A stretch of 64,000 bases of DNA from Colwellia sp. GTDB taxonomy: Bacteria; Pseudomonadota; Gammaproteobacteria; Enterobacterales; Alteromonadaceae. The notes under the pieces are model-generated. The model saw only the letters and a list, made by a program, of their open reading frames with translations. It ran no database searches and was not told the DNA's origin. Position numbers and translations under genes: made by a program. The stretch is from NCBI GenBank assembly GCA_013215385.1, contig JABSOY010000008.1, forward strand, positions 62,001 to 126,000, read 5' to 3'. Positions 1-64,000 of the stretch are shown here, in pieces; the first letter of the stretch is position 1; each line of letters begins with the position of its first letter.

Positions 1-72
1 AAATAATAAAGCGCATGACGGATCCTTTCGTTAAGATAATTTCTATTATGTAATTGTTAACTCAAATTTAAA

Positions 73-106
73 ACAAAAAAAATCCAGTAACTAATTACTG
101 GATTTT
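73..106 (-). terminator. Rho-independent terminator of the rpsU-rpoD operon
   Basis: A 10-bp perfect stem (AATCCAGTAA at 81-90 with its complement at 95-104) has a 4-base loop. On the minus strand it is followed by a T-rich run. It lies just past the rpoD stop codon and closes the operon. Confidence 0.85.
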
Positions 107-130
107 AGATGATTACTTAATAGTAACGTT

Positions 131-1972
131 TTATTCGCCGTCTAAGAAACTTTTAAGTTGTTCAGAACGAGAAGGGTGACGTAATTTACGTAACGCTTTT
201 GCTTCGATTTGACGAATACGCTCACGTGTAACGTCAAACTGTTTACCAACTTCTTCTAACGTATGGTCAGTATTCATATCGATACCAAAACGCATTCTTA
301 ATACTTTTGCTTCACGAGCTGTTAAACCAGCTAATACTTCATGTGTTGCATCTTTTAAGTTTTCAGAGGTTGCAGCATCAACAGGTAATTCACCACTACC
401 ATCTTCAATAAAGTCACCTAAGTGTGAATCTTCGTCATCACCAATAGGCGTTTCCATTGAAATTGGCTCTTTAGCGATTTTCAACACTTTGCGAATTTTG
501 TCTTCCGGCATAATCATGCGTTCAGCTAATTCTTCTGGTGTTGGTTCACGGCCCATTTCTTGTAACATTTGACGAGAAATACGGTTTAATTTATTAATCG
601 TTTCAATCATATGCACTGGAATACGAATAGTACGCGCTTGGTCAGCAATTGAACGAGTAATTGCCTGACGGATCCACCATGTTGCGTAAGTTGAGAATTT
701 GTAACCTCGACGGTATTCAAATTTATCAACCGCTTTCATTAAGCCGATGTTACCTTCTTGAATTAAATCTAAGAATTGTAAACCACGGTTAGTGTATTTT
801 TTCGCAATTGAGATAACTAAACGTAAGTTAGCTTCAACCATTTCTTTTTTCGCACGACGAGCTTTTGCTTCACCGATAGACATACGACGGTTGATATCTT
901 TTATGCCGTGTATGTTTAAGAAAGTTTCTTGTTCAAGCATGTTAAGCTTGTAGATACAGCGTTCAACGTCTAATTCAATGTCAGACATTTTAGCTGAATA
1001 CGCATGACCAGCAGCTTTTTGTTCAGTAAACCAATTTTTAGAGGTTTCGTTGCCCGGAAAAATTTTGATAAACGTTGTTTTAGGCATGCCAGCACCAACA
1101 ACACAGTGCTTCATGATCAAACGCTCTTGAATACGCAATCTGTCCATCACACTGCGCATATTTTTAACTAACTTATCAAAAAGTTTAGGAATTAAACGAA
1201 ACTCTTTAAATACTTCGGCTAAAGCATCAACAGCTGTTTGGGCATCGGCATGACCGCGTCCTTTAGCATCAATAACTTTATTGGCATTTTCATAAGCATC
1301 GCGAAGTAAGGTGAACTTTTCTTTAGCAAGTTCAGGACAAGGACCGGTATCTTCCTCTTCTTCGTCTTCTTCTTCGGCATTTGCTTTATCTTCATCGCTC
1401 AGATCTTCTTTTGAAAGCTCAGAGCCAATATGAGTTGCAGCAGCTGGAATTTCTTCTTCTTCAGCATCCGGGTCTAAAAAGCCAACAATAATATCGGTTA
1501 GACGTAATTCTTCAGCTTCAAAGTTGTCCCACATCTCGAGCAAGAAATTGATTGCCGGCGGATATTCAGCAACACTGCGCTGAACTTCTTTAATGCCTTC
1601 TTCAATACGCTTAGCGATAACAATCTCGCCTTTACGTGTTAATAGTTCAACCGTTCCCATTTCGCGCATATACATACGTACTGGATCTGTTGTTCTACCA
1701 ATTTCGCTTTCAACCGTAGCAAGTGCTTGGGCCGCTGCTTCTGCAGCGTCTTCATCAGTATTACCTTCTGCCATCATCAAGGTGTCTTGATCAGGAGCAG
1801 TTTCAAATACTTGAATACCCATGTCGTTGATCATTCTAACAATGTCTTCAACTTGGTCTGTATCGATTATATCTTGCGGAAGGTGATCGTTAACTTGTGC
1901 AAATGTTAAGTAACCTTGCTCTTTACCTTTGGTAATGAGCTCTTTGAGTCTAGATTGTGGGGCTTGATCCAT
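131..1972 (-). CDS. rpoD: RNA polymerase primary sigma factor RpoD (sigma-70)
   Basis: Housekeeping sigma factor that directs core RNA polymerase to -35/-10 promoters. At 613 residues it has the E. coli length. Region 1.1 fills about residues 1-80, region 1.2 follows ([12 protein letters not shown]), and the non-conserved region carries a strongly acidic run (EEEDEEEED) near residue 205. Region 2.3-2.4 reads [20 protein letters not shown]. Region 4.2 ends the protein with [19 protein letters not shown]. It is the last gene of the rpsU-yqeY-dnaG-rpoD operon, 114 bases after dnaG, and is followed by a clear terminator. Identification is certain. Confidence 0.98.
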
Positions 1973-2086
1973 TGACGAGTGTCCACCTAAATTAGGGCTA
2001 TCAAAATGAAAACAGTAAGCCAGAAATTATAGCTAATTGCTTAGTAAATTGCCAGCTTTAAACTATGTTCAACTTATTTTCTCTTT

Positions 2087-3844
2087 TTACGCACTTAACA
2101 AAGCATGTAATTCTTGCTTTTCATTTTTACTTAAACCACTCGCATGTTCTTTAGCGAGTAATTGTTCTGTGCGTTCTTCTATAAATATATTTAAAAAACT
2201 TTCTATTACATCAATAAACATCGATTCAGCATTCTCAGGTTCAACATGGTGTTGTATGCACATCAGCTTAGTTAATTGATTACCTTCGGTTGTGCCGCGA
2301 AAATGTTCAATTAGCTGTGCACTGTTAATTTCTGAATTTTGTTTACATAATGCTAGCAGCTGATTTAGCAAAGGAATCCCTGGCATATCTAGCTGCTGTA
2401 AAATAGTAATGTCAGGTAACGCATTAACTATATGGGGATGCTCAAGTAATAATGCAATAGCAAGACGTAAAGGGGTAATCTTAGTTTGCTTTTTAATCGG
2501 TGAGTTTTTATCCTTTTGGCTATTCTTCCGTCGTAACTCTTCTAAGCGTTTCTCGTTGCCCCGAGCGAATTTATTGGCCAATTCACTTAAAATAGAATCT
2601 TTAAAGGTGCTATCAGGAAGCTTATTAAGGTAAGGCTGAAATAACTCAATCATTTTCGACTTCCCTTCGAGCGTGCTCATATTAACTTGCAGCGAAAGGT
2701 GGTCAAATAAAAATACCGATAATGGTGTTGCGTTATCTAAAATATCTTCGAAAGCTTGTTGGCCTTTTTCTCTAATTAAAGAGTCAGGGTCTTCACCGTC
2801 AGGTAAAAAGACAAACTTTAGGCTAGTACCATCGTTAATTAATGGCAGAGCGTTTTCCATAGCACGCCATGCTGCATCTCGGCCCGCTCGGTCACCATCG
2901 TAGCAACAAATAACTTCTTTAACGGTTCTATAAAGTGTTTGACATTGTTCTGGTGTCGTTGATGTGCCTAAGGATGCTACAGCATAGTCAACACCGTGTT
3001 GTGCAAGAGCAACAACATCCATATAACCTTCAACGACCACTAAGCGTGTTAATTGTTTATTGGCTTTTTTTGCTTCATATAGGCCGTAAAGTTCTTGGCC
3101 TTTATGGTAAATCCGAGTTTCTGGAGAGTTTAAATATTTAGGGGTGCCGTCACCTAAAACTCTGCCTCCGAAACCAATGACACGACCACGTTTATCGCGG
3201 ATAGGAAATTGTATGCGACCTCTAAAACGATCGTAAGGGCGATTTTTATCACCTTGAATTGCCATGCCTAAGTCAACCAACTGTTGCGTGATTTGAGGAT
3301 TAGTGGCAAAAGTTTTCATCATGCCATCCCAAGCATCACTTATATAGCCAATACCAAATCGTTTAACAATTTCGCCACTAAGTCCTCGGCCTTTTAAATA
3401 TTCAATCGCGGTATCTTTATCTGTGGCTGTTTTTAATTGCTGTTGATAAAAGTGACTAACTTTTTCCATTAACTCATAATCATTTTGTTTTTGATGATGA
3501 GCCTGTTGTTGTTGTTTGAGCTGCGCCGGACTTTGATTGTTTTTTTCGCGCGGTACTTCCATATTATATTGAGAAGCAAGTTCTTCAATGGCATCTGGAA
3601 ACTCTAAACGGTCAAACTCCATCAAAAAAGAAATAGCGTTACCATGTTCGCCACAGCCGAAGCAGTGATAAAATTGCTTATCTTGGCTAACGCTAAATGA
3701 AGGAGACTTTTCGGTATGGAAAGGGCAGCAGGCTTGATAATTCTTTCCCGCTTTTTTTAAAGGTACGCGAGAATCAATCAACTCAACAATATCAGCACGC
3801 GCTAATAAGTCATCTATAAATTGTCGAGGGATCATGCCAGCCAT
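2087..3844 (-). CDS. dnaG: DNA primase DnaG
   Basis: Synthesises RNA primers at the replication fork. The N-terminal zinc-binding domain shows CPFH at residues 40-43 and CFGCG at about 61-65. The catalytic core follows, with a TOPRIM segment reading VVVEGYMDVVALAQHG near residue 270 and the acidic CYDGDRAGRDAA motif. The C-terminal part, about residues 440-585, is the expected DnaB-helicase binding region and is less conserved. Its 585 residues match the family. The start MAGMIPRQFIDDLLARADIV matches the typical DnaG N-terminus. The gene lies between yqeY and rpoD in the macromolecular-synthesis operon. Confidence 0.97.
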   Translation of the reverse strand: MAGMIPRQFIDDLLARADIVELIDSRVPLKKAGKNYQACCPFHTEKSPSFSVSQDKQFYHCFGCGEHGNAISFLMEFDRLEFPDAIEELASQYNMEVPREKNNQSPAQLKQQQQAHHQKQNDYELMEKVSHFYQQQLKTATDKDTAIEYLKGRGLSGEIVKRFGIGYISDAWDGMMKTFATNPQITQQLVDLGMAIQGDKNRPYDRFRGRIQFPIRDKRGRVIGFGGRVLGDGTPKYLNSPETRIYHKGQELYGLYEAKKANKQLTRLVVVEGYMDVVALAQHGVDYAVASLGTSTTPEQCQTLYRTVKEVICCYDGDRAGRDAAWRAMENALPLINDGTSLKFVFLPDGEDPDSLIREKGQQAFEDILDNATPLSVFLFDHLSLQVNMSTLEGKSKMIELFQPYLNKLPDSTFKDSILSELANKFARGNEKRLEELRRKNSQKDKNSPIKKQTKITPLRLAIALLLEHPHIVNALPDITILQQLDMPGIPLLNQLLALCKQNSEINSAQLIEHFRGTTEGNQLTKLMCIQHHVEPENAESMFIDVIESFLNIFIEERTEQLLAKEHASGLSKNEKQELHALLSA

Positions 3845-3962
3845 TATATTCTATTTCTGTATTTGTTTAGGAGTGTTCATTTTAAACTTTTTTTAGCGAT
3901 GGGGTATAGATGTTTTTCTTGTTTCTATAAGAGGGGAATTTTTATAGTAGGGTATAAATAAT

Positions 3963-3994
3963 AAAACCATGAAAATTTATGCTTTCATGGTTTT
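3963..3994 (-). terminator. Hairpin between yqeY and dnaG, possible internal attenuator
   Basis: A perfect 12-bp inverted repeat (AAAACCATGAAA at 3963-3974, complement at 3983-3994) has an 8-base loop. On the minus strand it is followed by an AT-rich stretch, not a clean T run. It sits inside the operon, just before dnaG. The E. coli operon is known to have a partial terminator upstream of dnaG that lowers primase output. The same role here is inference. Confidence 0.6.
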
Positions 3995-4028
3995 ATAAAA
4001 CGTCATCTTTGATGAAATAAGTAAACGT

Positions 4029-4475
4029 TTATGCGTTTAATGTATTGCGAACTTGGACACTGACTGCGCCTAAGTCTGCTTTACCTTGCATTAAAGGTTT
4101 TAATACCGCCATTACTTTACCCATGTCAGCCATTGAGGCTGCGCCGGTATCAGCAATAGTTTGAGTAATTAACTCGCTAATTTCGCCACTTGAAAGTGGT
4201 TGCGGAAGAAAAAACGTTAACGCGGTTATTTCTTCAGCTTCTTTAGCTGCTAATTCATCTCGACCACCATCGGTAAACATCTTGATGGACTCTTTGCGCT
4301 GTTTAACCATTTTGGTTAAAATTGCAATGACATTGTCATCAGTTGCTTCGAGCTTATGGTCGATTTCGGCTTGCTTAACAGATGATATTGCCATGCGTAT
4401 AACACCAAGACGACATTTGTCTTTAGCACGCATAGCGATTTTCATTTCATCTCTGAGTTGAATTATTAAACTCAT
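4029..4475 (-). CDS. yqeY: GatB/YqeY domain protein
   Basis: A 148-residue stand-alone GatB/YqeY protein. The domain resembles the C-terminal tail of the GatB amidotransferase subunit, which contacts tRNA. The free-standing form has no settled function. Typical features are the start MSLIIQLRDEMKIAMRAKDK, the central KMVKQRKESIKMFTDGGR and the C-terminal MADMGKVMAVLKP followed by KADLGAVSVQVRNTL. It lies 36 bases after rpsU and upstream of dnaG. That placement is common in gammaproteobacteria and suggests co-transcription with the translation, replication and transcription genes around it. Confidence 0.93.
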   Translation of the reverse strand: MSLIIQLRDEMKIAMRAKDKCRLGVIRMAISSVKQAEIDHKLEATDDNVIAILTKMVKQRKESIKMFTDGGRDELAAKEAEEITALTFFLPQPLSSGEISELITQTIADTGAASMADMGKVMAVLKPLMQGKADLGAVSVQVRNTLNA

Positions 4476-4511
4476 ATTTTACTCGATAGTCTTAAATACA
4501 ACTAAGGTATC

Positions 4512-4727
4512 TTAGTACATGCGAACGCGGCGAGCGTTTTCACGAGAAACTTTTTTAGCAGCGCGTTTAACGGCAGCAGCTTTCTTACGTTTACGTTCCC
4601 AAGTAGGCTTTTCGTAAGATTCGCGACGGCGAACTTCTGAAAGAATTCCTGCTTTTTCACATGAACGTTTAAAACGACGTAATGCAACGTCAAATGGTTC
4701 GTTTTCTCTAACTTTAATTACTGGCAT
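4512..4727 (-). CDS. rpsU: 30S ribosomal protein S21
   Basis: A small basic protein of the 30S subunit that helps initiation on natural mRNAs. Its 71 residues match the family exactly. It begins [20 protein letters not shown] and ends in a lysine- and arginine-rich tail ([14 protein letters not shown], then [10 protein letters not shown]). It is the first gene of the operon rpsU-yqeY-dnaG-rpoD, so its promoter lies in the 232-base gap shared with the divergent tsaD gene. A nested inverted repeat lies in its presumed leader. Confidence 0.98.
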
Positions 4728-4782
4728 GTACTTGTTACCTTAATATGTATCTATATAATTGGTGTATCGCTTAAGCAGTATC

Positions 4783-4835
4783 GCTTCGCAAACACCCACT
4801 CTATCAAAATTGGGTGACATATTCTAAAGCGAAGC
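4783..4835 (-). promoter_or_regulatory. Nested inverted repeat in the presumed rpsU leader
   Basis: Two nested stems are visible. An outer 7-bp stem joins GCTTCGC (4783-4789) to GCGAAGC (4829-4835). An inner 6-bp stem joins CACCCA (4793-4798) to TGGGTG (4811-4816). The element ends about 56 bases before the rpsU start codon. It could be an mRNA leader fold or a binding site in the rpsU/tsaD divergent region. No known family was recognised. Confidence 0.4.
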
Positions 4836-4959
4836 ACTAGTTAAAGTAAAGCCTAATGTTAGTTAAAACTAAAATTAGGTGGTGTAATATTTAATAGGGC
4901 GTTAAAATCGCCGTAATAAAATGAATCAAACGTTATTTAGGTCTTAGGTTAAGGGTATT

Positions 4960-6018
4960 ATGCGAATTTTAGGTATAGAAACATCTTGCGATGAAACAGG
5001 TATCGCTATTTATGATGACGGAAACGGTGATTTACCAGAAGGTATTGTTGCACATCGTTTATATAGTCAAATAGCGGTTCATGCCGACTATGGTGGTGTT
5101 GTTCCTGAATTAGCATCGCGAGATCACGTACGTAAAACTATACCTTTAATTAAGGAAGTTCTAAAAGAAGCCAACTTAACACCTGCGGATTTAGATGGTG
5201 TTGCTTATACTGCCGGACCTGGATTAGTTGGGGCATTATTAGTGGGATGTTCAATAGGAAGAAGTTTAGCTTATGGCTGGGACTTGCCCGCTGTACCTGT
5301 TCATCATATGGAAGGTCACTTATTAGCACCGATGCTTGAAGAAAATAGACCTGATTTTCCTTTTGTCGCTTTATTGGTTTCTGGCGGACATACCATGCTA
5401 GTGCGTGTTGACGGTATTGGTCAATATGAATTATTGGGTGAATCGGTTGATGATGCTGCTGGTGAAGCTTTTGATAAAACGGCTAAATTACTTGGGCTTG
5501 ATTATCCCGGCGGACCTGCATTATCTAAAATGGCAGAAAAGGGTACAAAAGGGCGATTTAAAATGCCACGCCCCATGACCGACAAACCGGGCTTGAATTT
5601 TAGCTTTAGTGGCTTGAAAACAGCCGCGGCTACGGTTATTCGAAAAGAAATAGAGTTGCAAAAAGCGCAGGGCAATGAAGGCATGGATGAACAAACGCAT
5701 GCTGATGTTGCTTATGCTTTTCAAGAAGCTGTCGTTGATACCTTAGCGATTAAATGCCGAAGAGCCTTGCAACAATGTGAATTAAAACGTTTAGTCATTG
5801 CTGGTGGCGTTAGTGCTAACACAGCACTACGAGAAAAATTAGGGCAAATAACCAAGAAGCTTGGCGGAGAAGTTTTTTATCCACGTCCTGAGTTTTGTAC
5901 TGATAATGGTGCGATGATCGCTTATGCCGGCTTGCAGCGTTTAAAAGCAGGCACTGATGCCGACTTATCGTTTAAAGCCTCGCCTCGTTGGCCTTTAGAT
6001 ACCTTGCCAGCCGTTTAA
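4960..6018 (+). CDS. tsaD: tRNA N6-adenosine threonylcarbamoyltransferase TsaD
   Basis: Transfers the threonylcarbamoyl group to A37 of tRNAs that read ANN codons, working with TsaB and TsaE. It begins [20 protein letters not shown], the ATP-binding fold of the ASKHA superfamily. The metal ligands are in HMEGH, near residue 110, and the C-terminal part has [11 protein letters not shown] and [12 protein letters not shown]. At 352 residues it is slightly longer than the E. coli protein. The extra residues appear to lie near [19 protein letters not shown]. It is divergent from rpsU, a classic gammaproteobacterial arrangement. Confidence 0.97.
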
Positions 6019-6029
6019 TATTATAGCTA

Positions 6030-6620
6030 TTAATCTTGGTGTTTTTTTGAGGGGGAGAAGGATACTTTGCTTTCTTGCCCTTTGATTAGTCGCCAGATGT
6101 TTTCTTTGTGGCGAAAGATAACTAAGACCGATAACATCATTACGGGATACATATATAAAGGCTTTAACAGCCAAATATAAAAAGGAGCCAGAGAAACCGT
6201 AACTATGGCAGCTAAACTTGAATATCGAGTGAAATATATTACGCTTATCCAAGTTAAAATTAATAATCCTCCCAAATCCAATCCTATGGGTAACATCACG
6301 CCAAGTGCTGTTGCAACAGCTTTGCCTCCTTGAAAATTAAAAAATATAGGGTACATATGCCCTAAACAAGCAGCAAGTGCAATAAGACCTAAATTAAGCG
6401 GGTCTAAACCGAGGAAATAAGCGCCCCACACAGGAATAGTGCCTTTGAGAATATCAAAGGCTAATACCAATGCCGCTATAAACTTGTTACTTATACGCAA
6501 AACATTTGTTGCGCCGGGGTTGTTTGAGCCAGTAGTACGAGGATCAGGAAGTTTTAATAATTTACACAATAAAATAGCACTAGAAATCGAGCCGACCAAG
6601 TAGGCAGCAATGATCATCAT
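6030..6620 (-). CDS. plsY: Glycerol-3-phosphate acyltransferase PlsY
   Basis: Integral membrane enzyme that moves an acyl group from acyl-phosphate to glycerol-3-phosphate, the first step of phospholipid synthesis. It shows the PlsY signature [12 protein letters not shown] near residue 32, the second conserved loop [14 protein letters not shown], and about five hydrophobic segments. Its 196 residues fit the family. The frame is open three bases further to a TTG, but two consecutive ATG codons at 6620 and 6617 are better starts. It converges with tsaD, leaving only 11 bases between the stop codons. Confidence 0.95.
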
Positions 6621-6872
6621 CAATGTTAGTAATAAAGCGCTAATACGAAAACTCCAAGTTTATGAGGAAAATTATTGTTATTTACAACAAATTGTTAACA
6701 ACTTTAGATATTCTATCCTGTCGTAATAGCAATGCAAATAATTTTATTTTTACAATCTATTAATAAAAAAAATGAATTGATCTGTGAACTACTAGTTTTT
6801 ATACCATTGCACAGGTAAAATCGCCCTTTATTTTTAGTTGTTTTCAGCTTATTACTAATTAAAGACGAGTAT

Positions 6873-7253
6873 ATGTTAATGGATAAAGTTTATATTGAAG
6901 GCTTGCACATTCAAACCACGATAGGTTTTTTCGAATGGGAAAAAGAGATCAAACAAACTTTAGTGATTGATTTAGCTATGGGCTGGAATACTGCCAAGGC
7001 GGCAGAAAACGATGAACTTGCTAAAACTTTAGACTATGCAGATATATCGATAAAAATAGCCGAGTTTGCTAATAATAATCCGGTCGATTTAATTGAAACG
7101 CTAGCTGAGCGTTTAGCCAAGTATTTAATGGCAAGTTACCAAATACCTTGGTTAAAATTAAAGGTTGCTAAGCCTAATGCTGTTCATAATGCGATAACAG
7201 TTGGCGTTGAAATTGAACGTGGCAGCCAAATATTAAGTGATTTACAAAACTAA
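6873..7253 (+). CDS. folB: Dihydroneopterin aldolase FolB
   Basis: Cleaves 7,8-dihydroneopterin to 6-hydroxymethyl-dihydropterin in folate synthesis. The family pattern is present: DKVYIEGLHIQTTIGFFEWE at the start, then LAKTLDYADISIKIAEFA, then LIETLAERLAKYLM. Its 126 residues are normal. An alternative ATG lies two codons downstream. The stop codon overlaps the folK start by one base (TAATG), so the two consecutive folate enzymes are translationally coupled. Confidence 0.95.
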   Translation: MLMDKVYIEGLHIQTTIGFFEWEKEIKQTLVIDLAMGWNTAKAAENDELAKTLDYADISIKIAEFANNNPVDLIETLAERLAKYLMASYQIPWLKLKVAKPNAVHNAITVGVEIERGSQILSDLQN

Positions 7254-7774
7254 TGGCGCGCTTATATATATCATTGGGCAGTAATGTTGATCGTCAGCAT
7301 CATGTGAAATCTGGTTTAACTGCACTTGAACAGCTTTTTGGTCAGTTAACGTTATCCTCATTGTTTGCGAGTAAAGCGGTAGGCTTTGATGGTGCTGAAT
7401 TCTATAATATGGTGATAGGCGCAACCACCGAACTTAATATTGAACAAGTAGCAACAGCTTTGCGTGATATTGAGTTTGCTAATGGTCGACAAATCGACGC
7501 AAAAAAATACAGCCCACGGACACTTGACTTAGACCTCTTACTTTTCGATGATTTAATTTTAGAGCATCCCGTACAAATTCCTCGTGCCGAAATTAACGAA
7601 AATGCTTTTGTGCTGTGGCCACTTGCTGAAGTAGCACCAGAGCTGCAACATCCTATTTTAAAGCAATCGTACCAGCAACTTTGGCAAAGCTACGATAATA
7701 AACAACAGTTAACGAAAGTGAGCTTTGCTTGGCAAAGTCAATTAGAGCAGTCACCTACCCAACAACAAAATTGA
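7253..7774 (+). CDS. folK: 2-amino-4-hydroxy-6-hydroxymethyldihydropteridine pyrophosphokinase FolK
   Basis: Transfers pyrophosphate from ATP to 6-hydroxymethyl-dihydropterin, the step after FolB. It begins MARLYISLGSNVDRQHHV and carries the signature YSPRTLDLDLLLFDD near residues 88-102, with the metal-binding DLDLD core. It ends with the usual PRAEINENAFVLWPLAEVAP. It has 173 residues. It forms a two-gene folate operon with folB by a one-base stop/start overlap. Confidence 0.95.
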   Translation: MARLYISLGSNVDRQHHVKSGLTALEQLFGQLTLSSLFASKAVGFDGAEFYNMVIGATTELNIEQVATALRDIEFANGRQIDAKKYSPRTLDLDLLLFDDLILEHPVQIPRAEINENAFVLWPLAEVAPELQHPILKQSYQQLWQSYDNKQQLTKVSFAWQSQLEQSPTQQQN

Positions 7775-7800
7775 ATTATAAATAAGGAATATAATAAGCA

Positions 7801-8616
7801 ATGACCATTACAGAAATATTTATTTTAGCTATTTTACAAGGCTTAACGGAGTTTTTGCCGGTATCAAGCTCTGCGCATTTAATATTACCATCAGCAGTTT
7901 TAGGTTGGAAAGACCAAGGATTAGCGCTTGATGTTGCTTTACATGTCGGTACTTTACTCGCCGTTGTTTTATATTTTCGTAAAGAAGTTGCCACAATGGC
8001 GGTAGCTTGGGTCGGTAGTATAAAAGGTGATCGAGATAACTTTGATGGCAAGCTCGCTTGGTGGATATTATTTGCGACTATTCCCTTAGGACTATTTGGT
8101 TACTTTGGTAAGGATTTTATTGAAGAACATTTACGTACAGCATTAGTTATTGCTGCGACGACCTTAATTTTTGGTTTCTTTCTCGGCTTAGCCGATATTA
8201 AAGCAGGTAAAAGGAAAGCTTCTGAACATGCAGATTTCGAAAAACTAGGTTTTAAAGGCGCTATGCTCATCGGGTTAGCGCAAGTGTTGGCGTTAATCCC
8301 TGGTACCTCTCGTTCAGGCATTACCATGACTATTGGGATGATGTTAGGGCTAAACCGTGAAAAAGCCGCGCGCTTTTCTTTTTTACTGTCTATTCCTGCT
8401 ATTGCGATGGCGGGCAGTTATTTAACGTTAAAGTTAATTCTTGAAACAGGACCTGTTGACTGGAATGCCATTGGCCTTGGCAGTGTTCTTGCCTTTTTCA
8501 GTGCTTATGCTTGTATTCATTACTTTCTGATTCTCCTCGAGAAAGTGGGCATGATGCCATTTGTTATCTACCGATTAGTCTTAGGCGTAGCATTACTTTG
8601 GTTTGTGCTTGGTTGA
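7801..8616 (+). CDS. uppP: Undecaprenyl-diphosphatase UppP (BacA)
   Basis: Membrane enzyme that dephosphorylates undecaprenyl diphosphate to recycle the lipid carrier for peptidoglycan; the family is also known for bacitracin resistance. It shows the two conserved motifs, [17 protein letters not shown] near residue 14 and [14 protein letters not shown] near residue 166. Seven or eight hydrophobic segments span its 271 residues. It lies 26 bases downstream of folK on the same strand and may be co-transcribed. Confidence 0.96.
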
Positions 8617-8734
8617 GCTAAATAGCTTTTGCTATAATCGAGCCATTAAATAAAAAATTATTATAATAATAAAGCGTTAAATAAACTTTTAGCGCTCACC
8701 CCATACAAATTACCAATATAAAAGTGAGTAAATA

Positions 8735-9889
8735 ATGAATTTATCATTAACCGAAGAACAAATGATGATTCAAGACATGGCAAAAAAATTCGCTGAAAGT
8801 GAATTAGCTCCAGTAGCTGCCGAGCTTGACGAAACTCAGGATCAAACGATTTTCTTAAATAACCTTGCGCAATTAACTGAACTTGGTTTTATGGGCTTAA
8901 ACATAAAAGCTGAATACGGTGGAGTAGAAGCGGGATCAGTTGCTTTTAGTTTGGCCATTACGGAAATAGCCAGAGCTTGTGCTTCAACGGCGGTAACAAC
9001 CTCGGTAACCAATATGGTTGCCGAAGTTATTCAGGCGGTAGGCAATGAAGATCAAAAGCAAAAATATTTACCTAAAATATGTAGCGGTGAATATAAAGCT
9101 GGTGCTTTTTGCTTAACCGAGAATAGTGCCGGTTCCGATCCCGCGGGCATGAAAACCTCAGCGGTACTTGACGGCGACGAATACGTACTTAATGGCAGTA
9201 AACTTTTTATTACCAGTGCAAGTTTCGCTGATATTTTTGTTGTTTGGGCGGTAACTGACGCTACTTTACCAAAAGGTAAGGGTATCTCATGCTTTTTGGT
9301 TGAAGCGAATACCCCAGGTATTACCGTGAGTAAAGCAGAAGAAAAAATGGGACAAAAAGCGTCACCAACCAATGAAGTAAACTTCAGTAATTGTCGCATT
9401 CCAGCATCCGCTATGATGGGTAAAGAGAATAAAGGTTTTGGAGTTGCGGTCGGTGAACTTGCTGGTGGCCGTATTGGTATTGGTTCTTTAGCATTAGGGA
9501 TTGGCTTAGCCGCCATGGATTACGCTCGTACATTTATCACTGAGCGTAAACAGTTTGGCCAAGCATTATCAAACTTCCAAGGCTTACAGTGGAAACTTGC
9601 CGAACGTTATACCGAGTTAGAAGCGGCGCGTTTATTACTGATGCAAGCGGCTTACACCAAAGAGCAAGGATTACCGTTTGGTAAAGCAGCTTCTATGGCC
9701 AAGTTATTTGCCACTGAAAAAGCAAATACCGCTTGTTACGACGCTTTACAATTAATGGGCGGGGCAGGTTACATCAAAGAATATCCATTAGAGCGTATGG
9801 CGCGTGATGTTCGTGTTACCACTATTTATGAAGGTACCAGCGAGATTCAGAAAATTATTATTGCCCGTGAGTTATTGCGCGAAATTTAA
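8735..9889 (+). CDS. Acyl-CoA dehydrogenase (short/branched-chain type)
   Basis: FAD-dependent enzyme that introduces the alpha-beta double bond in acyl-CoA. Its 384 residues cover the N-terminal helical domain, the beta domain with AFCLTENSAGSDPAGMKTSA near residue 127, and the C-terminal helical domain. The catalytic glutamate is in VTTIYEGTSEIQKII near residue 367. The length and this motif fit the short- or branched-chain acyl-CoA dehydrogenases of fatty-acid or amino-acid breakdown. No partner genes lie beside it, so the substrate cannot be fixed. Confidence 0.93.
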   Translation: MNLSLTEEQMMIQDMAKKFAESELAPVAAELDETQDQTIFLNNLAQLTELGFMGLNIKAEYGGVEAGSVAFSLAITEIARACASTAVTTSVTNMVAEVIQAVGNEDQKQKYLPKICSGEYKAGAFCLTENSAGSDPAGMKTSAVLDGDEYVLNGSKLFITSASFADIFVVWAVTDATLPKGKGISCFLVEANTPGITVSKAEEKMGQKASPTNEVNFSNCRIPASAMMGKENKGFGVAVGELAGGRIGIGSLALGIGLAAMDYARTFITERKQFGQALSNFQGLQWKLAERYTELEAARLLLMQAAYTKEQGLPFGKAASMAKLFATEKANTACYDALQLMGGAGYIKEYPLERMARDVRVTTIYEGTSEIQKIIIARELLREI

Positions 9890-9910
9890 CTCTATTCGTC
9901 TCTAAAAGCT

Positions 9911-9948
9911 AAAGCTGAACCGCCAAGGTTAAATTGGTGTTCAGCTTT
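9911..9948 (+). terminator. Hairpin downstream of the acyl-CoA dehydrogenase gene
   Basis: A 10-bp perfect stem (AAAGCTGAAC at 9911-9920, complement at 9939-9948) encloses a second 4-bp stem (CCAA/TTGG). The bases that follow (TACGTTTAG) are only moderately T-rich, so terminator function is likely but not certain. Confidence 0.55.
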
Positions 9949-9996
9949 TACGTTTAGACCTGCTGATAAACTTACCTAATGACCAAACTCCCTCTA

Positions 9997-10842
9997 TTAC
10001 TTAGAATTTACCCCACCATAAACATCAATAGCGAAACCCCGTTGTTGGGCGTAATCGTTTGGTGTTAAATCAAGATGCTTTTTCAAGTAACGAATAAGAT
10101 GGGGTTGATCACTAAAACCAAATTGATAGGCAATATCTACCCAATCAATGTCGTTTTGTTCGCGCTGATAAAGATATGCTAAGATTTTCTCAAGTTTATT
10201 CATCGACTGACATTGCTTAAGTGACAAGCCTGTTACTTTTAGAAAGCTACGCTCTATGGTGCGCTGTGAACAATGCAATAATTCACCTAGCTCATTAATA
10301 GCTGTAGTAGCGAGCAAGGGCAGTATTTTTCGGGTGAGTTCACTGTGTCTATCTTCAACGGACTTTAATAGCCAAGGTTTTAATAATTCGTCTAACTTTT
10401 CAGCGCATTTATCGGATTGGTCTTTTACAAGTGCCAGTATATCATTGACTTGATTAACGTCTTGAACAGGACATTGCATCTGACCAGTTTTCAAATCATG
10501 CACGGTATTTAACAAAGGTTGAACGGTATTGGCGTGGTTTAAAGAGTATAACGCGCCGACATGAAATTTAATGCCCAAACAAACAAGTGGCTTTGAATGA
10601 TCTAGCTGCAGGGTTTTACAATAAGGGTAAAGTATATGGCTGCCTGTACCCTGATGTATTTCATTATTGATGTTATAGCTGTATTTTTGATTTGGTGGAG
10701 ACAAAATTAAATGAGCCGAAGGGTCTGGGTTTAGCTTTGGATACTCATGAGCTTTCGCATCGGCAGTTCGTTCAAGAAGCCAATAACATTCGATATATTT
10801 AGCAACGTCGAGTGATTTTGGCGTTTTCAACCAAAGTATCAT
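9997..10842 (-). CDS. AraC-family transcriptional regulator
   Basis: A DNA-binding regulator of 281 residues. The C-terminal third holds the two helix-turn-helix units of the family: INELGELLHCSQRTIERSFL near residue 175, then the second with the hallmark IAYQFGFSDQPHLIRYLKKH near residue 240. The N-terminal 160 residues are a sensor-type domain that starts WLKTPKSLDVAKYIECYWLL, similar to the DUF6597-like N-termini of other AraC proteins. The effector is unknown. The next gene on the same strand, 60 bases upstream, is a GNAT acetyltransferase. Both may be one transcript. Confidence 0.9.
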   Translation of the reverse strand: MILWLKTPKSLDVAKYIECYWLLERTADAKAHEYPKLNPDPSAHLILSPPNQKYSYNINNEIHQGTGSHILYPYCKTLQLDHSKPLVCLGIKFHVGALYSLNHANTVQPLLNTVHDLKTGQMQCPVQDVNQVNDILALVKDQSDKCAEKLDELLKPWLLKSVEDRHSELTRKILPLLATTAINELGELLHCSQRTIERSFLKVTGLSLKQCQSMNKLEKILAYLYQREQNDIDWVDIAYQFGFSDQPHLIRYLKKHLDLTPNDYAQQRGFAIDVYGGVNSK

Positions 10843-10901
10843 TATATGCTCCGATAATGATTAGCTAGCTACTTTATAGCCATTTTATAAATGATAATAA
10901 G

Positions 10902-11723
10902 TTAATTTTGCTTAAATTCAAACTGAACGATACGGTTATTAGATAAAAAGCCGACAGCAGAAATTGCTTTTTGGGCTGCTTTATTACTACTTTCAGTAGA
11001 GCAGATAGCGGTTAATCCTTGTTTTTCGGCTTGTCGAACCAAAGTGCTTAACACTCTTTTAGCTATTCCCTGACCACGTACTGATTGGGAAACTATAACT
11101 CCTATATCGGCATATTCAGTTTGATAATGATCAAATAGTCGACATTCACCCGCGGCTATTATTTGCTTATTATGCCAGTAGCCGAACAGTTCCTTTCGTG
11201 CGATTAAATTACCGTAATAGCCATTAAGCCATTGTTGAGGGGCGCTAATATTAGTTGCTGCAAACTGCACAAATTCAGCTAACTGAACTTTTGTGGCAAG
11301 CTGCAACTCGAGACACTTATTTTGTTGGTTGGTTATTTTGCTCGTTTGTTGATACATCAAGGCATTAACTGTAAATGTTGACGAGTTATCTAAACATAAC
11401 GATAAGTAATGCGGCTCTGCGGTACTAACAAAGGCACCTTTAATATTCCCTATAATAGCACTGTTTTGCTCAGCAATAAGGGTAAACAGTGGTTGGCAGT
11501 TTATTTGACAATCAGCTTGCAGATAAAACTGTAGCATATAAGCTTCTTCATTTATGCAGCAAAAGCCGACTAAATTCTCATGCAAATAAAAGCCAAAATG
11601 CTTAGCCATTGGCACAAAACCAAAGTGCCACATACCATCAAGTGGCGCTGTCGTTTGTTGAAAATAAGCCTGCTTAAGTTCACTTAATGCGCTTAGCGAC
11701 TCAATACTTTTAATTTTTATCAT
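10902..11723 (-). CDS. GNAT-family N-acetyltransferase
   Basis: A 273-residue protein with a C-terminal acetyl-CoA-binding GNAT domain. Motif A reads IGVIVSQSVRGQGIAKRVLS near residue 212, followed by LTAICSTESSNKAAQKAISA and GFLSNN. The N-terminal half (about residues 1-140) is a degenerate, GNAT-like or lineage-specific domain. The substrate cannot be read from the sequence. It lies upstream of the AraC-type regulator gene on the same strand, which suggests a shared transcript. Confidence 0.85.
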   Translation of the reverse strand: MIKIKSIESLSALSELKQAYFQQTTAPLDGMWHFGFVPMAKHFGFYLHENLVGFCCINEEAYMLQFYLQADCQINCQPLFTLIAEQNSAIIGNIKGAFVSTAEPHYLSLCLDNSSTFTVNALMYQQTSKITNQQNKCLELQLATKVQLAEFVQFAATNISAPQQWLNGYYGNLIARKELFGYWHNKQIIAAGECRLFDHYQTEYADIGVIVSQSVRGQGIAKRVLSTLVRQAEKQGLTAICSTESSNKAAQKAISAVGFLSNNRIVQFEFKQN

Positions 11724-11929
11724 GGCTCGTTACCTTTACATTTGAAGAGAAAACCTATTGTAGAGATACAGATATTTTAAATATTGTATAAAAACGACAA
11801 AATAGTTATTTATCAATAAACAAATTGAAGAACTTATCGCCATTGATACTAAAGTTTATGGTTAGTTGTTATAAAAGCATTATAATCATCGTTTGATTCT
11901 TCGTTTACCATTATGAATAAGGCCACAAC

Positions 11930-12349
11930 ATGAACACCAAAATATACAAGAGAGTGCTTGCTCTGACTGATAACTTATTAGGGGCCGTTCAACAACGAAA
12001 TCAAACAAGCTTCGATGGTTATTATTTAGAGTTAAAGCAACTTTGTGAAGAACATGAAAATACCGATAAAGATCACCCTGTACAGTGGGAAACCCTTGCC
12101 GATTTTACCGATGATTTAACATTAGCGGTTACCATTTATGAACATGCATTAGTTAAGGCCGAAGCGATTAACTCTAAGGATTTTCGTTCATCAATTAGCT
12201 TTTCGGCAGCGTCTCTAAAAGTTGAGCTAGGTGATACGGTAGGTGCAATTGAGCATTTAGAGAAAGCTAAAATTAGCTGTAATAAAATTGTCGATAAAGA
12301 GTTAAAAGCTGAAATTCATGATTTATTAGAAGAATTAAAGGCGGTTTAA
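11930..12349 (+). CDS. Small alpha-helical protein, TPR-like, function unknown
   Basis: A 139-residue cytosolic protein without signal peptide or membrane segment. It is acidic and helical, and two stretches look like degenerate tetratricopeptide repeats: TLAVTIYEHALVKAEAINSK and DTVGAIEHLEKAKISCNKIV. No catalytic motif is visible. The start follows a purine-rich AATAAGG 9 bases upstream. The next gene downstream, 87 bases away on the same strand, is the CnoX-like chaperedoxin, which also has TPR units; a functional link is only a guess. Confidence 0.75.
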   Translation: MNTKIYKRVLALTDNLLGAVQQRNQTSFDGYYLELKQLCEEHENTDKDHPVQWETLADFTDDLTLAVTIYEHALVKAEAINSKDFRSSISFSAASLKVELGDTVGAIEHLEKAKISCNKIVDKELKAEIHDLLEELKAV

Positions 12350-12436
12350 AATAAACTTAACCTAAATGCGACGCTATACTTGAGCTTTTTATAATCGCCC
12401 CAAAATAATCAATATAGCGATATATTCAAAAACTAA

Positions 12437-13297
12437 ATGGAACAGAATGTGACGACAAATGGCATTGAAATAACCTTAGATAATTTTCAACAAGTAATTT
12501 TAGATGAATCAAAAACTAAATTAGTCTTGGTCGACTTTTGGGCAGCGCAAGTACCTGAGAGCATTGAGTTAAAAGATAAACTGGCCGCTGGTTTGCAAGG
12601 ATTTGAAGATCACATAATATACGCAATGGTTAATTGCCAAACCCAACAACAAATTGCCCAGCAATTCGGAATTCAAAGTTTACCGACCGCAATTTTAGTC
12701 AAAGATGGTCAGCCACTTGATGGTTTAACTGGCCCACAGCCCGATGAAGCCATTCATAGCTTTTTAGCAAAGCATTTACCCAAGCAAGAAGATTTACTGT
12801 TAGCACAGGCGCAACTGCTCGTAACTGAAAACAAAGTTAATGATGCTTTCTCTGTAATCAGCCAGGCGCATCAACTTGATAATCAACGTGCCGATATTAA
12901 ATTACTATTGGCAGATGTTTATTTACAGTTAGGAAAAACTACTGAAGCCGACGCACTATTAACTACTATTCTTATGGTAGATCAAGACAGTAATTATCAT
13001 GCTTTAATTGCGAAGCTAGAACTTGCGAATCAAGCTGCAGACTCTCCTGAAATTAAATCGCTAGAAGCTCAGCTAAAAAATGACAGTGATAACGTCGAAT
13101 TGCAACATCAATTGGTGGCGCAATATAGCCAAGTGAATCGTCATGAAGAGGCGTTAGTCTTACTCTTTCGCTTAATGCAAAAGAATAGCAGTGACGCGGT
13201 CAGTAAAGATTTATACCTAGATGTACTTAAAGCGTTGCCAGAGGGCGATCCATTAGCAAATAAGTATCGCAGAAAGCTATATACACTAATGTATTAA
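12437..13297 (+). CDS. cnoX: CnoX-like chaperedoxin (YbbN family)
   Basis: An N-terminal thioredoxin fold (about residues 10-115) is followed by TPR repeats to the end, 286 residues in all. This is the architecture of E. coli CnoX/YbbN, a chaperone that protects proteins from oxidation and hands them to GroEL. Conserved segments include GIQSLPTAILVKDGQP, LTGPQPDEAIHSFL and the final KYRRKLYTLMY. The thioredoxin active-site position reads WAAQVPES, so both active-site cysteines are absent. The single cysteine in MVNCQTQ, near residue 67, aligns with the E. coli CnoX cysteine that forms mixed disulfides. A strong terminator follows. Confidence 0.9.
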   Translation: MEQNVTTNGIEITLDNFQQVILDESKTKLVLVDFWAAQVPESIELKDKLAAGLQGFEDHIIYAMVNCQTQQQIAQQFGIQSLPTAILVKDGQPLDGLTGPQPDEAIHSFLAKHLPKQEDLLLAQAQLLVTENKVNDAFSVISQAHQLDNQRADIKLLLADVYLQLGKTTEADALLTTILMVDQDSNYHALIAKLELANQAADSPEIKSLEAQLKNDSDNVELQHQLVAQYSQVNRHEEALVLLFRLMQKNSSDAVSKDLYLDVLKALPEGDPLANKYRRKLYTLMY

Positions 13298-13322
13298 TTT
13301 TAAATGTATTGAAAAGTTTGGC

Positions 13323-13358
13323 AATAGCCCGTTAATGTGAATTAACGGGCTATTTTTT
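13323..13358 (+). terminator. Rho-independent terminator after the cnoX-like gene
   Basis: A perfect 14-bp stem (13323-13336 with 13341-13354) has the 4-base loop GTGA and is followed by a run of T on the plus strand. It lies between two convergent genes and overlaps the end of msrA. Confidence 0.9.
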
Positions 13359-13905
13359 ATGAGCTGGTTTTTAATTTAGCAACAAAGGTTTTGCGAAATT
13401 TCGCTAACTTAGGAGAAACGACTGCCTGGCAATATGGGTTTTCAGGGTTATTACTAAAGTAATCTTGATGGAAATCTTCGCCAGAAAAGAAGGTTGAACA
13501 AGCGGATACTTCAGTAACAACGGCAGAGCTATACACGCCACTCTCATCTATTTCTTTAATAATATGTAACGATAAAGCTTTTTGCTGTTCGTTGTGATAA
13601 AAAATTGCCGAGCGATATTGCTTACCAATATCATTACCTTGGCGATTGAGCTGGCTGGCATCATGTAAGGTGAAAAAAATTTCTAAAATTTCACGACCGC
13701 TAATTTCTCTATTATCAAAAGTAAGCTCTACCACTTCAGCATGCTCAGTATTACCTGAACAAACATCTTCATAAGTAGCAGTAGCCGCATCGCCGCCCAT
13801 ATAACCTGATACTGCCGATTTAATACCAACAAGCTGAGTGTATGCGCCTTCAATACACCAAAAACAGCCACCAGCTAGGGTGATTTTTTCTTCGAATGCC
13901 GACAT
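13357..13905 (-). CDS. msrA: Peptide methionine-S-sulfoxide reductase MsrA
   Basis: Repairs the S form of methionine sulfoxide in proteins and as free amino acid. The catalytic motif GGCFWCIEGAY is near residue 13. The substrate region YEDVCSGNTEHAEVVEL follows, then YRSAIFYHNEQQ and FFSGEDFHQDYF. Its 182 residues fit the family. It converges with the cnoX-like gene. A tandem met box lies 44-59 bases before the start codon, which suggests control by MetJ. Confidence 0.95.
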   Translation of the reverse strand: MSAFEEKITLAGGCFWCIEGAYTQLVGIKSAVSGYMGGDAATATYEDVCSGNTEHAEVVELTFDNREISGREILEIFFTLHDASQLNRQGNDIGKQYRSAIFYHNEQQKALSLHIIKEIDESGVYSSAVVTEVSACSTFFSGEDFHQDYFSNNPENPYCQAVVSPKLAKFRKTFVAKLKTSS

Positions 13906-13948
13906 GTAATAACCTTTGTAATTAGTGAAAAAATCAGTTTATATTAAT

Positions 13949-13964
13949 AGACGTTTAGATGTCT
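13949..13964 (-). promoter_or_regulatory. Putative MetJ operator (two tandem met boxes) upstream of msrA
   Basis: The plus-strand sequence AGACGTTTAGATGTCT is two adjacent 8-base units. They match the met-box consensus AGACGTCT at 7 of 8 and 7 of 8 positions. MetJ binds as arrays of dimers to two or more such boxes. The site is 44-59 bases upstream of the methionine sulfoxide reductase start, a sensible place for repression by MetJ with S-adenosylmethionine. Confidence 0.6.
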
Positions 13965-14308
13965 ATTGGTTTTATTCACAGCAATGAAAAAATCCGCAAT
14001 ATCTTTGTGAATCAGGTGATTTAAGTTCACTTACCTTAATCACTGGTGTTGTTGATTATTTCGTTTTAATCCATAGCTACTATAGCGAACTATGTATATT
14101 TTCGTCAAAATAATGGAGAAAATAAAAACGATTTTTGTGGCAGGTTTTTGCTGATATTTTTATCACATTATTATTGCCATAGTTGTTGATTAAATAGCAC
14201 GAAAAATATTGAAAAAGTAACTCGTCATTACAGCTTTCAATGCATCGCGAACGTTACAAAGAAAGCTGAAAAAGTGGAGTCTAACACTATACGGCTTTGT
14301 CAAAAAAA
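13965..14308. other. Non-coding gap between msrA and the DUF3083-like gene
   Basis: About 340 bases with no credible gene. A weak inverted repeat (CAGCTTTC at 14231-14238, GAAAGCTG at 14261-14268) could be a loose terminator for the minus-strand gene that ends at 14309. Otherwise nothing is recognised. Confidence 0.5.
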
Positions 14309-15421
14309 CTACAGGTTGTAAGCTATGTGCTGATGAAATCTTAATGTTAATTCATCTTTATTTGGTGGGATTTCAAGTTCAGTAGCTAATAGACGCATCG
14401 CCTGTTCAATTTGATTAACGAACTTTCCGTAACCACTATGTTGCGAGTCTTCGGTGGTGGCAACAAAAATTAATTGTACATTATCAACCAACTCATCCGC
14501 TTTCCATTTGCTCACTAAACCACAAGGGCTTTGTTTCGGGTTATAGCCTAGCATTTGCAGTTCACCTAATTTTGATATGATTTCATGTAGGCTATGACGA
14601 ACAATAGGGACTAAACCATTGGCAATTAGGGCGCCGTTATTCAAATTAAAGCGTTTCGCCACTAAAGAAAATGTATCGCTTAAATAGGTATAAAGTGGGT
14701 TGTATGGATCGATAGAGTTACTATCAATATCGACTAAGCCTAATAAACGATTATCAATGGTTAAATTGATCACCGCGTAACTTATTGCGGAACACTCTCG
14801 TGGAATAACTGTATTTTGTGAATGATAACGATCATATATCGGGCGTAATTTATGAGCTTGGCTACCTAAGCAACCTTTATTTTTAGCAAAAATATCGTAG
14901 GTGAGGTGCTGATGATCTCGTAAACGAATATCATTGGCTGACAACTGCACTTGTTGTGCAAAACTAGCGACTAAATTGGTAACTTTTTGGTGAAAAAGAG
15001 CGGCTTTATAACGAATGTCATCCCCTGAAGCGAGAAATAACAAGGTGATCTTTTTTGCACGAACGCTGGCATCAAAAAATGAATTTTGTAATTCATGACT
15101 TTGAGGATCGTAATAAAATAAAATTTGCTGGCTGGTTTGCCATTGGTGCATTTCTTGGCTATAACGAACCCGCACAAGTTTATCGTTGGCAATAAATAAG
15201 CTACTTTTTATTGCATAATCATTACTAAGTGTGAACAGTAATTGTGACAAACTTTGATAAAAATCGTAGTAGGGCTGAGTGCTATCGGCTGATATATTCG
15301 GTGATATAAAGGCTAATAGTTTATCTGTGATGGCGAACTCAGCCAATATATATTGATTGTCGCGTGCATTGGAAGGAATGTAGGCTTTATTGGCCGCACT
15401 GCGTTTTCTCACTATAGACAT
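14309..15421 (-). CDS. Uncharacterised protein, possibly DUF3083 family
   Basis: A 370-residue soluble protein with no signal peptide, no membrane segment and no catalytic motif that I can recognise. Its length, its restriction to the Alteromonadales and segments such as GCLGSQAHKLRPIYDRYH suggest the DUF3083 family, but that name is from memory and not firm. The start codon follows a good ribosome site (AGGAAACGGAT before ATG). The gene appears to be transcribed alone. Confidence 0.75.
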   Translation of the reverse strand: MSIVRKRSAANKAYIPSNARDNQYILAEFAITDKLLAFISPNISADSTQPYYDFYQSLSQLLFTLSNDYAIKSSLFIANDKLVRVRYSQEMHQWQTSQQILFYYDPQSHELQNSFFDASVRAKKITLLFLASGDDIRYKAALFHQKVTNLVASFAQQVQLSANDIRLRDHQHLTYDIFAKNKGCLGSQAHKLRPIYDRYHSQNTVIPRECSAISYAVINLTIDNRLLGLVDIDSNSIDPYNPLYTYLSDTFSLVAKRFNLNNGALIANGLVPIVRHSLHEIISKLGELQMLGYNPKQSPCGLVSKWKADELVDNVQLIFVATTEDSQHSGYGKFVNQIEQAMRLLATELEIPPNKDELTLRFHQHIAYNL

Positions 15422-15569
15422 ATCCGTTTCCTATTTGAATACTAAGCATGATTGGTTAGTTTTATGAGGATTATAGAGCGATGTTATGACACTTTTATGT
15501 CAAAAATAACGATATGTTGAACAGGTATGTTAACTCTGTTTTAGCGAGGAGATTTTTTAACTGTAAACG

Positions 15570-17513
15570 CTATTGTTGGTAAGTACTTAATTGGTTGCGA
15601 CCACTTTTTTTCGCTGCATATAAAGCCGTGTCGGCTTCGATAATATAAATGGCAAAAGCCTGTTGATGATTTTTCTCACTGTTTTTAATAAAACTGAGAC
15701 CAAAACTGGCACTAACTGCTTTTGATATACCAAGTGGGGAGGTGTCAAATTGATAAATGTTTTGACGAATATTTTCTACTTTCGTTAAAATCTCTTGACG
15801 ATTACTTCCTATAAGAACGAACATAAATTCTTCACCGCCCATCCGACAAAAAATATCTTGCGGTGACAATTCTTTGAGGGCAAGGTTAACCGTTAATTGA
15901 ATAACTTTGTCACCGATATCATGACCATAACTGTCGTTAATATTTTTAAAATGATCGAGATCCATCATAACAACTGAAAATGATTTTATTGTAGGTGAAT
16001 TCATATGCTTACGAAATTTCTTTTCTGACAGTTCAATGCCATAACGACGATTATTAATGCCAGTTAAACTATCGGTATTAGCGAGTACTTTCACTCTTTT
16101 TAATAATGAATAGACCCATACGAGTAAGCTAATGAATATAATACATAACAGGGAAAGCATGACTAAGAATTGATTTTTCTTAACAAGTACCTCCTTAGAG
16201 AGTGTTAATTCTTTTTGTTGAGATATGTTGTCCTGAGCAAGTGATTCAACGACTATACTTTGCTCTTCTACATGGGCTGCATTTTCAGCACGGGTAATAC
16301 GTCTTTGACTAACGTTCGCAAGATTAGTGCCAGGAGAAGTGATATTAGCGATTAAACTTTTTGCTGTTCGATAAAGCCCTGCTATATCATTATCTTTATA
16401 AAGGATATCAACATTCAAATTATCAACATCAAAAAGTCCATAGCGGTCATTCTTCTGTAAGAACGAGACTTTAGCTTCGGCAAGTAACTGTGTTGCTTCT
16501 TGATACTGTTGGACTTCAAGTAGTGCTTTAGCTAGCTGCACTTGACTCGCTGCAATGAATTTATGGGCATGTTTTTTGGTATAGTTAAGCACCTTTCGAG
16601 AAAAATAAATGGCTTGCTTATAGTCTTTCAATTCAAAACTTAAAAAGGCTAAATTAGAGTGTATACCTGTTTTTTGATGTGCGCTTAAAGTAAATGTAGG
16701 GTTAGCTAATAAACTCTCTAAAAGCGTATAAGACTGTTTAAATTCGTTATTAATACCTAGTATGCTTGCTTTTAATACTTCAATAGAAACTAAATACCGA
16801 CTGGCTTCTAGCGACTTTACTTCTTTGCCCAAAGCGATAAGCAGTTGTTCAGCATTTTCTTTATCAGATAAAATAGTGATACGAATAGTTGCTATATTAA
16901 GCTGCATTTCTAAGGAAAAATAATATTCTTCGAGTTTCTGCCATTGTTTAATATTTTTAATTGCTATATCGAGTCCGACATCAATAATGTCTTGATTCAT
17001 TAGTGCGTAATAGAGTGTTCTATAAAAATAAGCACTGAGGAAGGCATCTTTGTACAATAATATTTCAGTCTCTAAAACTTGTAATTCATTTAATATTTTC
17101 GGTGAAGAAGGCGTTAAAGTAAGTGCAACATAGACAGAAAGTAATTGCCGCCAATGGTGGCTCTTTTTATCTGAGCCACGAATTAATAAAGGGATCTTTG
17201 CTTTTAACGCCTCTACTGCATGATTGTTATGATTTAGTATTGAAATGTTTAGGCTAGTGATTAACCATTTTAGTTTTTCGTTATTGCTGGCGGAAGGTAA
17301 TTGTAATGATAAACTATCGATTAATTTTTCTGCAGTATTGATATTCTGATAAGTAAGTTTTTCAGCTTGATTAAGTGATTGGCTAAAGGTTTCTGCTTGT
17401 AATGAAAGACAATGAAAAGAAAAACAATAAAGAATAGTTTTAAAAAATAAAGTCAGTCTATTTCTTTTCATAGCCCAATCAATCAAAACTATTCCCCTTT
17501 TTAACCATTGCAA
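15570..17513 (-). CDS. TPR-containing membrane diguanylate cyclase (GGDEF)
   Basis: A predicted signal segment (LTLFFKTILYCFSFHCLSLQ, then AET) leads to a periplasmic region of helical TPR-like repeats (about residues 45-400). A coiled coil and one membrane segment near residue 450 (LVMLSLLCIIFISLLVWVY) follow, then a C-terminal GGDEF domain. The active-site loop reads GGEEF, competent for making cyclic di-GMP. The RxxD inhibitory site five residues upstream is absent (SPQD), so product feedback is probably lacking. An internal ATG at 17471 gives a more typical signal peptide and may be the true start. Confidence 0.88.
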   Translation of the reverse strand: MQWLKRGIVLIDWAMKRNRLTLFFKTILYCFSFHCLSLQAETFSQSLNQAEKLTYQNINTAEKLIDSLSLQLPSASNNEKLKWLITSLNISILNHNNHAVEALKAKIPLLIRGSDKKSHHWRQLLSVYVALTLTPSSPKILNELQVLETEILLYKDAFLSAYFYRTLYYALMNQDIIDVGLDIAIKNIKQWQKLEEYYFSLEMQLNIATIRITILSDKENAEQLLIALGKEVKSLEASRYLVSIEVLKASILGINNEFKQSYTLLESLLANPTFTLSAHQKTGIHSNLAFLSFELKDYKQAIYFSRKVLNYTKKHAHKFIAASQVQLAKALLEVQQYQEATQLLAEAKVSFLQKNDRYGLFDVDNLNVDILYKDNDIAGLYRTAKSLIANITSPGTNLANVSQRRITRAENAAHVEEQSIVVESLAQDNISQQKELTLSKEVLVKKNQFLVMLSLLCIIFISLLVWVYSLLKRVKVLANTDSLTGINNRRYGIELSEKKFRKHMNSPTIKSFSVVMMDLDHFKNINDSYGHDIGDKVIQLTVNLALKELSPQDIFCRMGGEEFMFVLIGSNRQEILTKVENIRQNIYQFDTSPLGISKAVSASFGLSFIKNSEKNHQQAFAIYIIEADTALYAAKKSGRNQLSTYQQ

Positions 17514-17605
17514 TAATTATAATATAATATAGCAGTATTTCCGTTTATATTTGTTATATCATTGTTATTGAAAATGTATAACAAACAATATTATGAGACC
17601 TTTAC

Positions 17606-17848
17606 ATGTTAGCTGATCAACAAGCCTTATTAGCAGCGGTTAATCAAATTATGCCATTTGGAAAATATTCTGGCCGGCCATTATTAAAATTACCAGAGCC
17701 TTATTTAGTTTGGTTTAAATCAAAGGGCTTTCCTGCAGGGAAATTAGGGCAACAGCTTGAGTTAATATATGAAATAAAGCTCAATGGTCTTGAAGGTATG
17801 CTCGAGCCACTATTAACTTCTAGCCGGCTAGGCATCCCAGCTCATTAA
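17606..17848 (+). CDS. DUF3820 family protein
   Basis: A small protein of 80 residues with the conserved family core IMPFGKYSGRPLLKLPEPYL near residues 14-33, then VWFKSKGFPAGKLGQQLELI and YEIKLNGLEGML. DUF3820 members are widespread in proteobacteria, and one in Pseudomonas was described as a quorum-linked factor. The biochemical role is not known. It is divergent from the TPR-GGDEF gene and is not in an obvious operon. Confidence 0.85.
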   Translation: MLADQQALLAAVNQIMPFGKYSGRPLLKLPEPYLVWFKSKGFPAGKLGQQLELIYEIKLNGLEGMLEPLLTSSRLGIPAH

Positions 17849-18091
17849 AATAATTTTATCTAAATAAGTACGTTTTAATATTTATAAAGAATAACAGCTG
17901 AATGTAACAAATTGTTTTATTTATTTAATATTGTCATGATACTTTTTTTTAAATGATTTATGAATCCGTTCCATTTTTTACCAATTCAATTGCTTGATTT
18001 AGCCTCCTATTTAACCTTAACTTAACTGTCGATTGCTGTTTATTTCGACGGTAATAACAAAGCCAAACAAGACAATGACGGAGAGTTATCA

Positions 18092-18268
18092 ATGAGAACA
18101 AAGAAAAGAGATCGCTTAGGTAGAGCTCATTCAAATGGTTATCAAGCAGGTCTTACCGGTAAAACAAAAGAAAATTGTCCTTATCAAAATACAGATGCAA
18201 AGTCAGAGTGGCTTGGTGGTTGGCGAGAAGCCCTTACCGATAGGAATATGGGGGGATTTAGGTCGTAA
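18092..18268 (+). CDS. rmf: Ribosome modulation factor Rmf
   Basis: A 58-residue protein that pairs 70S ribosomes into inactive 100S dimers in stationary phase. It reads MRTKKRDRLGRAHSNGYQAG at the start and later has ENCPYQN and SEWLGGWREALTDR, matching E. coli Rmf nearly residue for residue in the core. The ribosome site GGAGA lies 8 bases before the ATG. A strong terminator follows 27 bases after the stop, so it is a single-gene unit. It is short and easily missed. Confidence 0.96.
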   Translation: MRTKKRDRLGRAHSNGYQAGLTGKTKENCPYQNTDAKSEWLGGWREALTDRNMGGFRS

Positions 18269-18295
18269 AAAAATATTAGCGTTAATATTATAAAT

Positions 18296-18330
18296 AAAGC
18301 CCTTTTTATATAAAGTAAAAAGGGCTTTTA
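18296..18330 (+). terminator. Rho-independent terminator of rmf
   Basis: A perfect 13-bp stem (18296-18308 with 18316-18328) has a 7-base loop. It ends in the tract TTTTATG, and the 103-bp tandem repeat begins right after it. Confidence 0.85.
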
Positions 18331-18536
18331 TGTTCAGGATGAACGGTATGCTGTGGTGCCAAGGCCGCTCCTAAGCATCCATGCTTACGCGGCATTAGTA
18401 CATCCATGTGCGTCGATGGGCAAAGAGCAGCGATGTTCAGGATGAACGGTATGCTGTGGTGCCAAGGCTGCTCCTAAGCATCCATGCCTTCGCGGCATTA
18501 GTACATTCATGTACGTCGATGGCAAAGAGCAGCGAT
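18331..18536. repeat. Two-copy tandem repeat of a 103-bp unit
   Basis: Unit 1 is 18331-18433 and unit 2 is 18434-18536. Both start TGTTCAGGATGAACGGTATG and end CAAAGAGCAGCGA, with only a few substitutions and one-base shifts between them. Each unit holds short palindromes, such as AAGCATCCATGCTT in unit 1 and GTACATTCATGTAC in unit 2. This looks like a dispersed intergenic repeat family of the genome, not a gene. A reading frame crosses it on the minus strand but has no support. Confidence 0.85.
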
Positions 18537-18560
18537 CTTGATAGTAGATAGTTAAGTATC

Positions 18561-19232
18561 TTATGATAAATGCCAATTTATTATTGTTTTGTTGTTGGCT
18601 GACAACCACTCGTTTGTTTTAGAAAAATGTTGGCAACCGAAAAACCCCCGGTAAGCTGATAATGGCGATGGATGAGGGCCACTTAATACTAAGTGTTTAT
18701 CGTTATTAATATTATTTCCTTTCTTTTGTGCATGAGCCCCCCATAAAATAAAGACACAACTGCTATTTTCTTCGCTAATTTTTCTAATTACGGTATCGGT
18801 AAATTTTTCCCAACCGAGCTTTGCATGGGAGTGAGCTTGTGCTTGTTTTACCGTTAATACAGTATTAAGTAATAAAACCCCTTGTTGTGCCCACTCGGTT
18901 AAACAACCATGTTCAGGTATATTGAAATCACTGTATTCATTGGCTAATTCTTTATAAATATTAGCTAAAGAGGGAGGCACTTTGACACCGGGCTGAACTG
19001 AAAAAGCTAAACCATGTGCTTGTTTTTCACCGTGGTAGGGGTCTTGCCCTAAAATAACGACTTTAATATCGGTAAGATCTCGATAAGAAAAAGCATTAAA
19101 GACATCAGCTTCAACGGGGAAAATAACATCGCCATCATTGCGTTGTTTGGCAATTTCATTGTTTAGTAGGCTAAAATAAGGTTTGTTTTGCTCTGCGTTA
19201 AGCAGTTCTTGCCACTGTGGTTTAATTTTCAT
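18561..19232 (-). CDS. ung: Uracil-DNA glycosylase Ung
   Basis: Removes uracil from DNA as the first step of base excision repair. The water-activating motif [18 protein letters not shown] is near residue 61, and the minor-groove loop [19 protein letters not shown] is near residue 186. The uracil-binding LLLNTVLTV segment lies between. Its 223 residues are normal for family 1. It stands alone, 144 bases downstream of thrC, beyond the thr operon terminator. Confidence 0.97.
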
Positions 19233-19249
19233 AATTATTAATTTAACAA

Positions 19250-19279
19250 ATAAAAAAGGCCGTTAATAAATTAACGGCC
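19250..19279 (-). terminator. Rho-independent terminator of the thr operon
   Basis: A 9-bp stem (GGCCGTTAA at 19258-19266, complement at 19271-19279) is followed on the minus strand by TTTTTTA. It lies about 100 bases past the thrC stop. Confidence 0.88.
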
Positions 19280-19376
19280 ATTGTAAACAGTTTTATAACT
19301 CGTTGGTATCTTGTTAACTCACTAAGTTAGCAATCACGATGAGCTTATCCATTTTCAGATGAAAGTAGCGAGTTAT

Positions 19377-20672
19377 TTATTGATTATTTGTTAATAAATG
19401 ATCACGTAAAGCGACAAAGTTTGCCGCCATATCTTTGGATAAAATCGTTTCACTGGCACAGTCGGCTAATTCTTTCGGCAAACCTATCGGTTGTCCTAAA
19501 ATACTTTCAACCACATCTTTGAATTTTGCTGGATGTGCTGTCCCTAGAAAAACACCAAATTCGCTTTCGTCAGCATTGTATTGCAGCGCTTTATAAGCAA
19601 CGGCGGCATGTGGTTCGCTAATATAACCAAGCTTAGCAAGTTGTAAAACTGTTGACTGTGTTTGCTCTTCATCAATAGAAACCGAGCTAATGCAGTCGTT
19701 AGGTACAATACCTGATTTTAGCATGTGCTCAATGCGCGGCCAGTTACTTGGATCACTGACATCCATCGAATTTGAAATAGTGGCAACCGTTTCATTAGGT
19801 GACCATTCACCTGTTTCAAGGTAGCGTGGCACGGTATCATTGGCGTTAGTTGCGGCAATGAAGCGTTTTACTGGTAAGCCTAAGGCTTTAGCAAATAAGC
19901 CAGCAGTTAAATTACCAAAATTACCACTCGGAATTGAAAAAACAATATCGTTAAGTTCGGCTTTACTTTTTTGGCGTGATAACTGTGCAACTGCTTCAAA
20001 ATAATAACAAATCTGCGCGAGTAAACGACTAATGTTTATCGAGTTAGCTGAGTTCAAACCTATGCTTGAAGCAAGTTCTTTATCATCAAAAGCTTTTTTA
20101 ACAAGTGCCTGACAATCATCAAAGCTGCCATCAATAGCAAGTGTTTCAATGTTATCACCTAGGGTAGTGAACATTTTTTCTTGTAATAAGCTAATTTTCC
20201 CTTTTGGATATAAAATAACGACACGTATATTTTCAATGCCGTGAAAGGCGTGCGCAACAGCTGCGCCAGTATCACCAGAGGTCGCTGTTAATATCGTTAT
20301 TTTTTTATCTTTGCTAAAAGCCTGTAAACATTTAGCCATAAACCGCGCGCCAAAGTCTTTAAAGGCTAATGTGGGCCCATGAAAAAGCTCTAATATTGCA
20401 CGGTCTTTACTAATAGGCTGTAGCTGTGCAGGAAAGTTAAATGCACTCGTTACTATATCAGTCAACTGCGCCTTAGTTAAATCCCCTTCAACGAATGGGA
20501 AAAGTATTTGTATGCTTCTTTCGACTAATGGCATGGTAAGTAATTCGTCGATATTGTCTAACACAGGGATTGTTTCAGGAAAAAACAAACCCTGATTTTT
20601 ACCTAATCCTTGCTTTACGGCACCTGCGAAACTAACTTGCTCGTCGTTTTCTTTTAAATTATAAAATTTCAT
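19377..20672 (-). CDS. thrC: Threonine synthase ThrC
   Basis: Pyridoxal-phosphate enzyme that converts O-phosphohomoserine to threonine. The cofactor lysine is in HGPTLAFKDFGARFM near residue 107. A phosphate-binding loop appears as SIPSGNFGNLTAGLFAKALG near residue 240, with LTATSGDTGAAVAHAF before it. Its 431 residues are typical of the long gammaproteobacterial form. It is the last gene of thrA-thrB-thrC, 46 bases after thrB. Control of the whole operon by attenuation is expected from the leader upstream of thrA. Confidence 0.97.
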   Translation of the reverse strand: MKFYNLKENDEQVSFAGAVKQGLGKNQGLFFPETIPVLDNIDELLTMPLVERSIQILFPFVEGDLTKAQLTDIVTSAFNFPAQLQPISKDRAILELFHGPTLAFKDFGARFMAKCLQAFSKDKKITILTATSGDTGAAVAHAFHGIENIRVVILYPKGKISLLQEKMFTTLGDNIETLAIDGSFDDCQALVKKAFDDKELASSIGLNSANSINISRLLAQICYYFEAVAQLSRQKSKAELNDIVFSIPSGNFGNLTAGLFAKALGLPVKRFIAATNANDTVPRYLETGEWSPNETVATISNSMDVSDPSNWPRIEHMLKSGIVPNDCISSVSIDEEQTQSTVLQLAKLGYISEPHAAVAYKALQYNADESEFGVFLGTAHPAKFKDVVESILGQPIGLPKELADCASETILSKDMAANFVALRDHLLTNNQ

Positions 20673-20718
20673 TATAATATTCCTATCAATTCTGTATTTA
20701 TATATCTAAGTAAAGTCG

Positions 20719-21666
20719 TTACGGGGTAAGTACGCCGGCACCCGATTCATCAACTTGGCATATATGGACAAAGCCTAAGTCGGTTTGTAAATAGTTTTGT
20801 TGTAACCAGTCAGCTACATTGGTAGCTTTTTCAAATGACTCGCAAACACAAAATAGGGTTGGCCCAGATCCTGAAATACCGACAGCCAAATGACCTTCTT
20901 GAGTTAAATGCGCTTTAGCCTGCTCAAATTTTGGTAATAAATGCTGACGATAAGGTTCGGCAATAACATCTTTTACTACTGAGAAGGCTTGCTGTTTATC
21001 ACCACGATGACACGCATCTACAAAGGTTGCTAGATTTTGACTCGAAGCGATTGCATCAGCGCGACTATATGTTTTAGGTAAAATATCTCTAGCCGCTTTG
21101 GTTGATACGTTAATACCTGGGTAGGCCATCACGTAGAAGCAATCATCAAATTGCGGTAAGGTTCTGCTGATAACTTGGCTATCCGGCACCATTAATTGTA
21201 GGCCCCCTAAGTAACAAGGTGCCACGTTGTCGTAATGTAAACTTCCGCTGATTTTAGCTTCCATTTCACCCATCATAAAAAGCATGGTCTTTTCATCAAA
21301 GTATTGTTGATAAAACTCATTAAGCGCAACTAAAGCGGCAACGACAGAACAGGCACTTGAACCCAAACCACTACCCACAGGCATCTTTTTATCTAAGGTT
21401 AATTGTACTTTCTGGATTGGCTTTTTGGCCTTTTCAAGCGAAAAATTATACAAGTCCATACAATGCCAAACAATATTCTGTTTTGGGTTTTGAGGTAATT
21501 TATGAGCAAATTCACCAGTAACTATAAGTGTATTTTCATCTGCTGCTTCAATCGAAACAACATCTCCTAGCAATGTACCGTCAACAGGCCTAACCGCTAA
21601 ACCTAATACATCAAAACCAACACTAAAGTTACCAAGAGAGGCAGGGGCGAAAACTGAAATACTCAT
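20719..21666 (-). CDS. thrB: Homoserine kinase ThrB
   Basis: Phosphorylates homoserine with ATP. The GHMP-kinase motif is MPVGSGLGSSACSVVAALVA near residue 85, and the third motif AVGISGSGPTLFCV is near residue 258. The start at MSISVFAPASLGNFSVGFDV is chosen because the ATG overlaps the thrA stop by one base (TAATG), a typical coupled junction. The frame is open six codons further upstream without a better start. This gives 315 residues. Confidence 0.96.
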   Translation of the reverse strand: MSISVFAPASLGNFSVGFDVLGLAVRPVDGTLLGDVVSIEAADENTLIVTGEFAHKLPQNPKQNIVWHCMDLYNFSLEKAKKPIQKVQLTLDKKMPVGSGLGSSACSVVAALVALNEFYQQYFDEKTMLFMMGEMEAKISGSLHYDNVAPCYLGGLQLMVPDSQVISRTLPQFDDCFYVMAYPGINVSTKAARDILPKTYSRADAIASSQNLATFVDACHRGDKQQAFSVVKDVIAEPYRQHLLPKFEQAKAHLTQEGHLAVGISGSGPTLFCVCESFEKATNVADWLQQNYLQTDLGFVHICQVDESGAGVLTP

Positions 21667-24122
21667 TAGTGCTGTTGCTCCCATGCTAATGTGCGTAACA
21701 AATCACCAAAAACACCCGCAGCTGTGACTTCGGCACCAGCGCCATAACCACGTAGTACAAAAGGCAATGGCTGATAATAACGGCTATGAATGGCTAAAGC
21801 ATTTTCGCCATCTTTAACACTGTAAAGCGGGTGTTTACTGTCAACGGCTTCAATGGAAACCTTACATTTTCCGTCAACAATATTACCAATGTAGCGTAAT
21901 ACTTTATCTTCCTTTTTCGCGTCAGCTACACGTTGTGCGAATTCTTCATCAATTTTTGTTAAGTTAATCATAAACTCATCGATATTACCGCTAGCATCGA
22001 AGCTTTCAGGTAATACTGCCTGTATAGAAATATCAGATAATTCAAGTTGCATTCCTGCCTCCCGGGCCATAATAAGTAACTTACGAGCTACATCCAACCC
22101 ACTTAAATCGTCACGTGGATCAGGCTCAGTAAAACCATTTTCTTTTGCGATGGCCGTTGCTTGAGAAACGGTCATGCCTTCTTCTAACTTGCCAAACATA
22201 TAGGAAAGTGAACCAGATAAAATACCTTCAAAACGAACTAATTCATCACCAGCCTTTATCAAACTTTGTAAAGTATCAATAACTGGTAAACCTGCGCCAA
22301 CGGTAGTTTCATATAAGAAACGTCGATTTGTTTTTTGAGCTGCGCTACGTAGGGCTTGGTAATACTCCCAAGAGTCAGTGTTGGCTTTTTTATTTGGAGT
22401 AACAACGTTAAAGCCTTCTTCAAGGTAGTCTACATAGCTCATTGCTAAAGACTCATTAGAAGTAGAGTCGACTAAAACAGGGTTAATTAAATGATTTTCA
22501 CGCACAAAGGCTTTGATGTTTTCAACATTAACAGGGGTTGGATCTTTATTGATTGCTGCTTGCCAATTTTCTAAATCGATGCCCTCATTATTGAAAACCA
22601 TTCCTTTGCTATTCGCGATACCATAAACTTTCAACGAAATATTTTGTTCTTTCAGTTTGGGTTGCTGGCGAGCTATTTGTGCAATAAGCTCACTACCAAC
22701 AACACCACAACCGACTAAGAATACATCTATGGTTGGTTTATGAGTGAAGAAATTTTGATGGCTAACTTTCATTGCATCGGTACATTTACGTTTCTCTACC
22801 ACTACTGAAATACTCCGCTCTGAAGAGTCTTGGGCGATAGCAATAACATTAACACGTGCTTGCGCCAATGAACTGAAAAACTTTGCAGCAACTCCTTGCT
22901 GATGATGCATTCCGTCGCCCACAAGTGAAACAATTGATAGTTCATGTTGTAATTTTAACGGTTCGAGTAAACTATTTAATAATTCAAGTTCAAATTCTTG
23001 CTGTAAACTGTGTGCGGCTAATGCAGCATCAACGCTATGAATACAAAAGCTAATACAATATTCACTCGACGATTGGCTAATTAATACTATTGAAATGCTC
23101 TCTTGGCTCATCGTTGCGAAAACACGACTCGCCATGCCAACCATACCTTTCATACCAGGGCCTGAAACATTAACCATCGTTAGGTCGTCAAGATTAGATA
23201 TAGCCTTTACTTGTTTCGTTTGATCGTCTTCATTAGATATTAACGTGCCGGGTGCTGAAGGATTGCCAGTATTTTTAATTAAACAGGGAATATGGAACTG
23301 AGCGATGGGCCCAATAGTTTTTGGATGAAGCACGCTAGCGCCAAAATAAGATAGCTCCATAGCTTCCTGATATGATAAATAATCAAGTAACTTTGCTTCT
23401 TTAATAAGACGAGGATCAGCGTTGAAAACACCATCGACATCGGTCCAGATTTCACAGCAATCTGCTTGTGCACAAACAGCTAAAACCGCCGCTGAATAGT
23501 CTGAACCATTCCGACCTAAAGTAGTCACTTGTTGTTGATTATTAACACCAATAAAACCAGGCATTAAGCTTACTCTATTGAGGTCAGTGTAATGACGCTG
23601 AAAGTTTTCTTTAGATAAAACTAAATCTGCAACTGCATTGAGTGAAGCATCATTAGTGATCAAAAATTTCTCAGGTTCAAGTACAGAGACATTTATTTCT
23701 TTGGTGTTTAATACAGACTCAAGCAAGGCGACACTTATGCGTTCACCGACACTAATAATAATGGCGCGAATATGATCAGGGCAGTAAGACAACATTGTTG
23801 CACCCTGTAAGTAACGAGAAAGCTTGTTTTCCCAGTTCGTCAATGTTTGTTCTACATGCAATGGGTTAAACGTTGGCAAACTAGCACTTAAGTCGTCAAT
23901 AATTGTCATGATCGCTTTTTTGAAATAGGTTAAATCTTTTTGTAATTTTATTTCATCACTATTATTTTCAGCCATAGCGACTAAGTGATTAGTCACGCCT
24001 TGTGGTGCCGATACAACGACTGCGACAGCCGAATCGGTACTTTTATCTACTATGATTTTGGCAACCTGAACAAAACGTTCAGCTGATGCTAGCGATGAGC
24101 CGCCAAATTTTAATACGCGCAT
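21666..24122 (-). CDS. thrA: Bifunctional aspartokinase I / homoserine dehydrogenase I ThrA
   Basis: Catalyses the first and third steps of threonine synthesis from aspartate. The aspartokinase domain begins MRVLKFGGSSLASAERFVQV. Central regulatory ACT units, for example MVNVSGPGMKGMVGMASRVF, span about residues 310-450. The homoserine dehydrogenase domain begins at FLVGCGVVGSELIAQIARQQ near residue 465 and includes LSGSLSYMFGKLEEG. Its 818 residues are close to the E. coli protein (820). It is first in the thr operon, behind a threonine/isoleucine-rich leader peptide and attenuator. Confidence 0.97.
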   Translation of the reverse strand: MRVLKFGGSSLASAERFVQVAKIIVDKSTDSAVAVVVSAPQGVTNHLVAMAENNSDEIKLQKDLTYFKKAIMTIIDDLSASLPTFNPLHVEQTLTNWENKLSRYLQGATMLSYCPDHIRAIIISVGERISVALLESVLNTKEINVSVLEPEKFLITNDASLNAVADLVLSKENFQRHYTDLNRVSLMPGFIGVNNQQQVTTLGRNGSDYSAAVLAVCAQADCCEIWTDVDGVFNADPRLIKEAKLLDYLSYQEAMELSYFGASVLHPKTIGPIAQFHIPCLIKNTGNPSAPGTLISNEDDQTKQVKAISNLDDLTMVNVSGPGMKGMVGMASRVFATMSQESISIVLISQSSSEYCISFCIHSVDAALAAHSLQQEFELELLNSLLEPLKLQHELSIVSLVGDGMHHQQGVAAKFFSSLAQARVNVIAIAQDSSERSISVVVEKRKCTDAMKVSHQNFFTHKPTIDVFLVGCGVVGSELIAQIARQQPKLKEQNISLKVYGIANSKGMVFNNEGIDLENWQAAINKDPTPVNVENIKAFVRENHLINPVLVDSTSNESLAMSYVDYLEEGFNVVTPNKKANTDSWEYYQALRSAAQKTNRRFLYETTVGAGLPVIDTLQSLIKAGDELVRFEGILSGSLSYMFGKLEEGMTVSQATAIAKENGFTEPDPRDDLSGLDVARKLLIMAREAGMQLELSDISIQAVLPESFDASGNIDEFMINLTKIDEEFAQRVADAKKEDKVLRYIGNIVDGKCKVSIEAVDSKHPLYSVKDGENALAIHSRYYQPLPFVLRGYGAGAEVTAAGVFGDLLRTLAWEQQH

Positions 24123-24191
24123 TTTAATTCCTCTTTATTACTGACACTTTGCGAGCCAAAGTGTGTAGTAATTATTTAATATTCTAAAGCA

Positions 24192-24226
24192 AAAAAGCCC
24201 GGAACCTTAAAGGGTCACGGGCTTTT
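24192..24226 (-). terminator. thr operon attenuator (transcription terminator)
   Basis: On the minus strand a stem formed by AAAAGCCCG and CGGGCTTTT, extended inside by ACC/GGT, is followed by a T run. It lies between the leader peptide stop and thrA, where the terminator form of a threonine attenuator belongs. Confidence 0.88.
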
Positions 24227-24248
24227 ATTTAATGTGTTTATTTACACG

Positions 24249-24323
24249 TCAGCCGATGACCACCATCCCAGTGAGGGTGGTAGTGGTAATAATAATGGTA
24301 ATACGGCGGATAAATGTTTTCAT
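24249..24323 (-). CDS. thrL: thr operon leader peptide ThrL
   Basis: A 24-residue frame that starts MKTFIRRITIIITTTTLTG and ends in a TGA codon. Seven of its residues are threonine and six are isoleucine, the two amino acids sensed by the thr attenuator in enteric bacteria. A GC-rich hairpin (CCACC/GGTGG) lies over its 3' part and the attenuator stem begins 23 bases beyond the stop. When charged threonine or isoleucine tRNA is short, ribosome stalling should favour read-through into thrA. The composition and position leave little doubt. Confidence 0.9.
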   Translation of the reverse strand: MKTFIRRITIIITTTTLTGMVVIG

Positions 24324-24440
24324 GGGTATAAAATGCCTGAGCAGTGTTTTTCTGTCAATAGATTTTTATGAATAAAAAGTTATAGTTTATGAATAAAGTG
24401 TGTTTTTGCTAAATTTTTATGTATAAAGGTAAGTGTTTAT

Positions 24441-25397
24441 TCATATATTATAGTCTTCAGCCAACTTTTTTGCGAAACAAACAACATTCTTTCCTGAAGC
24501 TTTAGCATCATATAAAGCAAGGTCTGTGTTAGCTATCAAGTGTTCATAGCGTAAATCGCTTTCGTTAATAATCGCGACACCAACACTGGCCGTTACTTTT
24601 ATTTGAGTTTCTTGAAATTTTATTGCATTTTCACTAATAGCAATACGAATACGTTCTGCAACATCAAGTGCACCCGTTTTATCAGTGTCAGGTAATATTA
24701 TGGCAAACTCTTCGCCGCCGTAACGACCAAATAAATCACCTAAACGTAAAAGTGAACTGATCACTTTTGCGGTTTCAACCAGCACTTTATCACCACCTAA
24801 ATGTCCATAGGTGTCATTCAGTAATTTAAAGTTATCTAAATCGAACATGATCAATGCTAAGCCATGTTGATAACGACGGGCTCGTGAAAACTCTTTCTCT
24901 AAGCATTCTTCCCAATGCTTTCGGTTGAATACTTGCGTTAAGCCATCAATACGATTTGCCTGAGCAAGTTCCTCTAACGCTTTGTTAAGCATGGTTTGGT
25001 AATGACAAACATCGGTAACATCTTCTATAAGGATGCAAACATGCTGCTGTCCGTTTTTAGGTTCAAGCGGTAAAAACGTACAATTTTGCGCCATAAAATG
25101 GCTATTAGTGGTTATCGGACGTGTATGCTGTAACTCAAATAGGTGGTGTCTTTGTTCCCATGAACAAAAAGATTGGGCATTTAATTGAAAAACACTCTCT
25201 ACTTTTCGTTTAAACCACTTCTCTGGCAACTCAGGGAATATTTCAAAGATGTTGCTACCGGTAACATTAGTGGTATTTTTATTAGCATGAATTTCTAAAT
25301 ATCTATTCCACATTACGATGTTGAATTGATTATCAATAATGAGAATGCCAGTATTTAATTTGTTGGCAATGTCAGTGCAAATATCATCAGGAGACAT
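24441..25397 (-). CDS. PAS-GGDEF diguanylate cyclase
   Basis: A cytosolic protein of 318 residues. The PAS domain (about residues 10-140) begins with LNTGILIIDNQFNIVMWNRY. The GGDEF domain follows from about residue 150 with RIDGLTQVFNRKHWEECL, and the active loop reads FGRYGGEEFAIILPD. The RxxD inhibitory site is present (RLGD five residues before GGEEF), so the enzyme should be feedback-inhibited by cyclic di-GMP. It is the last gene of a three-gene operon with a CheC-like phosphatase and a receiver protein; its start overlaps the CheC stop by one base. Confidence 0.93.
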   Translation of the reverse strand: MSPDDICTDIANKLNTGILIIDNQFNIVMWNRYLEIHANKNTTNVTGSNIFEIFPELPEKWFKRKVESVFQLNAQSFCSWEQRHHLFELQHTRPITTNSHFMAQNCTFLPLEPKNGQQHVCILIEDVTDVCHYQTMLNKALEELAQANRIDGLTQVFNRKHWEECLEKEFSRARRYQHGLALIMFDLDNFKLLNDTYGHLGGDKVLVETAKVISSLLRLGDLFGRYGGEEFAIILPDTDKTGALDVAERIRIAISENAIKFQETQIKVTASVGVAIINESDLRYEHLIANTDLALYDAKASGKNVVCFAKKLAEDYNI

Positions 25398-26005
25398 TAG
25401 AACTCTTCCAGGATTCGATCGATAACCGTTTTTATGTTGTTAATTGCGGATTCCGGTATAAATAAAATCATGTCGCAGTTAAAGGAGTAGTCAGTGACTT
25501 GGTAAGTTATTTTAACTTTCAGTGCTAAGTCCCAATTAAAAGATTGTTGAGCAAGATGATCAGATACCGCACTTTGTGAACCTGTTAACAAACGCGGAGC
25601 ACTGTACGACATTTGATTATCTATTTGTTTTGCAAATACATTTAAAAAAGTGGTCGTTAAAATTGAACTTAAGTCGATGATTTGCTCTTCATCGGATAAT
25701 TCATCGGGTTCATAGCCGAGCAAATCGGCAAGGCGGTCAGAGTCTTTCGGTTTATATACTAATAGCGCTTCACCGCGAATACCTTCATAACCAAAGAAAC
25801 CTTGACTTACAACTGCTGCAGAGCTTTCGTTAGTGCTTAAAGTCTCAATAAGACTGAGTGTGCTGACCTGCTCAATGCTAGGTACTTTTAAATAAACGAA
25901 GGTATCTAAATACCGTGCAAGTTGATCGCTGGCTTGACCCATAGCAACATTAATTATTTCTTGTAAACAATCTTGCTGGTCTTCGTTTAAGTTAAGTTCG
26001 CTCAT
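25397..26005 (-). CDS. CheC-like protein phosphatase
   Basis: A 202-residue protein with the CheC pattern. The first half has DCLQEIINVAMGQASDQLAR, the E-x2-N signature of CheC/CheX/FliY phosphatases that act on receiver-domain aspartyl phosphate. The second half has IIDLSSILTTTFLNVFAKQI, where the glutamate is replaced but the asparagine is kept. The gene overlaps both neighbours by a few bases, a receiver upstream and a PAS-GGDEF protein downstream. Inferred role: dephosphorylation of the adjacent receiver, tuning cyclic di-GMP synthesis rather than flagellar chemotaxis. Confidence 0.85.
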   Translation of the reverse strand: MSELNLNEDQQDCLQEIINVAMGQASDQLARYLDTFVYLKVPSIEQVSTLSLIETLSTNESSAAVVSQGFFGYEGIRGEALLVYKPKDSDRLADLLGYEPDELSDEEQIIDLSSILTTTFLNVFAKQIDNQMSYSAPRLLTGSQSAVSDHLAQQSFNWDLALKVKITYQVTDYSFNCDMILFIPESAINNIKTVIDRILEEF

Positions 26006-26367
26006 AAAAAACCGTGATTCTTTAAATTTTGATTAAGTACATCTAATTGAACGGGTTTACGTAAGAAAGCTTTCGCGCCAAGTTCAATTACTTTGTTTTG
26101 CATTTCAGGCTGAATATCGGCAGAGATAACAAAAATTGCTGGAGTGATACTTTCATCTTTTAATGTTTGTAAAACCCCTATACCATCAAGTACCGGCATG
26201 GTGAGATCAAGAAATAGAATGTCAAACTTTTGACTACGTAGTAAATCAACTGCTTCTTGGCCATTTGTGGCAAGTTGCGCATTTACAGATAATTGCTCGG
26301 GTAGACTACGCAAAACTTGTTTACGTGCCATGTTTGAGTCATCACAGACAAGAACTGAAAAGCTCAT
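26002..26367 (-). CDS. Single-domain response regulator (receiver)
   Basis: A 121-residue stand-alone receiver domain. The acidic pair is at residues 9-10 (VCDDSNMARKQV), the phosphorylated aspartate is D54 in ILFLDLTMPVLDG, and the conserved lysine is in AFLRKPVQ near residue 104. There is no output domain, so it must act by protein contact, as CheY does. Its stop overlaps the start of the CheC-like gene by 4 bases (ATGA). No histidine kinase gene is close. Confidence 0.93.
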   Translation of the reverse strand: MSFSVLVCDDSNMARKQVLRSLPEQLSVNAQLATNGQEAVDLLRSQKFDILFLDLTMPVLDGIGVLQTLKDESITPAIFVISADIQPEMQNKVIELGAKAFLRKPVQLDVLNQNLKNHGFL

Positions 26368-26551
26368 GTGATAATTAATCCTTTATTTTTTATTTTATGT
26401 CTCTAATCTACCCTAAATAGCGGGCACTGTTAATCAATAAAGCGTCAAAAAGTCGTTTTTTTACGCTTTAAGTGCAAAACTTGTAATAATTAGACGTAAA
26501 ATGATAAAAAGTAAGGATAATCTCTTTTATTTACCATTGCCGCTGCGGCAG

Positions 26552-26647
26552 TTACCAGCCGAATACTACTTTGATTAATATTATAGACATCGCTGTTGAT
26601 ATGGCATAAATGGCGGTAGCTTTCCAACTGTAGGTGTTTAATTTCAT
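26552..26647 (-). CDS. Small membrane protein of 31 residues, unknown
   Basis: A short frame not seen by usual length cut-offs. It begins MKLNTYSWKATAIYAISTAM and continues as a hydrophobic stretch (SIILIKVVFGW) to a TAA stop. Residues 10-31 could form one membrane helix. A strong ribosome site, AAGGGGGA, lies 4 bases before the ATG, much better than most genes here. A small GC-rich hairpin (TTGCCG/CGGCAG) lies right after the stop. No family is recognised, and whether it is expressed is unknown. Confidence 0.5.
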   Translation of the reverse strand: MKLNTYSWKATAIYAISTAMSIILIKVVFGW

Positions 26648-26757
26648 GTATTCCCCCTTGTTTATTTTTAATGGAAACGTCAGTTAACGATTGCCATTAC
26701 TTACTAGGTTGTTATTAATGCTTAAAACTTAAGCGATATTCATGCCAAAATTAAATG

Positions 26758-26779
26758 GTAAGCTAAGGATTTAGCTTAC
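26758..26779 (-). terminator. Inverted repeat downstream of the YgjP-type peptidase gene
   Basis: A 9-bp stem (GTAAGCTAA at 26758-26766, complement at 26771-26779) has a 4-base loop. It is flanked by AT-rich sequence on both sides, so it could end the minus-strand peptidase gene. Direction is uncertain. Confidence 0.45.
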
Positions 26780-26951
26780 TTTTATTTTAATTTAATGTTT
26801 TTAGTTGTCGCATTAGCTAAAGCCTAGTGGTTTTAGTTAAATTCAAGGAGAGATTTTAAAGCTGTTAACTGAGGAATACTGTACTAAATTTTTACCCTAG
26901 TGATCTAATATGTAACTCTTGCTATCGAACTGATTATGTCGACCATCAAAA

Positions 26952-27650
26952 TTATACTGTCGGCCAGTGAAGTTGACTGTGATGAGTTTTCAACCAAATT
27001 TTTGCTGATTGATAATTAGGGCAATGAATGGCGACTAATTGCCAGAATGCTGGTGAATGGTTCATGTGAATTAGGTGACAAAGTTCGTGTATTATTACGT
27101 AATCAAATACCCAGTCTGGGGTCATTGCCAATAGTGAACTAAAACTTAATTCAGCTTTACTATTACAGCTGCCCCAGCGTGCTTTATAAAGGCGTACCTT
27201 AAATGACTTAGGAAAAACACCCACTTGCTCGGCTTTATTACTTAACTGCTTATCTAGATAATTAATGGTTTGTTGTTTAAACCAAGTTTCAAGTTGTTTC
27301 TTAACTTGCGAGACTTCGCTCTTTGCTGATTTTACACGATTAGAAAGGGTAAGTTGAATAGTGTTATTATCAATTACTATTTCGCTAAATAGGCCAAAAT
27401 TTATATCTAGCGTTTTCAGTTCGCCATTGATGAACAATGAGCTGTTTTTTTGAAAGGCATTATTTTGTAGTTTAGGGCGGTCATTTTGCTCTGCGACTTT
27501 TCTTTGCAACCAAGCGCTTTTTGCCTTTACAATATGGGCAATGTCTTGCTCGCAAACATAATGTGGCGCACGGATAATAATACTTCCGTGCTTCACCTGT
27601 AAGCCGATAGTTTTTCTTTTGTTACTGCGAATAAGTTGATACTGCAACAT
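26952..27650 (-). CDS. YgjP-like M48-family metallopeptidase (DUF45)
   Basis: A 232-residue protein of the YgjP/DUF45 group. The zinc motif is in VIIHELCHLIHMNHSPAFW near residue 190, with the HExxH pattern and a second downstream histidine. The upstream KVRLYKARWGSCNSKAELSF segment is characteristic of the family. The N-terminus (MLQYQLIRSNKRKTIGLQVK) fits too. The substrate is unknown; E. coli YgjP has been linked with nucleotide metabolism rather than proteolysis. The gene follows yebG by 28 bases and may be co-expressed from the SOS promoter. Confidence 0.9.
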   Translation of the reverse strand: MLQYQLIRSNKRKTIGLQVKHGSIIIRAPHYVCEQDIAHIVKAKSAWLQRKVAEQNDRPKLQNNAFQKNSSLFINGELKTLDINFGLFSEIVIDNNTIQLTLSNRVKSAKSEVSQVKKQLETWFKQQTINYLDKQLSNKAEQVGVFPKSFKVRLYKARWGSCNSKAELSFSSLLAMTPDWVFDYVIIHELCHLIHMNHSPAFWQLVAIHCPNYQSAKIWLKTHHSQLHWPTV

Positions 27651-27678
27651 AAACGGTTCTTATTTATGTATTATTCTG

Positions 27679-28083
27679 TTAAGCGGCGGTCTTATTTGCT
27701 TTAGCTTTACGTGCTGCTTTAGGCTTTTTCACTTCGGTCACTAATTTAGCGGCAACTTCATCGCTTGCTGCAACCTTTGCTTCAACTTTTTTATCCTCAT
27801 TTACTTCGGTAACAACTTTGGGTTGTGCTTTTTTGACGACGGTCGCGGGCTTAGCTTTTTTTGCTTGTAGCGCAACAAGTACATCATCACGGTTTTTAGC
27901 TAAGTAAATGCAAAGTTCTTCACGTGTTTTTTCATCAAGATCCAATGTAGTGCTTTCAAACATTTCGGCTAAGCTATCAGCCATATCAAGCATTTTGTCA
28001 TACTCGTCTGCTGCTTTTTTATCCATGAATGTTGCTACCTCCACACCTTGTCTAATGACGACAAATCGACTTTCAACTGCCAT
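27679..28083 (-). CDS. yebG: YebG-family DNA-damage-inducible protein
   Basis: The first 75 residues match E. coli YebG: MAVESRFVVIRQGVEVATFM, then KKAADEYDKMLDMADSLAEM, then LAKNRDDVLVALQAKKAK. YebG is a small SOS-regulated protein of unknown biochemical role. The tail of about 60 residues is rich in lysine, alanine and valine and ends in KKPKAARKAKANKTAA. That tail could bind nucleic acid; this is inference. A LexA box (CTGT-N8-ACAG) lies 81 bases before the start codon, which supports SOS control. Confidence 0.88.
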   Translation of the reverse strand: MAVESRFVVIRQGVEVATFMDKKAADEYDKMLDMADSLAEMFESTTLDLDEKTREELCIYLAKNRDDVLVALQAKKAKPATVVKKAQPKVVTEVNEDKKVEAKVAASDEVAAKLVTEVKKPKAARKAKANKTAA

Positions 28084-28163
28084 TGTTTTTCCTTACCTAA
28101 TCAATATTCCGCTTGATGGTTTTATCATATACGATATAAAACCGCTTATACAATCAAAATTAA

Positions 28164-28179
28164 CTGTACAAAACAACAG
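28164..28179 (-). promoter_or_regulatory. LexA (SOS) box upstream of yebG
   Basis: The sequence CTGTACAAAACAACAG has the conserved CTGT-N8-ACAG core of gammaproteobacterial LexA sites. It is 81-96 bases upstream of yebG, a known SOS gene. Confidence 0.8.
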
Positions 28180-28185
28180 TATCAT

Positions 28186-28230
28186 ACGAGGTTTTTAGTT
28201 AAATGCCAATGTTATTTAACTAAACCTCGT
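28186..28230 (-). terminator. Long hairpin between dbpA and yebG
   Basis: An imperfect stem of about 17 bp joins 28186-28204 to 28214-28230 with a two-base bulge and a short loop. It lies just past the dbpA stop codon. The minus-strand flank after the stem is not T-rich, so the terminator call is tentative. It also lies next to the LexA box. Confidence 0.5.
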
Positions 28231-28258
28231 TGTTTCTGAATAACCTATAATCCGTACT

Positions 28259-29644
28259 TTATTTTAACAATCTCACTCTAAACTTACGGCCTTTTAATTT
28301 TCCGTCACTGAGTTTCTTAAAAGCTTGCTTGGCAAACTTACGGCTAACCGCAACATAAGCCCAATTATCAGAGAGTTGAATTTTACCGACTTCTTTACCC
28401 GATATAGTTTTATCGCCAGTAAGTGCACCAAGAATATCGCCAGCACGTACTTTTTGCTTTTTACCACCGTCAATTTGTATAGTCGACATCTTCGGCGAAT
28501 ATACCGAGGAGTTTAATACACTAGCATCAGGTAATAATTCGCCTTCAATAGTACGGTCAAGATAATCTTCTAATAAACCAATTTTATAGCTTTCTTTTTC
28601 ACTGAAAAATGAACAAGCAATACCCGTACTGCCAGCTCGTCCTGTACGACCGATACGGTGAACATGAATTTCACTATCACGTGCGATATGATAATTAAAT
28701 ACCGCATCGAGTGAGTCAATATCTAAACCGCGAGCGGCAACATCAGTAGCGACTAAAATAGAAATACTCTTATTTGAAAAGCGAACTAATACTTCGGTGC
28801 GATCTCTTTGCTCTAAATCGCCATGTAAGTCTTGCACATTAAAGCCATAATTACGTAGTTCATCGACGACAATTTGTACGTCCTTTTTGGTGTTACAAAA
28901 AACGATACTCGATTCTGGTTGATGCTTTAACAATAACAAACGTATGCCGTCGATACGTTCGCTGTCATTTTCTACTTTATAAAAATGTTGTGAAATAGTA
29001 CTTTCTTCGTGATTTTCTTCTACAGTAATTTTTGTCGGTGAACGCATTATCTTTTTAGAAATTTCAGCAATTTCTGCTGGGAAAGTAGCACTAAATAATA
29101 ACGTTTGTCTTTCTTGTGAAATTTGAGAAATAATATAATCAACAGAAGCTTGAAAGCCCATTTCTAGCATACGATCGGCTTCATCGAGTACCAGCATATT
29201 CACATCATCTAATTTTAAGGTACCTTTACCAAGATGATCTTCAATTCGTCCTGGCGTACCGACAATAATGTGAGCGCCGTGTTCTAAAGAACCTACTTGC
29301 GGGCCAAAAGGCATACCACCACATAGGGTTAATACTTTGATGTTATGAATGGCACGGGCAAGTTTACGAATTTCTTTCGCTACTTGGTCAGCTAATTCAC
29401 GTGTTGGGCAAAGAATTAATGATTGAATACGAAAGCGCTTCACGTTAAGTTTTTCTAAAACACCTAAGCCAAATGCGGCTGTTTTTCCTGATCCTGTTTT
29501 TCCTTGGGCGATAACATCACCGCCAGAAATAATGGTCGGCAAGCTTTGAGCTTGAATGTCGGTCATCTGTTGATAACCCATAGAGTCTAAATTTTGAATT
29601 AACTCAGGTTTGAGTTTTAAGGTGGAAAAACTAAGCTGGCTCAA
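28259..29644 (-). CDS. dbpA: ATP-dependent RNA helicase DbpA
   Basis: DEAD-box helicase that remodels 23S rRNA during large-subunit assembly. Visible motifs are AQGKTGSGKTAAFG (motif I), VLDEADRMLEMG (motif II), LFSATFP (motif III), DVAARGLDID and HRIGRTGRAG (motif VI). The C-terminal 75 residues (GDILGALTGDKTISGKEVGK onward) form the DbpA RNA-binding domain that recognises hairpin 92. The 461-residue length fits DbpA rather than other DEAD-box proteins. It appears to be a single-gene unit. Confidence 0.94.
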   Translation of the reverse strand: MSQLSFSTLKLKPELIQNLDSMGYQQMTDIQAQSLPTIISGGDVIAQGKTGSGKTAAFGLGVLEKLNVKRFRIQSLILCPTRELADQVAKEIRKLARAIHNIKVLTLCGGMPFGPQVGSLEHGAHIIVGTPGRIEDHLGKGTLKLDDVNMLVLDEADRMLEMGFQASVDYIISQISQERQTLLFSATFPAEIAEISKKIMRSPTKITVEENHEESTISQHFYKVENDSERIDGIRLLLLKHQPESSIVFCNTKKDVQIVVDELRNYGFNVQDLHGDLEQRDRTEVLVRFSNKSISILVATDVAARGLDIDSLDAVFNYHIARDSEIHVHRIGRTGRAGSTGIACSFFSEKESYKIGLLEDYLDRTIEGELLPDASVLNSSVYSPKMSTIQIDGGKKQKVRAGDILGALTGDKTISGKEVGKIQLSDNWAYVAVSRKFAKQAFKKLSDGKLKGRKFRVRLLK

Positions 29645-29723
29645 CGGAAATTCCTTGGCATAAAAATAATGGGCTATTTTACCTTGTTTAAGCGCTTATA
29701 CCAAGTCCATGGAATTGGTATTA

Positions 29724-30422
29724 TTACTCGATAAAAAAATTGTTCATCTTTAGTGCACATTTCTGCGGTTGCTCAAGCGGTAACATATGGCCGGTATTGC
29801 TAAGGACGATTAGTGAAACATGCTCTGATTGCCCTAAAATATTGCTAATTCGACTGAGCTTAACCAATGAATCGTTATCACCAATTAAGAACTGAACAGG
29901 AAAAGAAAGCTTGGGCAGTTTTATTAATAAGTTTTCCCGCTGGGTAGTCACCGTTAATTGATAAATCAACGTTGCTTTGCCAAGACTTGTATCCATTTCA
30001 CGAATACAATGAATGATGTCTTGGTTGTTACGGTTATCTGGGTGCAGTAACGCTGTGATACGTTTAGTCGGGATCCCGGAGTAACCATGGGTTTTTAAAT
30101 AGGCGATAGTACGGCTGCGCTCTTTTAATTCAGCCTCGGGTAATGAGTAAGACATATTTGAAATAAGGAGTAACTTGCTCACTTTTTCAGGATACTTCAA
30201 TGCATAAGCTGACGCTAAATATCCCCCTAACGAAAAGCCAGCTAAATTGACTTTCCCCTTTGGAAGTAGCTTATCAAGCGCTGTTATTATTTCATCAATA
30301 CTCTTACCCATTGGAATGGCAAGATGAATAAGCTCAACATTTTCAGGTAAGTGTTTAATACAAGCTTGCCATAAACGTTGATCGCACATGGTGCCCGGTA
30401 GGCAATATATTTTATTTTTCAT
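29724..30422 (-). CDS. Alpha/beta hydrolase
   Basis: A 232-residue hydrolase without signal peptide. The nucleophile serine is in LAGFSLGGYLASAYALKYPE near residue 70, the acid in FLIGDNDSLVKLSR and the histidine in LSNTGHMLPLEQP, giving a complete Ser-Asp-His triad. The start is set at the ATG at 30422 (MKNKIYCLPGTMCDQRLW) because the longer frame begins with an unsupported TTG. It follows moeA by 36 bases and may share its transcript. The substrate is unknown. Confidence 0.88.
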   Translation of the reverse strand: MKNKIYCLPGTMCDQRLWQACIKHLPENVELIHLAIPMGKSIDEIITALDKLLPKGKVNLAGFSLGGYLASAYALKYPEKVSKLLLISNMSYSLPEAELKERSRTIAYLKTHGYSGIPTKRITALLHPDNRNNQDIIHCIREMDTSLGKATLIYQLTVTTQRENLLIKLPKLSFPVQFLIGDNDSLVKLSRISNILGQSEHVSLIVLSNTGHMLPLEQPQKCALKMNNFFIE

Positions 30423-30458
30423 AAGCAATGTTTATCAATGTATTTCTCAATTGAAGCC

Positions 30459-31694
30459 TTATTGAATGACTTCATCAAATAACTGTACATCAACTATTTC
30501 GTTTGCCGCGACTTTCCCTTGGCTCGAAGGTAAAACAATATAACAGTTGGCAGTAGACATACTGGTTAATATTCCAGAACCTTGGCTACCTGTGCTAGTC
30601 ACGATCATTTCACCTTGTTCATTGGTTGATAATATCGCGCGCTGAAAGTCCATGCGTCCCGGGCGTTTATTTAAGGGGGTCGCCGTTTTGACTTTCAATA
30701 AAGGCAAGTTTTTTGGTTGAGCATTCTGTAATTTTAACAGAGCAGGAATCGCTAATTGGTGCGCAGTGACTAATGCTGAAACGGGGTTGCCGGGTAAGCC
30801 AAAAAAATAACTGTTCGGTAGTTTGCCAAAGGCAAAAGGTTTACCGGGTTTCATGGCTATTTTCCAAAAACCAATCTCTCCTAATTGTTCGAGTACCAGT
30901 TTTGTATAGTCGGCATCGCCGACAGACACCCCACCAGAAGAAATAACCACGTCGGCTTGTTGGTCTGCCTGTGCAAAAGCATCACGTATTGCCTGTTCGT
31001 CATCGGCTATAATACCGAAGTTAATAACATCGACATTGAGTTTGTTTAACATCGCAGTTAATGCATGACTGTTACTTTCAAAAATATCACCTTCACTGAG
31101 TGTTTCGCCAGGAGACTTTAATTCATCACCGGTAGCTAATACTGCAACGGTAATTTTTCTAAAAACTTCGATTGTCGGTACGCCTAACGATGCAAGTACG
31201 CCAATGTCGATAGCAGACAGTTTTTTACCTTGGCTAAATACTTGCTGGTTTATAGCAATGTCTTCGCCTGAAAAACGTATGTTATCGTTAAAGTGTCGGT
31301 CTTCTAGAAAAGTAATGCTGTCTTCGTTTGCTTGGCAATTTTCCTGCATTTCTACTGTGTCGCAACAACTTGGTAATTTTGCACCTGTCATAATACGGAT
31401 ACATTCACCTAAGTTACATGACCCTTTAAAAGGTGCGCCAGCCATTGATCGGCCTACCATGGTTAAGGTGTTTTTATCTTGTAAGCTGGCTAATCTAAAA
31501 GCATAACCGTCCATCGCTGAATTGTTGTGTGGAGGGACATTTAATGGACTGGATATCTTGCTGGCTAAAACGCGATTTAAGCCTAATGCGAAAGGAATAA
31601 ATTCAGTTTCAGTAATCGGCTTTATCGCCGACAACATTCTTTCCATCGCTTGTTCAAACGGTAATAGTCCGGGAGCAGAACAACAATCAACCAT
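30459..31694 (-). CDS. moeA: Molybdopterin molybdenumtransferase MoeA
   Basis: Inserts molybdenum into adenylated molybdopterin. It has 411 residues. Conserved segments are NNSAMDGYAFR near residue 58, IRIMTGAKLPSCCDTVEMQE near residue 105, VLATGDEL near residue 185, VISSGGVSVGDADYTK near residue 250, and FGLPGNPVSALVT near residue 300. The gene is divergent from the riboswitch-controlled moaA cluster and shares its intergenic region of 320 bases, so it belongs functionally to the same cofactor locus. Confidence 0.96.
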   Translation of the reverse strand: MVDCCSAPGLLPFEQAMERMLSAIKPITETEFIPFALGLNRVLASKISSPLNVPPHNNSAMDGYAFRLASLQDKNTLTMVGRSMAGAPFKGSCNLGECIRIMTGAKLPSCCDTVEMQENCQANEDSITFLEDRHFNDNIRFSGEDIAINQQVFSQGKKLSAIDIGVLASLGVPTIEVFRKITVAVLATGDELKSPGETLSEGDIFESNSHALTAMLNKLNVDVINFGIIADDEQAIRDAFAQADQQADVVISSGGVSVGDADYTKLVLEQLGEIGFWKIAMKPGKPFAFGKLPNSYFFGLPGNPVSALVTAHQLAIPALLKLQNAQPKNLPLLKVKTATPLNKRPGRMDFQRAILSTNEQGEMIVTSTGSQGSGILTSMSTANCYIVLPSSQGKVAANEIVDVQLFDEVIQ

Positions 31695-31911
31695 AAGTAA
31701 CTCTTCTGTTTAGTTTGTTTTTTATGCAGTAAATTAAACCGCTGTATGTAGAACATTATGACTCAAGTTGCCCTACGAAGAATACGGATTAAGTAGTGAT
31801 TTTTTGATGTAAATTAAAATTACTTAATGTCTAGTCGTATTTTAATAGTGAAAATAGTTTACTATAGTTAAACAATTAAAATGAATTATTCGCCGAGCTT
31901 TTCTAGCTGAA

Positions 31912-32012
31912 TCTTTAATTAGAATGCTATTCAAGCCGTGGTTACTGCAATATTGCTATAACCGCCAGGGTTAACAAGGAAACGCGTTAGCCTCCCTACA
32001 TTTGGAAAGGTG
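31912..32012 (+). promoter_or_regulatory. Molybdenum cofactor (Moco) riboswitch upstream of moaA
   Basis: The 100 bases before moaA end with GCCTCCCTACATTTGGAAAGG, which resembles the conserved 3' end of the Moco RNA motif found before moaA in E. coli and Shewanella relatives. Two internal hairpins are visible: GGTTA...TAACC around 31938-31962, and GGTTAAC with GTTAGCC around 31970-31993. The final GGAAAGG overlaps the ribosome site of moaA, so translation could be blocked directly when Moco is bound. Boundaries are approximate. Confidence 0.75.
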
Positions 32013-32014
32013 AT

Positions 32015-32986
32015 ATGTTAACAGACAACTTCGGTCGTAAGTTTTATTACTTGCGCCTATCGATTACTGACGTGTGCAATTTTCGTTGCACCTATTGCTT
32101 GCCTGATGGTTATTCATGCGACAATGACCGTGATTTTCTCTCCTTTGATGAAATCAAACGTGTTGCTAACGCTTTCGCGCAAATGGGCACGGAAAAAATT
32201 CGCATCACCGGCGGCGAACCTTCGTTGCGCAAAGACCTACCTGAAATTATCGCTGCTTGTAAGCAAACCCCTGGTATTAAAAAAGTCGCTATAACGACCA
32301 ATGGCTATAAATTACCTGAGCATTTACAAAGCTGGTTAGATGCCGGCATTGACGCGATCAATATTAGTATTGATAGCCTTGACCCGCGTATGTTTCATTC
32401 AATTACTGGCCATAATAAGTTACCGCATATTTTAAAAGGCATTGATATGGCGTTGGCGGATGGTCGTCCAACGATCAAAATTAATACTGTATTAATGCGT
32501 GAATACAATGGTCATGATATTAAAACCTTTCTTGATTGGCTTAAAGAGACTCCGGTGACCTTACGTTTTATTGAGCTAATGCAAACGGGTGATAACCAAG
32601 AGTTTTTCGATGCACAGCATGTACAGGGTGCGCGTATTAAACAAAATTTAATACTCGATGGTTGGTTACCTGTGATAAATGATAAAGCGGCGGGACCTGC
32701 ACAAGAATTTTATCATCCAGATTATTTAGGTAAAATTGGTTTGATTATGCCGTACAGCAAAGACTTTTGTAACACCTGTAATCGTTTACGAGTAAGCTCG
32801 TTAGGTAAATTGCATTTGTGCTTATTTACCGAAGCAGGTTTACCGCTGAAAGAGTATTTACAGCAAGACGATATTGAGCCTTTGAAAGAACAAATTCGCG
32901 CCATGATGACCGATAAAAAAGCCACTCATTTTCTTCAAGACAAACTAACAGGTGCCACTAAAAACCTGGCTATGTTGGGCGGATAA
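32015..32986 (+). CDS. moaA: GTP 3',8-cyclase MoaA
   Basis: Radical SAM enzyme that starts molybdopterin synthesis from GTP. The N-terminal cluster motif CNFRCTYC is near residue 24 and GGEPSLRKDL follows. The C-terminal cluster is CNTCNRLRVSSLGKLHLCLF near residue 255. Its 323 residues are normal. The last two glycines (MLGG) form the conserved MoaA tail needed for activity. It is the first gene behind the Moco riboswitch and leads the moa/mod cluster. Confidence 0.97.
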   Translation: MLTDNFGRKFYYLRLSITDVCNFRCTYCLPDGYSCDNDRDFLSFDEIKRVANAFAQMGTEKIRITGGEPSLRKDLPEIIAACKQTPGIKKVAITTNGYKLPEHLQSWLDAGIDAINISIDSLDPRMFHSITGHNKLPHILKGIDMALADGRPTIKINTVLMREYNGHDIKTFLDWLKETPVTLRFIELMQTGDNQEFFDAQHVQGARIKQNLILDGWLPVINDKAAGPAQEFYHPDYLGKIGLIMPYSKDFCNTCNRLRVSSLGKLHLCLFTEAGLPLKEYLQQDDIEPLKEQIRAMMTDKKATHFLQDKLTGATKNLAMLGG

Positions 32987-32987
32987 T

Positions 32988-33695
32988 ATGGTTAGGAATA
33001 TCTCGGGAAATATGAAGGGGAATATGAGCGGCGCTTTTTTGAATCAAGATTGTTTAGGCGTGGTGTTAGCCGGCGGGAAATCTGCTCGCATGGGGTCTAA
33101 TAAAGCTTTGTTAATGCGTAATAGCTCGACTTTAAACGGGCAAGCGCGCGGCAGTGAAAACATGCTCAGTTACAGTAAAAACTTACTTAAAAACATAGGT
33201 ATAAATAACATTGTTGTTAGTGGGTCTGTTGAAGGCAGTAGTAATGATGACAGTGGCAACGCCGAATATTATGTAGCAGACCAATTTGCTGAGCTTGGCC
33301 CAATGGGCGGTATTTACAGTGTCATTAAAAAATACCAACCTAAAGCATTACTCATTTTACCGGTGGATTTACCGCTAATGACCAAGCAAACGCTTCAGCA
33401 GTTAAAAATGAAAGGTGAATTAAGCCAGAAGGCGTGCTTCTTTACCGATCATTTTTTACCGCTTTATTTACCCAATAATGCTTTTGTTGAGCTATTTTTT
33501 ACGACAAATTTTGCGCAATATCAGCAAGGGTATAAAAATGCGGTAAACGAAAAAGCTGATAAGAAAAAAAATGGCCCATCGATTCGTTCGATGTTCGCAC
33601 AAGTGCCGCATCAGGCTTTAGCGCTAAAGTCGCCACAGTGTTTATTTAATAGCAATACACCAGAACAATGGCAACAAGCACAACAACACTTTTAG
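32988..33695 (+). CDS. mobA: Molybdenum cofactor guanylyltransferase MobA
   Basis: Attaches GMP to molybdopterin to form the bis-MGD cofactor used by nitrate and DMSO reductases. The nucleotide-binding motif is VVLAGGKSARMGSNKALL, then LGPMGGIYSVI and LILPVDLPLMT. The start is set at the ATG one base after the moaA stop. Further ATG codons at 33012 and 33024 are possible, the latter after AAGGGG. An extra, low-complexity stretch (RNSSTLNGQARGSENMLSYS) sits between the nucleotide motif and the first strand. Confidence 0.9.
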   Translation: MVRNISGNMKGNMSGAFLNQDCLGVVLAGGKSARMGSNKALLMRNSSTLNGQARGSENMLSYSKNLLKNIGINNIVVSGSVEGSSNDDSGNAEYYVADQFAELGPMGGIYSVIKKYQPKALLILPVDLPLMTKQTLQQLKMKGELSQKACFFTDHFLPLYLPNNAFVELFFTTNFAQYQQGYKNAVNEKADKKKNGPSIRSMFAQVPHQALALKSPQCLFNSNTPEQWQQAQQHF

Positions 33696-33722
33696 TGTTT
33701 AGACGAAAATAAATTGAAAAAG

Positions 33723-33753
33723 TCGTCATACTGAACTCGTTTCAGGATGACGA
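33723..33753. repeat. Palindromic repeat between mobA and moaB
   Basis: TCGTCATACTGAAC followed by TCGTTTCAGGATGACGA is a near-perfect inverted repeat of 31 bases. Similar TCATCCTGAA...TTCAGGATGA elements are dispersed in many bacterial genomes. It sits inside the moa cluster, in the only long internal gap (111 bases), and may fold in the transcript. Confidence 0.7.
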
Positions 33754-33806
33754 ACACTAATTGTATTAGAAAATAATTTTAAAATTATTAAACTTTAGGA
33801 AAATTT

Positions 33807-34355
33807 ATGAGCTCTTCACATGGCGGTAACGCTTTTATTCCCTTATCAATTGCCATATTAACTGTTTCTGATACCCGTGATGAATCTAACGATACCTCTG
33901 GGCAAGTGCTGGTTGAACGCTTAACTGAAGCGGGCCATAAACTTGCCGATAAGGTTATTGTTAAAGACGATGTTTACCAATTACGTGCGATTGTTTCTAA
34001 GTGGATAGCTGACGAAAATGTGCAAGTTATAATTTCTACCGGCGGTACTGGTTTTACTGCCCGTGATAATACGCCTGAAGCTTTACTGCCATTATTTGAT
34101 AAAAATGTTGAAGGTTTCGGCGAGGTTTTTCGTGCTATTTCGCTCGATGAAATTGGCACATCAACGATTCAATCGCGTGCTTTTGGCGGCATTGCCAATA
34201 GCACGGTGATTTTGTGTGTACCTGGTTCAACCAACGCTTGTCGTACGGCTTGGGATAAACTGATTAAAGAACAACTCGATGCTAGCCATCGTCCTTGTAA
34301 TTTTGTGCCACATTTGAAAATGGCCGAAATTGAGCTTTGTGAGACGCGAGACTAA
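33807..34355 (+). CDS. moaB: Molybdenum cofactor biosynthesis protein MoaB
   Basis: Adenylates molybdopterin before metal insertion, the role MogA also fills. It has 182 residues. The family segments are [18 protein letters not shown] near residue 12, [20 protein letters not shown] near residue 72 and [17 protein letters not shown] near residue 132. The stop overlaps the moaC start by one base (TAATG), so the two are coupled. The palindromic repeat precedes it. Confidence 0.93.
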
Positions 34356-34885
34356 TGGGCCATTCTAAAGAACAAGTAAAACCTAGCCTTAGCCATGTAA
34401 ATAAACGTGGTGAAGCTAATATGGTTGATGTCACTGAAAAAGCCATGACATCACGTTCTGCAACTGCAGAAGGTTATATTCAAATGTCGGCGCAGACCTT
34501 ATCGTTAATTAGCCAAGGCGATAATAAAAAGGGCGACGTATTTTCTGTTGCTCGTATTGCTGGTATTCAAGCAGCCAAAAAATGTAGTGACTTAATTCCA
34601 CTTTGTCATCCCTTAATGCTAACGAAAGTTAAAGTCGATTTCACTATTGATGAAAAAAACAGCCAAGTGCATGTGACAAGCTTATGTAAATTGACCGGAC
34701 AAACCGGTGTTGAAATGGAAGCGTTAACCGCGGTTTCAATTGCTTGTTTAACCTTGTTTGATATGTGTAAAGCGGTGGACCCTTTAATGGAAATTCACGG
34801 TATTCGTGTGATAACCAAAGAAGGCGGGAAATCAGGCTCTTGGCAAGCAAAAGCTGAGCAAGCCAAAGCCATACAAGCTAGATAA
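34355..34885 (+). CDS. moaC: Cyclic pyranopterin monophosphate synthase MoaC
   Basis: Converts the MoaA product to cyclic pyranopterin monophosphate. It has 176 residues. The segments [20 protein letters not shown] near residue 21, [20 protein letters not shown] near residue 76, [20 protein letters not shown] near residue 113 and the final KSGSW match the family. The first 10-12 residues are an extension. It overlaps moaB by one base and is followed by moaD after 13 bases. Confidence 0.96.
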
Positions 34886-34898
34886 TGAAGGAAAAGCT

Positions 34899-35147
34899 AT
34901 GATCAAAGTAATATTTTTTGCCGCATTACGCGAGCAGTTGGGCAGCAGCGGTACTGAAATCAGCGCTAAGTGCGCGAGCACAGTTGCTGAAGTCAAAGAT
35001 GCTTTAGGGAAAAAAGACCAGGGTTGGAAAAATTATTTAGCCAATAACTCATTACTTTGTGCGGTTAATCATCAAATGGTGCAGGGCGACTTTTCAGTGA
35101 AAGCTGGCGACGAAGTTGCCTTTTTCCCTCCTGTTACCGGTGGTTAA
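34899..35147 (+). CDS. moaD: Molybdopterin synthase sulfur carrier subunit MoaD
   Basis: Small ubiquitin-like protein of 82 residues that carries the sulfur for the molybdopterin dithiolene as a thiocarboxylate. It ends in the required GG (AFFPPVTGG). The start MIKVIFFAALREQLG follows an AAGGAAAAGC ribosome site. It works with MoaE, encoded next, and is activated by MoeB, encoded at the end of this cluster. Confidence 0.95.
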   Translation: MIKVIFFAALREQLGSSGTEISAKCASTVAEVKDALGKKDQGWKNYLANNSLLCAVNHQMVQGDFSVKAGDEVAFFPPVTGG

Positions 35148-35169
35148 AATTGTGAATATAGACACTGTT

Positions 35170-35634
35170 ATGAATAAGTACGCAGAAATAAGCATTCAAA
35201 CGGAAGACTTTGATCATGGCTATGAAGTTAACTTGTTAGAAAGTGATAATGTTGAAGATGGCGCGGTCGTGACTTTTAGCGGGCGCGTGCGTAATAATAA
35301 TTTAGGTTTGAAGGTAAAAGGTTTATTCCTTGAACATTATCCAGATATGACTGAAAAGCTCTTGGCTGAAATTATTCAAACGGCTAAAACTCGTTGGAAT
35401 ATTGGTCGGGTAAAAGTTATTCACCGTATAGGTCAGCTAGCCATTGGTGAACAAATTGTTTTTGTTGGCGTCACCAGTAAACACCGCCAAGATGCTTTTG
35501 CGGCTAACGAGTTCATCATGGATTTCTTGAAAGTAAAAGCGCCGTTCTGGAAAAAAGAACTCACTGAGTTGGGTGAAACATGGCTTGAAGCGAAAAACAG
35601 TGATAAAGAAAAAGCACAGGCGTGGAGTAAATAG
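35170..35634 (+). CDS. moaE: Molybdopterin synthase catalytic subunit MoaE
   Basis: Catalytic partner of MoaD. The start is set at the ATG giving MNKYAEISIQTEDFDHGYEV (154 residues), close to the family length. The frame is open to 35116 inside moaD without a better start; a GTG at 35152 is also possible. Conserved segments are GAVVTFSGRVRNNNLG, LFLEHYPDMTEKLL, VIHRIGQLAIGEQIVFVGVT and FMDFLKVKAPFWKKE, which carries the catalytic lysines. Confidence 0.95.
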   Translation: MNKYAEISIQTEDFDHGYEVNLLESDNVEDGAVVTFSGRVRNNNLGLKVKGLFLEHYPDMTEKLLAEIIQTAKTRWNIGRVKVIHRIGQLAIGEQIVFVGVTSKHRQDAFAANEFIMDFLKVKAPFWKKELTELGETWLEAKNSDKEKAQAWSK

Positions 35635-35636
35635 GC

Positions 35637-36485
35637 TTGGGTTTATTGCCAGCTCGAATATTAATTAGCTTGATATGTATCGGGCTAATGTTTTGTTCAT
35701 CACCTTTAGTTGCGGCTAAAAATTTTGTAAGCCTCGATGAAAAAAGCTTAGATGAAAAAAACTTAGATGAAGAGCCTTTGCGCATTGCGGTTGCCTCGAA
35801 TTTTGCCCCGACCTTAAGAAAATTACTGGCTCGCTACAATACAGAGCAAAACGAATTCATTAAGCCACTTATTATCGTCGCATCTAGCGGTACCTTATTC
35901 CTGCAAATTCAGCATGGTGCAATGTTTGATCTCTTCTTGTCTGCAGACAGTAAACGACCGCAATTATTAATAGCAACTGATTTAGCCTTTAAAGCTAGCC
36001 AGCAAACCTATGCTTATGGGCAGTTAGCGCTTTGGTCAGCAAGAAACAATATATCTACTGACCCACTTACCGCGCTTAAAAATAACAAGCAACGCCTTGC
36101 TATTGCTAACCCTAAAATTGCACCTTATGGTAAAGCAGCGAAACAAGTGCTAGAAAACCTACAGCTGTGGCATGATTATAAAACGCGGCTAATTCAAGGT
36201 ATTAATATTAGCCAGACTTTTCAGCAGACGCGTTCACAATCGGTAAATTTAGGTATGGTTAGTAATAGCCAATTAGTGCTCAATAATTTAAAGGGTGTAT
36301 TAATTCCTGCGCGTTTACATCAGCCGATAAAACAGCAGTTAGTTATTTTAAAACGCAGTCAAAACAGCGAACAGGCAAAACGCTTCGTTAAGTTTTTGAT
36401 GAATGAACAAAGTCAGCAGTTTATTGCCCAGTCAGGTTATATAAAATGGAACGTCGTTAAGAGTGAAGGGAGCTCAAATGAATAG
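35637..36485 (+). CDS. modA: Molybdate ABC transporter substrate-binding protein ModA
   Basis: Periplasmic molybdate-binding protein of the ModABC importer. A signal peptide is visible (ILISLICIGLMFCSSPLVAA). The mature part begins near LRIAVASNFAPTLRKLLAR, the first ligand loop, and holds VASSGTLFLQIQHGAMFDLF, which contains the oxyanion-binding serines. The only start that keeps the full signal peptide is a TTG three bases after the moaE stop. It has 282 residues, a little above the usual length. It overlaps modB by 8 bases. Confidence 0.93.
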   Translation: MGLLPARILISLICIGLMFCSSPLVAAKNFVSLDEKSLDEKNLDEEPLRIAVASNFAPTLRKLLARYNTEQNEFIKPLIIVASSGTLFLQIQHGAMFDLFLSADSKRPQLLIATDLAFKASQQTYAYGQLALWSARNNISTDPLTALKNNKQRLAIANPKIAPYGKAAKQVLENLQLWHDYKTRLIQGINISQTFQQTRSQSVNLGMVSNSQLVLNNLKGVLIPARLHQPIKQQLVILKRSQNSEQAKRFVKFLMNEQSQQFIAQSGYIKWNVVKSEGSSNE

Positions 36486-37209
36486 CACTCACCCTGATAT
36501 GCTCGCACTCATTACCACGCTAAAAATGGCGGGTATCACCACTGTTATTCTGATGTTAATTGGTACTCCGCTCGCTTGGTTTCTCGCTAAAATGAAAAGC
36601 CGAGGTAAAGTTTTTATTGAAGCTTTGGTTGCTTTGCCACTTGTTTTACCGCCAACGGTACTGGGCTTTTATTTATTACTGTTATTTTCGCCGCAATATT
36701 TACCCGGACAAATTTGGCAAGAAACTACCGGGCAACAACTTGCCTTTAGTTTTTCGGCCATTGTTATTGGCTCAGTTTTATATTCACTGCCGTTTGTTGT
36801 TCAGCCGTTGCAAAAGGCCTTTGAACAACTCGGCGATGACTTATTAGAAGCCGCGGCCATGTTAGGTGCTAGCGCGTTCGATCGGTTTTTTACCATAGTA
36901 TTACCCATTACTAAAGCAAGTTTTATTACTGCAGCCAGTTTAGGTTTTGCCCATACGGTCGGCGAGTTTGGTGTGGTCTTGATGATAGGTGGTAATATTC
37001 CCGGCGAAACCCGTGTGCTGTCTATTGCTTTATTCGATCATGTTGAAGCGTTTGATTACGCACAAGCCCATGTTATTTCAATCAGTTTAGTTATCTCATC
37101 GCTTGTTTTACTGTCGTTGATTTACTTACTCAATAGACCTAATAAAAGTCGTCCTAAAAGCTCTAAGCCAGCTATATCTAAGTCAGTGATCTCAAAGAGG
37201 CATAATTGA
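36478..37209 (+). CDS. modB: Molybdate ABC transporter permease ModB
   Basis: Inner-membrane subunit of the molybdate importer, about 243 residues with five hydrophobic segments. The permease coupling loop is LEAAAMLGASAFDRFFTIVL near residue 122, and FAHTVGEFGVVLMIGGN follows. The start at ATG 36478 has the ribosome site AAGGGAG; the longer frame begins with a GTG. The C-terminal tail is unusual: a run of lysine- and serine-rich units (SRPKSSKPAISKSVISKRHN). Stop overlaps the modC start by one base. Confidence 0.94.
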   Translation: MNSTHPDMLALITTLKMAGITTVILMLIGTPLAWFLAKMKSRGKVFIEALVALPLVLPPTVLGFYLLLLFSPQYLPGQIWQETTGQQLAFSFSAIVIGSVLYSLPFVVQPLQKAFEQLGDDLLEAAAMLGASAFDRFFTIVLPITKASFITAASLGFAHTVGEFGVVLMIGGNIPGETRVLSIALFDHVEAFDYAQAHVISISLVISSLVLLSLIYLLNRPNKSRPKSSKPAISKSVISKRHN

Positions 37210-38315
37210 TGGCTGATTTATCAATAAATGTTAGGGTTGAACATGAAGATTTTGTCTTGTCTATCAATGAAAAAATATCGTTAACAGGTATCACCGGAAT
37301 TTTTGGTCATTCGGGCTCGGGTAAGTCGACACTTTTAAAAGTAATCGCGGGGCTTGATAAACACGTGCAGGGTAAGTTAGCAATTAACGATTTACCTGCA
37401 GCGGATGCTTTACTTGATAGCGAAGCAAAAATATTTGTTGCAGCGCAGCAACGTAATATTGGCTTAGTCTTTCAAAATAGTCGTTTATTTCCGCATTTAA
37501 CGGTAGAAGAAAACCTGCGTTATGGACAAAAGCGGAGAAATAATACCTCGGTGAATAAGCCGTTAGACTTTGCTGAAATTGTGGTATTAACCAAATTAGA
37601 TAATTTACTGTCGAAATCCGTAGCTCAACTTTCTGGCGGTGAACAACAGCGCGTTGCTTTAGCGCGTGCCTTATTAGCTGAACCACGCTTATTATTACTT
37701 GATGAACCACTGAGTGCACTAGACGATAAAAATAAAAGTCTGATGCTGACCTTATTAGCTAAAGTACAAAAACAGCTGAATTTACCTATGTTATACGTCA
37801 GTCATTCTTTGGCTGAAATTCAGCAGTTAGCCAATAACCTGTTAGTGCTATCGTCAGGTAAAGTGACCCATTATGGTGATATACATCAGGTGATTCACCT
37901 ATTAACCACCAATAATGAGATATTGCACCAAACCAGTTTGTCATTAACGGTGCAAGAACATTTAGTCGAATATGGCTTAACGAGTTTAGTGTTAGGCGAC
38001 CAGCAGATATTAATGCCACTTAATCAGCAAATTGAAAGTGATGCCAATACCAACACCAATGTTCGTTGTATTATTGCCGCTAGCGACATTAGTGTCACTT
38101 TGCATGAGCCTAGTGAAAGTTCGATTGTTAATCATTTACAGGGAACAATAACGAAGTTTGAGCCCTGTAAGTCACAAGTACTGTTAACGGTTAATTGCTC
38201 AGGCCAAGACTTTTTTGTCAACATTACGGCTTGGTCAGCTAAGCGTTTATCGTTAATCGTTGACCAAAAAGTATTTATTCAATTTAAAGCCAATAGCGTG
38301 CGTACACTGCGTTAA
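37209..38315 (+). CDS. modC: Molybdate ABC transporter ATP-binding protein ModC
   Basis: ATPase subunit of the importer. Walker A is FGHSGSGKSTLLKVI near residue 36, the signature is LSGGEQQRVALARALL near residue 140 and Walker B is LLLLDEPLSALDD. The C-terminal part has a TOBE/mop-like molybdate-sensing domain starting near HLQGTITKFEPCKSQ. The ATG at 37209 overlaps the modB stop (TGATG) and is preferred over a TTG one codon upstream. It has 368 residues. Confidence 0.95.
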   Translation: MADLSINVRVEHEDFVLSINEKISLTGITGIFGHSGSGKSTLLKVIAGLDKHVQGKLAINDLPAADALLDSEAKIFVAAQQRNIGLVFQNSRLFPHLTVEENLRYGQKRRNNTSVNKPLDFAEIVVLTKLDNLLSKSVAQLSGGEQQRVALARALLAEPRLLLLDEPLSALDDKNKSLMLTLLAKVQKQLNLPMLYVSHSLAEIQQLANNLLVLSSGKVTHYGDIHQVIHLLTTNNEILHQTSLSLTVQEHLVEYGLTSLVLGDQQILMPLNQQIESDANTNTNVRCIIAASDISVTLHEPSESSIVNHLQGTITKFEPCKSQVLLTVNCSGQDFFVNITAWSAKRLSLIVDQKVFIQFKANSVRTLR

Positions 38316-38354
38316 TTTTACTTAAGAAATATTGACTAGGAAGCACTTCAGATC

Positions 38355-39104
38355 ATGTTATCTCCAAACGAACAATTACGTTATAGCCGACAAATTATGC
38401 TCAATAAAATTGGTGAACAAGGCCAACTGGCATTACGTGATGCTAAAGTCCTGATTGTCGGTATGGGCGGCTTAGGCAATCCGGTCAGCTTGTATCTAGC
38501 CGCCGCTGGCGTTGGTACTTTGTTTATTGCTGATGGTGACCAAGTTGATATAACCAATTTACAGCGACAAATATTGTTCACCGAAAGTGATGTCGGCAAT
38601 AATAAAGCAGATGTTGGCGCTGAAAAATTACAACAACATAATAGTGAAATTACCATTGAAGTGGTTGACGAAATGCTCGATGCAGAATTAGCTCATTATT
38701 ATATTGAACAAGTCGATGTGGTGATTGATTGCACCGATAACATCGCGACACGTTATTTATTGAATCAAGTGTGCGTTGAACAAAAAACGCCATTAATTGT
38801 CGGTGCAGCAACAGGATTTGACGGTCAGCAGTTAGTGGTTGATCCCCGAAATCCAGAAAGTGCCTGTTACCAATGCTTATTCCCTGCCAGTGAAAAAGCG
38901 CCGACAAATAACTGCCAAACTGTCGGTATAGTCGGTCCGGTATTAGCTATTGTTGCAGGTATGCAGTCGTTACAAGCGATAAAGCTGCTAACCGGTAATA
39001 CGATACATATTAATCAGCTTAATATGTTTGATGGTTTGTCGAATCAATGGCAACAATTCACTTTGAAAAAACAAGCAGATTGTCCGGTTTGTAGTGTTAG
39101 CTAA
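38355..39104 (+). CDS. moeB: Molybdopterin-synthase adenylyltransferase MoeB
   Basis: Activates the C-terminal glycine of MoaD by adenylation. It has 249 residues. The nucleotide-binding loop reads VGMGGLGNPVSLYLAAAGVG near residue 36, with DNLQRQ-like TNLQRQILF following. The zinc ligands are two CxxC pairs, CYQC near residue 172 and CPVC near residue 244. It closes the moa/mod cluster, 39 bases after modC. ThiF is a close paralogue, but the location favours MoeB. Confidence 0.93.
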   Translation: MLSPNEQLRYSRQIMLNKIGEQGQLALRDAKVLIVGMGGLGNPVSLYLAAAGVGTLFIADGDQVDITNLQRQILFTESDVGNNKADVGAEKLQQHNSEITIEVVDEMLDAELAHYYIEQVDVVIDCTDNIATRYLLNQVCVEQKTPLIVGAATGFDGQQLVVDPRNPESACYQCLFPASEKAPTNNCQTVGIVGPVLAIVAGMQSLQAIKLLTGNTIHINQLNMFDGLSNQWQQFTLKKQADCPVCSVS

Positions 39105-39282
39105 GTCATATCGTATTATGCAGACTATATTCGAAATATATCAATATTTCGTTTTGTAGCTATTCATCTCTCATCGAATATTTGTATTAATGATGTCTAT
39201 AATAACTCTGAGCAATAGAGCGGCCGATACATTGGCTGCTTTATTACTCATTTAAACAATCGGTGTTACTACATATTAAGTG

Positions 39283-42200
39283 CTAGAAATCGTAAGTCAT
39301 ACGAATAGTCATAGCTCTTGGCGTTTGATAGCCAGAATCTAATAAGAAGTTAGGGTTTTGTTCACCAGAATCTCTGCTGATATCACCTTTCTCATACTTT
39401 TCTGTCACTTTCTGTGAATTAAATACGTTGCTAATCATCGCAAACAATCTTAAACCTTCAATAGCTTCTGGCTTGTAAGTAACGTTTAAGTTGGTATTAA
39501 AGGTCCAAGGTGTTTCACCATAAGCGCCTTTACCAGAAAATATCTGCTCGCCATTTTCATCACGACAATAGTAGGCAGAATCACCGTATCGACCAAGTCT
39601 TTCCCATGTTCTATGGTTAGGGCTCGAAGGGTTATCTAGATCTTTAAATTCATCACGTGGCACGAAACCTTGACAACTAACTGCACGACCTGAAGTGATT
39701 GATGTATTAATCGCTACGGTTAACTCATCGTTAATTTGATAAGCGCCGAAAAGTTTGAATACATGTTCACGATGGTTTGGAAGGTCACCGTATATATTTT
39801 CGTTATATAAACGATGATCGAAATCTTGCGTAATACCTGCATCATCTTGATCTAGACTCGAGTTAACGTAGCCTTCTGCGTTACCTTGGTTTTTAGACCA
39901 AACATAAGAACCACCCACATACCAGCCATCGACAAAAGCACGATTAAAGGTAAATTCTACCGCTTTATAGTCACGCTGGTACTTTGGTAACCCAATTGAA
40001 CTATTTGGTACTGTTACTGCGGTTAAGTTACCTGAATGGTCTAGATCTAGATCCATTTTTAAGTCTTTACCCGGGTTTAATACAATACAACCAGGGATAT
40101 CATTAAAGTTAATATCAGCATATCCAGCGTCCAATGCCCAGCCATAGATGTCAGCAGCGTTACAGAAGTCATCCATACCGTTTTTAAGTTTGCGGTAAAT
40201 ACCCTTTATGCCAAGTGTCCAGTTTTCATAAGCCTCTTGCTGATAACCAATAATAATTTCATCTTGGTACATAGGTTGTAAATCAGTTACAACAATCGAA
40301 CCGGGGTTAGGAGCTTTTCTTGATTCAATATTTGGGGTACCAATTGGACCTGTGATGTGTGGAACACCCGTTACTGGGTCAATAGAGTCAAAGTTGTGGT
40401 ATGCGACATCTCTATAACTTACACCTGATAATTTTTCATTGGTATTGCCAGCAACGGGTACAAAGAATCGACCGGCAGAAGCAAAGAGTTTCTTCGTTGA
40501 ATCACCCTCTACGTCCCATGAAAACCCAAAACGTGGTGCTAATTCATTTTCAGCATCAACGAAGGCATTACCTTCACCATTTAGGTTTTCGAAACTTTCC
40601 CAACGTAAACCGCCGTAAATCAATAAGTCGTCAGTCATTTGCCAGCTGTCTTCTATGTAATATGCTGTATTGGTAGATTTGTACGTTGCAGATAATGTTG
40701 CGCCATCCCAAGTACGAACATATTCTTGCCCTGGAATTAACTCAATACCATTTACAGATGTTGCACTGTGGTTCGCGCTACCTTGCTTAAAGTAACGGTA
40801 GTATAAACGGTCTTCGTCGGTACCAACATAAACATTGCCACGTTGATTATTTTCCCAATCTTCGGTGTCGTAACCGGCTCTTATTGTGTGATCACCCCAG
40901 ACGTACTCTAGATCGAATTTAACGCCAAAACGCGAATCGAAATTTTCTTTTACATCTGGATCAATAATTGATGATGTGCCTTCTTCCCAACACCCCATGT
41001 GTACAAGTGCACGTTTGTCTGAACGAGAATCCCAAATACGGTTGCAAGTAGTTACGTCACTTGCTACATCAGGATCTCTTTTTGCTCTTATACTATAACT
41101 ATCACCTACAACTGCAGAAATAGATAAGTCATCTGCGATCTGGCCGCTATACTTTAATATAGCAATATGCCCTCCATTGGTTGAACCATAGTCGTAGCGT
41201 TTTTCGCCGTGCTTACCTGTTTGTGACAATCTTGAACTGCCTGCGCCATCAGAATAAGGGTTGTCATAAATAGAGTAGTCGTCTTTGCGTTCATTGTATA
41301 CGCCAGTGAATTCAAGTACGTGTTCTGGTGTTACATACCAATCTACTTTCACCAAGCCTTGTGGTGCAGATCTAGAGACAGTTCTGCTGCTGGTTTTAAA
41401 GTAACTTTCGTATTCATTAACATCGTATTGTATTGCGGCAAAGATGAATAATTCATCTTTAATTATTGGTCCACCAGCCGAAAATTCATATTGAGTACGA
41501 TCGGTATTATTTGCAGTACGGTACTTAAGGTATCTGCTTCCTGTTGGTGTGTCATCATCTGGGTTAAGGCTAAGTACATCTTTGCCTTCAGCTTTTAACG
41601 AGTCGGGCATCCAGTTAATGGAAGTACTAAATTTCCATTCGTTAGTACCACTTTTTGTTACTTGGTTAACGATTCCACCTAATGCGCGACCATATTCTGC
41701 GCCGTAACCACCGATTTTAATCTGCTGAGAGCCAATAGCAGAAAAAGGAACATTAGCAAAAGAAAGTAAAGAACGATTGTTTGTAATATTGAAGCCGTTT
41801 AAGTAGTAACCATTTTCAGCAACAGATGAACCACCGAAAGCGGCTAAATTACCGAAAGCTGAATCACCTTGTACTGTAGTAGGTGCAAGCATTGCAACAT
41901 CCGTAATGTTTCTGCCAACTGGTAACAACTCCATATCTTCTGCAGAAAATATAACACTAGACTCTGAAGTTGAAGTATCAATCGTAGCAATGTTAGAGCC
42001 AGTAACAGAAATTGTTTCTATATCATCTGATACAAAGTTAACATTAGAGCCAGTACCGATATTAACCCGGACAAAACCTTGTAGTCCATCCGTTGTCATA
42101 ACTGTGTACTTACCAACGGGTAAGTTTTTAAATGTAAACTTGCCATCTTCGTTTACGGTTATTTGGCGTGTTAATCCAGTATCTACATTCTTAATTGTGA

Positions 42201-42330
42201 CTGTACTGCCTGATGCATTTTTCCCGTAAATAGAGCCTTGAGAGTTATCTGCGGCCATTACTGAAGTTAATGGCATACAACCAATGACTACGGCTGCAAC
42301 CATTGAATATTTAAATAATTTAGTATTCAT
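39283..42330 (-). CDS. Oar-like TonB-dependent outer-membrane receptor
   Basis: A 1015-residue outer-membrane protein. The signal peptide (MNTKLFKYSMVAAVVIGCMP) has a preceding AGGAGA ribosome site, so the start is set at 42330 although the frame is open 50 codons further. The mature N-terminus is a carboxypeptidase-regulatory-like beta domain (GSIYGKNASGSTVTIKNVDT). The plug domain follows near residue 110 (PVGRNITDVAMLAPTTVQGD) and a beta-barrel fills the rest, ending in the aromatic YDF. The Oar group in marine Alteromonadales is usually linked to protein or peptide uptake. A DUF885 peptidase gene lies upstream on the same strand. A TGTTACA operator array precedes the gene. Confidence 0.92.
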   Translation of the reverse strand: MNTKLFKYSMVAAVVIGCMPLTSVMAADNSQGSIYGKNASGSTVTIKNVDTGLTRQITVNEDGKFTFKNLPVGKYTVMTTDGLQGFVRVNIGTGSNVNFVSDDIETISVTGSNIATIDTSTSESSVIFSAEDMELLPVGRNITDVAMLAPTTVQGDSAFGNLAAFGGSSVAENGYYLNGFNITNNRSLLSFANVPFSAIGSQQIKIGGYGAEYGRALGGIVNQVTKSGTNEWKFSTSINWMPDSLKAEGKDVLSLNPDDDTPTGSRYLKYRTANNTDRTQYEFSAGGPIIKDELFIFAAIQYDVNEYESYFKTSSRTVSRSAPQGLVKVDWYVTPEHVLEFTGVYNERKDDYSIYDNPYSDGAGSSRLSQTGKHGEKRYDYGSTNGGHIAILKYSGQIADDLSISAVVGDSYSIRAKRDPDVASDVTTCNRIWDSRSDKRALVHMGCWEEGTSSIIDPDVKENFDSRFGVKFDLEYVWGDHTIRAGYDTEDWENNQRGNVYVGTDEDRLYYRYFKQGSANHSATSVNGIELIPGQEYVRTWDGATLSATYKSTNTAYYIEDSWQMTDDLLIYGGLRWESFENLNGEGNAFVDAENELAPRFGFSWDVEGDSTKKLFASAGRFFVPVAGNTNEKLSGVSYRDVAYHNFDSIDPVTGVPHITGPIGTPNIESRKAPNPGSIVVTDLQPMYQDEIIIGYQQEAYENWTLGIKGIYRKLKNGMDDFCNAADIYGWALDAGYADINFNDIPGCIVLNPGKDLKMDLDLDHSGNLTAVTVPNSSIGLPKYQRDYKAVEFTFNRAFVDGWYVGGSYVWSKNQGNAEGYVNSSLDQDDAGITQDFDHRLYNENIYGDLPNHREHVFKLFGAYQINDELTVAINTSITSGRAVSCQGFVPRDEFKDLDNPSSPNHRTWERLGRYGDSAYYCRDENGEQIFSGKGAYGETPWTFNTNLNVTYKPEAIEGLRLFAMISNVFNSQKVTEKYEKGDISRDSGEQNPNFLLDSGYQTPRAMTIRMTYDF

Positions 42331-42441
42331 GTCTTCTCCTGATTTATTTTTAATTGAGTGATTCACCCTTAAGGGGATGATCCCGAAACTCTTATAATTG
42401 TTTTTTATGTGCTTAAGCACGTGTCTCAGGATGCAATTAAA

Positions 42442-42479
42442 TGTTACAAAATAAAGATATTTGTTACAATATTGTAACA
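42442..42479 (-). promoter_or_regulatory. TGTTACA operator array upstream of the TonB receptor
   Basis: A perfect 18-bp palindrome, TGTTACAATATTGTAACA, lies at 42462-42479. A third half-site TGTTACA is at 42442-42448, exactly 20 bases (about two helical turns) from the first arm. The array is 112-149 bases before the receptor start codon. Such geometry fits a dimeric regulator with cooperative binding. The regulator is unknown. Confidence 0.6.
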
Positions 42480-43067
42480 TCTCATTAACAATTTACATGT
42501 AATTTAAATTTTATTCAACAGTTTATTTACTGGATGTTTAGTCGGTTTTTTCATGAGGTTGGAGAATAGTTGACACAGCCATGAAGCGATATTTTTATTT
42601 TTACATTGCTCGCTTATTACTCTTTTGATTGAGATTTATTACCGTTTGATAAGATTTTTTACTCGAGTATTTATTTCGGTTGAAAGTTGTAGAACTTGTT
42701 CCTGCCATCAGATGATATTGGATTGTTTTCAACTGGAGTAAGTCGATTTTTTGGATTGCCCTGCATGTACTTTTTTGTCGATTACAGCAAGATTGATCCT
42801 TTTTAGAATCACTCTATTCGTATTATTGCTAAGCTGTAAATTAATAAATGTTGTTATCTGCTAGACCATTAGTGTCAATGTTTTTTGTAGTTTTGATATT
42901 TATTGATTCAAAGTAAAATGATTTTGTATCATTGGGTACTATATTTTCTGCGAGGGGGGGAGACAAAAAATAAAAATATAATTTGTTGTTTATCTCAGAC
43001 TTTCATAAAAATACTTTTGTGTTATTTAAAAAAGAATAAATTAATTTGTAAGGTAATTAATAACATT
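42480..43067. other. Non-coding gap between the TonB receptor and DUF885 peptidase genes
   Basis: The AT-rich gap of about 960 bases between these genes holds no credible gene. A frame at 42903-43124 has low-complexity composition and no ribosome site. Apart from the operator array and the hairpin near 43070 nothing is recognised. It may hold the long promoter region of the receptor gene. Confidence 0.5.
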
Positions 43068-43086
43068 AAAACGAGCCATCGGCTCG
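43068..43086 (-). terminator. Terminator of the DUF885 peptidase gene
   Basis: A 6-bp GC-rich stem (CGAGCC at 43072-43077, GGCTCG at 43081-43086) has a 3-base loop. On the minus strand it is followed by TTTTAATG. It lies about 200 bases past the peptidase stop. Confidence 0.6.
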
Positions 43087-43288
43087 ACTCGATTCTTTCA
43101 TTCATCACTATCTGTTCATCTTAACTGAGCGATAAGGCCGTAGTAAATTAAACATGGCGAAGGAAAATCATCGAGAATTTGTCATTATCCATATCTTATT
43201 TCGATATAACTGCGCTGAGCAATGCAAAATGTTCAGCGACATTAATAAAGATAATAATAGGACAGAATATCATCACAGCTTCAATGGC

Positions 43289-45106
43289 TTACTTAACTTT
43301 TTCTACTTTGCGTTTTTCTTTAGCAATTTTAACTAACGCTATTTCAATATAAACTGAAATTTGGTCTTCAAGAACCTTTAACGGTACCGAACCATTTTTT
43401 AAAATTTGATAATGAAACTCTCGAACATCAAAGTCTTGGCCTAATTTAGCTTCTGCTTTCTTACGGAGGTTTCTGATGGTTATCTCGCCAATTTTATAAG
43501 ATAACGCTTGTCCTGCCCATGAGATATAACGGTCAATTTCTGTTTTCACATTATGTGTTGAGAGCGCGGTGTTATCGGTCATAAATTTCATGGCACGTTC
43601 CCTTGACCATCCTTTTACATGTATACCAGTATCGACAACAAGACGAGCCGCACGCCACATTTCATACGTAAGGCGACCAAAATTACTGTAGTGGTCTTGG
43701 TAAATTCCCGCTTCAATACCTAACCATTCTGAATACAAACCCCAACCTTCACCGAAGGCAGAAATATAAGCATGTCTGCGGTATGCAGGTAAATTATCTA
43801 ATTCGCCATTTAGCGATATTTGCAAGTGATGACCCGGCACACCTTCATGTAAGGTAAGTGCAGGTAATACATAAAGTGGACGTTTGTCTAACGCGTAAGT
43901 ATTTACCCAGTAATAACCTGGCTGACTATCGTTTTTCGCGCCAATATAGCGGCCGGTAGTATATTTAGGGGCAATACTATCTGGTACAGGTGCAACGCCA
44001 TAAGGTGACCGTGGTAAATGCTTAAATAATGACGGCAATTTAGCATCCATTTGCTTAGCAATATACGCAGCTTCTTTAAGTAACTCTAACGGCGTTTTAG
44101 CATAAAACTGCGGATCCGTTCGTAAAAAATGGGTGAACTCAGAAAAACTGCCTTTAAAGCCAGTTTTGACAATAATCTCTTTCATTTCTTGACGAATACG
44201 TTTTACTTCACTTAAACCTAATCTATGAATTTGTTCAGCTGTCATCTCTGTTGTGGTGTAATGTTTAATACGATTGTTATAAAACTCAATACCGTTAGGT
44301 GTTTCGGAAACACCAATGGTTTTGCGAGCATTGGGGAAATATTCTTGGGTAAAAAATTGATAATAGCTTTGATAAGCAGGAATAACTTTAGCTTTCAATA
44401 TTTCAATAAGCTGCTGTTTTTTTTCAGCCAGTACTTTAGTGTCAATTAACTTAGATGCTGTGGTAAATGGTTTAAGAAATTCAGAATCTTCAGCATACTG
44501 AGGAATAAAGGCAAGTATTGACTGTTCATAGCCAATTAATACCGCTTGAGGTTGGGTAATTCCGCTTGCTAATCCTTGACGCATCCAATGAATATTTTGC
44601 TCGAAATAGCTAGGAAGAGCCGATAGCTTATTCAAATATGACTCGATATGCTTCTCTTTGCTAAATTGTGTATTGTTGATGACAAAATTTAAATTTGAAT
44701 GGAAACCTGACTCCGACTTGAATGGCATGTAATGAGCTTTGAAATGATATTGAGCAATATTATTATCGAGTTGAGCCTTAATAATCGCATAATTAATTTT
44801 ATTCTCGGCTGACAGGGAATGTTGCTCTATTGCTGTAAATGTTGCTGCGATAACAAGACGTTGTTGATATTTCTTTTCTAATGCTTGTGGCGATAAATCA
44901 GGCCAATACTTTTTTTCTTTTTCGGTTTTATCTTGCTGATAAAGTCCCTTGCCTGAACGATGATCTAATAGTTGCTTAACCGCACCATCAAATTGTACGT
45001 TGGCTATTTTCTTAGCCGATTCCATATTATTGCTTGTTAGTTGACAAGCGTTAAGTGTAAATATAATGGCTAAAAAAACGAGCCGTTTACCTAAAGAAAA
45101 ATTCAT
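43289..45106 (-). CDS. DUF885 family zinc peptidase-like lipoprotein
   Basis: A 605-residue protein with a lipoprotein signal (LVFLAIIFTLNACQLTS), the cysteine being near residue 21. The DUF885 domain follows. Its metal motif is LTLHEGVPGHHLQISLNGEL near residue 413, a variant of HExxH with extra histidine, and EGWGLYSEWLG follows near residue 450 with the downstream glutamate. Members of this group act as carboxypeptidase-like enzymes on peptides. The protein should be anchored to the outer membrane facing the periplasm. The Oar-like receptor gene downstream on the same strand suggests a peptide uptake and breakdown pair, though the 0.96-kb gap argues for separate transcripts. Confidence 0.88.
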   Translation of the reverse strand: MNFSLGKRLVFLAIIFTLNACQLTSNNMESAKKIANVQFDGAVKQLLDHRSGKGLYQQDKTEKEKKYWPDLSPQALEKKYQQRLVIAATFTAIEQHSLSAENKINYAIIKAQLDNNIAQYHFKAHYMPFKSESGFHSNLNFVINNTQFSKEKHIESYLNKLSALPSYFEQNIHWMRQGLASGITQPQAVLIGYEQSILAFIPQYAEDSEFLKPFTTASKLIDTKVLAEKKQQLIEILKAKVIPAYQSYYQFFTQEYFPNARKTIGVSETPNGIEFYNNRIKHYTTTEMTAEQIHRLGLSEVKRIRQEMKEIIVKTGFKGSFSEFTHFLRTDPQFYAKTPLELLKEAAYIAKQMDAKLPSLFKHLPRSPYGVAPVPDSIAPKYTTGRYIGAKNDSQPGYYWVNTYALDKRPLYVLPALTLHEGVPGHHLQISLNGELDNLPAYRRHAYISAFGEGWGLYSEWLGIEAGIYQDHYSNFGRLTYEMWRAARLVVDTGIHVKGWSRERAMKFMTDNTALSTHNVKTEIDRYISWAGQALSYKIGEITIRNLRKKAEAKLGQDFDVREFHYQILKNGSVPLKVLEDQISVYIEIALVKIAKEKRKVEKVK

Positions 45107-45370
45107 ACTTATACATTTTATAGTGAAAAACCGACCATTAAAGTAACGTAATTCTTTACAAGTAAATAGGTTTGTACGACGAATTGTTTTACTTATCAGA
45201 TCAAAGGGTAATAACTTAGATGTTATCGCATTTTAAGGAGCTTAATATTTTCTTGGGCCTGACAGATATATTTAGTGTATTAAATCAAATATGGCGATTT
45301 AGTTAATATGTTGCCGGACAAAGTATGGAAATGTATTTGTTTTATATATATATTTTAGGGAAGAGTAACC

Positions 45371-45387
45371 TGTCAGACTATTTTACA
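45371..45387 (+). promoter_or_regulatory. Putative enhancer-binding-protein site upstream of the first PEP-CTERM gene
   Basis: TGTCAGACTATTTTACA has the form TGTC-N6-TTTTACA and an imperfect dyad TGT-N11-ACA. The same form is found before the second PEP-CTERM gene at 48323. Here it ends 65 bases before the -24 GG of a sigma-54 promoter, a normal distance for an activator site. Confidence 0.5.
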
Positions 45388-45450
45388 TTCTAGTCTTTTA
45401 ATAAATACGGTTAAATGCTAAGTACTTGGTTTTTATGGTTAAATAGGTAA

Positions 45451-45466
45451 TGGCCTGAGTTTTGCT
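45451..45466 (+). promoter_or_regulatory. Sigma-54 (-24/-12) promoter of the first PEP-CTERM gene
   Basis: TGGCCTGAGTTTTGCT matches the RpoN consensus TGGCAC-N5-TTGCA, with TGGC and TTGC intact and the exact GG-N10-GC spacing. The start codon is 58 bases beyond the element, consistent with a transcript start near 45477. Confidence 0.65.
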
Positions 45467-45523
45467 AAGCATGGCTAGAATTTTTACTTTTAATCATTAT
45501 TTATCATAAATGGAGTTTTAAAC

Positions 45524-46045
45524 ATGATAGTTAAGAACAGAAAAAAATTGGCCGGCATCGTATTTGGTATATTCGCGTTGTTATCAACATCAGCTCAGGC
45601 GCATTTAATTTACTTTGGTTACAGTGATAATGGCGATGGCACTGTAGATTACTTTGGTCAACACTATCATTCAGCATCTCAAAGCACAGGAAGTGGTTTA
45701 ACTTTTACCGATACGACTAACACTGCTATTACCTTTACTGGCTTATGGAATGATACTGTTGCCAGTCAGTCGGTTAATGATATGTTAGCTACGTTGACAC
45801 AAGGTTGGGATTTAACGAGTGGTTACTCTGATACAACGCAATATAACTGGTTAGTCTCTCGTAATGTTTCGTTAGCTAATGGTGTATATCAAGTGTCTGC
45901 AACCAATCCTACTGTCGTTGATACTGCTATTTCAACATTACCAGAGGTTACAGTAACTGGTGTTACCCCTGTGCCAGAGCCAACTAGTTTAGCCATTTTT
46001 GCTCTAGCATTGGTAGGCTTTGCTGCTCGTCGCGTTAAAAAATAA
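45524..46045 (+). CDS. PEP-CTERM sorting-domain protein (small)
   Basis: An exported protein of 173 residues. A signal peptide (LAGIVFGIFALLSTSAQA) is followed by a histidine-, aspartate- and tyrosine-rich mature part without a known domain (HLIYFGYSDNGDGTVDYFGQ). The C-terminal tail is a complete PEP-CTERM signal: VPEPTSLAIFALALVGFAAR, then the basic RVKK. Such proteins are cut and anchored or exported by an exosortase. The ribosome site is GGAG, 9 bases before the ATG. It is preceded by a sigma-54 promoter and ends with a strong terminator, so it is a single-gene unit. Confidence 0.9.
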   Translation: MIVKNRKKLAGIVFGIFALLSTSAQAHLIYFGYSDNGDGTVDYFGQHYHSASQSTGSGLTFTDTTNTAITFTGLWNDTVASQSVNDMLATLTQGWDLTSGYSDTTQYNWLVSRNVSLANGVYQVSATNPTVVDTAISTLPEVTVTGVTPVPEPTSLAIFALALVGFAARRVKK

Positions 46046-46064
46046 CGTCAAACAAAATTATTTA

Positions 46065-46098
46065 AAAAAGCACCACATATGTGGTGCTTTTTATTTAT
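46065..46098 (+). terminator. Terminator after the first PEP-CTERM gene
   Basis: A perfect 28-base palindrome (AAAAAGCACCACAT and its complement) is followed by TTTATTTATTTTT on the plus strand. Confidence 0.88.
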
Positions 46099-46244
46099 TT
46101 TTTTACAAGTTAATGTAAATACCTCTTCAAAATTTATCAGCTGCTAGTTAGTTTAGGAATAAACTTATAATCCGTTTTACTGGCCTCTATTATATGTATG
46201 AACAGCTTTATTTTAACAAAAAATAATCCCGTAACTGATCATTA

Positions 46245-46847
46245 TTAAAAGCTAATGATCATTTCTGCAGCAACACAATGACATTCATTTTCGCATGCCG
46301 GACAATCATAGCCATGCTTGCTTAATTCATTCCAACGTTCTGCATGTTCTTTTATTAAGATACCGCCACACTTAGTAAAATACTTAACCGCGCTATTACC
46401 GGGGCTTTGTTTCCATAAGTGACTAACACCAGCGACAGCACCTTGTTCAATAGCTGCTTTTGTCGATAGTTTGAGCAATTGACTACCGACTCCATATCCA
46501 CGGTAGTTTTCATCTACCGTATTGCATTTAAAGTAACAGACTTTATCAACAGAGTGCGGCCATAATTTAGGACTACACCATTCATCTGTTTGCCACTGAT
46601 TAACCGCAAAGGTCAACCGAAAGCCAATCAGTTTACCTGCAAAATAAGCGACAAAATTAGCATTTACTATCGTTGAGTCTTCCTGCTTAGTTAAGCCTTT
46701 TGCATACCAATTCACTATAATGTCGTGATCAATATAACCCGCACCATGTACTGCAGTGCCTAAATTAATGATTGCTGAGAAATCTTCGGGCAACATTTCT
46801 CGGTAAGTTACTTGGACTGCCTCTGTGTGTTTTTTCATTTTAGACAT
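46245..46847 (-). CDS. GNAT-family N-acetyltransferase with C-terminal cysteine cluster
   Basis: A 200-residue enzyme. The GNAT core has VDENYRGYGVGSQLLKLSTK near residue 113 (acetyl-CoA binding) and SPGNSAVKYFTKCGG near residue 152. The last 25 residues hold CPACENECHC, four cysteines and one histidine in ten positions, which may bind a metal. It is divergent from the FAD oxidoreductase, with 98 bases between the starts. The substrate is unknown. Confidence 0.85.
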   Translation of the reverse strand: MSKMKKHTEAVQVTYREMLPEDFSAIINLGTAVHGAGYIDHDIIVNWYAKGLTKQEDSTIVNANFVAYFAGKLIGFRLTFAVNQWQTDEWCSPKLWPHSVDKVCYFKCNTVDENYRGYGVGSQLLKLSTKAAIEQGAVAGVSHLWKQSPGNSAVKYFTKCGGILIKEHAERWNELSKHGYDCPACENECHCVAAEMIISF

Positions 46848-46945
46848 TTAATTAAATATAATGTTTTTTTGATTATTCAGCTTAGCAAATTTTTTATAAA
46901 TGGGGTAAAATTTCTCTGATTCTCTTCATTAAAGCACCCTTAAAA

Positions 46946-48316
46946 ATGTACGATCCTTTACACGATAAATCTCCTGGCTGTGGCGTTGCCTATCCACAAA
47001 GTTATTGGGCTGAAAATGCTGATACAAAAAATAATGCCCCAATAAGTGATGGGCAAGTTATTCAAGACTTAGACGTTGATGTTGCAATTATAGGGGCGGG
47101 TTATACCGGTCTTTCTTGTGCGTTACATTTAGCGCGTGAGCACGGCATTAAAGCGCATGTATTAGAAGCTAATCAAACAGCTTGGGGTTGTAGCGGCAGA
47201 AATGCCGGCTTTATTTTAAAGTCTTCAGGTCGAAAGTCTTATAGTGATATGGCGAAAAAGTGGGGCGAAGAAGTGATGCGTGGCATTTATGATGAAATGT
47301 GCTCGGGTGTTGAAACCGTTAAATCACTTATTGCCGAAGGCATTGACTGCGATGTACAAGCACGTGGTTTTTTAAAAGTTGCTCATAAGCCTAGTAAATT
47401 AGCAGAACTTATCAGCCAAGCTGAGTTACAACAAAAAACCTTTGCCGGTATTAAGAATAGTGATGTCGAAGTGTTGACGAGGAATGAAGTTCGTCAACAA
47501 TACATGGACGATAAAAATGCTTATGGCGCTATTCGTTATCAAGACGGCTTTGGTTTGAACCCATTAAAGCTTGCGTGGGGCTATCAAAAATTAGCGCGAG
47601 CAGCTGGCGCTAAAGTTCACACAAGTTCGCCCGTTTTAAACTTTATCGACGAAGGTCAACATCAAAAGCTGATTACACCACTGGGGGTTGTAAAGGCTAA
47701 GAAAGTGGTGATTGCGACGAATGGTTATACACCGAAAGGTTTTCATTCATTAACGACCGACCGTACGTTACCGGTACTTTCACAAATTATTGTTACTGAA
47801 CCTTTGTCAGAGCAACAATTAGCTGAGTGCAACTTTTTAACATCGAATGTTGTTATGGATACCCGCGCGCTAAAATATTATTACAGAAAGCTACCCGATA
47901 ATCGTATTTTATTTGGCGGCCGCGGAGCTATTACCGGTAAATCTGCCGATGATCCTTATTACGCTCAGCGATTGTTAGCTGTGTTAAAAACCAGTTTTCC
48001 ACCTCTGGGGAATTTAAAATATCAATATGCTTGGTCAGGCTGGATATGTATGGCCTTAGATGACATGCCACATATTTATCAAAATACGCAACAGAATATT
48101 TTTTACAGTATGGGCTATTGCGGATCGGGTGTGTCGTTTTCAGTACAGGCAGGTAAACGGCTAGCTGAGAAAGTAGCCGAAAAGGCTATAGATAAAAAAA
48201 TCGCTAATTTGCCATTATATAACAAAGCGTTGCCGAAATTTCCATTCGCGCCTTTAAGACGAGTCGGGCAATGGGGCTATTTTCATTATGGTAAAATAAA
48301 AGATGAGTGGTTATAA
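46946..48316 (+). CDS. FAD-dependent oxidoreductase (DAO family, PuuB-like)
   Basis: A 456-residue oxidoreductase. The dinucleotide-binding motif is VAIIGAGYTGLSCALHLARE near residue 49. The N-terminal leader SPGCGVAYPQSYW and the later GWGCSGRNAGFI-type segment (TAWGCSGRNAGFILKSSG) fit the DAO group that includes gamma-glutamylputrescine oxidase. The C-terminal flavin contact is MGYCGSGVSFSVQAGKRLAE near residue 392. No other polyamine genes are near, so the substrate (an N-substituted amine) is inferred from family only. Confidence 0.85.
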   Translation: MYDPLHDKSPGCGVAYPQSYWAENADTKNNAPISDGQVIQDLDVDVAIIGAGYTGLSCALHLAREHGIKAHVLEANQTAWGCSGRNAGFILKSSGRKSYSDMAKKWGEEVMRGIYDEMCSGVETVKSLIAEGIDCDVQARGFLKVAHKPSKLAELISQAELQQKTFAGIKNSDVEVLTRNEVRQQYMDDKNAYGAIRYQDGFGLNPLKLAWGYQKLARAAGAKVHTSSPVLNFIDEGQHQKLITPLGVVKAKKVVIATNGYTPKGFHSLTTDRTLPVLSQIIVTEPLSEQQLAECNFLTSNVVMDTRALKYYYRKLPDNRILFGGRGAITGKSADDPYYAQRLLAVLKTSFPPLGNLKYQYAWSGWICMALDDMPHIYQNTQQNIFYSMGYCGSGVSFSVQAGKRLAEKVAEKAIDKKIANLPLYNKALPKFPFAPLRRVGQWGYFHYGKIKDEWL

Positions 48317-48322
48317 CTGGAG

Positions 48323-48339
48323 TGTCCATAAATTTTACA
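48323..48339 (+). promoter_or_regulatory. Putative enhancer-binding-protein site upstream of the second PEP-CTERM gene
   Basis: TGTCCATAAATTTTACA has the same TGTC-N6-TTTTACA form as the site at 45371. It ends 63 bases before the -24 GG of the sigma-54 promoter (65 bases at the other gene). The matching sequence and distance suggest one common activator. Confidence 0.5.
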
Positions 48340-48399
48340 CAATTGTTTTTTATTTACCTGCCTTGGTTTTAACTCATTGATCTTTTGTGAAAAAATCTT

Positions 48400-48416
48400 T
48401 AGGAATGTTTCTTGCA
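48400..48416 (+). promoter_or_regulatory. Sigma-54 (-24/-12) promoter of the second PEP-CTERM gene
   Basis: TAGGAATGTTTCTTGCA has the exact GG-N10-GC spacing and a perfect TTGCA -12 element; the -24 element is weaker (AGGAAT). The gene start is 69 bases downstream. Confidence 0.55.
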
Positions 48417-48484
48417 GTCATAATCTAAGTATCTATTCATCTATCTATGCCAAATGATATTTCGATGATAATAAGGAAAAATAA

Positions 48485-49792
48485 ATGGCTGACATCAATA
48501 AGAAAAAATCAACATTAGCACTTGCCGTTGGTTTACTCTTGACCGCTGGTCTGAGTAATTTTGCATCAGCAAGTACTACAACCAGTGATACCGAGCATTA
48601 TTTAGTGATTGCTACTGGTGGACAAAGCGTATCTCAAGATCATTTTATTTTGTCAAATGCTGAAATTGGCGCTAACCAAGAATTTTTATCTGTTGGAGAA
48701 CCTCCTAGTGGCGGGACCCAAATATTAGGGAAATTCCATAGTGACGATTTGGAAGGCTTTGGTGGCGGTGTAACGTTAAATAATAAAGGCTTTAATATTT
48801 CTCCTGACAATATTACTGCTCTACAAGGTAAAGATTACAGTGGTAATGCTGCTTTAATTGGAGATAATGCCAAAGCAAACTTTTCAAATGCAGATGTCAA
48901 CGCTAAAGATAATAGTGCTAATAGTGGGGTTTTATGTGCTAATTCTACAAATAGTGAATGTGCACAAGATAGCACTGCGTTCTTTGAAGAGTCTGATCCT
49001 AATAACCGAGCAGCTTATGATATTGGTAATGGCGCTACAAGTGGCGTTGATTTTACCCTTGCTAGTGGTAACGGCTTAATCAATGACTTGGCGCAACAAC
49101 GTGATTGGATCCTTGATCTAGCAACGGATGTTACTTGGGACATGTCAGATATTAGTCAATTTGTTAATGGTAGTATGAATGATATCACAACATCTATAGA
49201 TGGTCTTAATAGTAATACAAGCGGCGAAAATGCTGATTATGTAGTCATAGATTTAGACTTAGGTAATAGTGGTTACTTTAATCTTAATAATGTTAACTGG
49301 GTCATTGAAAGTTTAACTGGCTTAACAGCCATATTTCGCATGGTTGATGGCCAATATTATAGCTTTGATAACGCTTCTGTAATGTTAAGTGATGGTACAG
49401 AAAATCTTGAGAAGTTAGGCAATGGTGAATTAGGTGCTATCTTTTACCAAGATGCCTATAAAGGAACTAACGAGATATTTAATTTAAGTAACGTTGTACT
49501 TGGTGGCATTGGCTTATGGGACTTTACCGACTTTAATCCAGGAGGGAAAAATGGTCAGTTGATGAAAGATATTGACTCTGTATGGACAGATCATAGTAGT
49601 ACCAATACTAAAATAACCATGGATAATGCCCAAGGCTGTGGTCAGTTCATCAGTAATACCATTAATATGCAAAACGCTCGTTGGGCTCGTTGTGCACTAG
49701 GAGCCCCTAGCGTAGATGTACCTGAGCCAAGTACCTTATTATTATTTGCTTTAGGTTTATTTGGTTTAAGATCACGTAATAAAACAGTGTAA
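48485..49792 (+). CDS. PEP-CTERM sorting-domain protein (large)
   Basis: An exported protein of 435 residues. The signal peptide is LALAVGLLLTAGLSNFASA. The mature part is rich in Asn, Asp, Ser and Gly, beta-helical in character (for example ADYVVIDLDLGNSGYFNLNN), and loosely recalls choice-of-anchor-A surface proteins; I am not sure of that. Two cysteine pairs may form disulfides. The C-terminus is the sorting signal VPEPSTLLLFALGLFGLRSR. It ends with a terminator before prsT. It has its own sigma-54 promoter. Confidence 0.9.
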   Translation: MADINKKKSTLALAVGLLLTAGLSNFASASTTTSDTEHYLVIATGGQSVSQDHFILSNAEIGANQEFLSVGEPPSGGTQILGKFHSDDLEGFGGGVTLNNKGFNISPDNITALQGKDYSGNAALIGDNAKANFSNADVNAKDNSANSGVLCANSTNSECAQDSTAFFEESDPNNRAAYDIGNGATSGVDFTLASGNGLINDLAQQRDWILDLATDVTWDMSDISQFVNGSMNDITTSIDGLNSNTSGENADYVVIDLDLGNSGYFNLNNVNWVIESLTGLTAIFRMVDGQYYSFDNASVMLSDGTENLEKLGNGELGAIFYQDAYKGTNEIFNLSNVVLGGIGLWDFTDFNPGGKNGQLMKDIDSVWTDHSSTNTKITMDNAQGCGQFISNTINMQNARWARCALGAPSVDVPEPSTLLLFALGLFGLRSRNKTV

Positions 49793-49806
49793 AGTTTAAA
49801 TCTTTG

Positions 49807-49838
49807 GAAAAACGGTCAATTTATTGGTCGTTTTTTTT
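49807..49838 (+). terminator. Terminator after the second PEP-CTERM gene
   Basis: A 12-bp stem with two G-T wobble pairs (AAAAACGGTCAA with TTGGTCGTTTTT) is followed by a run of eight T in total. It separates the PEP-CTERM gene from prsT. Confidence 0.8.
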
Positions 49839-49888
49839 GCTAAAAAGACTATGCTTAATATAGTTATCTTCTATTTTCAAAGGCTTAT

Positions 49889-52717
49889 ATGCTTAATTTT
49901 CCCCGTGTCAGGCAAGTTATCAATAAAGTAGTCACCATAGGGCTATTCACATTTGTACTTATTGTTTCTACGTTCACTTATGCCGAAGAAAAAAATAGTG
50001 TTTTAGAGCAACACGAGCTGGCACAACAAGCTTTTAATTATGATAAAAACGAAACAGCATATATTCATTTAAAAAACGCTTTGCAACAAGATGGTAACTA
50101 TATTCCCAGTAAAGTGCTGATGGGAAAATTATTGCTAAGGTATGGTTATATCAATGATGCGGTGCTTGAATTTGAAGAAGTTATTAATTTAGGCGCTGAT
50201 ATAGCACTCTTTATTCAACCCTTTGGCGAGGCTTTATTATTATCGAATAAACCACAAGCAGTGTTAAACTTGGCGAAAGATGTAAGGCTGTCAAGTCAAA
50301 GTCTAACGCAGTTATATGTCTTTAGAGGCAAAGCGCAAGCACAGCTTAAAAATAATGATCGAGAGCTTGCTGAATATAAAAAAGCACTACGACTTAATCC
50401 AAACAGTAGTATCGCACTCAATAGTATTGCGGGTTATTATTTTAAATTGCAACAACTTGAAAAAGCACAGCAGTTTCTTGATAAGTCATTTCAAAATAGC
50501 AAACAAGAATACCTGACCTGGCATTTACAGGCACAAATATATAAACAGCAGTCGTTAAATCAGCAAGCAATTGATACCTATTTGAAAGCTTTAGCGATAG
50601 CGCCAGAATTTCTTGATGCCAAGCGTGGTATTGCCAGTGTCTATATTAATCAGAATGATGATGAAAAAGCACTTGAATTAGTCAAGCAGGTATTAGAAAA
50701 ATCCCCTAACGATCCTCGGGCCAAACTATTACATGCAAATTTATTATTTAAACAAAACAATAATAAAGAAGCGAAAGCGATATTAACTAGCTTAAATCAA
50801 AAAATAGCGCTAATCCCTGAAGATGTGCAATTAAAAAATAACTATTTATTTTTTATTAACGCCTTAAGTCAATATTTACTGGAGAACTATCAGTCGGCAC
50901 TACGCAATATTAATAAATTTTTGCGAGATGAACCGGATAACTTTCAAGCTATTTCTCTCGCGGTTAATATTTACCTTAAGTTGGGGCAATACATCCCGGC
51001 ACGTGATTTACTTGATAAACATGTCGTAAAAGTTATGCCAGAAATCGACATGGCGGTAACACTATGTCAGCTATACATAGATAATCGAAATATTTTTAAA
51101 TGTGAAGAATTATTACCTAAGTTGAAAGCCCTGTACCCACAAGCTAGCCAATTAATATTAGTAGAAGCAAAACTTTTGGAAAGTAGACGACAGGCGTCTA
51201 TAGCCGTTACTTTTTTAGAACAAGCAAATGATAATAATCGAAATATTGCCTATGAAAAAGCGTTAATTCGACTCTATATGCGAACCGAAAAAGTAACGAA
51301 AGCGGGCCGATTAATCGAAAAGTTGTTAAAGGAATACCCACAAAATATAGAATTGATGAATGCCTTAGCTGCATCGTTAATTAAGTTAAAAAAATATCCG
51401 CAAGCTCTAGGGGTGCTAAAGCATATATTGCTTAAACAACCTACAAACTATAGCGCTCGTTTCAATACCGCCTCAGCCTTGTTAGAAGCTGGAGCTGCCG
51501 AACAAGCGAAAGCGATGTTATTAAACTTGCTTGATCAGAGAGCGGGTCAAGCAAACGCGAGATTACTCCTAACCAAAGCACAGCTAGCTCTTGGAAATTC
51601 ACCGCAAGCAATTATTGAGCTGCAAACATTGATTAGCTATCACCCAGATCATGTTAATGGCAATGAAATGTTGATGTTGTTATTAAAAACAACAGGGCAA
51701 TTCGAGCAAGCACTTATAGTGGTAAATAAATTAAGTAAATTTGATAGCTTGAATGAAAACTACCTTAAAGAAAAAGCGGAGCTTTATTTATTAATTGGCG
51801 ATAGCAAGCAATACCAAACGCAGGTGAATAGGCTACAAAGCTTATGGTTTCAGCAAGCCGATAAGCTCACTTATTTAGCAACGATGCAAAGAAATTATGG
51901 CGACATTAAAGGAGCCAGAACAACCATTAATTTAGCAAATAAGCTTAAACCGAACAATGCTCAAGTAAATTATGAAAATGTTAAAATAAGTTTGTTTGAA
52001 AAGGATCTTAAAACCGCAAATAAGTATTTAAGTCGTTTGAAGAAAAGTACTTTAGAAAAATCTAAAATACTGTTGCTTGAAGGCGATTACTTGTTAGCGA
52101 CTCAGCAAGCAAAACCAGCTCAAGATAAATATTTAGCAGCATTCGAGTTAAACAATACTAATAACATGGCATTAGCCAAAGCATATAACTTAGCATTGCT
52201 CGGCCTGAATGATGAACGATTTGAAGCTTTACTCGTTGCTGCCATACAGCAACAAAATAGTAATATTTATCATCGAAATATTTTGGCAGACTTTTACTTA
52301 AAAAATAAGCGATATGTTGAAGCTGCTGAACATTACCTGTTACTTGAAAAAGCCAAACGTTTACCAAATCGGGCAAGTATTTTAAATAACCTTGCGTTCT
52401 CTTTAATGGCTACTGATAACTTAAAAGCACAAATTTATGCGGAACAAGCCGTGAAATTACAACCAAGTTCAGCGGCAATAGTTGATACTTACGGCTGGAT
52501 TTTATTCAAAAACAAACAGTTTGAACAAGCGCTGAAAACACTTAATCAGGCTAAGTCGATTGATTCAACTAATACAGAAATTCGTTATCATTTAGCTGAA
52601 ACATTAATGCAATTATCACGTAAAGCTGAAGCTAAAGTTGAACTCACTTACGTACTGACAAAATCTCGGAGTAAAGCTGAATTGGCACTAGCAAAAAATT
52701 TGTTTTCTCAGCTTTAG
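49889..52717 (+). CDS. prsT: PEP-CTERM system TPR-repeat protein PrsT
   Basis: A 942-residue protein with a membrane or signal segment (VVTIGLFTFVLIVSTFTYA) and tetratricopeptide repeats across the whole length, for example NREKALRLNPNSSIALN-type units (ELAEYKKALRLNPNSS) and DTYGWILFKNKQFEQALKTL near the C-terminus. The size, the dense TPR array and the location next to PEP-CTERM genes fit PrsT, a lipo- or periplasmic TPR protein of exosortase systems that is often near exopolysaccharide genes. No exosortase (XrtA/EpsH), PrsK or PrsR gene lies in this window. Confidence 0.87.
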   Translation: MLNFPRVRQVINKVVTIGLFTFVLIVSTFTYAEEKNSVLEQHELAQQAFNYDKNETAYIHLKNALQQDGNYIPSKVLMGKLLLRYGYINDAVLEFEEVINLGADIALFIQPFGEALLLSNKPQAVLNLAKDVRLSSQSLTQLYVFRGKAQAQLKNNDRELAEYKKALRLNPNSSIALNSIAGYYFKLQQLEKAQQFLDKSFQNSKQEYLTWHLQAQIYKQQSLNQQAIDTYLKALAIAPEFLDAKRGIASVYINQNDDEKALELVKQVLEKSPNDPRAKLLHANLLFKQNNNKEAKAILTSLNQKIALIPEDVQLKNNYLFFINALSQYLLENYQSALRNINKFLRDEPDNFQAISLAVNIYLKLGQYIPARDLLDKHVVKVMPEIDMAVTLCQLYIDNRNIFKCEELLPKLKALYPQASQLILVEAKLLESRRQASIAVTFLEQANDNNRNIAYEKALIRLYMRTEKVTKAGRLIEKLLKEYPQNIELMNALAASLIKLKKYPQALGVLKHILLKQPTNYSARFNTASALLEAGAAEQAKAMLLNLLDQRAGQANARLLLTKAQLALGNSPQAIIELQTLISYHPDHVNGNEMLMLLLKTTGQFEQALIVVNKLSKFDSLNENYLKEKAELYLLIGDSKQYQTQVNRLQSLWFQQADKLTYLATMQRNYGDIKGARTTINLANKLKPNNAQVNYENVKISLFEKDLKTANKYLSRLKKSTLEKSKILLLEGDYLLATQQAKPAQDKYLAAFELNNTNNMALAKAYNLALLGLNDERFEALLVAAIQQQNSNIYHRNILADFYLKNKRYVEAAEHYLLLEKAKRLPNRASILNNLAFSLMATDNLKAQIYAEQAVKLQPSSAAIVDTYGWILFKNKQFEQALKTLNQAKSIDSTNTEIRYHLAETLMQLSRKAEAKVELTYVLTKSRSKAELALAKNLFSQL

Positions 52718-52878
52718 CTAATTTGAATAGTTGACGCTGTGTGGCGGGATTTAGTAAATAAAAAATAAAATCAGTGAGCTTATACGTGTCAATCTTGCCA
52801 TAACTTATTTTTATTAAGCTGCGGTGTTCTCTTTTTCACCCAAATAAATCTTCACTATTTCCACCCCCGTTTACTGTG

Positions 52879-52923
52879 CGTTAAGCTATGTCTATCTGCA
52901 GTGAAATAGCTTAACGGCTTTTA
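52879..52923 (+). terminator. Hairpin between convergent prsT and the DUF945 gene
   Basis: An 11-bp perfect stem (CGTTAAGCTAT at 52879-52889, complement at 52906-52916) has a 16-base loop. The plus-strand flank GGCTTTTATATT is moderately T-rich, so it best serves prsT. Confidence 0.55.
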
Positions 52924-52950
52924 TATTAGTTTAAAATTATAAGCGTGAAT

Positions 52951-54369
52951 TTAGAAAGGCAGCGGGATGAGCTTTTCATTCACTTTAAATTGGCTGTCCT
53001 TTAAAAGAAAATCTGTGGTGTAATGACTATCTGTTGCCACTAATAAGCCTTGCTGCGTTAACATGTCTAACATTTGCGGGACTTGTTGAGCGGCCATTTT
53101 GTCAATTTCTTCTGCTGACATATCTTGTGCTTGTGGGTTGGCGAGTAATTGCTTTTTCATAAACTGTTTAGCAAAAAATTCAATGACTGCTTTATCACCC
53201 GTTACTTTGCCATTAATTAGGGCATGCGCTAACCAAAACTTTTGATCTTCAATCGGCATTGGCAATGTTGAAACACCAACTAAACTGGTGTGCATTGTGG
53301 CATTAATTTTTCCTTCAGGAAAAGTACCACGTAAGCTGGTAATATTAATTTGTGGCTCAGTGCTAAGTAAGGTAAGTAAGTTATCTTGAGCAAAGCCCAG
53401 CATTTTTGCTTGCATATCTTCAGCGTTGACATCACCAAGCGTTTGACTGAACACTTGGTATGCTTTAACAAATTTCCCGCTAATATTATTCACTGCTATA
53501 TCAAGCGCTATATCTTCGACATGATATTCATTAATATCGCCAGCTTTTACCCCGTATGATAATTGCATGTTAGCTTGCTGTTTTTCTTTATCCAAAAATG
53601 AAGAAGCAGCAACATAAAGGTCGGTAAGATTGATATTTTCATCTATATTGTCGTTAAATTTAATAGAAGAAAAATTTATCATTGTTTCAGAATCATAAAG
53701 GCCGCTATTATAAATTTGTTCTAATGTGGCTGTTATTTGCATATTGATGGTGAGATCTTTCATGATCAAATCACCTGCTTCCGCAGTCGCCGTTAAGTCT
53801 GTTGCGCCGCCTTTATAGGAAAACTCTTGCCCATCATATTGCCCACTACCTTGGTAACCACTAAATATCATGCTGACCATATCAGGAGTGTCACTTGTAG
53901 AAAATGCTGCTATTTTATCTTGGTAGTTATGGTCGCCGAGCAGGCCCATTAAACCATTAACTTGGTAGAAATCTGTATTTTCTGCCCAGACAAGGTGTTC
54001 TCTTAACGCTTGACCATCAACACTTGCAGTCCATGATATCAAGGCTAAGTTGCTTTGTTCATTAAAGATAAATGGGCCATGTTCGGCTTTTATTTCAATG
54101 ACTAAAGAAAAGTTTTCGGTAAATGTTGTATCGGGTACTCCAGTTAAACCTGCGGTATCTAAACTGACAACTAATGAAGCATCAGTAGAAAACCATTGTG
54201 AATTAATTGCTTGAACCTCTAAAGTGTAACCGGGGGTATTATTAACTTTTTCAGCTATAGAATAGAGGGTAGTTGAAAACTGATTACCCACTAATTTAGG
54301 AGCGATTATACCAATTGATAAAATGGTAATTATGACTATTGCGAGTGTTTTTTTCATATGTGAATCCAT
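52951..54369 (-). CDS. DUF945 (YdgA-like) family protein
   Basis: A 472-residue protein with one N-terminal membrane or signal segment (TLAIVIITILSIGIIAPKLV) and a long beta-rich periplasmic region. The segment YSIAEKVNNTPGYTLEVQAI and the pattern of alternating hydrophobic strands fit DUF945/YdgA, an inner-membrane-anchored protein of unknown function. A second ATG at 54357 could be the true start (MKKTLAIV). It lies 77 bases after the anti-sigma-type gene on the same strand, so it may belong to the same operon. Confidence 0.75.
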   Translation of the reverse strand: MDSHMKKTLAIVIITILSIGIIAPKLVGNQFSTTLYSIAEKVNNTPGYTLEVQAINSQWFSTDASLVVSLDTAGLTGVPDTTFTENFSLVIEIKAEHGPFIFNEQSNLALISWTASVDGQALREHLVWAENTDFYQVNGLMGLLGDHNYQDKIAAFSTSDTPDMVSMIFSGYQGSGQYDGQEFSYKGGATDLTATAEAGDLIMKDLTINMQITATLEQIYNSGLYDSETMINFSSIKFNDNIDENINLTDLYVAASSFLDKEKQQANMQLSYGVKAGDINEYHVEDIALDIAVNNISGKFVKAYQVFSQTLGDVNAEDMQAKMLGFAQDNLLTLLSTEPQINITSLRGTFPEGKINATMHTSLVGVSTLPMPIEDQKFWLAHALINGKVTGDKAVIEFFAKQFMKKQLLANPQAQDMSAEEIDKMAAQQVPQMLDMLTQQGLLVATDSHYTTDFLLKDSQFKVNEKLIPLPF

Positions 54370-54445
54370 ATTAATATACTAGATATAAATTATTTGATAG
54401 TAATTACATCTAGCTTTCCATTGAGGGCGTCATCATCGCATGTTT

Positions 54446-55342
54446 TTAATTATTTGTATTTAAAATTATCACCATAGATAATGCTTTGTTTTTTAACAGT
54501 AATTCGTTTGAATCATTTTGGTGTATTGCAATGATTTTGAAACTATTCTTATCTAAACGATAAGGTAAAGACTGCTGCTTATCTTGATAAATATTAATAA
54601 TATATGCCATGTCGTTTTCTGAGTGTAAAGACCACAACCATTGATTTTTAGCGTCCAACGTTTTGTTTGAAAGTGTGTATTGTTGAAACTGCTTAATGGA
54701 TAGGGACATTATTGTCTGCTTTTTCTCTAGCGCTGGCCCTATTTTAGCGAAGAACTTACCTGCAACAGGGGCTAATGTCACCATTTGTGCCACTGGTTTT
54801 TGTTTGGCCAATTGACTATGCTGTTTATATTGCATGGCGCGTAGCGTTCTTTCGTTAACGGCTACTTTCGTATTATTGGCTACCGAATTTGCCATTTGTC
54901 CAGATCTAGCTGAATAGCTAGCCTCTTCTTGGTAATCAATTTGTTCAGCTATTACTTCTTGAACCGAAAAAGACTCTATGTCAGAGACTGCATTAATAGG
55001 ATTTTTAAGGATAAGATCTTTTTTCAGTATGATGTCAGCTTGTTCATTAGGCAGTATATTTGCTTGTTGAAGAACAACCAAGCTTACTACTAGTGTTATA
55101 GATGCAGCAGTAGCTAGCATTGAATACCAAGTAATGTGATTGTTTCGTTTGGATTTATCCGATTTATTAATAGCTTTATGTGCAGCACTTAGAATACGTT
55201 GATCTAATAATTCACTAGGCTGGCTTTGCTGTTCTTGTGATACTTCATCATAAAGTTCATCAATAAACGCTTCGTTACTTTGCTGTTGAAGTGTTGATTT
55301 TTGAGTCTGTTTGTCGTTATTGCCAGTATGATTAGTTGACAT
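54446..55342 (-). CDS. Membrane protein in the anti-sigma factor position
   Basis: A protein of 298 residues with a cytosolic N-terminal part (about 1-90, acidic and glutamine-rich, with QSNEAFIDELYDEVSQEQQS), one membrane helix near residue 95 (SMLATAASITLVVSLVVLQQ) and a periplasmic C-terminal domain. No recognised zinc anti-sigma motif is seen. The gene overlaps the sigma gene by 11 bases and is co-directional. That context and the single helix suggest an anti-sigma factor, but this is inference. The start at MSTNHTG is chosen; the frame is open 12 codons further. Confidence 0.75.
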   Translation of the reverse strand: MSTNHTGNNDKQTQKSTLQQQSNEAFIDELYDEVSQEQQSQPSELLDQRILSAAHKAINKSDKSKRNNHITWYSMLATAASITLVVSLVVLQQANILPNEQADIILKKDLILKNPINAVSDIESFSVQEVIAEQIDYQEEASYSARSGQMANSVANNTKVAVNERTLRAMQYKQHSQLAKQKPVAQMVTLAPVAGKFFAKIGPALEKKQTIMSLSIKQFQQYTLSNKTLDAKNQWLWSLHSENDMAYIINIYQDKQQSLPYRLDKNSFKIIAIHQNDSNELLLKNKALSMVIILNTNN

Positions 55343-55928
55343 AATGCTGTAACCCCTTACGTAAACGTTGCAAAGCATAACGCCAACTGCTTTTGACTTT
55401 TTCTTGATGCTGCGCTGTTATTTGTGCAATTTGTTCGATAGAAAATCCAGACTCTTGCTTTAACAAAAAAACTTCTCGTTGCGTTATCGGCAATGCTGCA
55501 ATATTAAGGGATAACGCTCGCTGTAACTGCTGTGTTTGTTGTTGCTCACAAAGCTGAGTTGCTGCTATTGTGGCCGTTAAATCATTATCATCTGTATTAT
55601 AGTTACCTTCATTTTGAGTACTTTTTTTCTTGTAGTGATCAATTAACGTGTTTCTCGCAATAGTAAACAGGTAAGTTTTAAATAAGGCTTGCGCTTGATA
55701 CTTTTCTCTAGCATTAATTAATTTTAACCAAGTATCGTGGCAAAGCTCTTCAGCAATAGCGATTGGTAATCCTTGTTTAACAAAAAAAAGATAAACCACT
55801 TGTTTATGCCTCTGATAAAGGGAGTCAAATGCTGATGCTTGTCCTTTGGCGTAAGCAAGCATCAGCGCTTCATCGGCAACCGATTGTTTTGAATGTTCAG
55901 TCGGTAATACCACTTGATTCAATAGCAA
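55332..55928 (-). CDS. ECF-type RNA polymerase sigma factor
   Basis: A 198-residue sigma factor. Region 2 covers about residues 30-100 (ASAFDSLYQRHKQVVYLFFV, then LCHDTWLKLI, then FKTYLFTIARNTLIDHYKKK). Region 4 covers about residues 135-195 (LPITQREVFLLKQESGFSIE, then IAQITAQHQEKVKSSWRYAL). There is no region 1 or 3, which is the ECF pattern. Start codon is uncertain: the frame opens at a TTG directly after the vWA stop, with a GTG a few codons on. The operon order vWA, sigma, anti-sigma candidate is clear. Confidence 0.9.
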   Translation of the reverse strand: MLLNQVVLPTEHSKQSVADEALMLAYAKGQASAFDSLYQRHKQVVYLFFVKQGLPIAIAEELCHDTWLKLINAREKYQAQALFKTYLFTIARNTLIDHYKKKSTQNEGNYNTDDNDLTATIAATQLCEQQQTQQLQRALSLNIAALPITQREVFLLKQESGFSIEQIAQITAQHQEKVKSSWRYALQRLRKGLQHYVN

Positions 55929-57656
55929 TTACTCATTGTTAACACTAAGTTGTGGTGATAATGCTTGTGCAAGTTTTACCATGTTAATAAACTCTGCTCG
56001 ATAACCATGTACATCTTTGCCTCTGCCTTGTTGAGCTAAAATAATGATGTTGCTTAGCTCCATTGTAGAAAGATTTACCCCTCCTCGCAATAGTTGTGCA
56101 AAACCCGCAACGGCGGCAGAAAATTGAAAGTTATTACTGGTATCAGCAAGTTTTTTAATTATTTTGTTTTTGTTGATCGCTATTTCAATGAGTTGGCTAT
56201 CTTGCTCTGTTGGTGCTTTGTATCGTAAGCGCAAAAAGGCTAACTCACTGTTGTTACCTGTTAGCGGCTTATTATTACGCTGGTAACGTAACGGATCGTT
56301 TGCCTTATTCGAGCTGCTGGTTAAACTGACTTCGTAAATAGCGGTAACCGTATGACCTGCGCCAATGTCTCCAGCATCCACGTTGTCGTTATTAAAATCT
56401 TCTCGGTTCAACGTACGTGTTTCATAGCCAATCAGTCGATATTCACTGACTAATTGCGGGTTAAATTCAACTTGAACTTTAACGTCTTTGGCAATGGTTA
56501 CCAAAGTTGATGACAGCTCTGCTACTAATACTTTTCGTGCTTCATTTAAGTTATCAATATAATAGGCATTACCGTTACCATTTTGAGCAAGTTGTTGCAT
56601 TAATTCATCATTATAATTTCCACTACCAAAACCAAGGATACTTAAATCAATACCTAAATTTCGTTTGCTTTCAATCAGATTTTTTAATGCTTGGTTATTG
56701 GTTGTGCCGACATTAAAATCGCCATCGGTTGCCAGCATGATGCGATTAATGCCATCTTTGATAAATGATTGCTGAGCTAATCTATAAGCGGCTTCAATAC
56801 CTTCTCCGCCGTTAGTGGAACCACCCGCTGAAAGCTGCGCTAACGCGTCAATAATTGCTTGTTTGTTATCACCTTTTGTTGGTTTTAATACCGTACCCGC
56901 TGCGCCCGCATAAACGACGATAGCGACACTATCTTGTTGGGTAAGCTGATTGGTGAGCATTTTTAAGGCATTCTTTAACAGACCCATTTTGTTGGCTTGA
57001 TTCATAGAACCTGAAACATCAATAAGAAAAACTAAATTAGCCGCAGGTCGACTGTCTGCCGACATTGCTTTACCTTTAATCCCGATATGCAGTAAATGTT
57101 TGTCCGCATTATAAGGACTTGGTCCTATTTCGCTATAAACAGAAAAAGGTTGTTCGGTGGGGGCAGGATAATCATAAGAAAAGTAATTAATTAATTCTTC
57201 AACTCGCACAGCGTCATGTTGAGGTAAAACACCTTGATTAAGAATACGCCTTATATTGCTATAAGACGCTGTATCGACATCAACTGAAAAGGTTGATATC
57301 GGTTGTTCATTGACCACTAATACACCATTATTTTTTCTATGATCATATTTTTCATTGTTGGTTTTTTCTAAAGAGTTAGCGGGTGGCATGGTAAACATTT
57401 TTGTCGGACTTTTAACTTGATGGTATGCCATCCCTTTGTAACTTATCGCACGAGCTACTCGCGAATTCTCTTGAACTTGGCTTAATCTTTTATGCACGAG
57501 TACTTGCTCAACCGCAGGCTCAGCTAGACTAATTTCATGTAAAACTTTTATCTCTGCGTTATGATCAGCTTGCTCTTTTTTTTCGGAAGCTTCTTGAACA
57601 CAGCCCGCTATAAATAAAGCAGTGGTGATTAATGATATAGAAAATATTTTTTTCAT
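55929..57656 (-). CDS. YfbK-like von Willebrand factor A lipoprotein
   Basis: A 575-residue protein with a lipoprotein signal (IFSISLITTALFIAGCVQEA). The conserved YfbK N-terminal segment PISTFSVDVDTASYSNIRRI is near residue 120, and the vWA domain from about residue 205 has a complete MIDAS motif (FLIDVSGSMNQANK). The C-terminal part matches DUF3520, the usual partner in this group. The start at 57656 (MKKIFSIS) fits the signal peptide; an upstream TTG/ATG frame adds 11 residues. Its stop abuts the ECF sigma gene, so both should be one transcript. Confidence 0.9.
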   Translation of the reverse strand: MKKIFSISLITTALFIAGCVQEASEKKEQADHNAEIKVLHEISLAEPAVEQVLVHKRLSQVQENSRVARAISYKGMAYHQVKSPTKMFTMPPANSLEKTNNEKYDHRKNNGVLVVNEQPISTFSVDVDTASYSNIRRILNQGVLPQHDAVRVEELINYFSYDYPAPTEQPFSVYSEIGPSPYNADKHLLHIGIKGKAMSADSRPAANLVFLIDVSGSMNQANKMGLLKNALKMLTNQLTQQDSVAIVVYAGAAGTVLKPTKGDNKQAIIDALAQLSAGGSTNGGEGIEAAYRLAQQSFIKDGINRIMLATDGDFNVGTTNNQALKNLIESKRNLGIDLSILGFGSGNYNDELMQQLAQNGNGNAYYIDNLNEARKVLVAELSSTLVTIAKDVKVQVEFNPQLVSEYRLIGYETRTLNREDFNNDNVDAGDIGAGHTVTAIYEVSLTSSSNKANDPLRYQRNNKPLTGNNSELAFLRLRYKAPTEQDSQLIEIAINKNKIIKKLADTSNNFQFSAAVAGFAQLLRGGVNLSTMELSNIIILAQQGRGKDVHGYRAEFINMVKLAQALSPQLSVNNE

Positions 57657-57755
57657 ATTCTTCTCGCTTGATGAGTTTTTTGAAAGCATGTATAGAGTTA
57701 AACGAGTAAGTAATAAAAAAGGGTTAATTAATTTTTATTTAATGTGTTTATTTAA

Positions 57756-57784
57756 TTGACCGACCGGTCTGCGAAAACTAGAAT
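57756..57784 (+). promoter_or_regulatory. tetR promoter overlapped by TetR operator
   Basis: TTGACC (57756-57761), 17 bases, then TAGAAT (57779-57784) is a good sigma-70 promoter. The operator half TGACC-N-ACCGGT (57757-57768) begins in the -35 and covers the spacer, so bound repressor would block it. The second half of this copy is degenerate. Confidence 0.65.
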
Positions 57785-57816
57785 TAAGCGACTTATCTCT
57801 CTAAATTGTAGTTTTA

Positions 57817-58410
57817 ATGGTATTAACACGAAAAGAAACGGCACAAGCCACAAGAAATAAAATAATTACCGCGGCCTTTGTTATTGTTGGTGAAGAAAGT
57901 TTTGCAGGTTTAACCAGTAATAAGCTTGTTAACGTTGCAGGCATCGCGAAGGGAACCTTATATCATCACTTTAATAGTTTGGATGATGTCGTGTGTGCAA
58001 TGATGCAGAAAGTTATTGATGAATTTATGCAAAATACTCCCATTGAGCAGTTCGACACTATGGCTGATTATCTTGCGGCTTTAGGGGATTATCAAATTAA
58101 CACTCTAGTAGAAGATAAGGTCATGATGAATGTTTTTTATGGATTTCTGCCTAAAGGAATTCATGAGGAAAAATACCAACTGCTTTGTCAGCAATTACTT
58201 GAGGGAGCCTGTGGGCAATTAGTACCTGCTATTGAAAACTTTTATGGTGCAAATATCACCACAGAAAAAATTGAAAGAACGATTAGAATGATAGATGTTT
58301 TTTGCATTGGTTTTAATTTTCATCTTAAAGTTTTTAATGATAAACAGGCTTATAAAAACCTATGGCAAGATTTTAGTATGCTGCTCATTCATTATTTACA
58401 GAGTGAGTAG
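57817..58410 (+). CDS. TetR/AcrR-family transcriptional regulator
   Basis: A 197-residue repressor. The N-terminal helix-turn-helix domain reads ATRNKIITAAFVIVGEESFA, then LTSNKLVNVAGIAKGTLYHH, then FNSLDDVVCAMM. The rest is a helical ligand-binding and dimer domain. It sits just before an RND adaptor and pump on the same strand, 149 bases away. Matching operators precede this gene and the pump genes, so it most likely represses both. The inducer is unknown. Confidence 0.92.
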   Translation: MVLTRKETAQATRNKIITAAFVIVGEESFAGLTSNKLVNVAGIAKGTLYHHFNSLDDVVCAMMQKVIDEFMQNTPIEQFDTMADYLAALGDYQINTLVEDKVMMNVFYGFLPKGIHEEKYQLLCQQLLEGACGQLVPAIENFYGANITTEKIERTIRMIDVFCIGFNFHLKVFNDKQAYKNLWQDFSMLLIHYLQSE

Positions 58411-58464
58411 CGGAGCAAGCGAATTATTTAGAGCAGCGCTGTATATTTACTTTTATAAGTTTGG

Positions 58465-58492
58465 TGACCAACCGGTCGGTCAATGGTATGAT
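58465..58492 (+). promoter_or_regulatory. Efflux-operon operator with extended -10 promoter
   Basis: TGACCAACCGGTCGGTCA (58465-58482) is a near-perfect 18-bp palindrome. It shares TTGACCGACCGGT (13 bases, opposite strand) with the site before the TetR gene. It is followed by an extended -10, TGGTATGAT (58484-58492). A bound repressor would cover the -35 area. Confidence 0.65.
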
Positions 58493-58558
58493 TCCTTATC
58501 TTTTATAAACTAGTACTAGTTTTAAAACATAACTTTATCTGTAATAGGGAAATTAAAC

Positions 58559-59623
58559 GTGAAAACCACTGGTACAATTCTATCTTCAATCTTATTTTCT
58601 ACTTCGATATTAACCGTTTCATTGCTAAGCACTTCTGTGCATGCGCAGAAGCATGTTTCGATTCAAACAGCAGAGTCATTAATTATTTTTCCTGAACGCA
58701 ATGCATCAGCGCAAGTTGTGGCTTTAAATAAAAGTAAAGTCCCGGCTGAAATATCCGCGCTGTTAAAAAAGTTAGTGGTGAATGTCGGCGATGAAGTGCA
58801 GCAAGGGCAGTTATTAGCGCAACTTGATTGTTATAATACCCAGTTACTTTTTTCTGTAGAACAAGCACAACTCAAAGTCTTAGCTAGCCAATTAGCCTTT
58901 GCTCAACGCGAACTTAATAGAGGTAATAAATTAGCCAAACAAAATAACATTGGCGAAGTGGAACTTGATCGTCGACAAACAAAGATTACAGAAATACAAG
59001 CGCAAACCTTAGCTCAGCAGTCACGATTTTATTTGGCGGAAAAAAATGTTAGTCGTTGCCAAATTCATGCCCCTTTTTCGGGTATTGTTACTAAGCGGCA
59101 TGCGGCTGAAGGCGAAATGCTGGTAACAGGACAATCAGTGGTAGAATTATTACAACTGAATGATTTACAAGTATCAGCGAAAGTATCTTTAAATGATCAA
59201 ATCAGTTTTCTGGCGGCAAGTCGTTATATATTTTCGGTAGATAAACAAACTTATCCGCTCGCTTTACGCACACTTATTCCTTTGATTGAAAAAAACACCC
59301 GCAGTCGAGAAGCACGATTTAATTTCGTAGAACAAAGCGCGGTTGTAGGGAGTTCAGGACGATTACGTTGGCTTAGTGCTCAAGCACATTTACCTGCACA
59401 TTTATTACAATCGCGACAAGGTAAAAAAGGTTTCTTTATTTTTAATGAGCAACGAGCTCAATTTATTCCGGTAGATTCAGCAGAAGAAGGACGACCCGTT
59501 CCTTATACTTTGGACAAAAAACAATTACTTATTATTGAAGGTCGACTTGGCTTACTTGACGGTGAAAAAGTATCGTTGATGAAGCAAACTATAGTCACAA
59601 ATACTTTACGTAATAGCCAATAG
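58559..59623 (+). CDS. RND efflux periplasmic adaptor subunit (membrane fusion protein)
   Basis: A 354-residue HlyD-type adaptor. A signal peptide (ILFSTSILTVSLLSTSVHA) precedes the biotinyl-lipoyl-like half VNVGDEVQQGQLLAQLDC near residue 76. A short helical hairpin follows (about 100-150), then the second lipoyl half IHAPFSGIVTKRHAAEGEML near residue 170. The start is GTG with an AGGGAAATT ribosome site. The pump gene follows after 12 bases. It links the inner-membrane pump to an outer-membrane channel that is not encoded here. Confidence 0.9.
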   Translation: MKTTGTILSSILFSTSILTVSLLSTSVHAQKHVSIQTAESLIIFPERNASAQVVALNKSKVPAEISALLKKLVVNVGDEVQQGQLLAQLDCYNTQLLFSVEQAQLKVLASQLAFAQRELNRGNKLAKQNNIGEVELDRRQTKITEIQAQTLAQQSRFYLAEKNVSRCQIHAPFSGIVTKRHAAEGEMLVTGQSVVELLQLNDLQVSAKVSLNDQISFLAASRYIFSVDKQTYPLALRTLIPLIEKNTRSREARFNFVEQSAVVGSSGRLRWLSAQAHLPAHLLQSRQGKKGFFIFNEQRAQFIPVDSAEEGRPVPYTLDKKQLLIIEGRLGLLDGEKVSLMKQTIVTNTLRNSQ

Positions 59624-59635
59624 GAGGTTTTGAAT

Positions 59636-62600
59636 ATGTGGTTACGTAATCTGATTCAAAACCATGTTTTAACTAATTTAGCGTTTGTACTTATTTTGGT
59701 TATGGGGGTGATTGTTTATCAACAATTACCGCGAGAGCAAGACCCCTCAATCAACTTTAACTGGGTACAAATCACCACTTTTTTACCCGGTGCGTCAGCG
59801 CGTGATGTCGAACAAAAAATTACTGATGTCATTGAAGAGTCGTTAGAGCGTATACAAGATATAAAGTTTGTTTCTAGTTCAAGTCGAGAGGGCTTGTCGA
59901 GTATAACGGTCAGGTTTAACGACATAGATGAGCAAAAATTTACCAAGCGAATGGCCGATTTACGCAGGGAAATTAGTAATGTTGAAGACCGACTACCAGC
60001 TCAAGTTGAAAGCCCTTATATTGTTGAATTAACATCAGCCAATGCTTTTCCAACGGCATCAGTTGTGGTTTCAGGCCCTGCTGATGATGAAAACTTACGT
60101 CGTCAAGCTAGGGCATTAGAGAAGGACTTAGCCCGAATTCCAGGGGTTGATCGTGTGCAATCAACCGGTCAACGAGCGCCAGAATTACAAGTACAGTTTG
60201 ACATTGAAAGAATTCAAAATTTAGGGATTAGCCCAGTTGACATTGCAAACAGTATTCGTGAATTTTTTGTGGATACCTCTGCGGGTAGTGCACGTATCGC
60301 CAATGACCAATGGTTGATCAGAATTCAAGGAACGACTACCGATCCAGAAGTCTTAGCTCAACTACCTATTTTAACTCAAAAAGAACAATATGATGGTACT
60401 GAACTACGTTTAAAAGATATCGCTAAAGTAGTACGTGCTCGTGAAAAAGCCGATCGATTAGTGAGCTTTCAAGGCCAGCCAGCCGTGCTCTTTGTTATTA
60501 TGAAACAAGATCATAGTAATACACTTGAGTTGGTTGAACGAATTAATCAATTCGTCTTGAACAAAAATAAAACCGAAGAACAGCTTGGCGTAAAGTTTAC
60601 GCTGGTCGATGACCAAACGTTAAATACACGTAGTGCACTTAATACCATGCAAACGAATGCGGTACTTGGTTTGGTGCTCGTTTTCTTTGTTACCTGGTTA
60701 TTTTTAGGTGGCCGCATCAGCTTATTGGTGACTATCGGTATTCCTTTCACACTTGCGGGCACTTTTATTGTTTTGCAAATGCTTGGACAAACGCTTAATA
60801 CTTCGGTGTTATTAGCTATTGTGATCGCGCTTGGCATGCTTGTTGACGATGCAGTGGTGGTGGTAGATTCTATTTACACTAAATTACGCCAAGGGTTGCG
60901 AGGCGTAGATGCCGCATGGGCAGGGCTTAACGAGGTTATTCGTCCGGTAACGGCATCGGTATTAACTACCATGGCCGCATTTTTACCCTTAATGTTATTA
61001 CCGGGTTTTTTGGGTAAATTTATGATGGTTATTCCTTTGGTGGTAACTGTTGCCTTAGCTATCAGTTTAATTGAAGCCTATTGGATGTTACCTGGGCATA
61101 TTACCGCCGCTAAAATAAACTTTGATCAACCCAGTAAATTTGATGTAAAGCGTCAAAAAGCTATTCGACGACTAAAAGTTAGGTATGGTTTTACCTTAAT
61201 TAAAGTGATGCGTCATCCTAAAAAGACATTATTTGCCTTATTCTTGTTGTTATCTTCAGCAATTACCGTGGTGCATCAAGGCCTTATTCGTATAGATTTT
61301 TTTGCTGCTGACACGATTCGTTTGTTTTATATTAATGTTGAAATGCCCACGACAAGTTCAATTAATGAAACCATGAAAAAGGTAATACAAATTGAACAAG
61401 TGGCGAATGAAGTGCTCAATGAGGACGATTCCCGTTCTGTGGTCAGTTATGCGGGGCAAATGTTTACAGAGATAGCACCAAAATTTGGTGATCACTTAGG
61501 ACAAGTAATGGTCAGTCTTAAACCTAGAACTGGTGATATGCGTACCGTTGAACAGTTAATTGAAGAAACACGCATCGCGGTTGAAAATAGTATTATAGGC
61601 GCTAGTAATATTTCATTTTTGAAACTTTCAGGAGGACCTCCTGTGAGTAAACCCATTAATGTAAAAGTGCGCGGTGATGATTATGCAGAACTTAGGCAAG
61701 CAACCGATAAGTTAAGCACCTTCTTAAATGCTGATGATCGTTTTCGTGACATCAGCGATGATGATAGCCAAGGTCGCTTTGGTTTAAACTTAACCTTAAA
61801 TAGTGATGCGATTAATCGATTAGGTATTCAGCCCTCAGACGTACAACGTACCATTAAAATGTTGGTAGATGGTGAAATTGCCAGTTATGTTCAACATAAG
61901 GGCGACAGAGTGGCGATACGAGTGAAGTCGAGCGCAGCAGTCACCAATCAATTTGATGATATCGAAGCTTTATTGCAAATATCAATGCCAACACGCAGCG
62001 GCGAGACTGTCTTACTTCGTGATTTAGTTAACATCAATACCATACAAGTGAAAAATAACCTTAGGCACTATAACTTTAAAAGAACCATTTCACTGGAAGC
62101 TGATATTGATAAGCTTCGAATCGACACAGTTGCAGCCAATAAACTCATTCAAGATTACTGGCCAACGATTGCTGAAGAATTTCCTAACGTCAGTTTAGAT
62201 TTTTCTGGCGAGTTAGATGATATTCAAGAAAGCCTTGATGCAATTGGCGTTTTATTCTTATTTGGACTTGGTTTAATGTATCTTATTTTGAGCACCCAGT
62301 TTCAGAGTTATTTTCAACCATTAATGATCTTGATGACCGTACCTATGGCTTTTGTCGGTGTGGTAATAGGCTTGCTTGTTTCCGGGGACCCGCTAAGTTT
62401 ATTCACTATGTATGGCATTGTTGCCTTAGCAGGTATCGCGGTGAACTCTTCTATTATGTTGATCTCAACCGCGAATAATAACTTGGCAAAAGGCATGAGC
62501 TTAATTCATGCCATATTTTATGCAGGCCGCCGCCGGGTTTTACCTATTTTAATTACCACATTAACCACGGTTGCTGGTTTGTTTTCATTGGCATCAGGCT

Positions 62601-62833
62601 TAGGTGGCCATTCACTGATTTGGTCTCCGGTCGCTACATCAATAGTGTGGGGATTAATATTTTCGTCAATGTTAACGTTATTTGTTATTCCAACCCTGTA
62701 TCAAATGGTGATGCAGCGTACGTATACAAAACGTCGAAAAGATCAGGAAATCAACATCAATGCTAGTGACAATCTAAACGAAATCGTAAATATCACATCG
62801 ATTACAGAAATTAAAAAGAGTGTTACTAAGTAA
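59636..62833 (+). CDS. RND-family efflux transporter permease
   Basis: A 1065-residue inner-membrane proton-driven pump of the HAE/AcrB-like type. The start MWLRNLIQNHVLTNLAFVLI has an AGGAGG ribosome site 7 bases before the ATG. The frame shows 12 expected membrane segments with two large periplasmic loops. The proton-relay aspartates are in ALGMLVDDAVVVVDSIYTKL near residue 400. The C-terminal half has the matching LAGIAVNSSIMLIS segment. No TolC-type gene is in the operon. The substrate is unknown. Confidence 0.93.
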   Translation: MWLRNLIQNHVLTNLAFVLILVMGVIVYQQLPREQDPSINFNWVQITTFLPGASARDVEQKITDVIEESLERIQDIKFVSSSSREGLSSITVRFNDIDEQKFTKRMADLRREISNVEDRLPAQVESPYIVELTSANAFPTASVVVSGPADDENLRRQARALEKDLARIPGVDRVQSTGQRAPELQVQFDIERIQNLGISPVDIANSIREFFVDTSAGSARIANDQWLIRIQGTTTDPEVLAQLPILTQKEQYDGTELRLKDIAKVVRAREKADRLVSFQGQPAVLFVIMKQDHSNTLELVERINQFVLNKNKTEEQLGVKFTLVDDQTLNTRSALNTMQTNAVLGLVLVFFVTWLFLGGRISLLVTIGIPFTLAGTFIVLQMLGQTLNTSVLLAIVIALGMLVDDAVVVVDSIYTKLRQGLRGVDAAWAGLNEVIRPVTASVLTTMAAFLPLMLLPGFLGKFMMVIPLVVTVALAISLIEAYWMLPGHITAAKINFDQPSKFDVKRQKAIRRLKVRYGFTLIKVMRHPKKTLFALFLLLSSAITVVHQGLIRIDFFAADTIRLFYINVEMPTTSSINETMKKVIQIEQVANEVLNEDDSRSVVSYAGQMFTEIAPKFGDHLGQVMVSLKPRTGDMRTVEQLIEETRIAVENSIIGASNISFLKLSGGPPVSKPINVKVRGDDYAELRQATDKLSTFLNADDRFRDISDDDSQGRFGLNLTLNSDAINRLGIQPSDVQRTIKMLVDGEIASYVQHKGDRVAIRVKSSAAVTNQFDDIEALLQISMPTRSGETVLLRDLVNINTIQVKNNLRHYNFKRTISLEADIDKLRIDTVAANKLIQDYWPTIAEEFPNVSLDFSGELDDIQESLDAIGVLFLFGLGLMYLILSTQFQSYFQPLMILMTVPMAFVGVVIGLLVSGDPLSLFTMYGIVALAGIAVNSSIMLISTANNNLAKGMSLIHAIFYAGRRRVLPILITTLTTVAGLFSLASGLGGHSLIWSPVATSIVWGLIFSSMLTLFVIPTLYQMVMQRTYTKRRKDQEININASDNLNEIVNITSITEIKKSVTK

Positions 62834-62952
62834 TATTAATCAAAGAGGCAGTGTATCGTTGGTATCGATACGCTGAATTTTTTTAATATTTATACTTGAG
62901 ATTGAATTTGGGGATTTTGATATTTGAAATTTTAAAGGCAGTGTTGCTAAAT

Positions 62953-63693
62953 TTATTTACCTTGAAAGTAGCGATGAAGAATAGTTTGAATTTCCCCCGT
63001 AGCTTTTAAGTGAGTCACCGTTTTTCTCAATGTTTGACGAGTCGTGATTAACACTTCTTTTGAGCAAACTAATTGAACTTCACCTATCAATAGGATAATA
63101 GCAGGAGCCAAGTCTTTGTTGGTCATGCCGATACTTTTTGCTATTAATTTTAGACTGTCTATTGCCCCTGCTACGGCATCAACTCTACCGACTTTTAGCA
63201 TCTGCATAGCATTGATGTACTTGGGCGGAAATACTTTATCAATGCTTTTGTCATTATGAAATACTTTATCGAATTGAACGCCTAGAGGAACCGCGACGAT
63301 TTTTCCTTGCAAACTTTTGTAGTCAGTAATACCGCGACCAATTCTTGGTAAAATGCCTGCCTTTAATGAATAACCAATCGGGGTGATAAAATCTAGCACA
63401 TTACCAATATCAGGAGTGTCGGCTACCAGTGAGCACGTGGGGCTACCCGATAACATTGTTATTAATAAGCGTTTAGATGGAATGATAGTGTTCTTTTCAC
63501 CAATGCCGCTAGCCTGCATAATGGTATTCATTATTTCAAATAATATGCCGGTATCTTTGCCATCTTTATCTTTATAACCATAGGGGGCTTGATCCATGGT
63601 TAACATGGTAATATTAGCTTGGAGGGGGGCTGACTCGGAGACTGTTGATAAAATTATTGTGCAAACAGTTAGCCGTTTTAATAAGGATATCAA
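62953..63693 (-). CDS. Periplasmic solute-binding-like protein (SBP family 3)
   Basis: A 246-residue exported protein with a signal peptide near the start (LLKRLTVCTIILSTVSESAP). The mature part begins ITMLTMDQAPYGYKDKDGKD and carries GILFEIMNTIMQASG, the family 3 amino-acid-binding pattern. It has no membrane-anchor domain after the fold, so it is not a histidine kinase. No ABC permease genes are next to it. A second copy lies just upstream on the same strand. Confidence 0.85.
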   Translation of the reverse strand: MISLLKRLTVCTIILSTVSESAPLQANITMLTMDQAPYGYKDKDGKDTGILFEIMNTIMQASGIGEKNTIIPSKRLLITMLSGSPTCSLVADTPDIGNVLDFITPIGYSLKAGILPRIGRGITDYKSLQGKIVAVPLGVQFDKVFHNDKSIDKVFPPKYINAMQMLKVGRVDAVAGAIDSLKLIAKSIGMTNKDLAPAIILLIGEVQLVCSKEVLITTRQTLRKTVTHLKATGEIQTILHRYFQGK

Positions 63694-63823
63694 TTTAATT
63701 CGGTGTCTCCTCCAATAACATATTTATTATATTAACCTTTCGTTAAGCATAGTCAATTGACTTGGAGAGTCTTTATTGTTTTTGCACAGTAGTGGGTAGT
63801 ATTAATTAACAATGTTTCTAATT

Positions 63824-64000
63824 TTAATTATTTTCAAGGTAACGATTAAGAATAGTTTGGATTTCTCCCGTCGCTTTCAAGTGTTCAACCGTTTCCTTTA
63901 ATTTTTGACGAGTCGTTTTTAATATTTCTTTTGAACAGATTAAATACATTTTATTTTGCGTTAAGATAATAGGCGCTGCTAAGTCTTTATTTTGCATGCC
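63824..64000 (-). CDS. Second solute-binding-like protein (3' end only, window edge)
   Basis: The last 58 codons of a gene cut by the window edge. Segments such as CSKEILKTTRQKLKETVEHL and KATGEIQTILNRYLENN align with the C-terminus of the protein at 62953-63693, with about 60 percent identity by eye. So the two are tandem paralogues. The N-terminal part lies outside the window, so nothing more can be said about its length or signal peptide. Confidence 0.8.
   Translation of the reverse strand, partial: GMQNKDLAAPIILTQNKMYLICSKEILKTTRQKLKETVEHLKATGEIQTILNRYLENN

Follow-up and report, generated by a model that had tools for sequence, protein, structure and literature searches.

Two exact copies of the element TGTC-N6-TTTTACA, each upstream of a sigma-54 promoter and a PEP-CTERM gene in the 64,000-nucleotide stretch of Colwellia sp. 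DNA analysed here (the window), very probably belong to a PEP-CTERM box regulon that is bound by PrsR, driven by sigma-54 and helically phased. The element, its spacing and the idea of PrsR as its binder are already known, having been predicted by Haft et al. in 2006 (PMC1569441). The clustering of the element's spacings by helical turn is possibly new here, and titles and the beginnings of abstracts in the open-licence literature yielded no report of helical phasing in the PEP-CTERM system.

Two element-promoter pairs in the window

As a sequence-only reading of this DNA had proposed, both genes carry a GG-N10-GC -24/-12 element and, upstream of it, an exact 17-mer of the form TGTC-N6-TTTTACA (Table 1). 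The distances of 65 and 63 given in that reading are position differences; the bases in between, from the element to the first G of the -24 GG, number 64 at promoter 1 and 62 at promoter 2. Both elements sit between listed genes, i.e. outside coding DNA, with element 2 beginning 7 nt beyond the final base of the stop codon of the gene before it, and the end of the -24/-12 motif (motif 2) is separated from the start codon by 57 nt for gene 1 and 68 nt for gene 2. Each protein scored above the cut-offs of both PF07589 (20.7 bits) and TIGR02595 (16 bits), which bears out the assignment of the two genes to the PEP-CTERM class, and prsT follows directly downstream of gene 2.

Table 1. Positions of the paired elements, promoters and genes in the window
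Feature	Positions	Strand	Sequence and profile evidence
Upstream activator element 1 (Haft 'motif 1')	45371..45387	+	TGTCAGACTATTTTACA, exact TGTC-N6-TTTTACA; predicted PrsR site
Sigma-54 promoter 1, -24/-12	45451..45466	+	TGGCCTGAGTTTTGCT; GG 45452-45453, GC 45464-45465
PEP-CTERM gene 1, 173 aa	45524..46045	+	tail VPEPTSLAIFALALVGFAARRVKK; PF07589 29.1 bits, TIGR02595 22.4 bits; signal peptide by eye
Upstream activator element 2	48323..48339	+	TGTCCATAAATTTTACA, exact TGTC-N6-TTTTACA
Sigma-54 promoter 2, -24/-12	48401..48416	+	AGGAATGTTTCTTGCA; GG 48402-48403, GC 48414-48415
PEP-CTERM gene 2, 435 aa	48485..49792	+	tail VPEPSTLLLFALGLFGLRSRNKTV; PF07589 29.5 bits, TIGR02595 20.9 bits
prsT, TPR protein of PEP-CTERM system	49889..52717	+	TIGR02917 355 bits vs cut-off 312.2

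The sigma-54 promoter consensus is TGGCACGNNNNTTGCW, and candidate sites were scored with our own weights on this consensus, fixed before the spacing analysis. The relaxed element alone (up to two mismatches) showed no enrichment in the window (31 matches vs 38.5 expected); the signal is carried only by the exact form of the element and by its pairing with sigma-54 sites, and exact elements or element-promoter pairs were therefore used for analysis. Scanning the window for an element (up to two mismatches) with a sigma-54 site (score of at least 15) at 48-110 nt returned both known pairs and one marginal site on the minus strand (32447). A one-mismatch match on the minus strand (34685-34701), lying inside the ORF 34355-34885 and without a sigma-54 partner, was taken as chance.

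Enrichment before PEP-CTERM genes

The genome contains 25 exact elements, compared with 4 for a reversed-pattern control, in agreement with the earlier judgement that chance was an unlikely source of the match between the two genes. PEP-CTERM genes lie downstream of 17 of the 25, a count that includes one gene under the Pfam cut-off (C11:5250, 19.0 bits) and one on C4 whose tail is in a separate frame, and 16 of these 17 elements are followed by GG-N10-GC at 61-64, 74 or 105 nt. A genome-wide scan, which had been suggested as a check, thus found the element enriched before PEP-CTERM genes. The remaining eight exact elements had neither a PEP-CTERM gene nor a sigma-54 score of at least 16.

Among the 33 PEP-CTERM genes of the genome, 21 were preceded by a pair of element (up to three mismatches) and sigma-54 site, vs 2.3 expected from shuffles; one of these pairs (C7:9926, 3 mismatches, 107 nt) is probably chance, and without it the count is 20. 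Exact elements were found by hand at three further genes that the pair scan had scored as misses, namely C37:339696 (74 nt), C4:231586 (64 nt, with a broken reading frame) and C14:49370, where the -24 GG reads GA at 63 nt. Their addition brings the count to 23 of 33, leaving 10 genes with no convincing pair, or 9 when the weak pair at C7:9926 is included; for the short-open-frame matches C11:45973 and C3:49263, the searched stretch may not be the promoter.

Co-occurrence of the element with PrsR

A single PrsR above the profile cut-off is encoded in the genome (TIGR02915, 735 bits vs 502.6), displaying the GAFTGA sigma-54 contact loop by pattern and, by eye in the translation, a receiver-like start and an HTH-like C-terminal end. 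Its gene adjoins that of PrsK (TIGR02916, 585 bits vs 300, on 478 aa), and the genome has one RpoN and one exosortase. Across 147 genomes of the family, the element excess tracks PrsR. The element-to-control ratio was 1128:504 in the 117 PrsR-encoding genomes (the present genome left out), with the element above the control in 103, vs 111:103 in the 29 genomes where PrsR is absent, with the element above the control in 11. The two classes differed in Mann-Whitney tests both by genome (p = 6e-9) and by genus means (p = 1.6e-5; 39 genera with PrsR and 9 without, four mixed genera being left out). Among the mixed genera, g45 showed no contrast between its PrsR-positive and PrsR-negative genomes, and in g36 the PrsR-positive G108 (5:3) was no higher than the PrsR-negative G036 (6:3).

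Counts of PF07589 were tried as a means to distinguish PrsR from the other components of the system and failed, because the two almost always occur together (both in 115 genomes, PrsR only in 3, PF07589 only in 2). Co-occurrence therefore cannot point to PrsR in particular, and PrsR is chosen as the binder because it is the set's sigma-54 activator. The sequence-only reading had taken TGTC-N6-TTTTACA to be a PrsR-type enhancer; this gains support from the genome enrichment, from the presence of one PrsR together with PrsK and RpoN, and from the excess that tracks PrsR, and from these we infer that PrsR binds the element.

Helical register of the spacings

A sigma-54 site was located within 15-160 nt of 66 of the 99 distinct elements, vs 5.35 expected from shuffles, and 44 of the 66 paired sites were at 60-66 nt. 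The spacings peak at about 52, 63, 74 and 85 nt (95-105 further out), roughly one helical turn apart. Within 40-120 nt there were 21 off-peak spacings, including 5 at 51-53 nt and 12 at 71-76 nt (one-sided V-test, p = 1.8e-5). The limits of the main peak (57-69) and the in-register classes were set after the distances had been seen, and a check on new sites came from four further genomes (the second set), giving 67 sites, 29 with sigma-54, of which 11 were off-peak (p = 9e-4). The V-tests assume independent sites, and kinship was addressed by reducing homologues to one spacing per group and distance, which left 26 off-peak spacings (p = 6e-6). The register was robust to sigma-54 score thresholds of 12-17.5 (off-peak p <= 3e-5 throughout; second set p <= 0.023). 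The off-peak sites were fitted best by a period of 11.0-11.2, not 10.5, and spacings of 98, 110 and 153 nt are exceptions to the register.

The relatives' sites in the first set were drawn from eight PrsR-positive genomes, with 76 of 90 listed places used; the other 14 were left out at a point when the central bases of the matches, but not their flanking letters, had been seen, and this omission may raise the sigma-54 share (51/75) and not the register. For the second set all 67 places were used, the genomes having been selected on high counts, a broken PrsR or the absence of PF07589, with no regard to spacing, and the sigma-54 share was lower (29/67). The sigma-54 threshold of 16 was set after viewing the rows of the first set and was kept unchanged for the second.

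Grouping by homology placed 95 sites in 71 groups, 15 of which have more than one member. Single groups span different turns (75/63/51, 64/53, 63/51 and 74/95), and some steps within groups are inexact (65/73, 61/53 and 64/71). Among homologues of PEP-CTERM gene 2, the spacing is 62 nt in the window, 73 in L211, 72 in L215 and 62 in L212. Such whole-turn spacing suggests a need for the activator to bind on a single face of the helix.

Targets with divergent sorting tails

Proteins with sorting tails, recognised by a PEP pattern or, in the case of variants, by eye, are encoded downstream of 57 of the 64 in-register promoters. The tails of 21 are non-canonical, and 9 of the 12 non-canonical-tail proteins scanned fell under the NCBI PEP-CTERM cut-off. 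Seven in-register promoters have no recognisable sorting tail downstream, three of them preceding a cut gene. Neither L085 nor L126 had a Pfam or NCBIfam match over a cut-off, and the twin-arginine target family had no match in this genome with L126 as query, a search that shows little as it had no positive control.

Taken together, it is likely that PrsR acts only from one helix face, so that enhancer-promoter distances are quantised across the family (~52, 63, 74, 85 and 95-105 bp) and homologous promoters jump by about whole turns, and that the phased pair has the specificity needed to pick out exosortase substrates with non-PEP tails (SEP, PAP, MPN, AEP and others) that current profiles miss.

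Discussion

Computation shows that elements pair with promoters, that they are enriched before PEP-CTERM genes and co-occur with PrsR, and that their spacings keep a helical register; these results fit a mechanism in which we infer PrsR to be the binder. The PrsK kinase would switch on PrsR, an NtrC-type activator, by phosphorylation, and phosphorylated PrsR would bind the 17-bp imperfect dyad TGT-N11-ACA and, across a short DNA loop, contact sigma-54 RNA polymerase at -24/-12. This contact would drive open-complex formation, with the result that exosortase substrates are expressed together. With a loop as short as ~63 bp, activator and polymerase would need to lie on the same helix face, so spacings should differ by whole turns, and evolution would mostly allow only such spacings (~52, 63, 74, 85 and 105).

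Another NtrC-family activator of the genome might bind the element at these promoters in place of PrsR. The genome has 17 further PrsR-profile matches of at least 242 bits, all under the cut-off, which we read as other sigma-54 activators; 14 of the 117 PrsR-positive genomes are without an element excess, and two other Desulfovibrio regulators have a few targets in common with DVUA0057, the regulator discussed below, in the available part of that report (PMC3333781). However, the excess follows PrsR across the 147 genomes and is lost where PrsR is missing, exosortase-type tails mark most in-register targets, and a Zoogloea PEP-CTERM gene is reported, in the accessible text of a source that cites a 2018 study, to be under RpoN and PrsK-PrsR regulation (PMC9012009), all of which renders a substitute for PrsR improbable. 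Harder still to credit is a site for an unrelated regulator or nucleoid protein with merely coincidental sigma-54 sites: the A+T-richness of the element and the eight exact copies with neither PEP-CTERM gene nor high-scoring sigma-54 site would suit such a binder, but the frequency of sigma-54 sites after the element, more than ten times that in shuffles, and their sharply defined spacings speak against it.

The register, for its part, could stem from common ancestry of the promoters and not from mechanical constraint, since PEP-CTERM families expand by duplication and 15 of the 71 homologous groups are multi-member. We consider this unlikely, as the signal persists when each group contributes one spacing per distance, and members of the same group occupy different turns, though some of the steps are inexact. 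A PrsR-bound, sigma-54-driven and helically phased regulon remains the preferred reading. A 20-year-old regulatory prediction is confirmed in a single genome and, through co-occurrence, across 147; to it is added a physical rule, that of whole helical turns, which has a precedent in Vibrio qrr enhancers and here covers a large regulon whose genes are unrelated. For proteins whose tails vary too much for profiles, the phased promoter rule offers a route to exosortase substrates.

Comparison with known systems

In the available part of their paper, Haft et al. described a 17-nt motif ending in TTTACA and followed by a -24 GG / -12 GC motif, found this box in front of 99 out of 167 proteobacterial PEP-CTERM genes, and predicted PrsR as its binder; the upstream regions pooled in their motif search included those of Colwellia psychrerythraea (PMC1569441). 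Both window sites share the TTTACA end, the -24 GG / -12 GC motif and the position upstream of PEP-CTERM genes, and the likeness of the TGTC half to Haft motif 1 rests on length and position. The window spacers, counted to the first G, fall within the published range of 32-92 nt (mean 62.8, SD 10.6), with the proviso that the edge of Haft motif 2 may differ, and the distances to the start codon fit the published mean of 71 nt (SD 38.5). For the spacing, the accessible text reports mean, SD and range, and it says nothing of a helical register (PMC1569441). Targets of the present set include tails departing from PEP, unlike those of the earlier box.

Desulfovibrio vulgaris is a deltaproteobacterium in older usage. 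Haft et al. had predicted that its response regulator DVUA0057 controls PEP-CTERM genes, and DAP-chip enriched the regulator's five predicted PEP-CTERM targets, the binding motif not being validated in the part of the report available (PMC3333781); this is the nearest binding evidence for the predicted role of PrsR here. As far as the available text goes, the RpoN1-dependent pepA-prsT locus of Aquincola tertiaricarbonis, with a PEP-CTERM gene upstream of prsT, has a -24/-12 promoter with a mapped start and a 'previously predicted enhancer' upstream (PMC9850573), and so shares gene order and promoter type with the window in another lineage; that text offers no analysis of spacing. Helical clustering is common to the PEP-CTERM elements and the Vibrio qrr enhancers, where 61 natural sigma-54 enhancers (LuxO) with loops of ~80-120 bp cluster ~11 bp apart, loop lengths that the authors, in the accessible portion of their paper, read as tolerance to helical repeat (PMC4740811). 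The qrr case concerns LuxO and one small-RNA gene family, whereas the register described here extends over many protein genes that are unrelated to each other, with a shorter loop.

The element and its sigma-54 promoter

The sequence-only reading had claimed that two PEP-CTERM genes of the window share a sigma-54 promoter and an upstream element, TGTC-N6-TTTTACA, and both genes do carry the exact 17-mer followed by a -24/-12 site. A scan of the 64-kb window for the pair returned these two sites and one marginal site. The gene prsT directly follows gene 2 (TIGR02917, 355 bits; cut-off 312.2), matching the pepA-prsT order of Aquincola (PMC9850573). A 456-aa oxidoreductase-like gene, gene 2 and prsT (46946-52717) occur in the same order in a Colwellia MAG (locus L211), and in both the element starts at most 10 nt from the stop codon of the upstream gene. 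The upstream stretch of L211 recurs in G147, a genome from the window's own genus, which makes Colwellia the probable genus.

Positions in the window of the two PEP-CTERM genes and their promoter elements
Feature	Gene	Exact element at	Spacer to -24 GG	Sigma-54 site
PEP-CTERM gene 1	45524-46045	45371	64 nt	45451-45466
PEP-CTERM gene 2	48485-49792	48323	62 nt	48401-48416

The enrichment before PEP-CTERM genes anticipated by that reading is borne out across the whole 5.10-Mb genome (G000; the window is on contig C40), in which the exact element occurs 25 times versus four for the reversed pattern, 17 times correctly oriented and upstream of a PEP-CTERM gene. In these 17, GG-N10-GC follows at 61-64 nt (13 cases), 74 nt (two) or 105 nt (one), and the remaining case reads GA instead of GG, at a spacing of 63 nt. 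No sigma-54 site scoring at least 16 accompanies any of the eight exact elements located elsewhere. Counted from the gene side with up to three mismatches allowed, 21 of the 33 PEP-CTERM genes above the Pfam cut-off have an element and a sigma-54 site, compared with 2.3 expected from shuffles, and inspection by hand gave 23 of 33. The seven genes with one- or two-mismatch elements show spacings of 62-64 nt.

In G000, four similar tandem PEP-CTERM genes (C2:52500-59500; L045, L026) each have a separate element, in one case bearing a mismatch, followed by a sigma-54 site with a spacing of 62 or 63 nt. An exact element and a site at 62 nt also precede the gene of a very short PEP-CTERM protein (C22:27482-27780; L057), in which only about ten residues separate signal peptide and sorting tail. 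Near a contig end, a PEP-CTERM gene with exact element and promoter (C4:230890-231648; L048) has its sorting tail in a separate short frame past the first stop. Another exact element (C37:184883-184899; L059) lies 46 nt upstream of a type IV pilin-like ORF, and no recognisable sigma-54 site was found with it.

Helical register of the spacings

Among 99 distinct exact elements (24 from G000, 75 from eight relatives), 66 had a sigma-54 site 15-160 nt past the element (shuffles, 5.35), 44 of them at 60-66 nt. The other spacings within 40-120 nt were 51-53 (5), 71-76 (12), 82, 86, 98 and 105, the intervals 54-60 and 66-70 being empty in this set, and a 10.5-bp repeat about 63 gave a one-sided V-test p of 1.8e-5. 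A second set of 67 elements from four other genomes yielded 29 with a site, 17 at 60-66 nt and the rest including off-peak spacings of 51, 51, 52, 52, 53, 74, 75, 85, 85, 95 and 110 (p 9e-4). After reduction to a single spacing for each combination of homologous group and distance, 26 remained off-peak (p 6e-6), and a jitter control never exceeded this in 100,000 draws. The register persisted at score thresholds from 12 to 17.5 (all off-peak p <=3e-5; second set p 0.0004 to 0.023). The off-peak sites fit best to a period of 11.0-11.2, and spacings of 98, 110 and 153 nt fall off register.

Different turns were occupied within single homologous groups (75/75/63/64/63/51; 73/64/86/71; 64/53; 63/51; 74/75/95), and some groups showed inexact steps (65/73; 61/53). 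Homologues of gene 2, spaced at 62 nt in the window, have 73 (L211), 72 (L215) and 62 nt (L212), the latter two with one mismatch each in the element; the upstream stretch of L211 is identical in L214. A gene 1 homologue in another genome (G069, 38% identical; L217) is preceded by an exact element with a 64-nt spacing.

Targets and sorting tails

A PEP-CTERM protein lies downstream of 36 of 64 in-register promoters, 34 recognised by pattern and two by hand (one broken frame, one very short). A further 21 precede proteins with similar non-PEP tails as judged by eye (SEP, PAP, SAP, MPN, AEP, NEP, DEP, PLP and others); of 12 scanned with TIGR02595 (cut-off 16 bits), nine scored below and three above. 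The remaining seven have neither tail and comprise three genes cut by the fetched stretch, two cases without a long ORF and two proteins that carry a twin-arginine signal but lack a tail.

Homologous proteins that have a twin-arginine signal and lack a PEP-like tail were observed in three genera (L085, L126 and L156 in G016, G042 and G134), with the pair at 63, 63 and 51 nt, respectively; L085 and L126 matched nothing over cut-off in Pfam or NCBIfam. This family is a possible PrsR target outside the exosortase substrates. Genus g7 (G006, G142) has PrsR and the element, with zero and one PF07589 matches, and some of its in-register targets end in tails such as NAPAT, SAPSS and PAPAS. The same genomes encode homologous proteins of ~200 aa (L170, L171) with no sorting tail and, by eye, an N-terminal membrane segment; their element and sigma-54 site are 53 and 61 nt apart.

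The putative regulator

G000 encodes one PrsR above cut-off (735 bits vs 502.6) adjoining PrsK (585 bits vs 300), with the XrtA-system ATPase on the other strand (363 bits vs 324.5), and has one RpoN and one exosortase. PrsR was found in 118 of 147 family genomes. With G000 left out, elements outnumbered controls 1128:504 in the 117 genomes with PrsR (103 above control), versus 111:103 in the 29 without it (11 above control), a difference significant by genome (p 6e-9) and by genus means (p 1.6e-5). Of the four genera containing both PrsR states, g34 fits, g9 fits in two of three PrsR-positive genomes and g36 in one of two (G134, 28:5), its other PrsR-positive genome (G108, 5:3) not exceeding the PrsR-negative G036 (6:3); g45 shows no contrast.

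PF07589 occurs in 117 genomes, 115 of them with PrsR, and because the two distributions are nearly identical, co-occurrence singles out the system rather than PrsR. Within it, we chose PrsR as the putative binder, as the sequence-only reading had proposed, since it is the sigma-54 activator of the system. Three genomes (G006, G065, G118) have PrsR but no PF07589 match and together hold 21 elements vs 5 controls, and the two with PF07589 and no PrsR (G106, G107) hold 8 vs 7. The enrichment of the five predicted PEP-CTERM targets of Desulfovibrio DVUA0057 in DAP-chip (PMC3333781) independently supports this kind of regulator. In the single-contig genome G101, PrsR is split across two reading frames (C1:2205300-2209600; L190), either through a sequencing error or because the activator was lost recently; this genome still has 17 elements vs 5 controls.

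Relation to earlier work

Helix-face work exists for NtrC and NifA. The principle of helical spacing was already known, since 61 Vibrio qrr enhancers form loop clusters ~11 bp apart, from ~80 to 120 bp (PMC4740811). Among the open-licence papers covered we found neither a helical rule for the PEP-CTERM/PrsR system nor the phased pair as a means of finding variant substrates. The element with its sigma-54 site is a correct rediscovery, because the motif and its predicted regulation had been published. Haft et al. 2006 described a 17-nt motif 1 ending in TTTACA, a spacer averaging 62.8 nt (SD 10.6) and then a sigma-54 motif 2, in front of 99 of the 167 proteobacterial PEP-CTERM genes, from a genome pool including Colwellia psychrerythraea, and matched this site with the proteins PrsR, PrsK and PrsT (PMC1569441). 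Aquincola pepA is RpoN-dependent with a mapped start (PMC9850573), and regulation by RpoN and PrsK-PrsR has been reported in Zoogloea (PMC9012009).
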